Source: Pseudomonadota bacterium
GTDB taxonomy: Bacteria > Bdellovibrionota > Bacteriovoracia > Bacteriovoracales > Bacteriovoracaceae
DNA: 40,929 bases
Direction of reading: 5' to 3'
Assembly (NCBI GenBank): GCA_027487685.1
Contig: JAIYDC010000112.1
Coordinates: 1 to 40,929, forward strand
Positions 1-40,929 of the stretch are shown here, piece by piece. Under the pieces are notes generated by a model. It had not been told where the DNA came from, made no database searches, and saw only the letters and a list, made by a program, of their open reading frames with translations. Each line of letters begins with the position of its first letter. Within the stretch, counting starts at the first letter, position 1. Both the position numbers and the translations under genes were made by a program.

Positions 1-1
1 C

Positions 2-379
2 AAACTCGCAGGGTATGTGGCGGCCTTCCTCGATCGAGAACTCGATCACCTGTGGCATGAGGCCCAATCATCCGAGGGCCTCAGAGGTCTACAAGCGAAG
101 AACTCATTTTTCTTGGGCGTCGCCGAAGGTTATGATCAGAAAATGCGGACAATGAAGGATGCCTATTCCCAAGCAGACAAGAGGGCACTCGTCATCGTGG
201 AGCAAACTCTCGAGCAAGAAACCCAGGTCATCTACCGTCGTCTCTCCCAGTCTCGCTCTGGCCACCGGACTGATACAGAGGCGAATCGCCTGGGTCAGGC
301 CCGTGGCCGCTCACTTTCAATCCGCAGCGCAGTTGAGGGAAAAGGAATGAACCTTTACCTCCCGAACCTAAGGGGTTAA
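2..379 (+). CDS. DUF2786-like protein, 3' part only
   Basis: The reading frame is open from base 2 and ends with TAA at 377-379, so the true start lies upstream of the window; the GTG at 17 is internal or only a possible start. About 125 C-terminal residues are visible. The middle (FFLGVAEGY, then ALVIVEQTL) and the end (a Gly/Arg-rich GQARGRSLSIRSAV) resemble the C-terminal half of DUF2786/DUF7168 proteins, which often carry a metal-binding N-terminal domain not visible here. Function of that family is not established. No signal peptide can be judged because the N-terminus is missing. The family call rests on remembered patterns and is tentative. Confidence 0.5.
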   Translation, partial: KLAGYVAAFLDRELDHLWHEAQSSEGLRGLQAKNSFFLGVAEGYDQKMRTMKDAYSQADKRALVIVEQTLEQETQVIYRRLSQSRSGHRTDTEANRLGQARGRSLSIRSAVEGKGMNLYLPNLRG

Positions 380-439
380 GCTTTTTTTAAGTTCAGCTGC
401 TCCCTTGGTTGCTTCATAAAGTAAAAAAGGATTTTCATC

Positions 440-826
440 GTGACTCTTCACCCTCTGGCACGACGCTACCTCCTCACCGGCTCAGTCCTTCTGGCACTCG
501 CAGTTTTGATCGGAGCTTTCGGGGCCCACGGCCTCAAAGCCTTCGTGGCCCCAGAGAAGCTCGTGACGTTCGAAACCGGGGTGCGCTACCACTTCTACCA
601 CGCCTTCGGCATCCTGTTCCTGGGCCTTCTGCAACTGGCGGTCCCGGCGATTCGACTCTCGCTCCCGTACCTCGGCTTCCTTTTGGGCGTACTGCTCTTT
701 TCCGGAAACTGCTACCTGTACGTGGTCACAGGTGCCCGAGTGTTTGCGATGATCGTTCCCATTGGAGGACTGCTCTTCGTTGCTGGCTGGGCCGGAGTCA
801 GCTTAAAGCTTTTAAAACTTCGGTAG
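440..826 (+). CDS. DUF423 (YgdD-like) small integral membrane protein
   Basis: A 128-residue inner-membrane protein of the DUF423/YgdD family, whose function is unknown. The family hallmarks are present: an N-terminal hydrophobic helix followed by GAFGAHGLK, then FETGVRYHFYHAFG, then two more hydrophobic helices containing LFSGNCYLY and PIGGLLF. About four membrane segments fill the length, which is normal for the family. The start is GTG at 440, with an AAGGA motif at about 427-431 as ribosome site. Its last 15 bases overlap the convergent gene that ends at 812. A longer ORF in another frame (409-885) is a shadow. Confidence 0.9.
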   Translation: MTLHPLARRYLLTGSVLLALAVLIGAFGAHGLKAFVAPEKLVTFETGVRYHFYHAFGILFLGLLQLAVPAIRLSLPYLGFLLGVLLFSGNCYLYVVTGARVFAMIVPIGGLLFVAGWAGVSLKLLKLR

Positions 827-1957
827 CCCAAAGCCGCAATGACGGCGCAGGTAGAGCTCAAACTCCTCGTCCGTGGGAAACTTAAACTCGATCGGCGTCA
901 CATCAAGTGGCTCCCAGAAATCTCGTTTGGGTCGTCGGCAACGCTGTCCGGTAGTGCCGTTAACAATCAGGACATCCACGGACCCCTTAAGGCCATGCTC
1001 CTGGTCAATTTTTAAATTTTCAAACTGTCCCGTCTGCGGGGGCTGACCACGAGCATTCACGCGAAGGACGACGCCGCGTCCGGAGTACTTGATGTCAGCG
1101 TACTGCCGCTTGAATCGATCATTCGAAACGTCGACAGGGCCCTCGGTGAGGACGCCACTGACGATTTCCTTAGAGTCTTTGCGTAAGCTAAACTTCTCTC
1201 CGGTCGGAAGAGTGACGTCGATTGTGCCAGTGAGCTGTTCGACGAGAGGAACGTTAAGCCTTGGGAAAAACATGAAGATCGAGTGCATAGTATGAGAGAC
1301 AGTTCCATTGGGTGAATCATCAACACTCATGGCCAGGTTCTGCCTCGCCTGCTCAAGGTAATCAAAACTAAAAAAGCGCTGAGCACCAGGATTGATCTTC
1401 GCGTTCACGATCCGATTGTCGCCTAAGTTTTCAAAAGAAAAACTCTCTGTTACATGCTCCGGAGAAGAACTGCCTCGACCGAAACTCACCTCCCCAACAC
1501 TGCGAAACTGGAAGTACTCGTGATTCAGAGGTTCAAGGGGGTCTTTAATTGGTGCGGTGGTTGTCTCGAGGACGATCTCCGGGCCCTGTAAGCGCTCTTT
1601 CCAATCGACCCGCATACGGATGCTCCGTCCCTTCACGCGGGGACGGAGTTCAGTCTTATAGATTCCCTGCTGAAGCACAAAGGGTTTAGCCTCGACATCC
1701 TCACTCGTCAAAAGCGTTAGATCATTGGGGTCAACGCTCGTGAGCAGTGCTCCGCCAGAGTCAAACAGTTTAACCACCAAGAACGTCGAGTCCACGCCCG
1801 TCGCGAGGATGACGGGATCCCGTAGAACGCCTTCAATCCGTGCCACAACAGGATCATCAGTCACTGCCGCGAGGTCGCGCTTTGAAGACGAGTACTTGTC
1901 ACTCAGTATGACCTGAGTCGAGCAACTGAAGATTAGGAGAAGGGCCAGCAATCGCAT
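812..1957 (-). CDS. Exported protein of unknown function, possible lipoprotein
   Basis: A 381-residue protein with a hydrophobic N-terminus (MRLLALLLIFSC) that acts as a Sec signal. Cys12 is preceded by Ile-Phe-Ser, a poor lipobox, so lipidation is possible but uncertain. The mature part is rich in beta-prone stretches, with no membrane helix and no motif I recognise. Residues around 35-120 (alternating short strands, DPNDLTLLTSEDVEAKP) look like an immunoglobulin-like surface domain; that is inference. The C-terminus holds two Cys, in RCRRPKRDFW and RRHCGFG, which could form a disulfide. It is convergent with the DUF423 gene, overlapping it by 15 bases, and lies 32 bases downstream of queE on the same strand, so the two may be co-transcribed. 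Confidence 0.75.
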   Translation of the reverse strand: MRLLALLLIFSCSTQVILSDKYSSSKRDLAAVTDDPVVARIEGVLRDPVILATGVDSTFLVVKLFDSGGALLTSVDPNDLTLLTSEDVEAKPFVLQQGIYKTELRPRVKGRSIRMRVDWKERLQGPEIVLETTTAPIKDPLEPLNHEYFQFRSVGEVSFGRGSSSPEHVTESFSFENLGDNRIVNAKINPGAQRFFSFDYLEQARQNLAMSVDDSPNGTVSHTMHSIFMFFPRLNVPLVEQLTGTIDVTLPTGEKFSLRKDSKEIVSGVLTEGPVDVSNDRFKRQYADIKYSGRGVVLRVNARGQPPQTGQFENLKIDQEHGLKGSVDVLIVNGTTGQRCRRPKRDFWEPLDVTPIEFKFPTDEEFELYLRRHCGFGLPKF

Positions 1958-1989
1958 GGCACCCCTATCGGACGATCAGGTCATTTAGA

Positions 1990-2691
1990 TTAAACGAATC
2001 TCGCCTCGGGCCCATAGACCCACTTGTGCTGCTGGCCGATCACCCGAAACGGAAGACCAAAGTTTTCATTCAGCTTTACAACCATTTGAAACCTGTTCAT
2101 GGGAAAGGGTTCCCCAGGTTCAAAACAGGGAGTCAGGCACCACGGAGGGACCGTAAGACCGGAGGCCTTCACGAAATGAAGGGCGTCGTAGGTCGCCTCA
2201 AAATCTTTTTTATCGGATATTACTGCTTTTATCTGCGCCTTCGAACCATAGGCCTCAACGAACTTTAAGAGCAGGTCTTTTGAAAACTTAACCGTCGTTG
2301 ACGGGGTCTTGTAGTCATAAGAAATAAAGTCAACCATGTCGAAGACTTCCGGCACAAGGCGGGTACCAGCGGCCTCAATGTTCACGTAATAATCGCGGCG
2401 TTTGAGCTCGCTAAGGAGCTCAATCAAAGATGGAACATGAGAGGGATGAAGTGGATCACCACCGGTGACGGATACGCGCTTGATGACATTTTGAGAGAGA
2501 GTTTCGATCTCTTCTATAACTTCATCCAGAGAACGCGTATAGGAAGGGTCAAAGTCCCAGGTTTCTTTAGTGTCGCAGTTTACACAACCCACGTGACACC
2601 CCTGGAAGCGCACGAAGATCTGGGGGATTCCGATGTGGATTCCTTCGCCTTCAGTTGCGCGGTAAATGGAGTTTATCAAGAGGGTCTTCAT
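1990..2691 (-). CDS. queE: 7-carboxy-7-deazaguanine synthase (radical SAM)
   Basis: QueE converts 6-carboxy-tetrahydropterin to 7-carboxy-7-deazaguanine, a radical-SAM ring contraction in the cytoplasmic pathway to preQ1 and queuosine. The 233-residue length is normal. Diagnostic parts are the N-terminal INSIYRATEGEG, then the QueE-type cluster motif C32-x3-C36-x2-C39 (CHVGCVNCD) and the SAM-contacting VTGGDP at about 96-101. The C-terminus ends in QQHKWVYGPEARFV, a QueE-like end. The gene is monocistronic or followed by the exported protein downstream. tgt, the enzyme that inserts preQ1 into tRNA, lies 12 kb away; queC, queD and queF are not in the window. Confidence 0.93.
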   Translation of the reverse strand: MKTLLINSIYRATEGEGIHIGIPQIFVRFQGCHVGCVNCDTKETWDFDPSYTRSLDEVIEEIETLSQNVIKRVSVTGGDPLHPSHVPSLIELLSELKRRDYYVNIEAAGTRLVPEVFDMVDFISYDYKTPSTTVKFSKDLLLKFVEAYGSKAQIKAVISDKKDFEATYDALHFVKASGLTVPPWCLTPCFEPGEPFPMNRFQMVVKLNENFGLPFRVIGQQHKWVYGPEARFV

Positions 2692-2763
2692 AGGGTGCGG
2701 AGTCTAACACGACGGAGGGCTTAAGAAAACCTAGGGTTTCAGCCACTTACATCTTTAGTAAAT

Positions 2764-2792
2764 TTTACATTTTCGGCCGTTCTCTTTACTAT
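2764..2792 (+). promoter_or_regulatory. Sigma-70-type promoter for the 2822-6007 operon
   Basis: TTTACA at 2764-2769 and TACTAT at 2787-2792 are separated by exactly 17 bases. They match the housekeeping -35 and -10 boxes at 5/6 and 4/6 positions. The -10 box ends 29 bases before the ATG at 2822. This is the only good promoter I see ahead of five closely packed plus-strand genes. Not tested; inferred by eye. Confidence 0.5.
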
Positions 2793-2821
2793 TAAGTCAG
2801 GGATTTTCTTAGAATGGACGG

Positions 2822-3706
2822 ATGAAGATGAATCTTAGCCGAATACAATTTTTAGCGAGTCTCCTCCTTATGTCCTCTCTTACTGGGTGCGGAGAAGATG
2901 TCGCCTCATCCAGGAGGGACCGCCCCAGCCCGGGGGCAACAAGGCCAGAGGCTTTGCCGGAGGCGAAGGGACTTAGAAGCCAGCTTCCCCGCGAGAAAGG
3001 AAGTCCGATCCTGACCTACGCCGAGGAAATCCAAAAAACTCTTGCAGGGTCTCTCCCAGAAAGCCTCTACCGCCTGATTCCTGATCAGGAAAAAGACGAT
3101 GAAAGCGCTTCCATCACTGTTACAAGCCTTGGTCGTCCTCTCGTTGACTGCGGAACGGGATCAGCCTTTAAAACAATTACTGCACGGATCGCAGACTGCG
3201 CTCAGAAAAACTCTGACCGAGCGACCTGGGATGGGACTCGGTTTGGAGTCGCCGGCGACGGGAGTTGGCGCTTAGTCGCCAAAAATAGTGGGGACGAATT
3301 TTGGCTCGATTCCCTCACGAATCTGATCTGGTCTCCTGTTCTTGAGGCCACAAATTGGTGCCGTGCCTCGGGGAATACTCAGGGTGTCGGAGGGAATGTT
3401 ACCGTCAATTGTCAAACAGGTACTGTCGGCCAGCCGAGTTGCGAAGACGTGACACTCGATGTTGCCGGGACCGATGTGCGCTGGAGAATTCCAACTCGCA
3501 ACGACTTCCTTCAGGCCGACCTGAACGGTCTTCGCTCTGTACTGGTTAAGGAACCGGCCGACACCGGGCTGTGGACCGGAACTGTCCGGGGGGGATCGAC
3601 CGACCGCCGAGAGGCCTGGCTCTATCAATCTAAGGAAGGAACTCTAAGTTCCGATGCAATGACGGCCTCTAAATCCGTTCGCTGCATTGGCGCTGGACCG
3701 CTTTAA
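2822..3706 (+). CDS. Lipoprotein with Lcl/DUF1566-type C-terminal domain
   Basis: A 294-residue lipoprotein. The signal peptide runs to a good lipobox (LTGC) with the modified cysteine at residue 23. A Pro/Arg-rich linker follows, then a C-terminal domain of about 120 residues with the pattern of DUF1566 (Lcl C-terminal-like): LIWSPVLEATNWC, a cysteine pair, VRWRIPTRNDFLQADLNGL, a GLWTGT turn and a final KSVRCIGAG. In this family the WR(I/L)PT and RC motifs are the most constant parts. DUF1566 domains occur in surface and adhesion-type proteins, but no enzymatic role is known. The start could be ATG 2822 or ATG 2828. Its stop codon overlaps the next gene's ATG by one base (TAATG), so translation is probably coupled. 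Confidence 0.85.
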   Translation: MKMNLSRIQFLASLLLMSSLTGCGEDVASSRRDRPSPGATRPEALPEAKGLRSQLPREKGSPILTYAEEIQKTLAGSLPESLYRLIPDQEKDDESASITVTSLGRPLVDCGTGSAFKTITARIADCAQKNSDRATWDGTRFGVAGDGSWRLVAKNSGDEFWLDSLTNLIWSPVLEATNWCRASGNTQGVGGNVTVNCQTGTVGQPSCEDVTLDVAGTDVRWRIPTRNDFLQADLNGLRSVLVKEPADTGLWTGTVRGGSTDRREAWLYQSKEGTLSSDAMTASKSVRCIGAGPL

Positions 3707-4242
3707 TGGATGTAGCATCGACTTACCAGAAAATCCTGGATGAAATTCAGCGCGGCCACAGGGGCCTTGTACGCTTGGGCCCGAACGATATCGAAGACCT
3801 GTGCCGCCAATTGCGGGAGCGCCGTGACCTGGAGCAGGTCCTTTGTATTATTGGGCATTCAGCGACCTCGAGTTCACAGTTTGAAGGCGAGATTCTTAGT
3901 CTTCTGTCTGGCCCTCTTCCTCCACGGGAGCTGGTGTTTACACTGACCGCCGCCAGCAAGCATATCGTTGAGGCCAGGTTTCTGCGGGGGGAACGCCTCA
4001 CGTTTGAGTTCCTTGAGGCGATCAAAGCTCTTCTCTTTCACCGGGAACCGGAAGTTGTGGAGTGGACCCTCCGCCTGATAGAATCCTGTGGGAACCAAGG
4101 TGTATATTTTCGACGGGAATTTGATAAGATTAAACCACCCCCGTGGAAATGGTTCAATGCTCACCAAAGGGCGGTTCGGGAAATCATAGCCCTCCTTGAG
4201 CGAAGATGGAGTTCTGTTGAAAAATCCAAGCCAGGATCCTAA
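3706..4242 (+). CDS. Uncharacterised 178-residue cytoplasmic protein
   Basis: I do not recognise this family. The protein has no signal peptide or membrane helix and is strongly helical, with repeated amphipathic stretches (IEDLCRQLRERRDLEQVLCIIG, LTFEFLEAIKALLFHREPEVVEWTLRLIESCG). These look like HEAT-type repeats; that is inference only. A short PPPWKWFN motif near residue 145 breaks the helices. It is read from an ATG overlapping the stop of the upstream lipoprotein by one base, and its 3' end overlaps the zinc-ribbon gene, so the order is operon-like. A HEAT-like fold would fit a binding or scaffold role. Confidence 0.75.
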   Translation: MDVASTYQKILDEIQRGHRGLVRLGPNDIEDLCRQLRERRDLEQVLCIIGHSATSSSQFEGEILSLLSGPLPPRELVFTLTAASKHIVEARFLRGERLTFEFLEAIKALLFHREPEVVEWTLRLIESCGNQGVYFRREFDKIKPPPWKWFNAHQRAVREIIALLERRWSSVEKSKPGS

Positions 4243-4558
4243 CCACGCCCGCGAAATCATCCGCGAAATTGAAAACATGGTCGGTCAGGCCAACTTCGAT
4301 CTCGACCACCGGGAAGACTTTCGGGTGCAAATCCGCGTTGACGAAAACGTGGAACCGGCCATGTTCCGCCCAGATCCTCTGATCCCTGGTGGCCACATCG
4401 CCAACTCACTCACTGTCCGTGCTATGCGACTCGACATTTTTGTCCTTGGCGACTCGCTCGAGGACCTCGCCGCGCCCTATGCCTGCGCCTGTGGTCAAGA
4501 CCTCGACGCCCAGTTCTGGAAGCTCTGCCCATACTGCGGCCGTGATATAAAACTCTAG
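4217..4558 (+). CDS. Small protein with C-terminal zinc ribbon
   Basis: A protein of about 113 residues ending in a zinc-ribbon pair, CACGQ and then CPYCGRD, spaced as in rubredoxin-like or zinc-finger knuckles. The N-terminal 80 residues are acidic and contain LDHREDFRVQIRVDENV; I do not recognise them. Start choice: TTG at 4217 has GGAG at 4208-4211, five bases away, whereas the longer TTG start at 4196 has no ribosome site. ATG 4277 would give a shorter form. The gene overlaps the preceding one by 26 bases. Zinc ribbons of this kind bind nucleic acid or protein partners. There is no sign of export. Confidence 0.75.
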   Translation: MKNPSQDPNHAREIIREIENMVGQANFDLDHREDFRVQIRVDENVEPAMFRPDPLIPGGHIANSLTVRAMRLDIFVLGDSLEDLAAPYACACGQDLDAQFWKLCPYCGRDIKL

Positions 4559-4589
4559 AGAAGCCTCGCTCCCTGCCTTTGACTCTCCG

Positions 4590-5645
4590 GTGAAACAAGT
4601 CCAAAATGTTTCTATGATCATAGTGCAGCGGTTCCATTCCATTCACGAAATCGACCCGGAATTTATACCCAATCTCGAGGTTCTCCTTCAGGAAGACATC
4701 GCGAGCTTTAACATCCTCGTCGAGCGCCATGACAGCGCTCCGGCCGGCCATGCCTTCACCTATTTTCTCTTTTTCGGTCCCACCCAAAATACCCCTATTG
4801 GCTTCGCACAGTTGGGCCTCATGCCTGTTCCTGCGGATGATCTACGCGCCTGGTACAAGAAGCTCGCTTTTTGGGATAAAGACCACCTTGCCTGGAAGCA
4901 GCTATCCTGGAAGATTGGGGACGGCAGCGCCGGTATCTGCGCCTTTGATCCGAAGTATTTTAGAAGCGGAAAGGACAAGATGCAGGAAATTGTCCGAGAG
5001 TATGAGGCACGACCAGAGATTGTCTCTCAAGAGGTCAATAGCATCAAGGGTCTCCAGGAATTCACCAGCACATGGATCCCAGAGCATACTCTCACAAAAG
5101 AGGTCTACATTCTGGAAGGACTAACCAAGGCCTCAAAGACCTACCAGGATTACCTGGCAGGCCTTAACCAAGGGATCCGCGAAGATGTTCGTAAGAGCTG
5201 GAAGGAGCTGCATAAAAAAGGTCAGATCAATCTTGGTGACTATCAGTCACCAGCGGATGTGCCGAGATCGCTATCGATTCCGGCCACTCAACTCGAGACC
5301 TGGATCCGGTGGGGTGCGCAGGTTCTGACGTTTGAAAAAGATCACAAGCTCCTCGGATGTCTACTCGTTCTCCAGGGAAAGAATGGAAATATTTTTTTCG
5401 AACCCTTTCCCTTCGAGCCGGAAGGAGAGACGCTCGTGAGGGATGAGCTCTATACCCAATATGCCATCCTCAAGTTTTTTGAAATGCCCGAGGCTCGCCG
5501 CTGTCACCTGATGAAATTCGGCTCTAAGCTTGTGTTTGAGGACAAAGAGGACCTAAAGTTCTTCCTGTCCCAGGGCTTTCAACAGAAGACTGTCGTAAGG
5601 CATTTCCAATCCAGGCTTCGGGAGCTGGAAAGACCCCTATGCTAG
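4590..5645 (+). CDS. Uncharacterised 351-residue protein, possibly GNAT-like
   Basis: Not recognised. It has no signal peptide. Two segments, about residues 55-80 (FTYFLFFGPTQNTPIGFAQLGLMPV) and 245-345 (HKLLGCLLVLQ, a helix with LYTQYAILKFF, then FFLSQGFQQKTVVRHF), have the strand-helix-strand rhythm and the closing 'GF' of GNAT acyltransferases. A tandem acyltransferase-like fold is therefore possible, but I see no clear acetyl-CoA loop. The middle is a charged helical linker. Start is GTG 4590 or ATG 4614; neither has a strong ribosome site. It begins 31 bases after the zinc-ribbon gene and overlaps the globin gene by 7 bases, so it belongs to the same transcript. Confidence 0.75.
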   Translation: MKQVQNVSMIIVQRFHSIHEIDPEFIPNLEVLLQEDIASFNILVERHDSAPAGHAFTYFLFFGPTQNTPIGFAQLGLMPVPADDLRAWYKKLAFWDKDHLAWKQLSWKIGDGSAGICAFDPKYFRSGKDKMQEIVREYEARPEIVSQEVNSIKGLQEFTSTWIPEHTLTKEVYILEGLTKASKTYQDYLAGLNQGIREDVRKSWKELHKKGQINLGDYQSPADVPRSLSIPATQLETWIRWGAQVLTFEKDHKLLGCLLVLQGKNGNIFFEPFPFEPEGETLVRDELYTQYAILKFFEMPEARRCHLMKFGSKLVFEDKEDLKFFLSQGFQQKTVVRHFQSRLRELERPLC

Positions 5646-6007
5646 AAGCAGACTGGATCCGGCGAGTCATCGATTCTTTCTACGACCGGGCACGGAGCGA
5701 CATCCTTATCGGCTACCATTTCAGAAACATCAACGACTTCGGTACCCACATCCCTCGGATCGCTTCGTTCTGGGACCTCCAGCTTTTAGGGAAGACGGAA
5801 CGCGAGATCAGTTCACCCTTCGACGTCATGAAAGCGCATCTACCGTTAGGGATCAAGCGGGGCGAACTAGGCCGCTGGCTCCTTCTTTTTCGGAAGACCT
5901 TAAAGGAAGAAATCGAAGCACACCCACAGATGCAGAGGCTAGGTGAAGAGTGGGAGCGCAAACTCGCTTTCTTCGAGGGAAACTTTTTACGGTTTTTTGG
6001 CCTCTAG
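5639..6007 (+). CDS. Group III truncated haemoglobin
   Basis: A 122-residue haem protein of the 2-on-2 globin group III type, for which Campylobacter Ctb is the model. By alignment from memory the key residues are all present: B10 Tyr15 (SFYDRA), E7-region His37 (THIPRIASFW), the proximal haem ligand F8 His67 (AHLPL) and G8 Trp80 (RWLLLF). Group III members bind O2 and NO tightly and are linked to nitrosative or oxygen stress; a role in NO handling here is inference. The ATG lies inside the end of the previous gene (ATGCTAG, 7-base overlap), so translation is coupled. The last 21 bases overlap the convergent lipoprotein gene. Confidence 0.88.
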   Translation: MLEADWIRRVIDSFYDRARSDILIGYHFRNINDFGTHIPRIASFWDLQLLGKTEREISSPFDVMKAHLPLGIKRGELGRWLLLFRKTLKEEIEAHPQMQRLGEEWERKLAFFEGNFLRFFGL

Positions 6008-6364
6008 ACTTTCCGTCGCAAACTTTTCCAAGATTGGCTCTCCCGTAACGTCATCAAGGAGCCAATTCAGGACGTAATAGCCGCGGATTTTCTTCGCAGC
6101 GTAAACCGCCTGGGCCGTAGTCTCAAATTCGACGGCAATGAGGTCGAGTCCTCGCACGCGTACGGTATGGGCCCCGACGCATCCCTCGGCGTAATCGGTA
6201 CATGAAGGGCCAGTCTTCATGCCGCTTGGAAGGATAAAGGTCACCGTCGGCTCTGCGGCGACAGCTATCTTGTAGAGCTGTTCCTTGGTATACTTTTGTT
6301 CCTTCGTGCAGGCCGCCCCCAAAAGAGAAAGTGCGGCGATAAATGGAACGAGGATGATCTTCAT
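5987..6364 (-). CDS. Small lipoprotein, function unknown
   Basis: A 125-residue protein with a signal peptide ending at LLGAAC, so Cys19 is probably lipidated, although Gly at -3 is not ideal. The mature part is short and mixed, with two further cysteines (GPSCTDYAEGC) that may form a disulfide. I do not recognise the family. It faces the ALDH gene divergently with 36 bases between their starts. Its 3' end overlaps the globin gene by 21 bases. The periplasmic face of a membrane is the expected location. Confidence 0.75.
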   Translation of the reverse strand: MKIILVPFIAALSLLGAACTKEQKYTKEQLYKIAVAAEPTVTFILPSGMKTGPSCTDYAEGCVGAHTVRVRGLDLIAVEFETTAQAVYAAKKIRGYYVLNWLLDDVTGEPILEKFATESLEAKKP

Positions 6365-6400
6365 GCCTCAAGTTTAACCGAAACCTCGTTAAGGACAAGT

Positions 6401-7834
6401 ATGTTTCAACTTCCTGTGACCCTTCCTGTGACCTTCACGACCTCAGCTGGCGCTTGGCAAGAGGTCCGCTCTCCAAACGATGGCCAGCTTGTGGCCAATA
6501 CCCAACAGGCGACCGAGACGGACGTGTCGCATCTCCTCCGGGAGACACAGGGTGCGCAAAAGTCGATGGCAAAGCTTCGGCCCTATGAGCGAGCGCACAT
6601 TCTTCGGACTGTTGCCCAGAAGCTTCGGGAGAGGGAGGGAGAGTTCAGCTTCATGATCGCGAGTGAAGGCGGAAAGCCACTCAAGGACGCTCTGGTGGAG
6701 GCGCGCCGTGCAGCCGCAACCCTTGAGCTTTGTGCCGAGGAAACGCTCCGTTTGGGCGGTGACGTTATTCCTATGGAACGCACTGCTGCAGGGAAAGACC
6801 ACATCGCCTTCACACTCCGAGATCCGATTGGGCCCGTGCTCGCAATCTCGGCCTTCAATCACCCTCTGAACCTCATCGCCCATCAGGTCGGCTGCGCCAT
6901 CGGGGCCGGCTGTGCCGTAGTCCTGAAACCCGCACCGGCGACTCCTGTCTGCGCCGAAAAACTCCGAGAACTCTTCCTTGACGCTGGACTTGCCCCGGAA
7001 GTTCTTCGGGTCATCAACACTGATATTCCTCTAATCCAAAAGCTCGCGGCAGCACCGGTCTTCGGGCACGTCAGCTTCATCGGATCGGCCCGGGTGGGCT
7101 GGGAACTGCGCCAACTTATCGCACCCGGCACTCGCCTCTCCCTGGAGCATGGGGGTCATGCTCCGGCCATCGTAAGAGGTGACGCCGATCTTGAACAGGC
7201 GGTCGCAGCTCTCGTAAAAGGTGCCTTCTACCACGCGGGCCAGGTTTGTATTTCTACTCAGGCGATCTTTGTCCACGACAGCGTCAAATTACCATTCCTT
7301 GAGTTATTTAAGAGGGCCACCGAGTCACTTATTGTTGGATCGGCGCTCAATATGGAGACGGACGTAGGCCCGCTCATCCGCCCAGGCGAGGTTGTTCGAC
7401 TGAGGAGTTGGATCGACGATGCCATAGCAGCAGGTGCAGTACTGGTCACAGGAAACACCGTGAGCGGAACTCAAGGCCAGTTCCTAGCACCGACTCTCCT
7501 ACGGGACGTTCCGAGGGGGGTGCGACTGATGAGCGATGAGGCCTTTGGCCCGGTAGTTTGTGTAAATGGGTATGCCGATGAAGATGAGCTTCTCGAATGG
7601 ATCAACAGTAGCGAGTATGTTTTCGAAGCGGCCCTCTTCACACGTGATCTGAATCGAGCACTCCAGATAGCTCGGGATATTTCAACCATGACATTCGTGA
7701 TCAATAACCACACAGCATTTCGAGTGGATCAGATGCCATTTGGAGGTCACAAAAAATCAGGGCTTGGTATGGGGGGTGTACGGTATGCAATGGAGGAGAT
7801 GACTCGACTGAAGCAGATTATTATCAAAATATGA
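6401..7834 (+). CDS. Aldehyde dehydrogenase (NAD(P)-dependent)
   Basis: A 477-residue ALDH-superfamily enzyme that oxidises an aldehyde to an acid in the cytoplasm. The catalytic set is complete: Asn153 in AFNHPLNL, the general base Glu249 in SLEHGGHAP and the nucleophile Cys283 in GQVCIST. The C-terminal PFGGHKKSGLGMGGVRYAMEEMT is typical of family members acting on semialdehydes or small aldehydes, but the substrate cannot be read from the sequence. 'LEHGG' replaces the usual 'LELGG'. The start is ATG 6401, with AAGGA at 6391-6395; a longer frame open from 6296 overlaps the divergent lipoprotein and is unlikely to be used. A hairpin terminator follows. Confidence 0.92.
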   Translation: MFQLPVTLPVTFTTSAGAWQEVRSPNDGQLVANTQQATETDVSHLLRETQGAQKSMAKLRPYERAHILRTVAQKLREREGEFSFMIASEGGKPLKDALVEARRAAATLELCAEETLRLGGDVIPMERTAAGKDHIAFTLRDPIGPVLAISAFNHPLNLIAHQVGCAIGAGCAVVLKPAPATPVCAEKLRELFLDAGLAPEVLRVINTDIPLIQKLAAAPVFGHVSFIGSARVGWELRQLIAPGTRLSLEHGGHAPAIVRGDADLEQAVAALVKGAFYHAGQVCISTQAIFVHDSVKLPFLELFKRATESLIVGSALNMETDVGPLIRPGEVVRLRSWIDDAIAAGAVLVTGNTVSGTQGQFLAPTLLRDVPRGVRLMSDEAFGPVVCVNGYADEDELLEWINSSEYVFEAALFTRDLNRALQIARDISTMTFVINNHTAFRVDQMPFGGHKKSGLGMGGVRYAMEEMTRLKQIIIKI

Positions 7835-7856
7835 AAGAGGGCCAAATGGCCCTCTT
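7835..7856. terminator. Bidirectional hairpin terminator between ALDH and epimerase
   Basis: A perfect 9-base-pair stem (AAGAGGGCC / GGCCCTCTT) closes a 4-base AAAT loop. It sits between two convergent genes, directly after the ALDH stop codon. Downstream bases on the minus strand are T-rich, so it probably ends transcripts from both sides. Confidence 0.75.
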
Positions 7857-7866
7857 AAGAAACCAA

Positions 7867-8778
7867 TTAGGTCGTACTTTCTTTGAGTGCCATCTCAAGA
7901 GTTGGGAAGCGGAATCGAAACTTCCTTTCCTTAAATCGGACCGGAAGAACTTTCTGGCCGTCCAGAAGGACCTGAGACATTTCACCAAACACCAACTTCA
8001 GAGCGAACGCAGGGGCCGGGGCGAAGGCTGGTCTTCCCAAAGTCTTGCCGAGCTGACGCGCAAATTCCTTACTGGTCGCGGGATAGGGAGATGTTCCATT
8101 AAGAACGCCTTCGACCGACGTATCTCGAACCGCCTGAACATACATTCCGGCAATATCCTCAACATGAATCCAGCTCATGTACTGCTTGCCGGAACCCACT
8201 GGCCCACCGGCACCTAGCTTAAAGATCGGAAGCATTTTCTTCAGTGCTCCTCCGTCTTTACCTATAACTACACCAGTCCGCACGACGGCGACTCGCAGCC
8301 CTAGTTCTCGCGCTTTGAAGGCGGCAACCTCCCAATCCTTACAGATCCGTGCCAAGAAATCATCAGCGGTAGAGGACTGCTCGTTGATATCCTCAGATCC
8401 TCGATTTCCGTAGACACCTATGGCCGATGCGGAAACGAAGACCTTAGGTTTCTTCGGAAGGGCCCGGATCCCTTCTATGAGCTGATTGGTCGCAACGATG
8501 CGCGAGTCATAGATTTTCTTTTTCTGTGCTTCGTCCCAGCGTTTATCTGCGATGCCTTCACCCATAAGATTTATCACACCCTCTACGCCCTCAAAGGCCT
8601 CAGCGGGAGGAGGCGTCGTCGTATCGAGCCACTGAAAATACCGGGGCTTACTCCCCAGATGGAGCGCTCCTTTGGCGATGTTTCGAGTGAGAACAACGAC
8701 CTCGTCTCCACCCTCGATGAGCTGCTTCACAACTCTCTGCCCCACGAATCCCGTGGCACCTGTTACTAGAATTTTCAT
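7867..8778 (-). CDS. TIGR01777-family epimerase (YfcH/SulA-like SDR)
   Basis: A 303-residue extended short-chain dehydrogenase of the TIGR01777 family. The NAD(P) Rossmann motif TGATGFVG is at residues 6-13. The family signatures NLMGEGIADKRW, SASAIGVYGNRG, RTGVVIGKDGGALKKMLPIFKLGAGGPVGSGKQYMSWIHVEDIA and the C-terminal DUF1731 region (FGEMSQVLLDGQKVLPVRF) are all present. The biochemical activity of the family is not settled. A good ribosome site (AAGGTGA) precedes the ATG. It diverges from the MerR regulator gene. From memory, TIGR01777 genes often sit beside MerR/B12-type regulators and photolyase genes, so control by that regulator is likely but inferred. Confidence 0.92.
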   Translation of the reverse strand: MKILVTGATGFVGQRVVKQLIEGGDEVVVLTRNIAKGALHLGSKPRYFQWLDTTTPPPAEAFEGVEGVINLMGEGIADKRWDEAQKKKIYDSRIVATNQLIEGIRALPKKPKVFVSASAIGVYGNRGSEDINEQSSTADDFLARICKDWEVAAFKARELGLRVAVVRTGVVIGKDGGALKKMLPIFKLGAGGPVGSGKQYMSWIHVEDIAGMYVQAVRDTSVEGVLNGTSPYPATSKEFARQLGKTLGRPAFAPAPAFALKLVFGEMSQVLLDGQKVLPVRFKERKFRFRFPTLEMALKESTT

Positions 8779-8791
8779 CGGGTCACCTTTT

Positions 8792-8824
8792 TAAATTTGA
8801 TTCGGTAAAAGTCTAAATTTATTC
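8792..8824. repeat. 22-bp-period direct repeat, possible MerR operator
   Basis: TAAATTTGATTC at 8792-8803 recurs as TAAATTTATTC at 8814-8824, 22 bases apart (two helical turns, or two 11-base units). It lies 13 bases before the epimerase start and about 140 bases before the MerR start, in the divergent region. CarH-type regulators bind arrays of 11-base direct repeats. The middle unit here matches only weakly (TAAAAGTC). The region is AT-rich, so chance is possible. Confidence 0.3.
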
Positions 8825-8961
8825 TAACTAATTAAAGTGAAACGGTTAAGCGGGAAATAGGATTAATTTGACACTGCCGCTATATACAAATTCTCGACAC
8901 CTTAGCAGGAGTTCTAGGAATCCGAGGGGGCAAGGGCTACTGTTAACGGGAGGTGATACAC

Positions 8962-9909
8962 ATGACCAACGATGACGGAAAAAAATTCAACATTCAACTG
9001 GCAGCACAATTATCCGGCCTCTCGGCCCACACCATCCGTGCGTGGGAGAAGCGCTACCAGGCCCTCACTCCTTCGCGAACGGAGAACGGTCGCCGCCTTT
9101 ATACCCCTGCTGAGATCGACCGACTCATTATGCTGGCCCAGCTGACACAACTCGGGACTAATATTAGTCAAATCGCTCGGCTTCCGGACAGCGAACTCCT
9201 GGAGACATACAATAAACTCCGTCAAAACACCGAGCTCCCCCCCCCTCCGGTCTTTTCGAGGAAAGAGCTTAACCCTGAAGACATTCGAGTTCAACTCCTT
9301 GAAGCGGTGGGATCTTATAAGGTCGACGTGATCTCCCAACTCCTGGGGCAAGCGAAGACATCTTTCGCTCCAAAAATCTTCGCTCTCGATATACTCGAGC
9401 CGATTATCCGTGATGTAAGATCCCGCTGCGAGCGAGGACTTTTTCAAGATGCCCAGGCCCAGGCCTTGTTCGCTATTGCGAAGTTCCACGCCGGCAACAT
9501 CATTTATTCACACTTCGAGCGTGGGCTTAAGTCTTCCAATAGGATTGTCCTCACGAGTGCCGAGAAGGAACACCACACCTTCCCCCTTTTGATCAGCGCT
9601 CTTCTTTGCTGCCACTACAAGAAGCATTTTTACTACCTGAACTCGAACCTTCCGGCCCCTAGCATCATCGATGCAGTCAAGGCGACAGAGGCAAATCTTC
9701 TGATACTGAGTGTGCCGGGCCATTGTCACGCCGATGCCGAGATCCTGACGTTTCTCGATGAGGTCATTAATTCCCTCTCTGCCAAAGTGAGAATTTTACT
9801 TCTTGGTGACTTTGACCACGGAGTGCTGAACGTTAACTTACGCTGGAAGAACACCCGAAAGATTCGCAACCACCAGGAGCTTGACGAAGTTCTAGGAGGA
9901 AACCTGTGA
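8962..9909 (+). CDS. MerR-family regulator with degenerate B12-binding domain
   Basis: A 315-residue transcription factor. Residues 9-75 are a MerR winged-helix domain (LAAQLSGLSAHTIRAWEKRYQAL, NGRRLYTPAEIDRL). Residues about 108-315 follow the four-helix plus Rossmann layout of CarH/LitR cobalamin sensors. His205 in E203-x-H205 matches the lower cobalt ligand, but the usual Gly after it is Pro208, the sensor Trp is Cys156 and the Glu-His pair is replaced by Gln/Ala around 166-168. Light sensing by adenosylcobalamin is therefore doubtful. Start: ATG 8962 has a strong GGGAGGTGAT site at 8948-8957; an earlier GTG at 8953 falls inside that site. It overlaps the flavoprotein gene by 4 bases. Confidence 0.88.
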   Translation: MTNDDGKKFNIQLAAQLSGLSAHTIRAWEKRYQALTPSRTENGRRLYTPAEIDRLIMLAQLTQLGTNISQIARLPDSELLETYNKLRQNTELPPPPVFSRKELNPEDIRVQLLEAVGSYKVDVISQLLGQAKTSFAPKIFALDILEPIIRDVRSRCERGLFQDAQAQALFAIAKFHAGNIIYSHFERGLKSSNRIVLTSAEKEHHTFPLLISALLCCHYKKHFYYLNSNLPAPSIIDAVKATEANLLILSVPGHCHADAEILTFLDEVINSLSAKVRILLLGDFDHGVLNVNLRWKNTRKIRNHQELDEVLGGNL

Positions 9910-10790
9910 CCAAAACTGACGTTCTGATCGTGGGCGCGGGTCTCTCGGGCCTTTGCCTGGCCCAGAAGCTGGGACGTAAGACTATCCTAGTCGAAAAATC
10001 CCGCGGAGTCGGTGGGCGTATTGCTACCCGACGCATTGATGACATGGGCCTTGATCACGGGGCCCCACTTCTTCCCGATGACCTCATGATTCGGGATCTT
10101 TTCCGTGAAGCAGGTCTCGGTGGTGCTGAGCGTGCCAATGGCAGTGGTCTCTATCTCCCAGGGGCCATGACTCAGATCCCTAAGGCAATGGCCCGAGGTC
10201 TCGACATAAGAAAATCTACCCGAGTCACATCACTTCGCCGGACTGGGCAAGGATGGCAGGTGGAAACGGATGGCCCAGAGGTCTTTCAAGCGAACGATCT
10301 TGTCATTACAGCACCTCTCCCTCAGGCACTCGAACTTCTGGACCGAAGCCGCATCTCTGTGACAGATGAGCTCCGAAGTATCACTTACACGAAGGCGCTC
10401 ATGGCCTTAATCGTCACCCAGGATATCGTTGCCCCGGACCGAACATTCTCCTCTAGACTCCACTCTCTCCTCTCCATGAGGGAGAGAGGACTTCATCCAC
10501 GTGGGTTTGTTGTGCGTGCTTCCGAAGACCTTTCAGAAGAGTTTTTCGATCAACCTGAGGAACAGGTGCTTGAATTCCTCCGGACTGAATTCCTCATATC
10601 CTTTTCAACACCTCCCGACATAACTTACCAGGAACTTAAGAAATGGCGCTATGTTCTTCCGAAAACCCACCTCTCTGTGCCCTTTGCTGAAGTTTCTGAA
10701 TCGCTCTGGCTTACGGGAGACAGCTTCCGCTACGGTGATGCTCGTGGGGCGATTGTCGGGGCAGAACTACTGGCAGAAAAACTTAACTAG
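9906..10790 (+). CDS. Renalase-like FAD-dependent oxidoreductase
   Basis: A 294-residue flavoprotein with an N-terminal dinucleotide-binding motif (VLIVGAGLSGL, residues 6-16) and the renalase/amine-oxidase signature EKSRGVGGRIATRR soon after. A second FAD contact is near the C-terminus (LWLTGDSFRYGDARGAIVGAELLAEKL). Length and layout fit renalase-type NAD(P)/FAD oxidoreductases, some of which oxidise aberrant dihydronicotinamides; the substrate here is unknown. The GTG start at 9906 overlaps the MerR stop (GTGA) and has AGGAGG six bases upstream, so the two genes are translationally coupled. Such flavoproteins are common in MerR/B12-photolyase clusters, but no photolyase is in this window. 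Confidence 0.85.
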   Translation: MTKTDVLIVGAGLSGLCLAQKLGRKTILVEKSRGVGGRIATRRIDDMGLDHGAPLLPDDLMIRDLFREAGLGGAERANGSGLYLPGAMTQIPKAMARGLDIRKSTRVTSLRRTGQGWQVETDGPEVFQANDLVITAPLPQALELLDRSRISVTDELRSITYTKALMALIVTQDIVAPDRTFSSRLHSLLSMRERGLHPRGFVVRASEDLSEEFFDQPEEQVLEFLRTEFLISFSTPPDITYQELKKWRYVLPKTHLSVPFAEVSESLWLTGDSFRYGDARGAIVGAELLAEKLN

Positions 10791-10821
10791 CTATTTGTTC
10801 TAGTTGGGCGATAATCTTAGA

Positions 10822-11949
10822 ATGAGCAAACGTTCAGGCCTTGTCATGACTGGCGGGGGTGCTAGAGCAGCCTATCAAGTGGGAAGCGTCCGAGCGATCT
10901 ACGAGATCCTCGGAAAGAAAAACCTCCTCTTCGACGTCATTTCCGGCAACTCGGCCGGGGCCATTAACTCTACTTACCTGGGTGCTAACTGTGAAAACTG
11001 GGACGTGGCGACGAAGAACCTCCAGGATCTCTGGCTCAGGGTCAAGCCCCAGGACATTTACGACCTCCGTGCCCGGACCATCTCTGACCTGGGAGTCCGC
11101 TGGATCTCGGGAACCGTTCTCGGGGGACTCTCCTCTAAAGGTAGCTCTGTTAACCACCTCCTAGACACGGCCCCTCTCCGTGCTCTCGCCGAGCGAGAAG
11201 TGGACTTCGCTGATATCAGTAAGAACATTGATCGGCATTTCCTTCACGGTATCTCGCTGTCGACAACGAACTATAACACTGGGACTAACGTTATCTTTTA
11301 TGAAGGAGCTTCTGAGATCAAGGACTGGGCACGCTCAGACCGTTTCTCGTGCCGGACTCAGCTTCGGGTCCAGCACCTCATGGCCTCGGCGGCGATTCCT
11401 TTCTTCTTTCCCCCAGTCCAGATTGAACACAGCTTCTACGGGGACGGATGCATCCGGCAAACGACCCCGCTCTCTCCGGCCATCCACCTCGGTGCAGAGA
11501 AACTCATCGCTATCGGAGTTAGGCATCCGCACCCCAGCGACCGGATGAAGAACCTCGCCTTCGCCCCCTTTTCCACGCCGACCCTGGGTCAGGTGGCCGG
11601 GATTATGCTCAATGCTATCTTCCTGGACTCAATTGACGCCGACGTCGAGCGCCTCCAGCGCATAAACGAGCTTATCCGAGAGGGCGCTCACCCGGAGCTA
11701 AAAATACTTCCGATCCTCATGATAAGGCCCTCACGTGATCTCGGGAAAATGACCTCGAACATCACCGAACATCTGCCGCCAGTCCTGCGCTATCTCTTAA
11801 AAGGTATAGGGGTTTCTGATAACGAAGGCCTAGATCTTCTGAGCTACCTTGCTTTTGACGAGTCCTACACCAGGCCCCTGATGGAGCTTGGTTACGAGGA
11901 TACATTCAAAATGAAAGACGAGATTCTCCGGTTTAACGACGACGCTTAA
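10822..11949 (+). CDS. Patatin-like phospholipase
   Basis: A 375-residue acyl hydrolase of the patatin family, expected to cleave membrane lipids or lipid esters. The oxyanion-hole motif GGGARAAYQVG is at residues 11-21, the catalytic serine is Ser44 in GNSAG, and Asp208 in DG completes the Ser-Asp dyad. There is no signal peptide, so the protein is cytosolic, membrane-associated, or exported by another route. I chose ATG 10822; a TTG at 10804 would add six residues, and neither has a clear ribosome site. It follows the flavoprotein by 31 bases and may share its transcript. Its last 17 bases overlap the helicase gene. Confidence 0.9.
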   Translation: MSKRSGLVMTGGGARAAYQVGSVRAIYEILGKKNLLFDVISGNSAGAINSTYLGANCENWDVATKNLQDLWLRVKPQDIYDLRARTISDLGVRWISGTVLGGLSSKGSSVNHLLDTAPLRALAEREVDFADISKNIDRHFLHGISLSTTNYNTGTNVIFYEGASEIKDWARSDRFSCRTQLRVQHLMASAAIPFFFPPVQIEHSFYGDGCIRQTTPLSPAIHLGAEKLIAIGVRHPHPSDRMKNLAFAPFSTPTLGQVAGIMLNAIFLDSIDADVERLQRINELIREGAHPELKILPILMIRPSRDLGKMTSNITEHLPPVLRYLLKGIGVSDNEGLDLLSYLAFDESYTRPLMELGYEDTFKMKDEILRFNDDA

Positions 11950-13270
11950 TCCCGCGGTTTCGCTTGGGCTTAATAGGGCCTTCATTCCGGATCTCTTTTT
12001 CCGTTTTCTGGCGGCGGGCCTCGCCGCGCAAGCGTGGCGCCTGACCACGGAAAGTCGCTGGCTTTTTCTCCACGACTTTCTTAACGACTTTTTTATCTTC
12101 TTTGAGTTTCGCCTCCGGAATCACATCGAGATTCAGGTGCGCCTGGTTGGCGATGGCCTCGTTAATTTGAGAGATCATCTTGGCATCATGGCCTGCGACA
12201 AGATTATAGACGATTCCCTTCTTTCCACCTCGGGCAACCCGGCCACATCGGTGAAGATAGTAGATGCCTGTTTTCGGTAAACCGTAATTCAAGACCCAGA
12301 CCAGATCCTGGATATCAATCCCTCGGGCTGCGATGTCTGTCGCTACGAGGACCTGGGCCTTTTTCTCAACGAAGGCCTTGATAGCGCCCTCCCGCTCCTT
12401 GATTTCAAGGTCACCATGGAGGAGCTTCATTTTGAGCTTGGGCATCTTTTCAGTGAGATACTTAAAAAGATCCTCGGCCTGATTCTTCTGGTTGGTGAAA
12501 ATAATCCCCCGACCCTGTGCCTGCTTCTCGAGGAACATGCGAACAACCATATCTTTCTCGGCCGGCGTGACCTTCACATTGTAAGTTTCAATCCTAGTCT
12601 GCGGCGCATGAGAGACATCGGAGGCTATTCGAGCAAACTTCACCGACGGGAACTTTTCCACAATGTAGTTTTCAATTTCAGTAGGGAGGGTTGCGGTAAT
12701 AAAGCCGAGCTGGACTACGCTTGGATCAAGGTATTCGATCATGAAATCGAGATCTTTCTTAAAGCCCATGTCGAAGAGCTGATCAGCTTCGTCGAAGATG
12801 ACGTACTGAAGCTGGCCTAAATTAAGTTCTTTTTTTTGAATGGCACTCTTCACTCGTGAGGGTGTCGCGATCAGGATCTCATAGGAGCTATTGGAAACGG
12901 ATTTCATCTTCGCGTTAGTATCTCCGCCCGTAATATCCCGAACCCGGAGTTTCAGGTGGTAGGAGATTCCTTTGAAGACGCTATAAATCTGGGAAGCGAG
13001 TTCTCGCGTAGGAGCGACGATAAGGGCCTTGGGAGCGCCCTTCTGGATGCTAGCGCTGACGCGTTCTTCCTGTTCCTTGAGTTTGCTGACGATCGGTAGG
13101 GCGTAGGCCAATGTCTTGCCTGAACCGGTTTCTGAAAGCACGATGATCGACTTCCGAGCAAGGAGCTCAGGGATAACTCGCTTTTGGACTGGGGTCGCGG
13201 CCTTAAGGCCATGTTCGTCGTAATACGCCGTAAGGCCTGGATGAAGGTCCGCAGAAATGAAGGAAGACAT
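11933..13270 (-). CDS. DEAD-box ATP-dependent RNA helicase
   Basis: A 445-residue DEAD-box helicase that remodels RNA, probably in ribosome assembly or mRNA decay. The motifs are in order: ETGSGKT (Walker A, 47-53), PTREL (88-91), TGG, TPSR, DEAD (160-163), TAT as motif III instead of SAT, then ARGIDI and HRCGRVARGG in the second RecA-like domain. A basic tail of about 65 residues (KKVVKKVVEKKP through KPKRNRGIKRRR) should bind RNA. Members of this type resemble RhlE/DbpA-like helicases, but I cannot fix the subfamily. The 3' end overlaps the patatin gene by 17 bases. Confidence 0.95.
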   Translation of the reverse strand: MSSFISADLHPGLTAYYDEHGLKAATPVQKRVIPELLARKSIIVLSETGSGKTLAYALPIVSKLKEQEERVSASIQKGAPKALIVAPTRELASQIYSVFKGISYHLKLRVRDITGGDTNAKMKSVSNSSYEILIATPSRVKSAIQKKELNLGQLQYVIFDEADQLFDMGFKKDLDFMIEYLDPSVVQLGFITATLPTEIENYIVEKFPSVKFARIASDVSHAPQTRIETYNVKVTPAEKDMVVRMFLEKQAQGRGIIFTNQKNQAEDLFKYLTEKMPKLKMKLLHGDLEIKEREGAIKAFVEKKAQVLVATDIAARGIDIQDLVWVLNYGLPKTGIYYLHRCGRVARGGKKGIVYNLVAGHDAKMISQINEAIANQAHLNLDVIPEAKLKEDKKVVKKVVEKKPATFRGQAPRLRGEARRQKTEKEIRNEGPIKPKRNRGIKRRR

Positions 13271-13426
13271 GACAAGGCCTTTTTAGTTGGTTCTAGCAAA
13301 ATGGGATCTGTTTATCACGCTCCCCTTCCCTTTGTCAGGGAAAGCGGTAAAAAATTCTGAATACCGAGGGAGGGTAAAAGGCCTTACCATCAAAGCTTCA
13401 ACACCCTGTTTCGAGGGAAGGACGTT

Positions 13427-14542
13427 ATGATGAAGCTCATTATTTTGGCCGCCGTTCTGGGTCTGGGCTTTTTTCCCGTTGACTCGTCGGCACAGCTCTT
13501 CAAGCTAGAGACCACCGATTACGGCGCCTTCGCCGGTAATGCCTCCCTCCGAAGTGCCTGGGATTCGGCGCTACTTGAGATTCAAACAGAGGTCAATAAG
13601 GACTTTCCGAGTACCGAAAATCCCCGTCGACTCATGCAGGGCATGGCAAACTCCTCGGTCATGGCGGGTAAGGGCATTGGCTCAGATTACGCCTCAAGGA
13701 TGCAAGTCTTCCTCATCGGCGCAGGGGTCGGAGTCGGGGCCGATATGACAAAAGACAAACAAACCGACTCCGATCTCTCAGGTGTAGGAATCCAGGGAGG
13801 ACTCCTCATTGGGACAAACCTCAGTTGGATGGACGCCGAGAAGATTCTCGGTCTCTACACAGATCGGCTCAATGTCTACGTCAACTGGCTGGGTTATAAC
13901 CTTGACCAGAAAATGGGCGACGGCGATAAAGACCAAATTACCGGAGACTTAAGCTCCTTCGGATTCCACGTGAGTTATGACCTGGTCAAGCCGGTAGGCC
14001 ACAGCATCCTCCGCTGGGGGGGCATTAAGATTCACACGGGCTATGAATACAATACGACGAGATTGACCTTTAAATCATCCCTCTCTGAAGACGTTGACGA
14101 GAACATCGGTGGAATCGGTAACGACGATCATGTCCGTGGAACCATTGAGGGAAAACCGGAAGCGACCATCGATGTGGCAACACAATCCATTCCTATCGAG
14201 ATCTCGACCAACGTCCAGCTCCTCTACTTTCTCTCCATTTATACCGGCCTTGGCGTAGACTTCAACTTCGGCCGTGCCAAGGGTGACGGTTCTCTGAACG
14301 CAACCCCCACCACCCTCAGGTACGACACGGACGACGACTCATCCAACGGAGACGCAGGTGCCGGTGCAACTGTCCAGGCCGAAGCCAACATCGACGGCAC
14401 GGGCAGAGTCGATTCGATTCTGACTCGTGGTTTCGCTGGTCTCCAGATTAATCTTCCCTATATCAACATCTTCGCCCAGGTCGACAAGGCCTTTGGAAAT
14501 GAACTTATCGGCGCGACTGCGGGCCTGCGAATCGTTTACTAG
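13427..14542 (+). CDS. Outer-membrane protein, possibly Lsa36-like
   Basis: A 371-residue protein with a signal peptide (LIILAAVLGLGFFPVDSSAQ, cleavage near residue 23). The mature part has many alternating amphipathic strands ending in a terminal aromatic (GLRIVY), as expected of an outer-membrane beta-barrel. The conserved-looking segment MQGMANSSVMAGKGIGSDYASRMQVFLIGAGVGVGAD resembles what I remember of Lsa36-type surface proteins, which were first named in Leptospira; that link is tentative. Two adjacent ATG codons (13427, 13430) could start it; GAGGGAAGGA lies just upstream. Its end overlaps the convergent thermonuclease gene by 38 bases. Confidence 0.75.
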   Translation: MMKLIILAAVLGLGFFPVDSSAQLFKLETTDYGAFAGNASLRSAWDSALLEIQTEVNKDFPSTENPRRLMQGMANSSVMAGKGIGSDYASRMQVFLIGAGVGVGADMTKDKQTDSDLSGVGIQGGLLIGTNLSWMDAEKILGLYTDRLNVYVNWLGYNLDQKMGDGDKDQITGDLSSFGFHVSYDLVKPVGHSILRWGGIKIHTGYEYNTTRLTFKSSLSEDVDENIGGIGNDDHVRGTIEGKPEATIDVATQSIPIEISTNVQLLYFLSIYTGLGVDFNFGRAKGDGSLNATPTTLRYDTDDDSSNGDAGAGATVQAEANIDGTGRVDSILTRGFAGLQINLPYINIFAQVDKAFGNELIGATAGLRIVY

Positions 14543-15044
14543 ACCTGCGCCATTTCTTGGGTTGAGCAATCCCTCCAAACTTCCACAGACCACGCTTGGC
14601 CCCGCGTGCCTCGGCGAGTGCTCGCAGGAAGCGAAACTTTTCGCTCCGGGAAGAGAAAACAGCATTGGGATAAATGACGGCGCACCCCGCCCTCACTAAC
14701 CGAAAACTCACACCATTTATGTCCCCGAGATAGCGACCGTAAAGGTCGCGGGAACTTAAGCTCGCGACAAATTCGTTCTTGCCTGAAAGTTCCGAAAAGA
14801 GACAGCGCCGGGCGAGAAGGCCCGCGCCGGAGGATCCTGAGAGGTAGGGCTGCTCAAGTTCTGGAGCATCAATCAAGGCAAGACGCAGCCTCAGGCGCTG
14901 GTGCCGGTAGCGAAGGAGCACCGTATCTCCATCAATAACCTCGAGGATTTGAACCCTAAGGTTTAAGGGAAAAAGGTCTGTAAGATCTACTCTTACAAGG
15001 AATAAGCTCAACAAAGGTATAAGGATCTGATAGTGTCCGCCCAC
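14505..15044 (-). CDS. Thermonuclease-family (SNase-like) protein
   Basis: A 179-residue protein with a staphylococcal-nuclease domain, a Ca2+-dependent phosphodiesterase fold. The active-site residues are conserved: Asp38 and Asp40 in VIDGDTV, Arg54, Asp59 and Glu62 in RLALIDAPELEQ, and Arg104 in DLYGR. An N-terminal hydrophobic stretch (ILIPLLSLFLV) suggests a membrane anchor or signal. The C-terminus is basic (KKWRRSSKRFAGPQSRR). Start is GTG 15044, with AAGGAG upstream. Secreted nucleases of this kind degrade DNA or RNA; a role in prey or environmental nucleic acid use is inference. It overlaps the outer-membrane protein gene by 38 bases. Confidence 0.85.
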   Translation of the reverse strand: MGGHYQILIPLLSLFLVRVDLTDLFPLNLRVQILEVIDGDTVLLRYRHQRLRLRLALIDAPELEQPYLSGSSGAGLLARRCLFSELSGKNEFVASLSSRDLYGRYLGDINGVSFRLVRAGCAVIYPNAVFSSRSEKFRFLRALAEARGAKRGLWKFGGIAQPKKWRRSSKRFAGPQSRR

Positions 15045-15114
15045 TCAACTCCTTTACTGGAAACGCAGACGGTTCGCCGTCTTGAAAACAACTTCGCCCA
15101 AAGGATTTTCTACG

Positions 15115-16245
15115 ATGAACGTTCGTTCGGAAGTAAACCAACATTTTAAATTCAAAGTTCAGCACGTTGACAAGCACTGTGGCGCCCGGGCCGGCATCAT
15201 CGAAACTCCTCATGGGCCCATCGAAACTCCGGTCTTTATGCCGGTCGGAACCCACGGTGCGATCAAGGCGCTCCAGCCTAAGGAGCTGGTCGATCTTTCC
15301 ATTGAGATTCTACTCTCTAATACCTACCACCTTCATCTCACACCGGGCTCAGAACTCATCGCGAAGGCGGGAGGACTGCACAAGTTCATGGGTTGGGACA
15401 GGGCGATCCTCACCGACTCCGGGGGCTTTCAGGTTTTCTCACTCCAGAAAAACTCAATCACGGAGGAGGGAGCAAACTTTAAAGGGGCCAAGGGAGAAAA
15501 CGTCCTCCTGACACCTGAGATCTCGATTCAAGTTCAGCAGAACCTCGGGTCCGATATTATGATGGCGTTTGATGAATGCATCCCATTCCCGGCCACAGAA
15601 AAGTATGTGGAGACTTCAATTGCACGCACCCACCGCTGGCTCGACCGCTGTGTCGATGCGTGGAAAAATCCCCAGCAGGCACTCTTCGGTATCGTCCAGG
15701 GTGGCGTCTACGAGAAGTACCGGAAGATCTGCATCGAAGAAGTCACAAAACGTGACCTTCCTGGCTACGCCATAGGAGGCGTCTCCGTCGGAGAGGGCCC
15801 TGAGCACATGGAGCAAATCGTGCGCACCACGGCACCGCTGATGCCGGTCAATAAGCCCCGGTATGTCATGGGAGTGGGAATGCCCGAAGATCTTCTGATG
15901 ATCTGGGAACACGGCATCGATATGAGCGATTGCATCATTCCGACAAAGTTCGGACGCGGAGGAACGCTCTTCACGAACCGTGGCAAAATCCGGATCGAGC
16001 ACAAAAATTACCGCCGGGACTTTTTTCCCATTGAGCCAAACCTCAAAGACTACGTTAATACGAACTTTACGCGGGCGTACATCAAACACCTCTTCGACTC
16101 AAATGAGATCCTGGGCCAGATCCTGGCCACGGCCCACAATATTTCGTTCTATAAGTCGATGGCAACGCGCGCCCGGGAGGCAATCTTTGAAGACCGCTTC
16201 CTGGAGTTTAAGAAGCAGTTCCTTGAGGGATATAAGCGCGACTAA
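15115..16245 (+). CDS. tgt: tRNA-guanine transglycosylase lacking cysteine zinc ligands
   Basis: Tgt swaps guanine 34 of certain tRNAs for preQ1 in queuosine synthesis. The 376-residue protein keeps the catalytic Asp101 (LTDSGGFQ), the nucleophile Asp272 (SDCIIPTKFGR), the bacterial Cys in FDECIPFP and the GGVSVGE loop. The C-terminal C-x-C-x2-C zinc motif is gone: the three Cys positions are Leu310, Asp312 and Asn315, while the fourth ligand His341 (TAHN) remains at the normal spacing of 26 residues. The zinc site is therefore absent or altered. The flanking TRAYIKH...EILGQ matches the family well, so this is not a frameshift. Start ATG 15115 has AAGGA at 15101-15105. Confidence 0.93.
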   Translation: MNVRSEVNQHFKFKVQHVDKHCGARAGIIETPHGPIETPVFMPVGTHGAIKALQPKELVDLSIEILLSNTYHLHLTPGSELIAKAGGLHKFMGWDRAILTDSGGFQVFSLQKNSITEEGANFKGAKGENVLLTPEISIQVQQNLGSDIMMAFDECIPFPATEKYVETSIARTHRWLDRCVDAWKNPQQALFGIVQGGVYEKYRKICIEEVTKRDLPGYAIGGVSVGEGPEHMEQIVRTTAPLMPVNKPRYVMGVGMPEDLLMIWEHGIDMSDCIIPTKFGRGGTLFTNRGKIRIEHKNYRRDFFPIEPNLKDYVNTNFTRAYIKHLFDSNEILGQILATAHNISFYKSMATRAREAIFEDRFLEFKKQFLEGYKRD

Positions 16246-16260
16246 TTCGCAACAAAAGAA

Positions 16261-16292
16261 GAGGCCAGGATGTCGTCAAGCATCCGGGCCTC
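16261..16292. terminator. Hairpin terminator between tgt and the HExxH lipoprotein gene
   Basis: GAGGCC (16261-16266) pairs with GGCCTC (16287-16292) and GGATG (16268-16272) with CATCC (16281-16285). One A-G mismatch separates the two helices and the loop is 8 bases. On the minus strand a T-rich run (TTCTTTTG) follows the stem, so it mainly ends the lipoprotein transcript but may serve both convergent genes. Confidence 0.7.
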
Positions 16293-16300
16293 CCCTTCAT

Positions 16301-18868
16301 CTAACGGAGTTTCTCTGTGATAATACGCTGCTGGAGGGCAGAACGGTTCTGCGCCAGCCGTGATTCAATCGCCCCTCGGCTGATGTTAAGCCTTTGAATG
16401 ACCGGATTACTTAAAGTTTCAGTAATCATACTTCTCTCAGCGATTGGCCAACGACTTAGGAAACAAGCATCACGCGATCGGCGGTTGATGAGTCGATTAA
16501 TGATATTAGTGTTTGGGAATTGCCGGAGGCATTCGTCAGCGATTCGATGACCGTACTCAAGCATTAACCCATCCAGATTGGCAACCGCCCGTTCACGTAG
16601 CTGGCCCTGAGAGCTATCCAGCCAGGCCCCGAATTCTCCTGCGGAGACAATGTTGTGGCACGCCACCCCTTCAATGAATTGCCCGAACACTGTTGCAGGC
16701 AGGTTATAAAGAAGTGTCATCCCGATAACCTTAAAACCTTGCACCTTACAGTCATTCAAGATTTGCTGGGAGTCGACGACGTTTTTAACCCACGAAAGGT
16801 CTGCCAAGAGTTTGCGACGTGTCTCTCCCTGATCTTGCTGGAGGAACTGAGCAGCGGTTTGAATCTCTATCACTTTCGCGTCGTCGTAGAGTTGACGCCA
16901 GATGCGCACGAAGTGTGGACGGACTTCGGCGGTAAGGAACTTTTCCTCAGAAGCACTCTCTACCCGTCTTTCATCGACCCTGAATGCTCTAATGGTCGTC
17001 AAAACTGCTTCAGGAAGAGCGGCATTAAGACAGTTAAAGAAAGAGCTTATGAGGTAACCGTCCCCCACAGTGAAGGCCCGCCCGGTTGGTGACGCCGTAT
17101 CGCTATGAGAAATGGCAAGACAGCTATTCCAGCTCTCTCCTGCTGATACTCGGATCTGCTCGAGGTTATCCTGAACAAAGGTCTGATACAGCTTGACCGT
17201 ATCTTCCCGGATGGTTTCATAGGGATGGGCATTCGTGTACATACGGAGGAGTTCCTGAGCTTCGACTTCCGGAAGACCTAGAGGCCCAAGTCGCTCGAGG
17301 GTACGCTTGTGGAGTTCTTCGGCGTAGCAACTACTCTCGTTAGGTGATTGATAACAAGTAAGATAGGCCGTACGCGCGAGGGTCGGATTATTGATGTCTT
17401 GCATGAATTCCTGGAGCCGCCCTAAATACTGAGGATCCTCCTTACCCTGAACGAGGTGCCGCTCAAACGAGGTCTTCAGGTGGTCTTTCACAAGAGCATT
17501 CCAACTGTCGCGATTTCCGCCGGTCGCGAGAGTATCACATCCCTGGGCAGTCGTAATGGCCACCTTAGCTCGAAGTTCAGCGCTGATCTGAGAGGCGCGT
17601 TCAGAAATGCACCCTAGAACATTCGCCGTCACATTCGTCGAAAAATCTCCTCGTCGGAAGTACTGAGAGCGCCCAGATGCCCCGGGTCTGGCGCAGTCTG
17701 CGACGGCCTTCAAGACCGCCTCAGAAATTTCACTCGCATTCTCTTGAATCCAACTGGACATCAAGGCAGGCACAGTAAACTCGCGATTTTGATAATAAGA
17801 ACGAGAAACAAAACCGTAATGATCGTTTGAGAGTCCCTCCTTAGCACGGGCCCCGTCAATCCTAAACACGGCCACCGACTCCGCAAAGTTTTCGGTAGGG
17901 TTTGTCTTAGCATAATCACTAACGACTTTCGCCCCAGGGGCCAGTTGCCAGCCTCGCTGGGGCTTTCCGGCGGCGTCAACGTACTCTGTCATAGCAAGCC
18001 CTGAAAGTGACACGTAATCCTGGCGGCTCGAGCGAAATCCTGAAATAGATCCTCGCCCCTCTTCCATGTCAACCTGATGACTGAGTTCATGGGTAATCGC
18101 CTGGTAGATCCATCCATTGTCCTGGGAATAGCTATCAAACGTCAGGCAGCCATCAGTGAGAGTAATAAAGCCACTAGAATAGGCCAGCCCGCACGCGCCT
18201 GCATTAGCACCCTCAAATAGCTCCCCACGAGGAATGCGCTGAATCTGAGTCAGGTAACGAAGGGTGGTGTGGGGGGCCTTTAACATGTAAGAGAGGCGCC
18301 AGAAGGCATAGAGCTCTTTTTCATCGAAGAGATAATTCGAAAACGGGATCGCCTTACCGTTGAACTCTCCAGCACTCATCGACGTCTGCATAGGAACTTT
18401 ATTGTCGGCAGCGAGAAGGTGTCCGAATTTCAGGTACCAAATATAGTGCACATAACCATTTACTTCATCTCCCTTGCCGTAAATGCGATTGAAGACGCAA
18501 GGCACGTCTGTGCAGGAAGAGAAGTCGATGGCCTGTGGATTAGTAAGATCACCGAGTTCACGTCCAAAAGATTTAAGAAAATTCCCCTGGGCCACCGGTA
18601 ACGTAGAGAGATCTATATGTTTCCAGCGGCCTGAAACAGGCCGCCCACGTGTAAATCGACGCTCAAGTTCACGGACCTCTGCTTTCAATGTTTCCACCGT
18701 GAAGACATCTTTCATACACTGGTTCTGGGAACTGGCCAGAGTCCGAAGCAGCGTTCGCTCTGAAGGCGCCGCTTTCTTGTCCCATAGGGTAATGAGAAGC
18801 TCCGGTGACTTCTTTGTACAGGCCCCGAGCATAAGTAGGGCAACCCAAAAAAGATTACTTCTTTTCAT
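16301..18868 (-). CDS. Large HExxH metalloprotease-like lipoprotein (ATLF-like)
   Basis: An 855-residue lipoprotein: signal peptide with lipobox LGAC and lipidated Cys17. A zinc-protease motif HELSHQVD is at residues 260-267 (His260, Glu261, His264), and about 60 residues later NPTENFAESVA supplies a likely third ligand (Glu326 or Glu330). The HExxHxxD...E-FAE arrangement is that of anthrax-lethal-factor-like/PPEP zincins, so a cell-surface endopeptidase is the best call. The C-terminal 500 residues are helical, rich in paired cysteines and not recognised. The gene overlaps the upstream 139-residue lipoprotein gene by 14 bases, so both are read from the same promoter region near 19300. Confidence 0.8.
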   Translation of the reverse strand: MKRSNLFWVALLMLGACTKKSPELLITLWDKKAAPSERTLLRTLASSQNQCMKDVFTVETLKAEVRELERRFTRGRPVSGRWKHIDLSTLPVAQGNFLKSFGRELGDLTNPQAIDFSSCTDVPCVFNRIYGKGDEVNGYVHYIWYLKFGHLLAADNKVPMQTSMSAGEFNGKAIPFSNYLFDEKELYAFWRLSYMLKAPHTTLRYLTQIQRIPRGELFEGANAGACGLAYSSGFITLTDGCLTFDSYSQDNGWIYQAITHELSHQVDMEEGRGSISGFRSSRQDYVSLSGLAMTEYVDAAGKPQRGWQLAPGAKVVSDYAKTNPTENFAESVAVFRIDGARAKEGLSNDHYGFVSRSYYQNREFTVPALMSSWIQENASEISEAVLKAVADCARPGASGRSQYFRRGDFSTNVTANVLGCISERASQISAELRAKVAITTAQGCDTLATGGNRDSWNALVKDHLKTSFERHLVQGKEDPQYLGRLQEFMQDINNPTLARTAYLTCYQSPNESSCYAEELHKRTLERLGPLGLPEVEAQELLRMYTNAHPYETIREDTVKLYQTFVQDNLEQIRVSAGESWNSCLAISHSDTASPTGRAFTVGDGYLISSFFNCLNAALPEAVLTTIRAFRVDERRVESASEEKFLTAEVRPHFVRIWRQLYDDAKVIEIQTAAQFLQQDQGETRRKLLADLSWVKNVVDSQQILNDCKVQGFKVIGMTLLYNLPATVFGQFIEGVACHNIVSAGEFGAWLDSSQGQLRERAVANLDGLMLEYGHRIADECLRQFPNTNIINRLINRRSRDACFLSRWPIAERSMITETLSNPVIQRLNISRGAIESRLAQNRSALQQRIITEKLR

Positions 18869-19274
18869 GGTGAATGATCCTTGAAACGAATTCGCTGTCT
18901 TGAGTATAAATCACGGTAAGCCCCTCTGCCGGACAGGTGAGCTCAAACTCCGCTCGAACATGCCCCTGTCCCTCGGAGATTTTTCTTTCGACCGGCGGAC
19001 AGTCCTTGAACTTATGACGCCAGAACATTAGGAGAGTCTCATCACCCTTTGGATCCTTAAATCCGTGGGTCACAATGTCGCCCTTCACTTGAAACTTTTC
19101 GTTCCCATCGTAAATAAGGATCTTACCATCTTCGAGGGGAATCGGTTTCTCTTCCAAAGGAGCTCCCCTCTCTGCAACAAGTGCCGAGACAGTTGTCTTC
19201 CCGAAGCTAACACCGTCGTTTTTAGCTCCACAGCCCGCCAGGGCCACGAACAAAAGGTAAGTAAAGGCTTTCAT
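18855..19274 (-). CDS. Small lipoprotein, possibly BamE/SmpA-like fold
   Basis: A 139-residue lipoprotein with a clean lipobox (LAGC, Cys15). The mature segment VSFGKTTVSALVAERGAP...GKILIYDGNEKFQVKGDIVTHGF has the helix then beta-hairpin rhythm of BamE/SmpA-OmlA proteins; this is a fold guess, not a family match. Two cysteines (DCPP, LTCP) could form a disulfide. Ribosome site AGGAG lies close to the ATG. It is the first gene of a two-gene unit with the HExxH lipoprotein, overlapping it by 14 bases. Partnership such as folding helper, inhibitor or anchor is possible. Confidence 0.78.
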   Translation of the reverse strand: MKAFTYLLFVALAGCGAKNDGVSFGKTTVSALVAERGAPLEEKPIPLEDGKILIYDGNEKFQVKGDIVTHGFKDPKGDETLLMFWRHKFKDCPPVERKISEGQGHVRAEFELTCPAEGLTVIYTQDSEFVSRIIHHEKK

Positions 19275-19292
19275 GATTGTCTCCTGTGCTGC

Positions 19293-19320
19293 GTATCGGT
19301 TGGAGAATCGGAGGACTTAA
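19293..19320 (-). promoter_or_regulatory. FliA (sigma-28)-like promoter, weaker match
   Basis: On the minus strand ACCGATAC (19300-19293) is preceded by 12 bases and then TTAAGTCC (19320-19313). The -10 octamer matches GCCGATAA at 6/8; the -35 matches TAAAGTTT at 5/8. The -10 box ends about 18 bases before the ATG at 19274, as at the similar site near 39334. A shared upstream core CAACCGATA is identical in the two. Confidence 0.4.
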
Positions 19321-19478
19321 GTCGGTCTCAAGTTGCTGAATAAAGAGAAAGACCAACTCAAAGATCCTACGCAAAGGATCAATAAATTTAATTCCAAATG
19401 AAGAATGACCCTGACTGGTAGGCAATTCCGATTGAAACATACTAAACCTTACGGCAGCTCAGAAGCAGCGGAGGATGA

Positions 19479-20291
19479 ATGAAGAAGCTCCTATTCCTTG
19501 GCCCCATCCTCGCTATAGCAGCACAAGCCGAGGTTATAGAAGGCCGAATCCACGCCATCCAGGGCAGTATCGTCAAGCTTGAAAATGGTCGCGTCGCTTT
19601 CCTTGATCAAATCCAGCAGTTCCACTTCAAGAAAAGCGATGCTGTCCGAATCAAGATCGACGATCGGTCTTCAGTCATCACTGTCCACCAGCTCAAGGGC
19701 TTCAAGTCTTCAGTGGATTTGATGGAGATGCCTACCGCTCTTTATCTACAAGAAAGTGACCCTCCTTTTGAACCGACTGTTATTGATGGCCTGAATCAGG
19801 CACGACTGATTTTCGATCGCTCAAACCCCTTTTACAAACGCGTCTCAGAGTGCACCGACCGGGCCCATGTCTGGGCCCATGACGAGTATCGTACCTCCGG
19901 ATCAAAGTCTCTCAAGGCCTTCGTATTTTTCACGGCCTCTTATATCAACTCTGTTCGCTTCAAATGGTGGTTTCACGTGGCCCCGCTGTACAAGGTCAAA
20001 GTCCAAGACGAAGTCCGGGACCTTGTCATGGACCTGCGCTACACCCATCGCCCCATGGGCCTGAGAGACTGGACTGATGAATTCGTATTCACCAAGCGAC
20101 CTTGCAAAGTCACCACCAAGTTTTCTGAGTACGACGTTAATCCTCAGACAGAGGATTGTTACCTGATGATAGAAAGTATGCACTACCGAATTCCAGATGA
20201 GCTTCACCAGCGGGAGCTCACTGGCCGTCTTCGGATTCAGTCCAGCGAGAGCGAACTTCGGATGTCACGCCGTTTTGCCTTCGAGCAGTAG
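19479..20291 (+). CDS. Secreted protein-glutaminase-like enzyme
   Basis: A 270-residue exported protein with a short signal peptide (LLFLGPILAIAAQA, cleavage near residue 17). The C-terminal half carries a Cys-His-Asp triad in the order and context of protein-glutaminase (Gln_deamidase_2) domains: Cys125 in SECTDRAHVWAHDEY, His166 in WWFHVAPLYKV and Asp185 in VMDLRYTHRPMGLRDWTDEF. Such enzymes deamidate glutamine side chains in proteins. The N-terminal 90 residues form a small beta domain, perhaps a propeptide. The strong GGAGG ribosome site and the lipoprotein gene starting 10 bases downstream suggest a two-gene operon. Targets are unknown; host or prey proteins are conceivable. Confidence 0.82.
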   Translation: MKKLLFLGPILAIAAQAEVIEGRIHAIQGSIVKLENGRVAFLDQIQQFHFKKSDAVRIKIDDRSSVITVHQLKGFKSSVDLMEMPTALYLQESDPPFEPTVIDGLNQARLIFDRSNPFYKRVSECTDRAHVWAHDEYRTSGSKSLKAFVFFTASYINSVRFKWWFHVAPLYKVKVQDEVRDLVMDLRYTHRPMGLRDWTDEFVFTKRPCKVTTKFSEYDVNPQTEDCYLMIESMHYRIPDELHQRELTGRLRIQSSESELRMSRRFAFEQ

Positions 20292-20300
20292 GAACTCCGT

Positions 20301-20948
20301 ATGAAAAATCTTTCAGCTTTAAGTCTCCTCTCATCCCTCGTTTTAGTCTCCAGCTGTGGCGGTGAAAGGAATCAGGGAGTGGACCGTAAAATTCCTGCAC
20401 AGTTGGTCGAAGAACAGCTCTCTGAGGGCAGATACCGCGCTCTCCTGAGACCTTTGAACAACCGACTGTCGGGATTCATCCCCACAGGAGTCGTCGATAT
20501 CAGGATTGTTGGTGATAGGGTCGAGGTCCTGACTTTCCTCGACGATGACGCCAAAGTTGCCCATCGACAGGCCATCCAACTCGGCACCAGTTGCCCCACG
20601 ACCTCAGATGACACCAATGCTGATGGAGTGATCGATGGCCCCGAAGCCACACGAGTCTCCGGCGGAGTGCTTATCCCGCTAGACGGCGATCTGAATTCGG
20701 CGTTATCAGAAAAAGATGTGTACCCAGTCGGGAGCGGCTTCACCTATAACGAGAAAGCTTCGCTCAAAGAACTCGAAGTAGACACTCGCGTGCGCACGGG
20801 CCAGAACCTGAACCTAGAAGGCCGTGTCGTTCTAGTCCTCGGAGTCGCCAGGGAGACAGGGTTACCAGAAACAGTGGCCAGCAGTGAATCTCTTCCTCCA
20901 TCAGCTACGATCCCGGTGGTCTGCGGAGTTTTAAAGCGAGTAAACTAA
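20301..20948 (+). CDS. Lipoprotein with an EF-hand-like calcium loop
   Basis: A 215-residue lipoprotein (lipobox VSSC, Cys19). Residues 104-115 form a textbook 12-residue EF-hand loop: Asp104, Asn106, Asp108, backbone at 110, Asp112 and Glu115, within DTNADGVID. The text around it (GTSCPTTSD before, RVSGGVLIPLDGDLNSALSE after) resembles a lipoprotein family I associate with Bdellovibrio-like bacteria, function unknown. Cys98 and Cys208 (TSCP, VVCGVL) may pair. It begins 10 bases after the glutaminase-like gene and is probably co-transcribed. Calcium binding is inferred from the motif only. Confidence 0.75.
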   Translation: MKNLSALSLLSSLVLVSSCGGERNQGVDRKIPAQLVEEQLSEGRYRALLRPLNNRLSGFIPTGVVDIRIVGDRVEVLTFLDDDAKVAHRQAIQLGTSCPTTSDDTNADGVIDGPEATRVSGGVLIPLDGDLNSALSEKDVYPVGSGFTYNEKASLKELEVDTRVRTGQNLNLEGRVVLVLGVARETGLPETVASSESLPPSATIPVVCGVLKRVN

Positions 20949-20961
20949 ATTCGCACTAAGG

Positions 20962-22077
20962 TCAGCCCTCGATCATGAGCGAGATGATTTGCGTCAGTTT
21001 CTCCAGATTCTCGTAAGTCACGTTATGAAATAAAGCGATCCTTAGCTGATTTCGGTTGAGCTTCCGATAGCCATCGATGTCGTAGGCCAGGTGCTGCGCA
21101 CGAAGTGCCTGGGCGAGCTGGTCAACGTCGAAACGTGCATCAACATCGATGGTCGCCACTGCGTCTGAGCGAAATTTAGGATCCCGAACAAAAGCCGAGA
21201 GGTAAGGTTTCGCTTCGGCCCAGTCGTAGAGGAGCCGTGCCTTCCGCTTGGCCTCACGAATGACGGCGTCTTCACCTAGGCGATTCATGAGTTTGACTTG
21301 CTCATTGAGCAGAAAGATGGTCGAGATGGCAGGAGTGTTATAAGTCTGATTGTTGCGTGAGTTCTCAATGGCGTGTGACCATTTCATGCATTCTGGCACA
21401 AAGCGAGTCAGGTCCTGCCCAAGCCGTTCAGCCCGGGCAATCGCTTTGGGCGAAAGAAAAGCAACGTAGAAGCCTCCCTCGGAGGCGAAGACTTTCTGAG
21501 GGGAAAAGTAGTAGACGTCAACCTTTTGGAAGTCGGTTCGAATCTGTCCTGCACCTGAGGTGGCGTCCATTCCAAGCAGAACCCTCGAATCGGTCAGGTC
21601 CGGTAGTGTCGAAAGTTGAACTCCGGTAGAGGTCTCGTTCAGCGTGCAACAAAGAAAGTCATGGCCCGGCCTTGCAACAGGGTCGATCCCTTGGCCGAAC
21701 TCAACTTTTTCGGCCGTGGCCTTGATCCAGGGAATATTCTTGTGCGCTCGGAACCATTTATCAGAAAACTCTCCGCACACAAAGTGAAGCGATGTCTGCT
21801 CAACCAGGCCCAGGCCAATCATATCCCATAGGAACGTCGCTCCACCGTTACCGAGAACAATTTCGTAGTCTGCTGGCAGCTTAAAGTAGGCGCGAAGTCC
21901 TTCTTGAAGTTCACGCACAACGCTTCTGACAGCTGGTTTTCGATGGCTTGTCCCGAGAAGAGATGTTCCTGTCCTTGCGAGGTTGTGGACCGTTTCAGTC
22001 GGAATGAGTGAGGGGCCCACGCCGAAGCGCGGATCCGAGGGCCTAAGAGCTGCGGGAACGGTAACGGATTCGAACAT
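20962..22077 (-). CDS. serC: Phosphoserine aminotransferase, actinobacterial type
   Basis: A PLP-dependent class V aminotransferase of 371 residues that makes phosphoserine from phosphohydroxypyruvate, a step of serine synthesis. The N-terminal block PSDPRFGVGPSLIPTETV, LLGTSHRKPAV, LQEGLRAYF and IVLGNGGATFLWD is the pattern of the mycobacterial/actinobacterial SerC form (TIGR01366) rather than the Escherichia form. The PLP lysine is Lys195 in SPQKVFASEGG. Start ATG 22077 has GGAG upstream. It stands alone between secreted-protein genes; serA and serB are not in the window. The unusual subtype could reflect an old transfer or a lineage trait. Confidence 0.9.
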   Translation of the reverse strand: MFESVTVPAALRPSDPRFGVGPSLIPTETVHNLARTGTSLLGTSHRKPAVRSVVRELQEGLRAYFKLPADYEIVLGNGGATFLWDMIGLGLVEQTSLHFVCGEFSDKWFRAHKNIPWIKATAEKVEFGQGIDPVARPGHDFLCCTLNETSTGVQLSTLPDLTDSRVLLGMDATSGAGQIRTDFQKVDVYYFSPQKVFASEGGFYVAFLSPKAIARAERLGQDLTRFVPECMKWSHAIENSRNNQTYNTPAISTIFLLNEQVKLMNRLGEDAVIREAKRKARLLYDWAEAKPYLSAFVRDPKFRSDAVATIDVDARFDVDQLAQALRAQHLAYDIDGYRKLNRNQLRIALFHNVTYENLEKLTQIISLMIEG

Positions 22078-22154
22078 AATCGCTCCTATGAAATTCGGAG
22101 ATGAACTTTCGCTCTATGATAGCGATCCGCTTAGAAATTTGATAGCCTTAAGGA

Positions 22155-22754
22155 ATGCTCAAAAGATTAATTTGCCTTGCCCTCACGGCAGTCTTTTCGT
22201 TTATGACCTCAGCGCAAACGGAAGGAACAGCGGCCCAGAAAGGCCAGATCTATGTCTCCGCCGGAGGTCACACAGAATTTTATAATCAAATCCAGGTCGA
22301 CGCGACGGGAGGAATGCAGCGCTTCGATCCGGCACCTACTATCGGAGCGGGAGTTAAAACCGCGGTACTCGGTAACTTCCTCTTTTTACCAGAGATCAAC
22401 TGGGTACTACCGCGCAAATCGGGTGAGAAGATTATAAAGAACCTTCTGATGGGCCGGGCCGACCTTGGTTATGATCCCGTAGACTGGCTCCGCATCCGGG
22501 TCGGAACATCACTCATGTGGCTTAATCAGCATGGGAGCGGTGGGGCGGTAAAAATGAACAATGGAAACTCAACTGCGACCTTCTACAACCCGGATCAAAA
22601 TCGCTCAAGCTTCAACTCCACTCTCGATGTGGGGGCCGAGCTTCTCTTGGGCGCGGCTTCATTGCGGCTTCAGACCTATACCTACTCGCCTTTAAAGTCC
22701 GAGCGCCGTCAACTCTCCTACACCCTCTTCCTCTCATACTACTGGGATCGATGA
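22155..22754 (+). CDS. Small outer-membrane beta-barrel-like protein
   Basis: A 199-residue exported protein with a signal peptide (LICLALTAVFSFMTSAQ, cleavage near residue 21). The remainder is a run of alternating strands with glycine turns (IYVSAGGH, PTIGAGVKTAVLGNFLFLPEINWV, WLRIRVGTSLMWL) and ends in LSYTLFLSYYWDR, a typical barrel-like terminus. About eight strands would suit an OmpA/OmpW-size barrel. I do not recognise the family. The stop overlaps the start of the matrixin gene (ATGA), so the two are translationally coupled. Confidence 0.72.
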   Translation: MLKRLICLALTAVFSFMTSAQTEGTAAQKGQIYVSAGGHTEFYNQIQVDATGGMQRFDPAPTIGAGVKTAVLGNFLFLPEINWVLPRKSGEKIIKNLLMGRADLGYDPVDWLRIRVGTSLMWLNQHGSGGAVKMNNGNSTATFYNPDQNRSSFNSTLDVGAELLLGAASLRLQTYTYSPLKSERRQLSYTLFLSYYWDR

Positions 22755-23593
22755 TGACTATGAAATTCATTTTTTTACTAGCACTCTTACTTTCTGCGAC
22801 TGCTCAGGCATGGACCCTGAACAATAACTTCGGCGCCGCTTTTCCCAAAGGCCGAGTAAAGGTTTTTGTGGACGAAGGAACCGTCTGCCCTACGAACGGC
22901 GTGACCTACGAAGAGCTGGAAGGACTGGTTGGCCCAGCTATTAATACGTACTGGAATAAGGTTCCCACCTCGAGCCTGCGTCTTGATGCAGCTGGTTTCT
23001 CACCAGCCTTGTCGACCATCAATCGCGGTCGCCTTTGCTCACCTACCGATGACGACTGCATTGCCGCAGGAGAGGCCGATCCTGAAGGCCTAATCCCGGC
23101 CGTCAACGAGATCGTTATTGCCTGCAATAGTAATACCCTGAACTTCGGTGGTGGGAACGTTTTGGCAGTCACAATTCCCAACAAGTTTTCCGGAAAAAAA
23201 ATTAAAGGCTCAGTCATCCTCATCAATGACACTAGTGGAACCTTCGGAGACTTGTCTCGGTCGGACAAGATTGGAGTCATCGCTCATGAGATCGGCCATG
23301 CCCTGGGCCTGGGTCACTCAGACGAGAATGCCTCCCTCATGTTTTATCGAACCGTTGCCCAGCGCAGCCGCCTTGGTCAGGACGATGTGGACGGAATTAG
23401 CTTCCTCTATCCCATTGGCGGGGACGTCTACGGGCTCTCAGAGGACGGCATCCTGTCTTGCGCAACAATAAATAACGGAGGAAGTGGTCCAGGGGGCCCT
23501 CTTCTTCCGGCCGGCATTTGCCTCGTCCTGATGATTTTCTTAAGTGAGCTGCGCCGCTTATTTAAGCGTGCGAAGGGACGTGCCACGTTTTAG
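22751..23593 (+). CDS. Matrixin-like zinc metalloprotease with C-terminal anchor
   Basis: A 280-residue secreted protease of the metzincin/M10 type. A signal peptide ends near residue 20 (ATAQA). The zinc site is His179, Glu180, His183 and His189 in HEIGHALGLGH, followed by the Met-turn Met197 in SLMF. There is no cysteine-switch propeptide, which is usual in bacterial matrixins. The end is tripartite: Gly-rich linker GGSGPGG, a hydrophobic helix of about 18 residues, then an Arg/Lys cluster (RRLFKRAKGR). This resembles C-terminal sorting signals such as GlyGly-CTERM. The gene overlaps the barrel gene by 4 bases at its start and the convergent peptidase gene by 36 bases at its end. Confidence 0.88.
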   Translation: MMTMKFIFLLALLLSATAQAWTLNNNFGAAFPKGRVKVFVDEGTVCPTNGVTYEELEGLVGPAINTYWNKVPTSSLRLDAAGFSPALSTINRGRLCSPTDDDCIAAGEADPEGLIPAVNEIVIACNSNTLNFGGGNVLAVTIPNKFSGKKIKGSVILINDTSGTFGDLSRSDKIGVIAHEIGHALGLGHSDENASLMFYRTVAQRSRLGQDDVDGISFLYPIGGDVYGLSEDGILSCATINNGGSGPGGPLLPAGICLVLMIFLSELRRLFKRAKGRATF

Positions 23594-25321
23594 ACACTCG
23601 CCTTCATATTCGTCAAGAATGGCCTTTTCTTCATCATTTAGAAGAGCAAGATCAATCAGGGCCGGATCGAAGCCAATGTAAACCAATGAAACGATTCGCA
23701 GCATATTAGGATACTTTGGGTGCGCTTGAACTGAGCCGATGTTTTCAAGCCTGACGCCGGCGAAACCTGGAACATAGATCCCAGGCTCTATCGAAACGAC
23801 CTGACCTGCTTTCATAGGAACGTTTGAGATGGAGGAAATCCGCACACCTGGCTCGTGAACGTGGATACCAACTCCGTGACCTGTCCCGTGGTTGTAATCA
23901 TGGCCTCTCTTCCTCATAGGTGCACGGGCCAGCCCATCGAGCACGATGCCGCGAGTTCCTTCAGGGAAGACAGCGGACTGAACTGCCAGCAGACCTTTGA
24001 GGACTAATGTGTACATCTCCCGCATTTTCGGGTCCGGGGTGGCCGCACCACCGGCAAAAAATGTACGAGTGGTATCTGTGGCCCATCCGCCCTCGAAGTA
24101 GCCGCCGGAATCCAGGAGGATCATATCTGTCTCTTTGATGAGCACCTGATCCGAGGGATTTCCGTAGTGAATGATAGAGCCATTAGGGCCCACGCCTGCG
24201 ATGGTATTAAAACTCTGGTCTACAGCACCCTGTTCTTTGTATTTCACAGTGGTTTCATTATAAAGATCGAGTTCTGTCACTCGCTTACCAGAACGGACCG
24301 ACTCTTTAAGCCATTTGATGGTGTTAAAAATCGCCTTGTCCGACTTTCGAAAAGACGCTTCAATCTGACGCAATTCGACCGCTTCTTTAATAGACTGGTA
24401 CTCGTAGAAACCACCGGCCTTCTCTTTCAGGCGGTCGGTGCCAAAGGTTTTCACCAGCACCCCAAAATCAGCACTATTGAGCATCCCGGGATCAAACCAT
24501 ACCTCAGTCAAATGGAGCGTATTTTGGATCCGGTCAAGTTCCTTGCCCAACTGAGCGAATGGAAGGACCACGAATTCGAGACCTGTCTCACGCCTCGCAG
24601 TTTCGTTCACCGGAGTCTCCGGGGTCACGAAAACATAAACCTTCTCCTTCGTGACCAGGGCCTTAGCGTAGAAGCTTGAAAGGAAGGGCAGATGGTAGCC
24701 TCGGCAATTGGTAATCCAGGCAATGGAATCGAGGGCGGTAAGAAACATTGCCTGCTTCTCGCTGGAGAAGATGGACCGAGTCTTTTCGAGAGTATCCCGG
24801 CCGCGCCATTCCCGCGCAACGAGCTTAACTTCTTTCATCGCCGGAAGTGGTTCGAAAGTTATTTGCTGGGCCAGCTCCCCGCTCTGAAGGGGAATAGTCT
24901 CGGTGGCATTTGCCGCAAGCCGGTTAAGGTAGCTGAGGGTAGTCCGATCGGCTTCATAGCCAAGCTTTCGGAGTCCCAGGCGCTTTACGTCGGCCGCAAG
25001 CTCCGCTGTAGTCGAAGAGTCAGCACCGACCTTAACCACTTCAACCTCTGCCGCGTCCACTTCGAGGTCCGCCTGCTCATGGTAGCGTCCGTCAACGTAG
25101 AGTCGGACTCGACCATTTGCTGGGGCGAGCACTTCTGCCATGGAACCGGTGAATCCGGTAATGTAATACCGGTGATTGTCCTGGAGGGGAACATACTCGT
25201 TAAGAAACGGGTCGAAGCTCGAGACGTACATTCCGTCGAGGCCCCGGTCAACCATGATTTTTTTCAACTTCTGGATGTTCGACGCGATAGTTTGATTTGA
25301 TAGATCGAAGGCTTTTTTCAT
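23558..25321 (-). CDS. Aminopeptidase P family protein (M24B, three-domain)
   Basis: A 587-residue cytosolic Xaa-Pro aminopeptidase of the long, three-domain kind. Two creatinase-like N-terminal domains (about 1-300) precede the pita-bread catalytic domain. Metal ligands are visible in order: the aspartates in LLDSGGYFEGGWATDTTRTF, a histidine in NHGTGHGVG, and glutamates in VSIEPGIYVPG and GVRLENIG. It removes an N-terminal residue before proline. I use the ATG at 25321 because it has GGAG at a good distance; an upstream in-frame start at 25357 leaves no ribosome site. It diverges from kynA with 55 bases between starts. The 3' end overlaps the matrixin gene. Confidence 0.93.
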   Translation of the reverse strand: MKKAFDLSNQTIASNIQKLKKIMVDRGLDGMYVSSFDPFLNEYVPLQDNHRYYITGFTGSMAEVLAPANGRVRLYVDGRYHEQADLEVDAAEVEVVKVGADSSTTAELAADVKRLGLRKLGYEADRTTLSYLNRLAANATETIPLQSGELAQQITFEPLPAMKEVKLVAREWRGRDTLEKTRSIFSSEKQAMFLTALDSIAWITNCRGYHLPFLSSFYAKALVTKEKVYVFVTPETPVNETARRETGLEFVVLPFAQLGKELDRIQNTLHLTEVWFDPGMLNSADFGVLVKTFGTDRLKEKAGGFYEYQSIKEAVELRQIEASFRKSDKAIFNTIKWLKESVRSGKRVTELDLYNETTVKYKEQGAVDQSFNTIAGVGPNGSIIHYGNPSDQVLIKETDMILLDSGGYFEGGWATDTTRTFFAGGAATPDPKMREMYTLVLKGLLAVQSAVFPEGTRGIVLDGLARAPMRKRGHDYNHGTGHGVGIHVHEPGVRISSISNVPMKAGQVVSIEPGIYVPGFAGVRLENIGSVQAHPKYPNMLRIVSLVYIGFDPALIDLALLNDEEKAILDEYEGECLKRGTSLRTLK

Positions 25322-25376
25322 ACAATAACTCCGTTCGAATAAGTTACTCTCCTCCAAGATTCTTGGGAAGGTTTTT

Positions 25377-26474
25377 ATGAAGATCCAAACTCCTGTCTAC
25401 TATGGTGACTACCTGCAGCTCCCCAAGATTCTCAACGCGCAAGTCACCGAGAGCGGGAAACACGGACAATCCGCCCACGACGAAACGCTTTTTATCATCA
25501 TCCACCAGACCTACGAGCTATGGTTTAAGCAGATCCTGCATGAGCTTGACTCGGTTCGAGAAATCCTACAGCGGCCCTTCGTCCCGTCCACCGAACTGTC
25601 TGTGGTCCAGGCAAGGCTTGAGAGAGTGACGGCGGTCCAACAGATTCTCATCGACCAGATTACCGTGATGGAAACGATGACGACCCTCGACTTCATGGAA
25701 TTCCGGGATTTCCTGGTTCCGGCGTCGGGCTTTCAGAGCCTGCAGTTTCGCCTAATCGAAGCCACTCTCGGAATCAAACCCGAGCACAGGATGGAAGTGG
25801 AGAAGCAGTTTTTCACATCTCGCCTTAAGGCCCAAGACCGGGCAAAGCTAGAGGCGACCGAAGCGCAGATCAGTGTTTTTGAACTCATCGAGGCGTGGCT
25901 CGAGCGCATGCCGTTTGGCCATTTCGGTGATTTTGATTTCTGGGGAGAATACTCCCGCGCAGTCGAGAAGATGATCGCTCAGGACCGGGAGATTATATCC
26001 ACCAACCCTGTTCTCGACGATCGTACCCGAACCATAGAGCTTAAAAACCTCGATCTCACCCGTGAGAGTTTCGACACTCTCCTGGACGCCAGTCGCTTTG
26101 CTGACTGGAAAAACAGCGGCAAGGTGCGCCTCTCGCAAAGGGCCCTCTTGTCCGCAGTCTTCATCTACCTCTACCGCGACTACCCGGCACTCCAGATGCC
26201 GTTCCGGATCCTGAACTCTCTAGTAGAAGTCGATGAAAAGTTCACGACCTGGCGCTACCGTCACGCAATCATGGTTCAGCGTATCCTCGGTACGAAAATT
26301 GGGACAGGAGGTTCTTCCGGTCATGATTACCTGAAGTCGACAACGGAGCGAAACCGCGCCTTCGTAGATTTCTTTAACCTCGCGACCTTCCTGATCCCGA
26401 AGGGGATGACTCCGAAGCTACCCAAAGAAATCCGCGACCAATTGGATATCGTCTATGACAACTTTCGAACCTAA
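25377..26474 (+). CDS. kynA: Tryptophan 2,3-dioxygenase
   Basis: A 365-residue haem enzyme that opens the indole ring of L-tryptophan to N-formylkynurenine, the first step of the kynurenine pathway. The distal His43 lies in FIIIHQTYELWFKQ and the proximal haem ligand His296 in WRYRHAIMVQRILGTKIGTGGSSG; both motifs are family signatures. Length is a little above the common 270-300, with extra helical sequence at about 130-180. GGGAAGG precedes the ATG. The last 20 bases overlap the next gene, so the two are made together. A kynurenine formamidase gene is not in the window. Confidence 0.95.
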   Translation: MKIQTPVYYGDYLQLPKILNAQVTESGKHGQSAHDETLFIIIHQTYELWFKQILHELDSVREILQRPFVPSTELSVVQARLERVTAVQQILIDQITVMETMTTLDFMEFRDFLVPASGFQSLQFRLIEATLGIKPEHRMEVEKQFFTSRLKAQDRAKLEATEAQISVFELIEAWLERMPFGHFGDFDFWGEYSRAVEKMIAQDREIISTNPVLDDRTRTIELKNLDLTRESFDTLLDASRFADWKNSGKVRLSQRALLSAVFIYLYRDYPALQMPFRILNSLVEVDEKFTTWRYRHAIMVQRILGTKIGTGGSSGHDYLKSTTERNRAFVDFFNLATFLIPKGMTPKLPKEIRDQLDIVYDNFRT

Positions 26475-27645
26475 GCGCTTTTTTTCCCGCTTCCTCAATG
26501 CTCATGCCGGAAAGCTTCACTTCGCGGCCCATTCTCATCACTTCTGGCCTGACGTGACCCGTGATGCACAGCTTGCCTACTGGGATGACTGTGCCCGCCT
26601 GAGTGACGAAAAGTGGGGACGGATCTTCGGTGCCGTAATTCCACAGGCCCAGGCCCATGTCGCTCGAATCCTGAATCTTCGAAACCCACAACAAATCGTC
26701 TTCGCACCCAATACCCACGAGCTCGGAGCGCGCATACTCTCTCTTTTCTATGGCCGCCGCTCTCTTCGTGTCCTCACTACCGGTAGTGAGTTCCACTCCT
26801 GGCGCCGGCAACTCATGCGGCTCGCGGAAGATTCCGCGGTGGAAGTCGAAGTTATCTCGACCGCTCCGCTCCTCGAAAACCGAGGTGCGTTTCTGAATGG
26901 GCTCACCACTGCTCTCCAGAAGCGTCCGGATATCTTTTTCATCAGCCAGGTCTTTTTCGACTCAGGCCTCGCTCTCACCGATGACGATCTTGTGGCCCTC
27001 GCCGCTGCCTGCCACGAAGATACTATAATGGTTGTCGATGGCTATCACGGTTTCGCAGCAATCCCGACCGATCTGGGACGCCTCGAAGGCAGGATTTTCT
27101 ACATGAGCGGAGGTTACAAGTACGCCCAGGCCGGAGAGGGTGTCGGTTTTCTAGTTGTGCCCAAGGGTGAATGGCGACCTGCTTACACAGGGTGGTTCGC
27201 GGAGTTCGGGGACTTGGCCAGACCCCCCGGTGCTGACACAGGCTATACTTCCGACGGCCTTGCTTTCATCGGAGCGACTCAAGACCCTTCAGGGCTCTAC
27301 CGCTTCAACGCCGCCTGGGATTTCTATTCAAAACAAGGACTTACGGTTTCGTCCATTCATGAATACGTTTTAAACTTGCAGCGTACCTTCCTGCGGGCGA
27401 TCCCTAAAGAATTCGTAAAGGCCTGGGATCTGCGTCCTTTGATCGACGAAGACCTGGCCTGGCATGCCCATTTCCTGACCTTTGAAGCCCCTAACGAAGA
27501 GACCGCCGCTAGGCTGGAAGCGGCATTAAGGGCACAGAAGGTCTTTATAGATCGCCGAGGAAGGCGCATGCGGTTCGGATTCGGCCTTTATCAGGACGAG
27601 GCCGACGTACGTAGACTTTGTGAACTCCTGAAAGTCATCAATTAA
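26455..27645 (+). CDS. kynU: Class V aminotransferase-fold enzyme, probable kynureninase
   Basis: A 396-residue PLP enzyme. Asp195 (VVDGYHGF) and the Schiff-base Lys222 (SGGYKYAQAGEGVGFLVVP) are in class V positions, and the latter segment resembles the kynureninase 'YKYLNGGPG' region. The N-terminus (LHFAAHSHHFWPDVTRDAQLAYWDD) differs from the classic KynU block, so this is a divergent form. The call leans on the 20-base overlap with kynA: kynureninase splits kynurenine into anthranilate and alanine, or 3-hydroxykynurenine in NAD synthesis. Another class V activity, such as cysteine desulfurase-like, cannot be excluded. kmo and haao genes are absent here. Confidence 0.75.
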   Translation: MTTFEPKRFFSRFLNAHAGKLHFAAHSHHFWPDVTRDAQLAYWDDCARLSDEKWGRIFGAVIPQAQAHVARILNLRNPQQIVFAPNTHELGARILSLFYGRRSLRVLTTGSEFHSWRRQLMRLAEDSAVEVEVISTAPLLENRGAFLNGLTTALQKRPDIFFISQVFFDSGLALTDDDLVALAAACHEDTIMVVDGYHGFAAIPTDLGRLEGRIFYMSGGYKYAQAGEGVGFLVVPKGEWRPAYTGWFAEFGDLARPPGADTGYTSDGLAFIGATQDPSGLYRFNAAWDFYSKQGLTVSSIHEYVLNLQRTFLRAIPKEFVKAWDLRPLIDEDLAWHAHFLTFEAPNEETAARLEAALRAQKVFIDRRGRRMRFGFGLYQDEADVRRLCELLKVIN

Positions 27646-27668
27646 CCCCGGCATTTTCAGAAAATCCT

Positions 27669-27696
27669 TAAAGCTTTTAGAAGAGAGTGCCGATAC
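27669..27696 (+). promoter_or_regulatory. FliA (sigma-28)-like promoter upstream of a 53-residue gene
   Basis: TAAAGCTT (27669-27676), 12 bases, then GCCGATAC (27689-27696). Each octamer matches the sigma-28 consensus (TAAAGTTT, GCCGATAA) at 7 of 8 positions; the spacer is 12 instead of the usual 11. It lies 45 bases before the ATG of the small exported protein at 27742. The same two-box layout with a 12-base spacer recurs near 39334 and, less well, near 19293. Confidence 0.55.
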
Positions 27697-27741
27697 TCCC
27701 CCTTAGGAACGACAACGGTTGTTTAACTTTTAGAGGGATTT

Positions 27742-27903
27742 ATGGGTGTCAAGATCGGGTCCGTAGTGATGGTTCTTCTCATGTTCTTCATTGCGAAGAT
27801 ATCCTTCGAAACTGCCATGGCCGAAAAGGCACCCGAGCGAACTAACGATCGATTCCCTGCCTCGATCGATCAGAGCTATAACGACCACATGAATAAGCGC
27901 TAG
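27742..27903 (+). CDS. Small exported or membrane protein (53 residues)
   Basis: A short gene: ATG at 27742 with an AGAGGG ribosome site a few bases upstream and TAG at 27901-27903. The product starts with a lysine and a hydrophobic helix (SVVMVLLMFFIAKI), which serves as a signal peptide or single membrane anchor; ETAMA at 23-27 looks like a cleavage site. The remaining 26 residues are charged and polar and end in NDHMNKR. I know no family. A FliA-like promoter just upstream supports it as a real gene. Codon use looks like its neighbours. Confidence 0.7.
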   Translation: MGVKIGSVVMVLLMFFIAKISFETAMAEKAPERTNDRFPASIDQSYNDHMNKR

Positions 27904-27982
27904 CCCGAACGCCCCCGCCTGAGCGTTGCCAGCCTTCCCATCTCGATGTATCTTTCCAATTCCTTAATTTTATAAGAACGAT

Positions 27983-28648
27983 ATGAACCATTTGCAAATT
28001 CCTGATCTCACCCGTGCCGTGGTCTTCGACCTCGATGGAACACTCTGGAATGCCTGTTCAACTTGTGCTGCTGCTTGGAATTCTGTGCTTCGGGAACTAG
28101 GTTATAATCTCGAGATCACGGGAGCGGAGATAGAATCCGTCTGTGGCCTCCCCTTCCCCGAGTGTGTCCGCCGACTCTGCCCAGGCCTGCAAGAAGCAGA
28201 TCTTCCATCGGTCATGGCCCGTATTGATATGAGCGAGCAAGTCTTTCTACAACGCTACGGCGGCGCTCTCTACCCTGGAGTCATAGAAGGTCTGCACAGA
28301 CTCGCACAAGTGGTGCCAATCTACCTCGTAAGTAACTGCCAGGAGTCTTACCTTCGGATGTTTTTTTCTCTAACTGGTACAGAAGAGCTTTTTCGCGACT
28401 GGGAGTGCCACGGAAGAACCAGTTTACCGAAGACTAAGAACCTCAAGCTTCTTGCTGAACGAAACGGCTTCGCCGGGGCTGTTTACGTCGGCGACACAGA
28501 AGGAGACAGACTCGCATCTCTCGCTGCCGGATATTCGTTCGTTTACGCCTCTTATGGTTTTGGAGACTTCGAGCATACTCCGAGTTTTTCAGACTTCCCT
28601 GGCCTCGTTAGCGGACTACTGGAAACGCTTCACGCGCCCAGACTTTGA
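27983..28648 (+). CDS. HAD-superfamily phosphatase
   Basis: A 221-residue haloacid-dehalogenase hydrolase of the phosphoglycolate-phosphatase-like group. Motif I is FDLDGTLW, with nucleophile Asp16 and Asp18; motif II is the LVSNC segment; motif III Lys lies in the SLPKTKN region; motif IV is VGDTEGD. A helical cap lies between motifs I and II. It probably removes phosphate from a small sugar phosphate or nucleotide; the substrate is unknown. The ATG follows a weak ribosome site. The last 41 bases overlap murD on the other strand. Confidence 0.9.
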   Translation: MNHLQIPDLTRAVVFDLDGTLWNACSTCAAAWNSVLRELGYNLEITGAEIESVCGLPFPECVRRLCPGLQEADLPSVMARIDMSEQVFLQRYGGALYPGVIEGLHRLAQVVPIYLVSNCQESYLRMFFSLTGTEELFRDWECHGRTSLPKTKNLKLLAERNGFAGAVYVGDTEGDRLASLAAGYSFVYASYGFGDFEHTPSFSDFPGLVSGLLETLHAPRL

Positions 28649-29933
28649 ACTTCTCTCCGCGGTCGACATAGTTTTTAAATTGATCAAACGAAGGAAAGGC
28701 CGGGGAGAACACGAGGTTTCCCTTGAGGCCCTGGGCGAGTTCAAAAACGCGTATTAAATCCCCTGCCCGCTCTACGGAAAAATCAGAACGGAGTTCATTG
28801 TACAGGCGGTCAGTAACGTCACCAATGGTGAAGATCTTCGCAATCTTCCCTTTAAACGGTAAGAGATCTGGAAGCAGACGGTCGGACTCACTGCGAAGCT
28901 TGCCTCCCAGAATAAGGTAAAGCGGTTCCGTAGATTCTTTAAACGCTCGTATTGCCGTTGTCGTCGCCAGAGCGTTGGTGGATTTTGCATCGTTATAGAG
29001 TGCAAGCCCTTCACTTTCTAAGACAAACTCAAGCCGATGGGCGACTCCCGGGAACTCATTGATGAACTCTTGAAAGAGTCGCGGCAACTCCGGAATCTCC
29101 AAAAGCCGAAGAGTCTCGTAGGCGGCATAAAAATTGGCCTCATTGTGCTCACCCCGGACCCGGGCACGTGTGAAGTCGAACATGGACCGGAACTGGGAGG
29201 GGAGGTCTCCTTTTGTGAAGTAGTGAACCTGCACCGGATACTTTTTCATCTCCTCGAGATGAGGATTCTCCGTCCCGATGATGAGGTGATCTTCCTCTGT
29301 CATATTCGTAAGAAGTCGGTACTTGGCCAAGGCATAATCTCGGACACTACCGTAGCGCTCACTGTGATTGGGAAAGAGGTTGAGATAGAGACCGATCCTT
29401 GGGTGAAAGTCGCGGATTGTTTCCAGCTGAAAACTTGAAACTTCGATCACTGCGTACTCTGTCGTACCTTCACTTAAGGCGAGTTCGCAATAAGGGGTGC
29501 CGATGTTTCCACCACAAAAGACCCGCTTCCCGGATTTGACAAGGGCCTCTGCAATCATTGTCGTGGTGGTAGTCTTACCATTGGTGCCTGTGATGGCAAT
29601 CACCGGCACGTTGGATGTATGCCGGAATGCATACTCAATCTCTGAGATGATCGGTACACCCTTCTCTACAGCACGTTTGAGGGCAGGATGGGTAACAGGG
29701 ATTCCTGGCGAGAGAATGATCTCGTCCATCTTGTGAAAATGCTGCGCAAAATCCTCTTCGGAAAAGCAAGAGCAGGTGGTGCAAATGCCATCAAGACCTT
29801 CGCTCTTCCACCACTCATGGGGATCGCCCTTGTTAACGGCATAGACGTCCTGGTTAAGCTTCTTGGCCAGACGCAGGGCCGCTTTACCAGACTTCCCCAT
29901 TCCGAAGATGGCCACTTTATTTATCTTGTTCAT
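28608..29933 (-). CDS. murD: UDP-N-acetylmuramoylalanine-D-glutamate ligase
   Basis: A 441-residue Mur ligase that adds D-glutamate to UDP-MurNAc-L-Ala in peptidoglycan precursor synthesis. Visible motifs are the N-terminal GMGKSGKAALRLAKK, ATP loop AITGTNGKTTTT, NLFPNHSERYGS, AHRLEFV, NDAKSTN (commonly NDSKATN) and the C-terminal LVFSPAFPSFDQFKNYVDRGEKF. Length is normal. The gene stands alone, away from any division and cell wall (dcw) cluster; no other mur gene is in the window. It overlaps the HAD gene by 41 bases and diverges from the methyltransferase gene with 24 bases between starts. Confidence 0.94.
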   Translation of the reverse strand: MNKINKVAIFGMGKSGKAALRLAKKLNQDVYAVNKGDPHEWWKSEGLDGICTTCSCFSEEDFAQHFHKMDEIILSPGIPVTHPALKRAVEKGVPIISEIEYAFRHTSNVPVIAITGTNGKTTTTTMIAEALVKSGKRVFCGGNIGTPYCELALSEGTTEYAVIEVSSFQLETIRDFHPRIGLYLNLFPNHSERYGSVRDYALAKYRLLTNMTEEDHLIIGTENPHLEEMKKYPVQVHYFTKGDLPSQFRSMFDFTRARVRGEHNEANFYAAYETLRLLEIPELPRLFQEFINEFPGVAHRLEFVLESEGLALYNDAKSTNALATTTAIRAFKESTEPLYLILGGKLRSESDRLLPDLLPFKGKIAKIFTIGDVTDRLYNELRSDFSVERAGDLIRVFELAQGLKGNLVFSPAFPSFDQFKNYVDRGEKFKVWAREAFPVVR

Positions 29934-29957
29934 AAGCTATGGTACCTTTGCCGGTAG

Positions 29958-31214
29958 ATGAACTACCGCGAGCGCTTTATCAAAGTCAGAGATTTTTTAA
30001 AACCATATCAGAGAATGTGGGAAAACGAAATCATGCTGACCTACCCTGGTCCCCTCTCGGAGTATCCTGAGGCATGGCTCGAGGAGCTGCTACAGATTCA
30101 GGCCAAGGCAGACGTTATTCGACTGGAACTGAAAGATGCCGAGGGCCTTGTTGCTGGTCACGAGCTCCAGGCGTTTTATCGCTCCATACAGGATCTTTGC
30201 CTTCTTCCCCCTGCACCGACGTACCCGCCGATGCCCGAAGACGCCTGGACCTGGCTTTATGTTATCCCTAAAAAGCAGCATGAGATACGGCGCCTAGCAC
30301 CACACGTCTATAACCTTTACCATTCTCTTGGCGTCCGCGAGGTAGTCGACATTGGCGGTGGCATCGGTCTTTTCGCCCAGACCTTGACTAACAATTATCA
30401 GCTGCCGGTGACCAGCGTGGATATGAACGCAGAGTTTCAGCGAACAGGCCGCTTGCGCCATGAGAAAAATGCCCGAGACCCAAAAAATATCGTACGCTAC
30501 CTCCATATGAAGGTTGAGGACGGCGGAGATTTCCAGGAACTCCTCAAAGAAAACGTCTTCCCAGTAGGGCTCCATACCTGCGGCGCTCTGGCAGTAGATA
30601 TAATCCGTGCGGGAGCTCATGCCAAGGTCCCCGGCCTGGTCAACTTCGGCTGCTGTTACCAAACCCTCGACGCCCGGCCAGACTTCCAGAACATCTCACA
30701 CTTCGCCCAAAACAATGGGCCCCTCTGGCTCAATCAGTTCGCTCTCACCCTCTCGTGCCGAGCGCATCGAAAGATGGATGAGAAAACCTATGACTTAAAA
30801 CTCAAGGTCAAGCTTTACCGCTACGCCATTCACCTCCTACTCACCGATCATTACGGATTAACGGATGTGCTAAGCCTCGGGAATTCACCTCACTCCCTCT
30901 ACGGCCGACCATTTTCTGCCTATGCGCTCGAGCAGTTACGGCGCCTATCAGTAACGGCCACCCACACGGAGCAGCAGCTAGATGAATTTTTCGCGCAGGA
31001 ACATGTCCAGAAGACGATTCATAGGATGATAGCAGCGGGTCTGATCAGAGATGCTTTGGGCCGCGTCCTCGAACTCTACCTTCTGCTCGACCGCGCCATT
31101 TTTCTTGAAGAGAATGCTTATACAGTTCATCTCGAAGAATTCTTCGACGAAGACATTTCACCTCGCAACATCGGTATCACGGCCCTGAGGCAGGGTCAGT
31201 CATGCGAGACGTAA
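29958..31214 (+). CDS. METTL25-like SAM-dependent methyltransferase
   Basis: A 418-residue protein with a methyltransferase domain of the Methyltransf_32 type, better known in eukaryotic METTL25/RRNAD1 proteins. The signature KKQHEIRRL (about 105-113) precedes the SAM-binding VVDIGGGIGLFAQTL (129-143) and acidic VTSVDMN. LHTCGAL and NFGCCYQ follow, as in that family. The C-terminal 150 residues are helical. Substrate is unknown; family members are proposed to act on RNA or protein. It has no signal peptide. It is convergent with speD with the stop codons directly abutting. Confidence 0.82.
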   Translation: MNYRERFIKVRDFLKPYQRMWENEIMLTYPGPLSEYPEAWLEELLQIQAKADVIRLELKDAEGLVAGHELQAFYRSIQDLCLLPPAPTYPPMPEDAWTWLYVIPKKQHEIRRLAPHVYNLYHSLGVREVVDIGGGIGLFAQTLTNNYQLPVTSVDMNAEFQRTGRLRHEKNARDPKNIVRYLHMKVEDGGDFQELLKENVFPVGLHTCGALAVDIIRAGAHAKVPGLVNFGCCYQTLDARPDFQNISHFAQNNGPLWLNQFALTLSCRAHRKMDEKTYDLKLKVKLYRYAIHLLLTDHYGLTDVLSLGNSPHSLYGRPFSAYALEQLRRLSVTATHTEQQLDEFFAQEHVQKTIHRMIAAGLIRDALGRVLELYLLLDRAIFLEENAYTVHLEEFFDEDISPRNIGITALRQGQSCET

Positions 31215-31991
31215 CTAATTAAGGTGGAAGACTTCCCGCATTTCCTGATTCAGGAGCTTCATCTTGTGATCGATATTGGGATGATTCCGATCGTTCTGAT
31301 CTAAGAGATAATTCTCTGGGCCCATGGGCTTTATCATAAGCTTCGTCTGCCAGATGTTATCGTGGGCGATGTTGATATCTTGCCGGTACTGGTAGAGATC
31401 CAGGGTTTCTTTCTTGATGAAGTCCTGGATCGAGTTGAAATAATGATCGTTGTAGATTTTCTTACCGTTCTCCAGCCGCGTGTATCCCCGAACGACGTAG
31501 TCGATATAAACCACGTCACACTCAAAGACCTCAAACATATAATTCAGGGCCTTGAGGGGTATGATCTCGCCGCAGGTTGCGACATCGAGATCGAGGCGGA
31601 ATGTACAGATGCCTTCAGGATCCGAGGCATCAGGATAGGTGTGTGTCGTAATGTGGGATTTATCAAGGTGCATACTTACGGCAACTTTGCCCTCTTTGCC
31701 CATTTCCCAGTTACCGCCCCCCTTGAGATCGGACATCAGAGTCATGGTTGATGCCCCCACTGGCTCGTAGTCTTGCACGGTTTCAGAGAGAATATTCGCC
31801 TCGATGATCTCACAAATATTCCGGGCGATCTGGCTAATGTTCTTCGCGCAATATTTAGTGTGGATGTAACTAATATATTCCTGCCGCTGAGTCTCATTCA
31901 TAGCGATACAGAAGTCGTAGAAGTTGAACGACAAAATCTTAGTGAGATTATTGAATCCGGAAAGCTTAATCGTTTCCTGCATCTTGTCCAT
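31215..31991 (-). CDS. speD: S-adenosylmethionine decarboxylase proenzyme (Escherichia type)
   Basis: A 258-residue pyruvoyl enzyme that decarboxylates SAM to provide the aminopropyl group for spermidine. The self-cleavage site is Lys111-Ser112 in LDKSHIT, the same position as I recall for the Escherichia enzyme; Ser112 becomes the pyruvoyl group. CGEIIPLKALNYM and the C-terminal PENYLLD fit the long bacterial class rather than the short Thermotoga class. speE, its usual neighbour in enterics, is not here. A good promoter lies at 32021-32049. Confidence 0.95.
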   Translation of the reverse strand: MDKMQETIKLSGFNNLTKILSFNFYDFCIAMNETQRQEYISYIHTKYCAKNISQIARNICEIIEANILSETVQDYEPVGASTMTLMSDLKGGGNWEMGKEGKVAVSMHLDKSHITTHTYPDASDPEGICTFRLDLDVATCGEIIPLKALNYMFEVFECDVVYIDYVVRGYTRLENGKKIYNDHYFNSIQDFIKKETLDLYQYRQDINIAHDNIWQTKLMIKPMGPENYLLDQNDRNHPNIDHKMKLLNQEMREVFHLN

Positions 31992-32020
31992 CTAGAGACC
32001 CTCGTAGAAATTTAGAAGTC

Positions 32021-32049
32021 GTTATAGGGAATCGGGGGGGATATGACAA
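32021..32049 (-). promoter_or_regulatory. Sigma-70-type promoter for speD
   Basis: On the minus strand TTGTCA (32049-32044), a 17-base spacer and TATAAC (32026-32021). Both boxes match consensus at 5/6. The -10 box ends 29 bases before the speD ATG at 31991. The spacer holds a run of seven C. The mdh terminator lies just upstream of it. Confidence 0.7.
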
Positions 32050-32050
32050 T

Positions 32051-32084
32051 AAAAAAAAGGCCCAGCGCAATAACCGCCGGGCCT
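32051..32084 (-). terminator. Rho-independent terminator of mdh
   Basis: On the minus strand AGGCCCGGCG pairs with CGCTGGGCCT (one G-T wobble) around a 7-base loop and is followed by a run of eight T (32058-32051). It begins 15 bases after the mdh stop codon. Confidence 0.9.
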
Positions 32085-32098
32085 CTCTAAGGTAAAAC

Positions 32099-33088
32099 TT
32101 AAATGAGATTAAGGGACTTTACAGCGTCGCGCTCGCCACGAAGTTCGTCCAGCGTGAGCTTAAACTTTTCCTGACCAAATTCGTTATGTTTAATTCCTTC
32201 GATGACTTTCACTTTACCACCCTCAGTCCGGCACGGGTAAGAGAAAATGAGTCCCTTATCGACTCCGTATTCGCCATTCGAGGCTAGACACATGGAGTAG
32301 GATTCACCAACGGCCGTCTCGGTCACGATGCTGCGAATTCCGTCGATAGCTGCGTTAGCGGCCGATGCAGCAGAAGAGAAACCTCGTGCCTTGATAATCG
32401 CAGCCCCCCGCTGCTGGACAGTCTTAATGAAGTCGCCTTTAAGCCATTCGTGATCCGTAATGACATCTGTGACATGCTTGCCGTTAATTTTCGCGTTGAA
32501 GAAATCCGGATACTGAGTCGCCGAGTGGTTGCCCCAAATGGTCATGTTCTTGATCGCAGTCACGTCAACCTGTGCCCGAATTGCCAGCTGCGCCTTCGCG
32601 CGGTTCTCGTCAAGAGAGGTCATCGCAAAGAAGCGATCAGCAGGGATCCCTTTGGCGTTGTTCATAGCAACAAGAGCGTTAGTGTTGCACGGATTACCAA
32701 CAACGAAGACACGCACGTCGGAGGCGGCCGACTGCTCGATTGCTTTTGCTTGAGCGGTGAAGATCCCGCCATTAATTTTGAGGAGGTCCGAACGCTCCAT
32801 CCCGTCTTTCCGGGGCATAGAACCGACGCATACAACCCAATTGGCCTCTCTAAAAGCAGTATTGAGATCGGAGGTCAGAACGATATTCTTCAAAAGCGGG
32901 AATGCACAGTCCTCGAGTTCCATGGCCACGCCTTTAAGCGCTGGAAGAGCGTGCTCGAGTTCAAGCAACTGGAGTTCAACTTCCGTTTCCATGCCCAACA
33001 TCTGACCGGAAGCGATCCGAAACAGAAGGGCGTATCCAATTTGTCCGGCCGCACCTGTGACAGCAACTTTGACTCTTTTCTTGGCCAT
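32099..33088 (-). CDS. mdh: NAD-dependent malate dehydrogenase
   Basis: A 329-residue TCA-cycle enzyme that interconverts malate and oxaloacetate. The NAD loop [19 protein letters not shown] is at the N-terminus. Substrate-binding arginines lie in [13 protein letters not shown], and [23 protein letters not shown] and the catalytic His in [14 protein letters not shown] are all in place. This is the cytosolic-type MDH (TIGR01759-like). I use ATG 33088, which has GGAGG five bases upstream; an extension to 33100 would remove that site. A promoter and a terminator flank it, so it is probably a single-gene unit. Confidence 0.95.
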
Positions 33089-33124
33089 AAAAACCTCCAC
33101 AAACGTGAATTAAATATTAAGGCT

Positions 33125-33153
33125 ATTATAGGGGAAATACCTTTGATTCTCAC
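33125..33153 (-). promoter_or_regulatory. Sigma-70-type promoter for mdh
   Basis: On the minus strand a perfect TATAAT (33130-33125) is preceded by 17 bases and GTGAGA (33153-33148, 4/6 match). The -10 box ends about 36 bases before the mdh ATG. Confidence 0.6.
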
Positions 33154-33233
33154 CTTTTATTCGTCCAGCCTAGACAAATTCTTCCTATGGGGCATAGTAT
33201 AAAGCTTTTAAAGAATGTCAGGCAGAGGTAGTT

Positions 33234-33863
33234 GTGGACTCACCAAATAGATCAAATAATGGCGGCGGTAGTGCTGGTAGCGGGAATGGCCGCAGACGCC
33301 GCTCTCGCGGTGGATCGCGAAGCGGTGGAAACCGGGGCGCTGAATCTGTTGCGCGCAATCCTAATGAGGCCCAGAATCGGGGCACAGGTGATAACCGCAA
33401 CCGATCTCAGCAACCGAGTTCCCGAAACCGGGGTCGAAGTGGCAGGGCCTTGTCAGTCAATCAGGTTCTCGTTAAGTACGACAATCTTTTAGAGCAACAC
33501 CTCATCACCAGACGAAAGTACTTCGAATATTTTAACCGCGTCGACGAACGCCAATTGTTCAAACTCGAGAAAAACTTTTTTACGAGCATCGAGCATCTTC
33601 GCCGCTTTGAGGCGAGCCTAGAAAGCTCCCAGCGCGAAGCCCTGGAGAAGCATAAAACTGAACGCTACCGTTTAGACCTCACGTATTCCAACAACAGAGG
33701 CTGGGATCCAAAAGAGATAGCAAAGGTCGAGGTGGGCCCTGACGAAGTGGAGGATCCGCATTTCAAAGATTCTCAGAAAGAAGCCTTCGCAGAATACCAA
33801 GACGATACGGAGGAGTCGGAAGGCACTTTCGAGGATTATCTTCGTCTGAAGGGTCAGGTCTAA
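33234..33863 (+). CDS. Protein with disordered R/G/S/N-rich N-terminus
   Basis: A 209-residue protein of unknown function. The first 70 residues are low complexity, rich in Arg, Gly, Ser and Asn (GGGSAGSGNGRRRRSRGGSR and similar), as in RNA-binding or condensate-forming tails. The remaining part is charged and helical, with LVKYDNLLEQHLITRRKYFEYFNRVDERQLFKLEKNFF and an acidic C-terminus (about 165-209). The opposite charges of the two ends are notable. The start is GTG 33234 with AGAGGT upstream. A hairpin follows the stop. An 86-residue frame overlapping it (33232-33492) is a shadow. Confidence 0.75.
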   Translation: MDSPNRSNNGGGSAGSGNGRRRRSRGGSRSGGNRGAESVARNPNEAQNRGTGDNRNRSQQPSSRNRGRSGRALSVNQVLVKYDNLLEQHLITRRKYFEYFNRVDERQLFKLEKNFFTSIEHLRRFEASLESSQREALEKHKTERYRLDLTYSNNRGWDPKEIAKVEVGPDEVEDPHFKDSQKEAFAEYQDDTEESEGTFEDYLRLKGQV

Positions 33864-33866
33864 AAA

Positions 33867-33892
33867 AAATGGCCAGGTTACCCTGGCCATTT
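33867..33892. terminator. Hairpin terminator between the R/G-rich gene and the XRE gene
   Basis: An 11-base-pair perfect stem (AAATGGCCAGG / CCTGGCCATTT) with a 4-base loop. On the minus strand it runs into a stretch of T's, so it is a strong terminator for the XRE regulator and probably also for the plus-strand gene that ends at 33863. Confidence 0.85.
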
Positions 33893-33917
33893 CACTAGAT
33901 AAAATCTCAAACAAAAA

Positions 33918-34265
33918 CTAGAGGCCGTCAGTTCCCGTAGCTCCGAACTGAGGAGCTGTAAGTGTTGCTACCACATCCGAAGACTTCTCTTTCTTGGTAG
34001 TCTTCATGTTGTAGAGGTAATTATTCAAACTCTCCTCCTGATCTTTCAGGATGGCCGCTTTGAGTTCCTCAGAAGGGATGTCGAGGACTTCAGATACCTT
34101 GCGAAGCATCTTGAGAGGAATATTACAAAGCGCGCGCTCAACGTTTGAAATAAACTGCCCATTTTTGTAACCCAGAAGATGCGACAGCTCAGACTGTGAA
34201 TACCCTTTAGTGTGATTCATTCTCTTCGTACGAATAAGATGAGCAATGTTCTTAAAGCAACGCAT
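33918..34265 (-). CDS. XRE-family HTH transcriptional regulator
   Basis: A 115-residue DNA-binding protein. Residues about 8-70 form a Cro/C1-type helix-turn-helix: IRTKRMNHTKGYSQSELSHLLGYKNGQFISNVERALCNIPLKMLRKVSEVLDIP, with the recognition helix at KNGQFISNVER. The tail of about 45 residues is polar and unrecognised, so there is no obvious ligand domain. It diverges from exonuclease III with an AT-rich 134-base region between them, which it may regulate. The start at 34265 has a poor ribosome site. Confidence 0.88.
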   Translation of the reverse strand: MRCFKNIAHLIRTKRMNHTKGYSQSELSHLLGYKNGQFISNVERALCNIPLKMLRKVSEVLDIPSEELKAAILKDQEESLNNYLYNMKTTKKEKSSDVVATLTAPQFGATGTDGL

Positions 34266-34332
34266 GTGTTCTCCGGCTAGATTGTGGCAAGATTCAAAAT
34301 AATATGCATTTTTTCGAGAATGTCATTCACCA

Positions 34333-34360
34333 TTCACAAAAATATTACTATCTATACTAT
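34333..34360 (+). promoter_or_regulatory. Probable promoter for exonuclease III
   Basis: TTCACA (34333-34338), 16 bases, TACTAT (34355-34360), each a 4/6 match, inside an AT-rich divergent region. The -10 box ends 39 bases before the ATG at 34400. An alternative -10 TATACT overlaps it at 34353-34358. Confidence 0.4.
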
Positions 34361-34399
34361 AGGACCAGGAGCTGAGAACTAAGTGGGAAAAATAATTTT

Positions 34400-35161
34400 A
34401 TGAAGCTGATTTCGTGGAACGTCAATGGCATACGATCTGTGTATAACAAGGGATTTCTTGAATGGTTCACTAAGGAATCGCCGGACATCATATGCTTACA
34501 AGAAACCAAAGCGGACTACTCACAGTTTCCACTTGAAATCCGAGAACTCCCAGGCCACGAGATTGCTCATAGTTCTGCTGAAAAAAAAGGATACTCTGGG
34601 GTCGCGACATTTTCCCGGGAAAAAATTCTTGACACAAAAAAACTTGGAAAGCACAGTTTCGACTCCGAAGGTCGTGTACTCATCCACGAATTCGCCGACT
34701 TTTTCCTTCTGAACTGCTATTTCCCCAATGGTCAACGAGACCACGCACGGGTCCCCTTCAAACTCGAGTTTTGTCATGACGTACTGACCAAGCTCTCCGA
34801 ACTTAAAAAAATTAAACCAGTCATTATCACAGGCGACTTCAACACCGCACATCGAGAGATCGACCTTGCGAATCCAAAATCCAACAAAAACACAACTGGC
34901 TTCCTCCTTCCCGAGCGCGAATGGCTCGACACTTTCATTGCGGCCGGTTTCATCGACATTTTTCGTCACCTCCATCCCGAGAGTGTAGGCGCCTACACAT
35001 GGTGGAGCAACATGCCCGGAGTGAGAGCACGGAATATTGGATGGCGTATAGACTACTTTTTCATCACTCCGGAACTCCTCCCTCGTGTGAAGTCGGCGGA
35101 AATCCTTCCTGCTGTAATGGGCTCGGACCATTGCCCGATCGTCCTCGAGCTATCTCCCTAG
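34400..35161 (+). CDS. xth: Exodeoxyribonuclease III (AP endonuclease)
   Basis: A 253-residue DNA repair enzyme that nicks 5' to abasic sites and has 3'-5' exonuclease activity. Family motifs in order: SWNVNGIRS at the N-terminus, LQETKA with the metal-binding Glu, YFPNG, the ITGDFNTAH active-site block, GWRIDYFF and GSDHCPIVLEL with the catalytic Asp-His. The form resembles the ExoA/Xth group. It diverges from an XRE regulator. Its last 12 bases overlap the convergent receiver gene. Confidence 0.95.
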   Translation: MKLISWNVNGIRSVYNKGFLEWFTKESPDIICLQETKADYSQFPLEIRELPGHEIAHSSAEKKGYSGVATFSREKILDTKKLGKHSFDSEGRVLIHEFADFFLLNCYFPNGQRDHARVPFKLEFCHDVLTKLSELKKIKPVIITGDFNTAHREIDLANPKSNKNTTGFLLPEREWLDTFIAAGFIDIFRHLHPESVGAYTWWSNMPGVRARNIGWRIDYFFITPELLPRVKSAEILPAVMGSDHCPIVLELSP

Positions 35162-35512
35162 ATAGATATTGACGGCCTCTACGAGTTCCTGGAAGTTGAT
35201 AGGTTTGTAGATCACGGCGTCGTAACCCGTTTTTTCCTTCACCCCTTTAGCTTCTAGGTTTCCCGTCACCAGAATAAGCTTACCTTTAAAGTTGAGTTCA
35301 TTCCGAAGGTAACGAAAGAACTCATGGCCACTGCCCGAAGGCATCCTTGCATCAGAAAGGATGACAGCGTAATCGTTTCGCCGGACCAGATCAATTGCCT
35401 TGTCAAAATCGGAGGAAGTGTGGAGCGAGATATTATCGTCCTCAAAAAATCCAGCAGCAAGGTCCAGGAGATCAGGTTCGTCATCGAGGTAGAGAACATT
35501 TACATCACCCAT
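35150..35512 (-). CDS. Single-domain response regulator (CheY-like)
   Basis: A 120-residue receiver domain with no output domain. Acidic pocket Asp10-Asp11-Glu12, phosphorylation site Asp54 in LSDARMPSGSGHEFF, switch Thr83 in LVTGN and Lys103 in IYKPI are all present. It should pass phosphate by protein contact, as CheY or SpoIIAA-type relays do. No histidine kinase lies nearby, so the partner is unknown. A GGGAG site precedes the ATG. It overlaps the exonuclease gene by 12 bases at its 3' end. Confidence 0.9.
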   Translation of the reverse strand: MGDVNVLYLDDEPDLLDLAAGFFEDDNISLHTSSDFDKAIDLVRRNDYAVILSDARMPSGSGHEFFRYLRNELNFKGKLILVTGNLEAKGVKEKTGYDAVIYKPINFQELVEAVNIYLGR

Positions 35513-35596
35513 ACCTACGATCTCCCGAATTAATGAGCGGATTTATCTTCCACTACAAAACAAGGCTAGGGCCGGTCTTCCGATGTGGCAAGAGAT

Positions 35597-36916
35597 CTAA
35601 CTGTTTAACCGCTGCCGTTTTCCATTCAAATACACTGCCGTGATTAATTTGGAATAATGGGCACGGTTTCCTCTGTGTGATTCAATCATCCGTTTCAGCA
35701 GTAATTCTGGTTCATCAGGAAGCTTTAGGCCATTGAGTGGAATGACGATAAAAGACGCATCCTTGCCACGATTGAGATTTCCAGTGCGGCGATTAAGACC
35801 GAGGATCTCAGCGCCCGCCAAAGTCGCCCGATAAAGGGCCTTGACGTAGGTAGCTCCGGAAACATGCTTACGTTTATTTTGATCAACGAAGCTCCGCATG
35901 ACGTCAAACATCGAAAGGAAGGGGCCACCTCCAATATCAGAGCCGAGGGCCCAGCGGACTCCGGCCCGCTCGACCTTCCGGAAGTCAAACAGCCCCGAGC
36001 CCAAACCCAACTCCTTGATAGGAGCGTTACTCGTGGGGCAATGGATCAACGAGGTTTTCGTCTGCCCAAGAATTTTTAACTCCTTGGGAGAAAGGTGAAT
36101 TCCGTGACCCATGAGCGAGCGTTTTCCAAGCATTCCAGTCTTAGCGTAGATTTCGGTGTAGGAGCGGACCCTCTCAAAACCCGGAAGCTTTCGATAAATC
36201 GAAAGCACGAAAGCAATCTCCTGAGGCGTTTCCGAGAGATGGGTCTGCTTAAAGCAGCCGGCACGATCGGCGAGAGCACTCCCCGCTCGCATCACAGCTG
36301 GAGTCGTCGTGATCGCAAATCGAGGTGTGAAGCAGTGGAGCGCTCCGTGCCGCTCGATGAGTCTCTCGGTCAGGGCGATGGACTCAGCATCTGTTTGCGT
36401 CAGTGAGGCCGGCGAGTTCATATTCATAAGGACGTTACCGACCACAAAATCGCCTCGCGCATACTTCAGGGCCTCGTCGACGGCGTGCTCGTGAATCGAG
36501 CTATAACACGCCCCTCCGATGGTTCCGTGTGCCACCAGCTTCTTGAAAAACTGCCGTCCTTTAGCTCGTGCATAGCTTCGTTTGGCGAACTTCATTTCAG
36601 CGGGGAAAGTGTACTTCTCAAGCCACTCCAGGAGTGAGTCTTTCGGCATGTCACTGACATCGTCTTGCACCCAATGAAAGTGCATATCGAAAAATCCAGG
36701 GAGAATCAGAGCATCCCCGAAGTCTGTGGTGTTCCGGCCAGTCATGCGAGGCCCGTACTTCTTTACGCCGCGCTCTAGGGGGAGGAGGTCAAGGATCCTT
36801 GCACCGGCGTCCGTGGCCTCTGTGACGAGGAGTCCGGTCTTGTAGTAGTCAGATGACTCATCGTCCTTTGGATTGAGAAATGTGCCGATGTAAAAGCTTA
36901 ATTTTTGCGCTGCCAC
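35597..36916 (-). CDS. guaD: Guanine deaminase
   Basis: A 439-residue amidohydrolase that turns guanine to xanthine in purine salvage or degradation. The zinc-binding His79 and His81 are in PGFFDMHFHWVQDD, followed by TPRFAITTT, QTHLSETPQE, GHGIHLS, HCPTSNAPIKELGLGSGLF and the metal Asp in LGSDIGGGPFLSMF, all in guanine-deaminase order. The N-terminal part is the usual beta domain. Start is GTG 36916 with AAGGA upstream. For a predator-like organism the enzyme would suit use of purines from prey, but that is inference. Confidence 0.88.
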   Translation of the reverse strand: MAAQKLSFYIGTFLNPKDDESSDYYKTGLLVTEATDAGARILDLLPLERGVKKYGPRMTGRNTTDFGDALILPGFFDMHFHWVQDDVSDMPKDSLLEWLEKYTFPAEMKFAKRSYARAKGRQFFKKLVAHGTIGGACYSSIHEHAVDEALKYARGDFVVGNVLMNMNSPASLTQTDAESIALTERLIERHGALHCFTPRFAITTTPAVMRAGSALADRAGCFKQTHLSETPQEIAFVLSIYRKLPGFERVRSYTEIYAKTGMLGKRSLMGHGIHLSPKELKILGQTKTSLIHCPTSNAPIKELGLGSGLFDFRKVERAGVRWALGSDIGGGPFLSMFDVMRSFVDQNKRKHVSGATYVKALYRATLAGAEILGLNRRTGNLNRGKDASFIVIPLNGLKLPDEPELLLKRMIESHRGNRAHYSKLITAVYLNGKRQRLNS

Positions 36917-36958
36917 AGGAGGTCCTTTTAAGTTGTCCGTAACGAAAAAGATCAGTTA

Positions 36959-36972
36959 ATGTACTGGTACAT
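36959..36972. promoter_or_regulatory. Dyad and five-codon leader ORF abutting the nfeD start
   Basis: ATGTAC TG GTACAT is a 14-base inverted repeat ending directly before the nfeD ATG at 36973, which has no ribosome site of its own. The same bases read ATG-TAC-TGG-TAC-ATA-TGA, a five-codon ORF whose stop overlaps the nfeD start (ATGA). It could act as an operator, an mRNA hairpin, or a coupling ORF. Confidence 0.35.
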
Positions 36973-38283
36973 ATGAGACTTAACATCCTAGCCCAATTTT
37001 TGATCCTTGTCTTGACAGTTATCCCGCTAAAGGGTCACTCCTCTCCTCTAGATATCAGAGAACTGAGCCTACTCACGGTTAATTCTGCCATTACTCCGGC
37101 GACGTACGATTACCTGAAGCGAAATTTTGACAGCCTGCCGGCCACTTCGCTGATCGTTTTGAAATTAAATACTCCAGGTGGTCTCGTAAGCACCACCAAA
37201 GACATCATCACTCTAGTCGGTCGCAAAGGGCGTCCCTTTGTGGTCTGGATCACACCAGAGGGCGGCTCGGCTTCTAGTGCCGGCGCGATCATCGCATCCG
37301 CTGCGCATTTCATCTTCATGTCTCCCGGAACGAATCTCGGAGCGGCCACCCCGGTTGGTCTAGGTGGAGACATCAACGACGGTGACGGTCGCCGGAAAGC
37401 GCTCAATGACCTCACGGCCCTGGTCCGCTCACTCAGCGCCTCTCGTGGCAGGCCTGCCAAACCGTTCGAGAAAATGATCTCAGATGCTTCTGCGTACACC
37501 GCCGATGAGGCGCGCACTTTGGGGATCATCGATGGTGTCGTTTCTTCGGAGAAAGATATTCTCTCATTTGTGAGTGGTAAAACCATCAACCTCGACGGTG
37601 TTTCTCGTAACATCGTTTTCGCAGCCCCTAAAGTGAAAACCTATGACCCCTCGGCAGGGCAAAAGATTCTCGCTGTACTCGCGGACCCATCCACGGCTTA
37701 CATTTTATTTCTCCTTGGGATTGCTCTCATCTATTTCGAATTCCAGGCACCAGGCGGTTTCATCGCAGGCTCCGTTGGTCTGTGCTTCCTCATACTATCG
37801 GGCATCTCATTTCAGGTGCTCCCTCTCGACTGGGGCTCTCTGGGTCTCATTGCGGCCGGAGTCTTCCTTTTGATCCTAGAAGTCTTCATCGTAAGCTATG
37901 GGATCCTCACTATTGCTGGTCTTGCGGCCCTCATCACGGGTTCCCTTTTCCTCTTCCACGACGAATCCGGTTATATTTCGGTTGAATACTCAGTCATCTT
38001 CTCGTCCCTCGCCGGGGTCATCCTCGGCTTGGGGGGTATCGTATGGTACCTCTACCGCGAGGAAAAACGGCGCTTAAATATAGACGACTTTTTTCTTCCC
38101 ATCGGTGCCCGAGGCCAAGTTCTAACAAAGCTCTCGGTGCATGAATATCAGGTGAGAGTCCGAGGAGAAATTTGGCGCGCTCTGGCCGAGGAAGAGCTTT
38201 CGGTTTCTGATCCGATAGCCGTGACAGAGGTAGACCCCAGAGGTCTCATCATTAAAATTCGCAAAGACCATTCATCACTTTAA
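36973..38283 (+). CDS. nfeD: NfeD-family membrane serine protease (long form)
   Basis: A 436-residue long NfeD (NfeD1b, stomatin-operon partner) protein. After a signal peptide (residues 1-24) comes a ClpP-like protease domain to about residue 215 with the catalytic Ser102 in ASSAGA and probable Lys142 in RRKALNDL, about 40 residues later as in the archaeal 1510-N protease. Four membrane helices follow (about 235-350). The C-terminus is a small OB-fold NfeD domain (about 375-436). Such proteases cleave stomatin's hydrophobic C-terminus. The slipin gene starts 9 bases downstream. The ATG lacks a ribosome site. Confidence 0.92.
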   Translation: MRLNILAQFLILVLTVIPLKGHSSPLDIRELSLLTVNSAITPATYDYLKRNFDSLPATSLIVLKLNTPGGLVSTTKDIITLVGRKGRPFVVWITPEGGSASSAGAIIASAAHFIFMSPGTNLGAATPVGLGGDINDGDGRRKALNDLTALVRSLSASRGRPAKPFEKMISDASAYTADEARTLGIIDGVVSSEKDILSFVSGKTINLDGVSRNIVFAAPKVKTYDPSAGQKILAVLADPSTAYILFLLGIALIYFEFQAPGGFIAGSVGLCFLILSGISFQVLPLDWGSLGLIAAGVFLLILEVFIVSYGILTIAGLAALITGSLFLFHDESGYISVEYSVIFSSLAGVILGLGGIVWYLYREEKRRLNIDDFFLPIGARGQVLTKLSVHEYQVRVRGEIWRALAEEELSVSDPIAVTEVDPRGLIIKIRKDHSSL

Positions 38284-38292
38284 GGAGTTACT

Positions 38293-39033
38293 ATGGAGCT
38301 TACGTTTCTGCCCTTTTTAATTTTCGCCGGTCTGATTCTTTTCAGCACCTTTAAGGTCCTGAACGAGTATGAGCGCGGTGTGATCCTCCGTCTCGGAAAG
38401 TTCTCAGGTATACGTGGTCCCGGCCTCATCATCCTCGTTCCTGGCATCGAAAAAATGCTCAAGATCGACCTTCGCCTTGTGACGATGGATATTCCATCAC
38501 AAGACATCATCTCAAAAGACAACGTCACCCTAAAGGTTAACGGCGTAGTCTACTTTAAGGTTAGTAATCCGGAGCGAGCGATTATCTCCGTCGAGAACTA
38601 CTACCATGCAACCGCTCAGATCGCGCAAACCACTCTCCGTTCCGTTGTAGGCCAGTACGAGCTAGACGAGATCCTCGCCAAACGGGATGCGATCAACACT
38701 AAGCTTCAAGGTATCCTTGATGAAGTGACAGAGCCATGGGGAATTAAGGTCACAAACGTTGAAGTGAAGGCGATCGACCTACCCGTAGAAATGCAGCGTG
38801 CAATGGCGAAGCAGGCCGAAGCCGAGCGGGAGAAGCGCGCCAAGATTATTTCAGCGGAAGGCGAATTCGATGCCGCTAAGAAGCTTTCCGAAGCTGCAAA
38901 GGTCTTGGGAGAACAAGATCATGCGATCACTCTCCGATACCTATCGACTATGCGAGAGATTGCGGGCACAAACAGTAGTTCGACCACGTTCTTCCCACTT
39001 CCGATGGATTTTTTCTCTAAAATTTTGAAGTAG
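38293..39033 (+). CDS. Slipin/stomatin-like SPFH protein
   Basis: A 246-residue membrane-scaffold protein. A hydrophobic N-terminal helix (residues 3-20) anchors it, and an SPFH/band-7 domain follows: [47 protein letters not shown] and [18 protein letters not shown] coiled coil ([29 protein letters not shown]) and a short hydrophobic end ([13 protein letters not shown]) complete the family plan. It is the classic partner of NfeD, 9 bases downstream in one operon; slipin rings are thought to organise membrane microdomains. AAGGAG lies upstream of the ATG. A stable hairpin follows. Confidence 0.94.
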
Positions 39034-39041
39034 TCACTGAC

Positions 39042-39068
39042 GATTTGCCCGGCACGTCCGGGCAAATC
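39042..39068. terminator. Stable hairpin after the slipin gene
   Basis: An 11-base-pair perfect stem (GATTTGCCCGG / CCGGGCAAATC) with a CACGT loop, between the convergent slipin gene and the small secreted-protein gene. No clear T run follows on either strand, so it may work with Rho or stabilise the 3' ends. Confidence 0.6.
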
Positions 39069-39079
39069 AAACTTGAGGA

Positions 39080-39316
39080 TCACCAACTCTGGTGACCTAA
39101 TTGCTTGACGTTTTTTTCGATTTTGTCCGGCCCCTCAAACTCTACTTTCTCTACAGGCGTCGCTGACGCTGGTCCACGAACGGGAACCTTTTTAAACTTT
39201 TCGTCATCCTTAGATAGCTCCGATTTTACATCAGCAGCGAGCTCCTGATTAAAATCAGGATGCGAAAGAGATAACGTAGAAAATGAGAGCACTAATGACA
39301 CAAGTAAGAGTTTCAT
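39080..39316 (-). CDS. Small secreted protein (78 residues)
   Basis: A 78-residue protein with a signal peptide (LLLVSLVLSFSTLSLS, cleavage near residue 18). The mature 60 residues are polar, rich in Lys, Glu, Asp and Pro, and lack cysteine; no family is recognised. A strong AGGAGG ribosome site lies five bases from the ATG, so it is well expressed. A FliA-like promoter with an excellent -35 octamer is about 18 bases upstream. Its size, export signal and promoter recall the 53-residue gene at 27742, although the sequences are not similar. Confidence 0.75.
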   Translation of the reverse strand: MKLLLVSLVLSFSTLSLSHPDFNQELAADVKSELSKDDEKFKKVPVRGPASATPVEKVEFEGPDKIEKNVKQLGHQSW

Positions 39317-39333
39317 AGACTCCTCCTGTCTCC

Positions 39334-39361
39334 CTATCGGTTGAAACGGAGGGAATCTTTA
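39334..39361 (-). promoter_or_regulatory. FliA (sigma-28)-like promoter of the 78-residue gene
   Basis: On the minus strand TAAAGATT (39361-39354), 12 bases, ACCGATAG (39341-39334). The -35 octamer matches TAAAGTTT at 7/8 and the -10 matches GCCGATAA at 6/8. The core CAACCGATA is shared with the site at 19293, and both sites end about 18 bases before the start codon, leaving a very short leader. Confidence 0.5.
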
Positions 39362-39454
39362 ATCAATTGTGAGTCACTGATCCCTCTTAACTCAGGGCAC
39401 AGAGGACAGTCGGAAAGCATTTCTATTGGAGGAGAAGGAAAGGGAAAGAACGGA

Positions 39455-39485
39455 CAAAAGTCAAGGGGCCCTAACGGGCCCCTTG
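39455..39485 (-). terminator. Terminator of typA
   Basis: On the minus strand CAAGGGGCCC pairs with GGGCCCCTTG around a 4-base loop, followed by a T-rich ACTTTTG. It begins 5 bases after the typA stop codon. Confidence 0.8.
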
Positions 39486-39489
39486 ATTA

Positions 39490-40929
39490 CTAGCGAGTGA
39501 CTTTACGGAGATTTTGGTTCAGTTCTTTTTTGCGGACCCGGATACTCTTAGGAGTAACTTCGACCCATTCATCATCGTCGATCCAATCCAGGGCCCAATC
39601 AAGTGTACGCTGAGGAATAGGAGGAAGAATGATGTTTTCGTCTTTGCCGGCGGTGCGGACAGAAGTAAGGTGCTTTTCCCGGCACACGTTAACGTTGAGA
39701 TCATTAGGTCTCGTGTGCTCCCCGACAACCTGACCTTCGTAGGACTGCTCCCCCGGAAGGACGAACTGGCGGCCAGAGGCCAGGAGGTTAAAGAGTGCAT
39801 ACGGCGTGATTTTTCCGGTACGGTCGGAAATCAGTGCTCCGTTTTGGCGCGCAAGCATTTTGCCTACGTGTGGCTCATAGCCAACGAAGTAAGAAGACAT
39901 AAGTCCCTGGCCTTTCGTATCGGTCAGGAAGGTGGATCGGTAGCCGATGAGACCGCGGGATGGCACGTGAAACTCCATCCGGGTGCGGCCTTCGCCGAAA
40001 GGCTGCATCGCTTCGAGGCGACCTTTCCGTGTTGCCATTTTTTCCGTGATGGCCCCAGTTGAATCGTTAGGAACGTCGAGGACAAGACGCTCAAAAGGCT
40101 CCATTAAAACACCATCAATTTCTTTCATAATAACCTGAGGACGAGCGATCATGAGCTCAAAGCCAGCGCGCCGGATCTCTTCGAATACTACAGCGACCTG
40201 GAGTTCACCACGCGCCTTAAGGATGAAGACTTTTGGATCACTCGTTGGCTCATACTTCAAGGAGACATTCTTTCTAATAGCGTCGATGAGGAACTCCTCA
40301 AGCTTCCTAGAAGTAAGGTATTCGCCCTCTCGGCCTGACATGGGAGATGTAGAAACCGAAACCTGAACCGAAACTGTGGGAGGTTCAACCTCAATCCGCG
40401 GCAGCGCCTCAAGCTTATCAGTAGCGGTCAGAGTATCGCCGATTTCTGCTTGCTCCAGACCTGAAATAATTACGATCTCACCCGCCTCAGCAGACTCCAC
40501 GGTGGCCATACCAAGACCATCGTAAATCTGAAGGGAGGTGACCTTAAAGGTCTTCACCTTACCATCGGCCGGGATGTGGGCAAGCTGTTTCGCGTTGAAA
40601 ACAGTCCCGCGTTGGATCCGACCAACCATTAATGAACCGAGGTAGTTCGAGTAAGAAAGGTTCGTGATCATCAGCTGGGCTGGACCATCTTTTTCAACTT
40701 TCGGCTTCGGATAATAATCAGAGATCAGGAAGTCGAGCATCGGCTCAAGGTTCCCTTCACGTCGGTTTTGGTCATCGGAAGCATAACCGTTTCGGCCTGA
40801 GCCATAGATGAACGGAATGTTGAGGTCAATCTCATGACCTGATTGAGAGGCGAGCTCAAGGAGAAGATCCTCGACCCCGGATCTCACTTCGTCGATCCGC
40901 TGATCGTCCCGGTCAACTTTGTTGATGAA
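39490..40929 (-). CDS. typA: Translational GTPase TypA/BipA, N-terminus cut by window end
   Basis: About 480 C-terminal residues of TypA/BipA, a ribosome-binding GTPase of the EF-G family that acts under stress and in 50S assembly. The frame is open to the window edge, where the G4 motif NKVD (INKVDRDDQRIDEV) appears; the earlier G1-G3 motifs lie outside. The domain II segment (GSLMVGRIQRGTV), the EF-G-like domains with GRGELQVAVVFEEIRRAGFEL, and the TypA-specific C-terminus (IGYRSTFLTDTKGQG, VVGEHTRPNDLNVNVCREKHLTSVR) are all clear. An internal start near 40887 is not the real one. It ends in a hairpin terminator. Confidence 0.95.
   Translation of the reverse strand, partial: FINKVDRDDQRIDEVRSGVEDLLLELASQSGHEIDLNIPFIYGSGRNGYASDDQNRREGNLEPMLDFLISDYYPKPKVEKDGPAQLMITNLSYSNYLGSLMVGRIQRGTVFNAKQLAHIPADGKVKTFKVTSLQIYDGLGMATVESAEAGEIVIISGLEQAEIGDTLTATDKLEALPRIEVEPPTVSVQVSVSTSPMSGREGEYLTSRKLEEFLIDAIRKNVSLKYEPTSDPKVFILKARGELQVAVVFEEIRRAGFELMIARPQVIMKEIDGVLMEPFERLVLDVPNDSTGAITEKMATRKGRLEAMQPFGEGRTRMEFHVPSRGLIGYRSTFLTDTKGQGLMSSYFVGYEPHVGKMLARQNGALISDRTGKITPYALFNLLASGRQFVLPGEQSYEGQVVGEHTRPNDLNVNVCREKHLTSVRTAGKDENIILPPIPQRTLDWALDWIDDDEWVEVTPKSIRVRKKELNQNLRKVTR

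Follow-up and report, generated by a model that had tools for sequence, protein, structure and literature searches.

The window analysed here, a 40,929-nucleotide stretch of DNA from a host genome assembled in 149 contigs (98% complete), carries on its forward strand an open reading frame (positions 15115-16245) that begins with an ATG at 15115, ends with its stop codon at 16245 and encodes a 376-residue protein, TgtB. An in-frame TTG is present upstream at 15082, and the ATG start agrees with the aligned orthologs. TgtB scores 468.7 bits against the NCBIfam equivalog model for tRNA-guanine transglycosylase (Tgt), TIGR00430 (cut-off 306.75), and 480.3 against Pfam PF01702 (cut-off 26.3); these values exceed the curated cut-offs and bear out the initial annotation of the gene as a Tgt. 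Judged by sequence and modelled fold, TgtB is a Tgt homolog, of the Tgt2 paralog type, yet it lacks the canonical zinc site. The nearest named relatives are draft genomes of the Bacteriovoracaceae (Bdellovibrionota). Next to tgtB, a gene on the reverse strand (16301-18868) encodes an 855-residue lipoprotein-like protein with a HELSHQ metallopeptidase motif and a weak match to Peptidase_M90, so that a fast-evolving gene adjoins a highly conserved one.

In canonical Tgt, zinc clamps the loop preceding the dimer-interface helix to the helix that carries the zinc-binding histidine. Alignment with solved Tgt structures sets the zinc motif DSECHCAVC opposite EPNLKDYVN in TgtB, placing Leu310 (16042-16044, forward strand, as are all codons given here), Asp312 (16048-16050) and Asn315 (16057-16059) at the positions of the Zymomonas mobilis zinc ligands C318, C320 and C323, and the same three residues again occupy the C-x-C-x2-C positions when TgtB is aligned to the Escherichia coli enzyme. 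The fourth ligand position (Z. mobilis H349) is retained as His341 (16135-16137), which is invariant in 102 of 102 sequences (alignment A3). The structural site of three cysteines and a histidine is therefore reduced in TgtB to the histidine, exactly as had been read from the DNA alone, with correct numbering and spacing.

Active-site residues have fared differently from the zinc cysteines. The alignment identifies Asp101 (15415-15417) with catalytic D102 of the Z. mobilis enzyme, Asp272 (15928-15930) with its nucleophile D280, and Cys155 (15577-15579) with C158 of the preQ1-type base pocket, in agreement with the earlier claim that both aspartates and the pocket cysteine are kept. Asp101 and Asp272 are invariant among aligned TgtB sequences. 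The preQ1-type pocket (D156, C158, Q203, G230, L231 and V233 in Z. mobilis) is present in the alignment as D153, C155, Q195, G222 and V225, the conservative replacement of L231 by valine being the sole departure. Moreover, the aromatic hot spot of the dimer interface, as defined in PMC5395182, corresponds to F91, F318, Y322 and H325 in TgtB (F92, W326, Y330 and H333 in Z. mobilis), a correspondence that refers to residue identities only. Across TgtB there is little or no variation in the catalytic pair, the pocket, the hot spot or His341, and by this measure the protein is not degenerated apart from its zinc loop. A subfamily-specific stretch, DCIIPTKFGRGG (15928-15963; canonical DCVLPTRNARNG), begins at the nucleophile, and the subfamily reads DMSDCIIPTKFxRGG near this residue against canonical DMFDCVLPTRNARNG. 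Together with the L231 replacement, these differences suggest altered RNA recognition in TgtB; the reaction of canonical bacterial Tgt is the replacement of G34 by preQ1 in GUN tRNAs.

A structure model built from 102 diverse sequences (pLDDT 92) has the TIM-barrel fold and superimposes on Z. mobilis Tgt with TM scores of 0.94-0.95; because the underlying alignment is mostly of sequences that keep the cysteines (C-plus), it describes the overall fold and is a weak guide to the shape of a zinc-free loop. In the model built only from 29 relatives of the C-minus type, residues 274-336 have pLDDT values below 50.

When the motif was read in orthologs throughout the family, the L-x-D-Y-V-N loop was found in 38 genomes spread over about 11 genera of the Bacteriovoracaceae, with asparagine replacing Asp312 in one of them (L132). 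Four further genomes have V/I-x-C-Y-A-N, in which cysteines 1 and 3 are gone and cysteine 2 is retained, and one has L-N-A-Y-P-D. About 35 other TgtB proteins of the family retain C-x-C-x2-C, and every sampled Tgt from outside the family (mostly Firmicutes, Geobacter and other Bdellovibrionota) has all three cysteines and the histidine. Asp312 and Asn315 are each present in 25 of 25 aligned members of the L-x-D-Y-V-N clade, and codons within the loop differ synonymously across genomes while the protein is unchanged. Pairwise dN/dS values for TgtB lie between 0.01 and 0.045, similar to those for the paralog TgtA, and are rough since several dS values are near saturation. TgtB is under strong purifying selection. 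In synteny comparisons no neighbouring gene is as well conserved as tgtB, whose product shows 90-94% identity within its own genus against mostly 32-82% for adjacent genes. Nine relatives of Tgt were also seen in a viral collection.

The host genome contains three Tgt genes, of which the window gene is one. TgtA (contig C22) has an intact CxCxxC motif, and queA is found about 1.2 kb away on that contig; the gene neighbourhood and canonical residues of TgtA make it the probable housekeeping Tgt. TgtC (L003:1441-3477; G000:C145) is a 678-residue protein in which a Tgt domain with intact zinc cysteines is followed by a C-terminal MnmC2-like methyltransferase domain (PF05430), and in which the TRNARNG motif reads NQYGQRG. 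This fusion of a wobble-base Tgt with a wobble-uridine-type methyltransferase is odd, and Tgt open frames of similar length are also present in other Bdellovibrionota families. QueF is encoded in the host, a QueG-like match falls under its family cut-off, and the window itself contains a QueE-like radical SAM protein (7-carboxy-7-deazaguanine synthase; 1990-2691, reverse strand) that does not reach the curated cut-off of any QueE model. Taken with TgtA and queA, these matches make the queuosine pathway look largely present. The initial annotation was thus right to describe a Tgt without zinc cysteines but overlooked that this is a second, subfamily-specific paralog beside a canonical TgtA. Because TgtA, near queA, can supply queuosine, finding the modification in tRNA would be no test of TgtB.

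In the paralog tree TgtB clusters with second copies of the Geobacter type and of one other Bdellovibrionota family (f4), with support of 100/97, while TgtA lies apart among other Bdellovibrionota Tgt sequences. TgtB occurs in most of the Bacteriovoracaceae, and the B-type enzymes of Trichlorobacter and Geobacter (L153, L154) and of family f4 (L057, L062, L136) are its relatives and belong to the same subfamily. The window protein is about 66-76% identical to C-plus TgtB orthologs in the Bacteriovoracaceae and about 50-57% identical to the Geobacter and f4 proteins, all of which, unlike it, keep the three cysteines. In Trichlorobacter thiogenes (L153) both types are encoded, about 4 kb from each other: the canonical gene adjoins queA and yajC/secD, and the second is of the B type with its cysteines retained. 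Given that the TgtB clade includes the Geobacter and f4 copies and that both types occur in Trichlorobacter, the paralog predates the loss of the cysteines; the roughly 35 family members with the full set of ligands show that the loss is derived.

Trees inferred after removal of the motif columns require four changes for the loss, on a poorly resolved backbone. The approximately unbiased (AU) test does not reject a single clade of all C-minus sequences (p 0.47), and constraining the L-x-D-Y-V-N sequences to one clade gives a better likelihood than the free tree (p 0.61). On these two results strictly independent repeated losses are not upheld; between one and four occasions are possible, and V/I-x-C-Y-A-N may represent an intermediate stage. 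The L-x-D-Y-V-N clade is separated from C-plus TgtB only at positions 76, 113, 310, 312, 314 and 315, so that outside the loop C-minus and C-plus proteins differ only at 76 (T/S) and 113 (N/K).

We consider it likely that TgtB is a folded and working zinc-free Tgt paralog in which the loop replaces the metal, base exchange is normal, and the target or role is unlike that of TgtA. On this model, one large section of the Bacteriovoracaceae lost the structural zinc site, whose place was taken by the fixed L-x-D-Y-V-N loop. Leu310 and Val314 would pack in the space formerly taken by the cysteines and the metal, and Asp312 and Asn315 would hydrogen-bond with the retained His341, thereby doing the job of the metal. 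Base exchange would most likely follow the normal mechanism, in which Asp272 carries the covalent intermediate, Asp101 serves as acid/base and the pocket is preQ1-sized. The sequence itself, its conservation, the selection on it, the subfamily and the retained active site are established by the data, and the zinc-free state, the hydrogen-bonded replacement, the activity and the different target are inferred as likely. Zinc is reported to be required for activity in E. coli Tgt (PMC9508795, citing Chong et al. 1995), and its loss could therefore impair TgtB; PMC6165067 also counts the zinc site among the elements of the tRNA-binding scaffold. The presence of His341 in every C-minus sequence read also counts against a zinc-free protein, as a residual metal site would fit this observation too.

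The initial annotation had left the choice between a zinc-free Tgt and a rebuilt metal site. In the latter, zinc or another metal would be bound by Asp312, Asn315 and His341, possibly helped by water or an acidic side chain close by, and both the invariance of His341 and the presence of Asp312 and Asn315 in all 25 aligned members of the clade are compatible with such a site. Four observations favour the zinc-free alternative. The first ligand position is always hydrophobic (Leu, Val or Ile) in C-minus loops; the second varies among D, N, C and A, with Cys or Ala seen in the sister groups of C-minus type and Asn in L132; the third is N or D, asparagine being a poor zinc ligand; and comparison of the C-minus and C-plus alignments reveals no cysteine or histidine gained elsewhere in TgtB as a compensating ligand. 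Asp95 is commoner in C-minus TgtB but is present in a quarter of C-plus sequences as well. A rebuilt site therefore strikes us as unlikely. Slightly less probable still is that TgtB serves as a non-catalytic helper subunit of TgtA, in the manner of QTRT2 with QTRT1 in eukaryotes. Two paralogs do coexist in one genome, and the conserved hot-spot residues make a heterodimer sterically plausible, but TgtB is the opposite of QTRT2 in that both aspartates and most pocket residues are invariant.

It is improbable that TgtB is a spare copy for times of zinc scarcity, like the C-minus ribosomal proteins. A C-plus TgtA does coexist with the C-minus TgtB, and the host's own genus has only C-minus L31 (loci L246-L266), families f2, f4 and f5 having C-plus L31; the existence of C-plus TgtB orthologs, however, makes the paralog older than the loss, L36 (L270-L287) stays C-plus, and a search for simple palindromes in seven upstream regions found no zinc-operator-like one common to them. 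Genome-wide zinc avoidance can be rejected because the C-minus L31 stands beside a C-plus L36 and a TgtA with intact cysteines. A decaying gene or a sequencing or assembly error, for which nothing speaks except the loss of a usually conserved motif, has a negligible chance of being correct, given that dozens of genomes assembled independently of one another have the loop, that the frames are open and that dN/dS is about 0.02. Sequencing error, frameshift and pseudogene are thereby ruled out; the initial annotation had already discounted a frameshift, and cysteines in close relatives, which it had named as the sign of an error, are seen only in more distant orthologs, the close relatives sharing the loop.

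Returning to a zinc-free TgtB, a more specific and more speculative proposal is that it is a natural transglycosylase with its own target other than the wobble G34 of queuosine tRNAs. If so, predatory bacteria would contain a Tgt without metal and a deazaguanine modification that has gone unrecognised. Bacterial and eukaryotic Tgt proteins, non-catalytic QTRT2 included, conserve the zinc ligands, and the C-minus TgtB clade departs from this pattern with its active site intact and under strong selection, so that a part deemed essential in Tgt appears dispensable in nature. The clade offers a natural experiment on the role of zinc, with the V-x-C-Y-A-N proteins as possible stepwise intermediates and the C-plus orthologs as controls, and highlights a second subfamily whose members present models label merely as Tgt. 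In the open-access literature neither a Tgt lacking zinc nor the TgtB subfamily was found to be described.

Compared with the canonical enzymes of E. coli and Z. mobilis (bacterial Tgt, TIGR00430), TgtB has the same fold, length and catalytic aspartate pair, the same Asp/Cys/Gln/Gly pocket, the same dimer hot-spot positions and the same zinc-site histidine, but it lacks CxCxxC, has valine for L231, serine for the phenylalanine preceding the nucleophile and TKFxRGG for TRNARNG, and forms a separate clade. Eukaryotic QTRT2 is likewise a divergent Tgt paralog alongside a catalytic one. It has lost both catalytic aspartates and kept its zinc (PMC6165067; PMC4425180), the zinc residues themselves being retained (PMC4425180), and TgtB, with both aspartates present, shows the reverse pattern. 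TgtB also resembles the C-plus/C-minus pairs of ribosomal proteins such as L31, in which zinc cysteines are replaced in an otherwise conserved protein; unlike in those pairs, the C-minus form of TgtB arose within an already distinct paralog.

What the first reader, a model, noticed from the sequence alone, without database searches (positions are those of the whole stretch)
19479..20948. Secreted protein-glutaminase-like enzyme with an EF-hand lipoprotein
A Cys125-His166-Asp185 triad in the right sequence contexts predicts glutamine deamidation of proteins. Deamidases are often toxins or effectors. The adjacent lipoprotein, ten bases downstream, has a perfect EF-hand loop and could be a calcium-controlled partner.
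Basis: partly seen in the sequence, partly recalled or inferred. Interest (0 to 1): 0.5.

Follow-up and report, generated by a model that had tools for sequence, protein, structure and literature searches.

The report
Secreted protein deamidase with SOD-fold partner
A bacterium related to predatory bacteria carries a secreted enzyme that probably changes glutamine to glutamate in other proteins, next to a membrane-anchored calcium-binding protein that looks like a retired superoxide dismutase and probably holds the enzyme; the pair has been copied several times in this genus.

Summary
The 270-aa ORF (19479-20291) is a genuine protein-glutaminase homologue (PF18626, E 1.7e-12). Cys125-His166-Asp185 are invariant in 88 of 88 aligned relatives and align with the active-site region of solved protein-glutaminases. 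The predicted fold matches them (Z 13); in a paralogous pair the match includes the pro-domain of pro-protein-glutaminase. Nine bases downstream lies a lipoprotein whose EF-hand ligands are kept in at least 51 of 52 aligned relatives. The two genes are a real unit: in the listed matches of 26 genus genomes, 74 of 141 deamidase places are followed by the lipoprotein (about 0.15 expected). Read-through fusion models have pTM 0.72 and 0.84, more than I would expect of two independent domains. I read it as a zymogen-type protein deamidase held at the envelope by a SOD-derived, calcium-stabilised lipoprotein. Inhibition or immunity is the main rival. 'Calcium-controlled' and 'toxin' are not shown. 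The deamidase is a new member of a known family; the partner and the paired arrangement are new as far as my searches reach.

The parts
19479..20291 (+). secreted pre-pro protein deamidase (protein-glutaminase family, PF18626), 270 aa plus stop
19479..19529 (+). Sec signal peptide, residues 1-17 (MKKLLFLGPILAIAAQA)
   Evidence: read from the sequence; same kind of N-terminus in relatives; no signal-peptide predictor was run
19530..19763 (+). N-terminal beta-rich domain, residues 18 to about 95, with a poorly ordered linker; likely equivalent of the protein-glutaminase pro-domain (approximate border)
   Evidence: model 1 secondary structure and pLDDT; in the paralogous pair the whole region aligns with pro-protein-glutaminase; in the window's own model it did not align
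19764..20288 (+). papain-like catalytic domain, residues about 96-270
   Evidence: Pfam residues 114-200; VIA Z 13.1 to 2zk9
19851..19853 (+). catalytic Cys125, at the N-terminus of a helix in the model
   Evidence: 88/88; profile alignment to 2zk9; helix
19974..19976 (+). catalytic His166
   Evidence: 88/88; profile alignment to 2zk9
20031..20033 (+). catalytic Asp185
   Evidence: 88/88; profile alignment to 2zk9
20301..20948 (+). lipoprotein, 215 aa plus stop: lipobox, disordered linker, SOD-fold domain
20301..20357 (+). type II signal peptide with lipobox Cys19
   Evidence: Cys19 52/52; read from the sequence
20592..20594 (+). Cys98, likely equivalent of SOD1 Cys57 (disulfide partner of Cys208)
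   Evidence: 52/52; aligned with the invariant SodC Cys
20610..20645 (+). EF-hand calcium loop, residues 104-115, in the place of the SOD zinc loop
   Evidence: order of elements in the model
20922..20924 (+). Cys208 in the CGVL motif, likely equivalent of SOD1 Cys146
   Evidence: 52/52; aligned with SodC 'ACGVI'

Best explanation
A two-gene unit for a secreted protein-glutamine deamidase. The enzyme is exported by Sec as a pre-pro-protein; an N-terminal pro-domain probably keeps it latent, and a Cys125-His166-Asp185 site in a papain-like domain hydrolyses glutamine side chains of proteins to glutamate and ammonia once the pro-part is removed. The downstream lipoprotein is anchored by Cys19 and carries, on a flexible linker, a superoxide-dismutase-fold domain that has lost its histidine metal site; it keeps the SOD disulfide and uses an EF-hand calcium in place of the zinc loop for stability. 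This domain docks on the deamidase and holds it at the cell envelope, so that the enzyme acts near the surface, possibly on prey or scavenged protein. Shown: sequence, family, triad conservation, adjacency. Predicted: folds and complex. Inferred: latency, tethering, target.
For: PF18626 E 1.7e-12. Profile hits to protein-glutaminase 2ksv/2zk9 E 1.6e-4/1.7e-4 and to 8z3i 4.2e-4, with the three residues in register. Fold Z 13.1 to 2zk9 and 8z3i; for a paralogous own-genome pair Z 15.2 to pro-protein-glutaminase over 209 residues from model residue 1, against Z 12.0 and 140 residues for the mature form. Triad 88/88. SOD fold of the lipoprotein: Foldseek 5e-5 (7b4p) and Z 11.2 (7b4o), repeated with the second pair at 1.2e-6 and Z up to 10.9; hhalign to SodC of relatives E 1.6e-4 over 166 columns, and after removal of signal peptides 0.0013 against 0.096-0.77 for nine controls. 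Pairing: 24 of the 26 best genus places, L001-L026; 74 of 141 listed genus places, 0.149 expected; 14 of 46 distinct pairs overlap at stop and start. Fusion pTM 0.72 and 0.84; by my own estimate two independent domains would give about 0.55. A168 and P222 are enriched in paired deamidases (38/41 vs 12/47; 35/41 vs 3/47).
Against: No activity is measured. No PAE or coordinates were returned and no negative-control fusion was run, so the docking site is unknown and the complex unproven; the window pair's pTM of 0.72 is only moderate. The pro-domain match was found in the second pair but not in the window's own model. In the tree 48 of 90 deamidases have no lipoprotein next to them, and 76 of 150 listed lipoprotein places are not behind a listed deamidase (both lists cut), so neither strictly needs the other. 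No lipoprotein column was paired-specific. Adjacent genes duplicated together would also give the distance correlation of 0.89. Sequence support for SOD homology is modest: an unrelated profile (deamidase) reached E 0.03 with signal peptides on, and Pfam names no SOD in any of 52 members.
Confidence: 0.52

Rival explanations
1. The lipoprotein is a cognate inhibitor or immunity protein: it covers the deamidase active site in the producer's envelope and so protects its own proteins; the pair works like an effector-immunity module.
For: Conserved order enzyme then partner, with 14 of 46 pairs overlapping; high fusion pTM; the paired-enriched A168 lies two residues from the catalytic His; enzyme and partner distances correlate, r 0.89; other PF18626 members lie near type IVB secretion genes according to PMC10318531 (passage seen).
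Against: The enzyme appears to have its own pro-domain for latency. 48 of 90 deamidases in the tree lack an adjacent lipoprotein. Pfam shows no further domain, such as a delivery domain, in the window deamidase, and PADLOC and PHROGs give no match. The partner is about as conserved as the enzyme (mean column identity 37%, 33%; the sets differ), not hypervariable.
Confidence: 0.25
2. The lipoprotein is a calcium sensor that switches the deamidase on or off.
For: EF-hand ligands are conserved in at least 51 of 52 aligned lipoproteins and the genes are adjacent.
Against: Single EF-hand loop rather than a pair; it sits where SOD has its structural zinc loop (SOD layout recalled); it is equally conserved in the 22 orphan lipoproteins.
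Confidence: 0.08
3. The lipoprotein is a periplasmic chaperone or export partner needed to fold the deamidase or carry it across the outer membrane, and not a final tether.
For: Same adjacency and predicted complex.
Against: Solo deamidases with the same conserved cysteines exist without an adjacent lipoprotein, though one could serve from elsewhere in the genome.
Confidence: 0.12
4. Two independently acting secreted proteins that merely share an operon.
For: Both families are large and about half of the listed places of each are unpaired.
Against: 74 pairs against 0.15 expected; pairing in two separate deamidase clades; fusion pTM 0.84 in one.
Confidence: 0.1

Closest known systems
Protein-glutaminase of Chryseobacterium proteolyticum (PDB 2zk9, 2ksv; pro forms 3a54, 3a56), Flavobacterium FBPG (8z3i) and Bacteroides helcogenes PG; Pfam PF18626
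   Same: Papain-like fold, Cys-His-Asp in the same register, signal peptide, N-terminal pro-region (pro-regions of known enzymes: PMC9396377 and PMC12791059, passages seen)
   Different: 12 to 17% identity in the structural alignments; invariant W164, which is Ser in 2zk9 and Arg in 8z3i; adjacent lipoprotein partner; several paralogues per genome
Cu/Zn superoxide dismutase (SodC; PDB 7b4o, 7b4p, 3mkg)
   Same: Predicted fold of the lipoprotein, two cysteines in the disulfide places, C-terminal CGV[LI] motif
   Different: Six histidines invariant in 18 SodC of relatives, only His88 at 90% or more in 52 lipoproteins; EF-hand in place of the zinc loop; no Pfam Sod_Cu match
Domain II of copper chaperones for SOD (1ej8, 1qup)
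   Same: SOD fold serving as a binding platform for another protein; Z 10.6 and 10.8. The role is recalled, not from a call
   Different: Eukaryotic, cytosolic, not a lipoprotein and no EF-hand (recalled)
EF-hand and dockerin modules
   Same: Canonical calcium loop; best Pfam EF-hand match 0.0064, one Dockerin_1 match 0.0028 among 52 members
   Different: Single loop inserted in a beta-sandwich, no pair of EF-hands

Membership tests
Protein-glutaminase (PF18626, EC 3.5.1.44) | Score over the family's curated cut-off | tested here: met
   47.9 bits, cut-off 25, E 1.7e-12
Protein-glutaminase (PF18626, EC 3.5.1.44) | Cys-His-Asp triad in the register of solved enzymes | tested here: met
   C125, H166, D185 align with the Cys, His and Asp contexts of 2zk9; 88/88. 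Spatial closeness itself not measured
Protein-glutaminase (PF18626, EC 3.5.1.44) | Catalytic-domain fold | tested here: met
   Z 13.1, rmsd 4.3, 152 residues to 2zk9
Protein-glutaminase (PF18626, EC 3.5.1.44) | Pro-domain N-terminal to the catalytic domain | tested here: inconclusive
   aligned with pro-enzymes in the paralogous pair but not in the window's own model
Protein-glutaminase (PF18626, EC 3.5.1.44) | Deamidates protein-bound glutamine | not testable with these tools
   needs an assay
Cu/Zn superoxide dismutase | SOD beta-sandwich fold | tested here: met
   Z 11.2 to 7b4o; Z up to 10.9 in the second model
Cu/Zn superoxide dismutase | Conserved histidine copper and zinc ligands | tested here: not met
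   one His conserved in at least 90% of 52 lipoproteins, against six invariant in 18 SodC
Cu/Zn superoxide dismutase | Intramolecular disulfide | tested here: inconclusive
   Cys98 and Cys208 are 52/52 and align with SodC Cys; the bond itself was not tested
EF-hand calcium-binding protein | Canonical 12-residue loop ligands | tested here: met
   D104, N106, D108, D112, E115
EF-hand calcium-binding protein | Paired EF-hands in a helical domain, as in calmodulin-type sensors | tested here: not met
   single conserved loop, in a SOD-fold domain
Toxin-immunity module | Partner neutralises the enzyme and producer needs it | not testable with these tools
   needs genetics; unpaired deamidases (48 of 90) speak against a strict need

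The most novel reading that the evidence does not exclude
The lipoproteins are a new class of docking module: superoxide dismutases that lost their copper and zinc site, took up an EF-hand calcium in place of the zinc loop, and became membrane-anchored holders for secreted enzymes in Bacteriovoracaceae, mainly for a multiplied set of protein deamidases but perhaps also for other exported hydrolases found beside orphan copies.
Probability: 0.3. Interest if true: 0.72.

Novelty: new variant of a known kind. Interest (0 to 1): 0.5.

Why it matters
The protein-glutaminases that I met in print are enzymes of Chryseobacterium and Bacteroides studied for food use (15 papers listed, a search that named Chryseobacterium). 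Here they form a multiplied secreted family in relatives of predatory bacteria, which suggests protein deamidation as part of how such bacteria deal with prey or foreign protein. The partner would be a clear case of an enzyme fold reused as a docking module, with one structural metal exchanged for another, and the pairing makes a direct binding test easy.

Tried and rejected
Single-sequence search of the PDB gave nothing at E 10; the profile was needed. NCBIfam, PADLOC and PHROGs gave no match for either protein at E 1, and the deamidase had no match in the phage collection, so nothing supports a phage origin; the lipoprotein was not searched there. Pfam listed no SOD match for any of 52 lipoproteins at a limit of E 10 (HMMER's filters drop most matches above 0.1); the fold came from models. 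Profile comparison of lipoprotein and SodC is weak once signal peptides are removed (0.0013) and is quoted with controls; a comparison of lipoprotein and deamidase profiles gave 0.03. The idea that lipoproteins always go with deamidases was rejected: 76 of 150 listed places are not behind a listed deamidase. A search for lipoprotein columns specific to pairing found none. Calcium switching was considered and set low. Literature: searches for protein glutaminase with Bdellovibrio, Bacteriovoracaceae with deamidase, Bdellovibrio with deamidase and predation, and protein glutaminase with predatory bacteria each returned 0 papers; Gln_deamidase_2 returned 1, PMC10318531, of which passages were seen. 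A search for EF-hand, zinc loop, superoxide dismutase and SodC returned 15 papers, none of the 10 listed on this subject by title and start of abstract; another, on SOD-like proteins with calcium, returned 6, seen as a listing, of which one describes a Cu/Zn-SOD fused to a propeller lactonase in Deinococcus (PMC12362111). 'Not in print' rests on these searches of an open-licence library only.

Full report
Observation. The first scores 47.9 bits to PF18626, Gln_deamidase_2, against a cut-off of 25. The profile of 34 relatives finds the solved protein-glutaminases 2ksv and 2zk9 at E 1.6e-4 and 1.7e-4 and 8z3i at 4.2e-4; Cys125, His166 and Asp185 fall on the Cys of 'GCYARAH', the His of 'WSYHVA' and the Asp of 'IIDPS' in 2zk9. 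That the active site of these enzymes is Cys, His and Asp is stated in passages of PMC9396377; that it is these very residues is recalled.

Conservation. In A2 the three residues are invariant in 34 of 34 rows. In a larger set they are invariant in 88 of 88 (41 paired, 47 solo). That set came from 94 representatives (80% identity) of 105 distinct deamidases in the fetched loci; 6 were left out: L036 (very divergent, though C, H and D hold in A2), L017 (broken by a stop), three rows under 230 residues, and L101 (downstream gene not covered).

Distribution. The window protein matches 44 of 98 genomes of relatives at E 0.001, among them 26 of 26 of its own genus (own genome included), with 2 to 12 matches each. 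PF18626 occurs in 179 of 290 genomes drawn from the phylum (175 over the cut-off) and in 0 of 14 control genomes, so the domain is common in the phylum; the own genome has 6 copies over the cut-off. Of 136 related stretches in named genomes the best 80 were kept as 78 loci; most bear titles of MAGs called Bacteriovoracaceae or Bacteriovorax. The lifestyle of this genus is not known from any call.

The pair. Of the best places in the 26 genus genomes (L001-L026), 24 have a homologue of the window lipoprotein directly downstream on the same strand; L025 (G020) and L026 (G023) have none. In L017 the deamidase itself is broken. In the lists, each cut at 150 rows, 74 of 141 genus deamidase places are followed by a listed lipoprotein and 67 are not; 76 of 150 lipoprotein places are not behind a listed deamidase. 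Because the lists are cut, some of the unpaired may have an unlisted partner. By chance about 0.15 such pairs would be expected, with gene number taken as 0.95 per kb. That script found pairs in 25 of 26 genus genomes; the missing one, G023, has a pair in L061. In 46 distinct pairs the gap runs from -17 to 23 bases, 14 of them overlapping; distances of the two proteins correlate at 0.89 (2,000 permutations, at most 0.17) and 29 of 46 share the nearest neighbour, though shared descent of neighbouring genes would cause much of that. In a tree of 90 deamidases (4 of the 94 left out), all 27 of the window's clade are paired and 15 of 16 of a second clade, 48 rows are solo, and the label needs 3 changes. 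In the own genome three of six copies are paired (window, C115, C123); the regions around the other three show none.

The lipoprotein. Pfam gives only weak EF-hand matches. The lipobox Cys, Cys98 and Cys208 are 52/52, and the EF-hand ligands 52 or 51 of 52. The model of the pair, read as one chain, matches Cu/Zn superoxide dismutases over about residues 298-472: Foldseek 5e-5, VIA Z 11.2, rmsd 3.4 over 126 residues. A second pair from the own genome, on contig C115, gives the same: Foldseek 1.2e-6, VIA Z 10.9, rmsd 2.5 over 116 residues. These searches used two-domain models; the lipoprotein was not folded alone. The profile comparison with 18 SodC proteins of relatives, found by PF00080 (one near-copy left out), gives E 1.6e-4 over 166 columns with the SOD cysteines in register and 1.9e-6 with the larger set, over the first 83 aligned columns, signal peptides included. 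Without signal peptides it is 0.0013, against 0.096 to 0.77 for nine controls: reversed and five column-shuffled SodC profiles, the deamidase profile forward and reversed, and SodC against deamidase. E-values here are for single comparisons. Six histidines are invariant in those SodC; in the lipoproteins only His88 is kept in at least 90%. Which SOD ligand His88 would stand for is not settled. The EF-hand lies between Cys98 and the next strand, where SOD1 has its zinc loop (SOD1 layout recalled). The own genome has no PF00080 match. The lipoprotein family is found in 27 of 98 relatives, 26 of them the genus, and in 25 of 290 genomes of the phylum: 18 of the genus, 1 more of its family, 4 of another family, and 2 with weak matches around 3e-4 (where only 8 candidates a genome were scored).

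The enzyme model. The window pair's model has mean pLDDT 87.1 and pTM 0.72; Cys125 starts a helix, His166 lies in a following long strand, Asp185 just after the next. VIA gives Z 13.1 to 2zk9 and 8z3i. The second model has pLDDT 88.1 and pTM 0.84; there the enzyme aligns from its first residue with pro-protein-glutaminase, Z 15.2 over 209 residues, while the mature form gives 12.0 over 140. I take the N-terminal domain as the equivalent of the pro-domain; in the window's own model it did not align. No coordinates were returned, so the distance between the three residues was not measured.

Complex. With a flexible linker, two domains placed without mutual confidence should give a pTM near 0.55 at these lengths (own estimate). 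0.72 and 0.84 exceed this, the second clearly. Two positions are enriched in paired enzymes: A168, two residues past the catalytic His (38/41 against 12/47), and P222 (35/41 against 3/47). They may mark contact sites, or shared descent. In the lipoprotein no such column was found (42 paired, 22 orphan).

Mechanism. Known protein-glutaminases are made as pre-pro-proteins; that of C. proteolyticum is activated by removal of the pro-sequence, while that of B. helcogenes is already active with it, though less (passages of PMC12791059). Since the enzyme seems to carry its own pro-domain and many copies lack an adjacent lipoprotein, I prefer a tether over an inhibitor, but only by a modest margin. 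The EF-hand is most simply a structural site.

Verdict. The enzyme is a new member of the protein-glutaminase family. The SOD-derived EF-hand lipoprotein and the expanded paired arrangement are a new variant, not found in the papers I could search.

Noticed in passing
L151:5712-7436 with L151:4526-5482; L162:5781-7514 with L162:4765-5580: Orphan SOD-fold lipoproteins lie about 200 bases behind a secreted protein of about 575 aa; the L151 one resembles fungalysin metallopeptidase weakly (E 0.004, below the cut-off).
   Followed up: partly
L154:5370-5933: A peptide deformylase (E 5e-46) that begins with a signal-peptide-like stretch lies just ahead of an orphan SOD-fold lipoprotein.
   Followed up: partly
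L164:4197-5036 and the SodC gene at L164:7906-8430 (same gene as in L173): An orphan SOD-fold lipoprotein lies about 3 kb from a true SodC gene.
   Followed up: no
L148:4928-6268 and L159:3903-5241: Another deamidase paralogue is followed in two genomes of the genus by a secreted protein of about 142 aa without Pfam match, beside genes that look like a TolQ/ExbD set (read from N-termini, not scanned).
   Followed up: partly
window 16304-18868 and 18858-19274: Divergent upstream genes, an 855-aa lipoprotein with a sub-threshold M90 metallopeptidase match and a 139-aa lipoprotein, lie upstream of the pair in L001-L010; relatives of them lie elsewhere in the fetched flanks of 4 and 3 further of the 24 paired loci.
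   Followed up: partly
window 22751-23593: A secreted matrixin-type metallopeptidase (PF00413, E 3.5e-12) lies nearby.
   Followed up: no
L146:7012-7704, L152:4718-5491, L163:4201-4923: Orphan SOD-fold lipoproteins keep the same neighbours (a hemerythrin-like and a LysE-like gene by their N-termini, not scanned) in three genomes.
   Followed up: no
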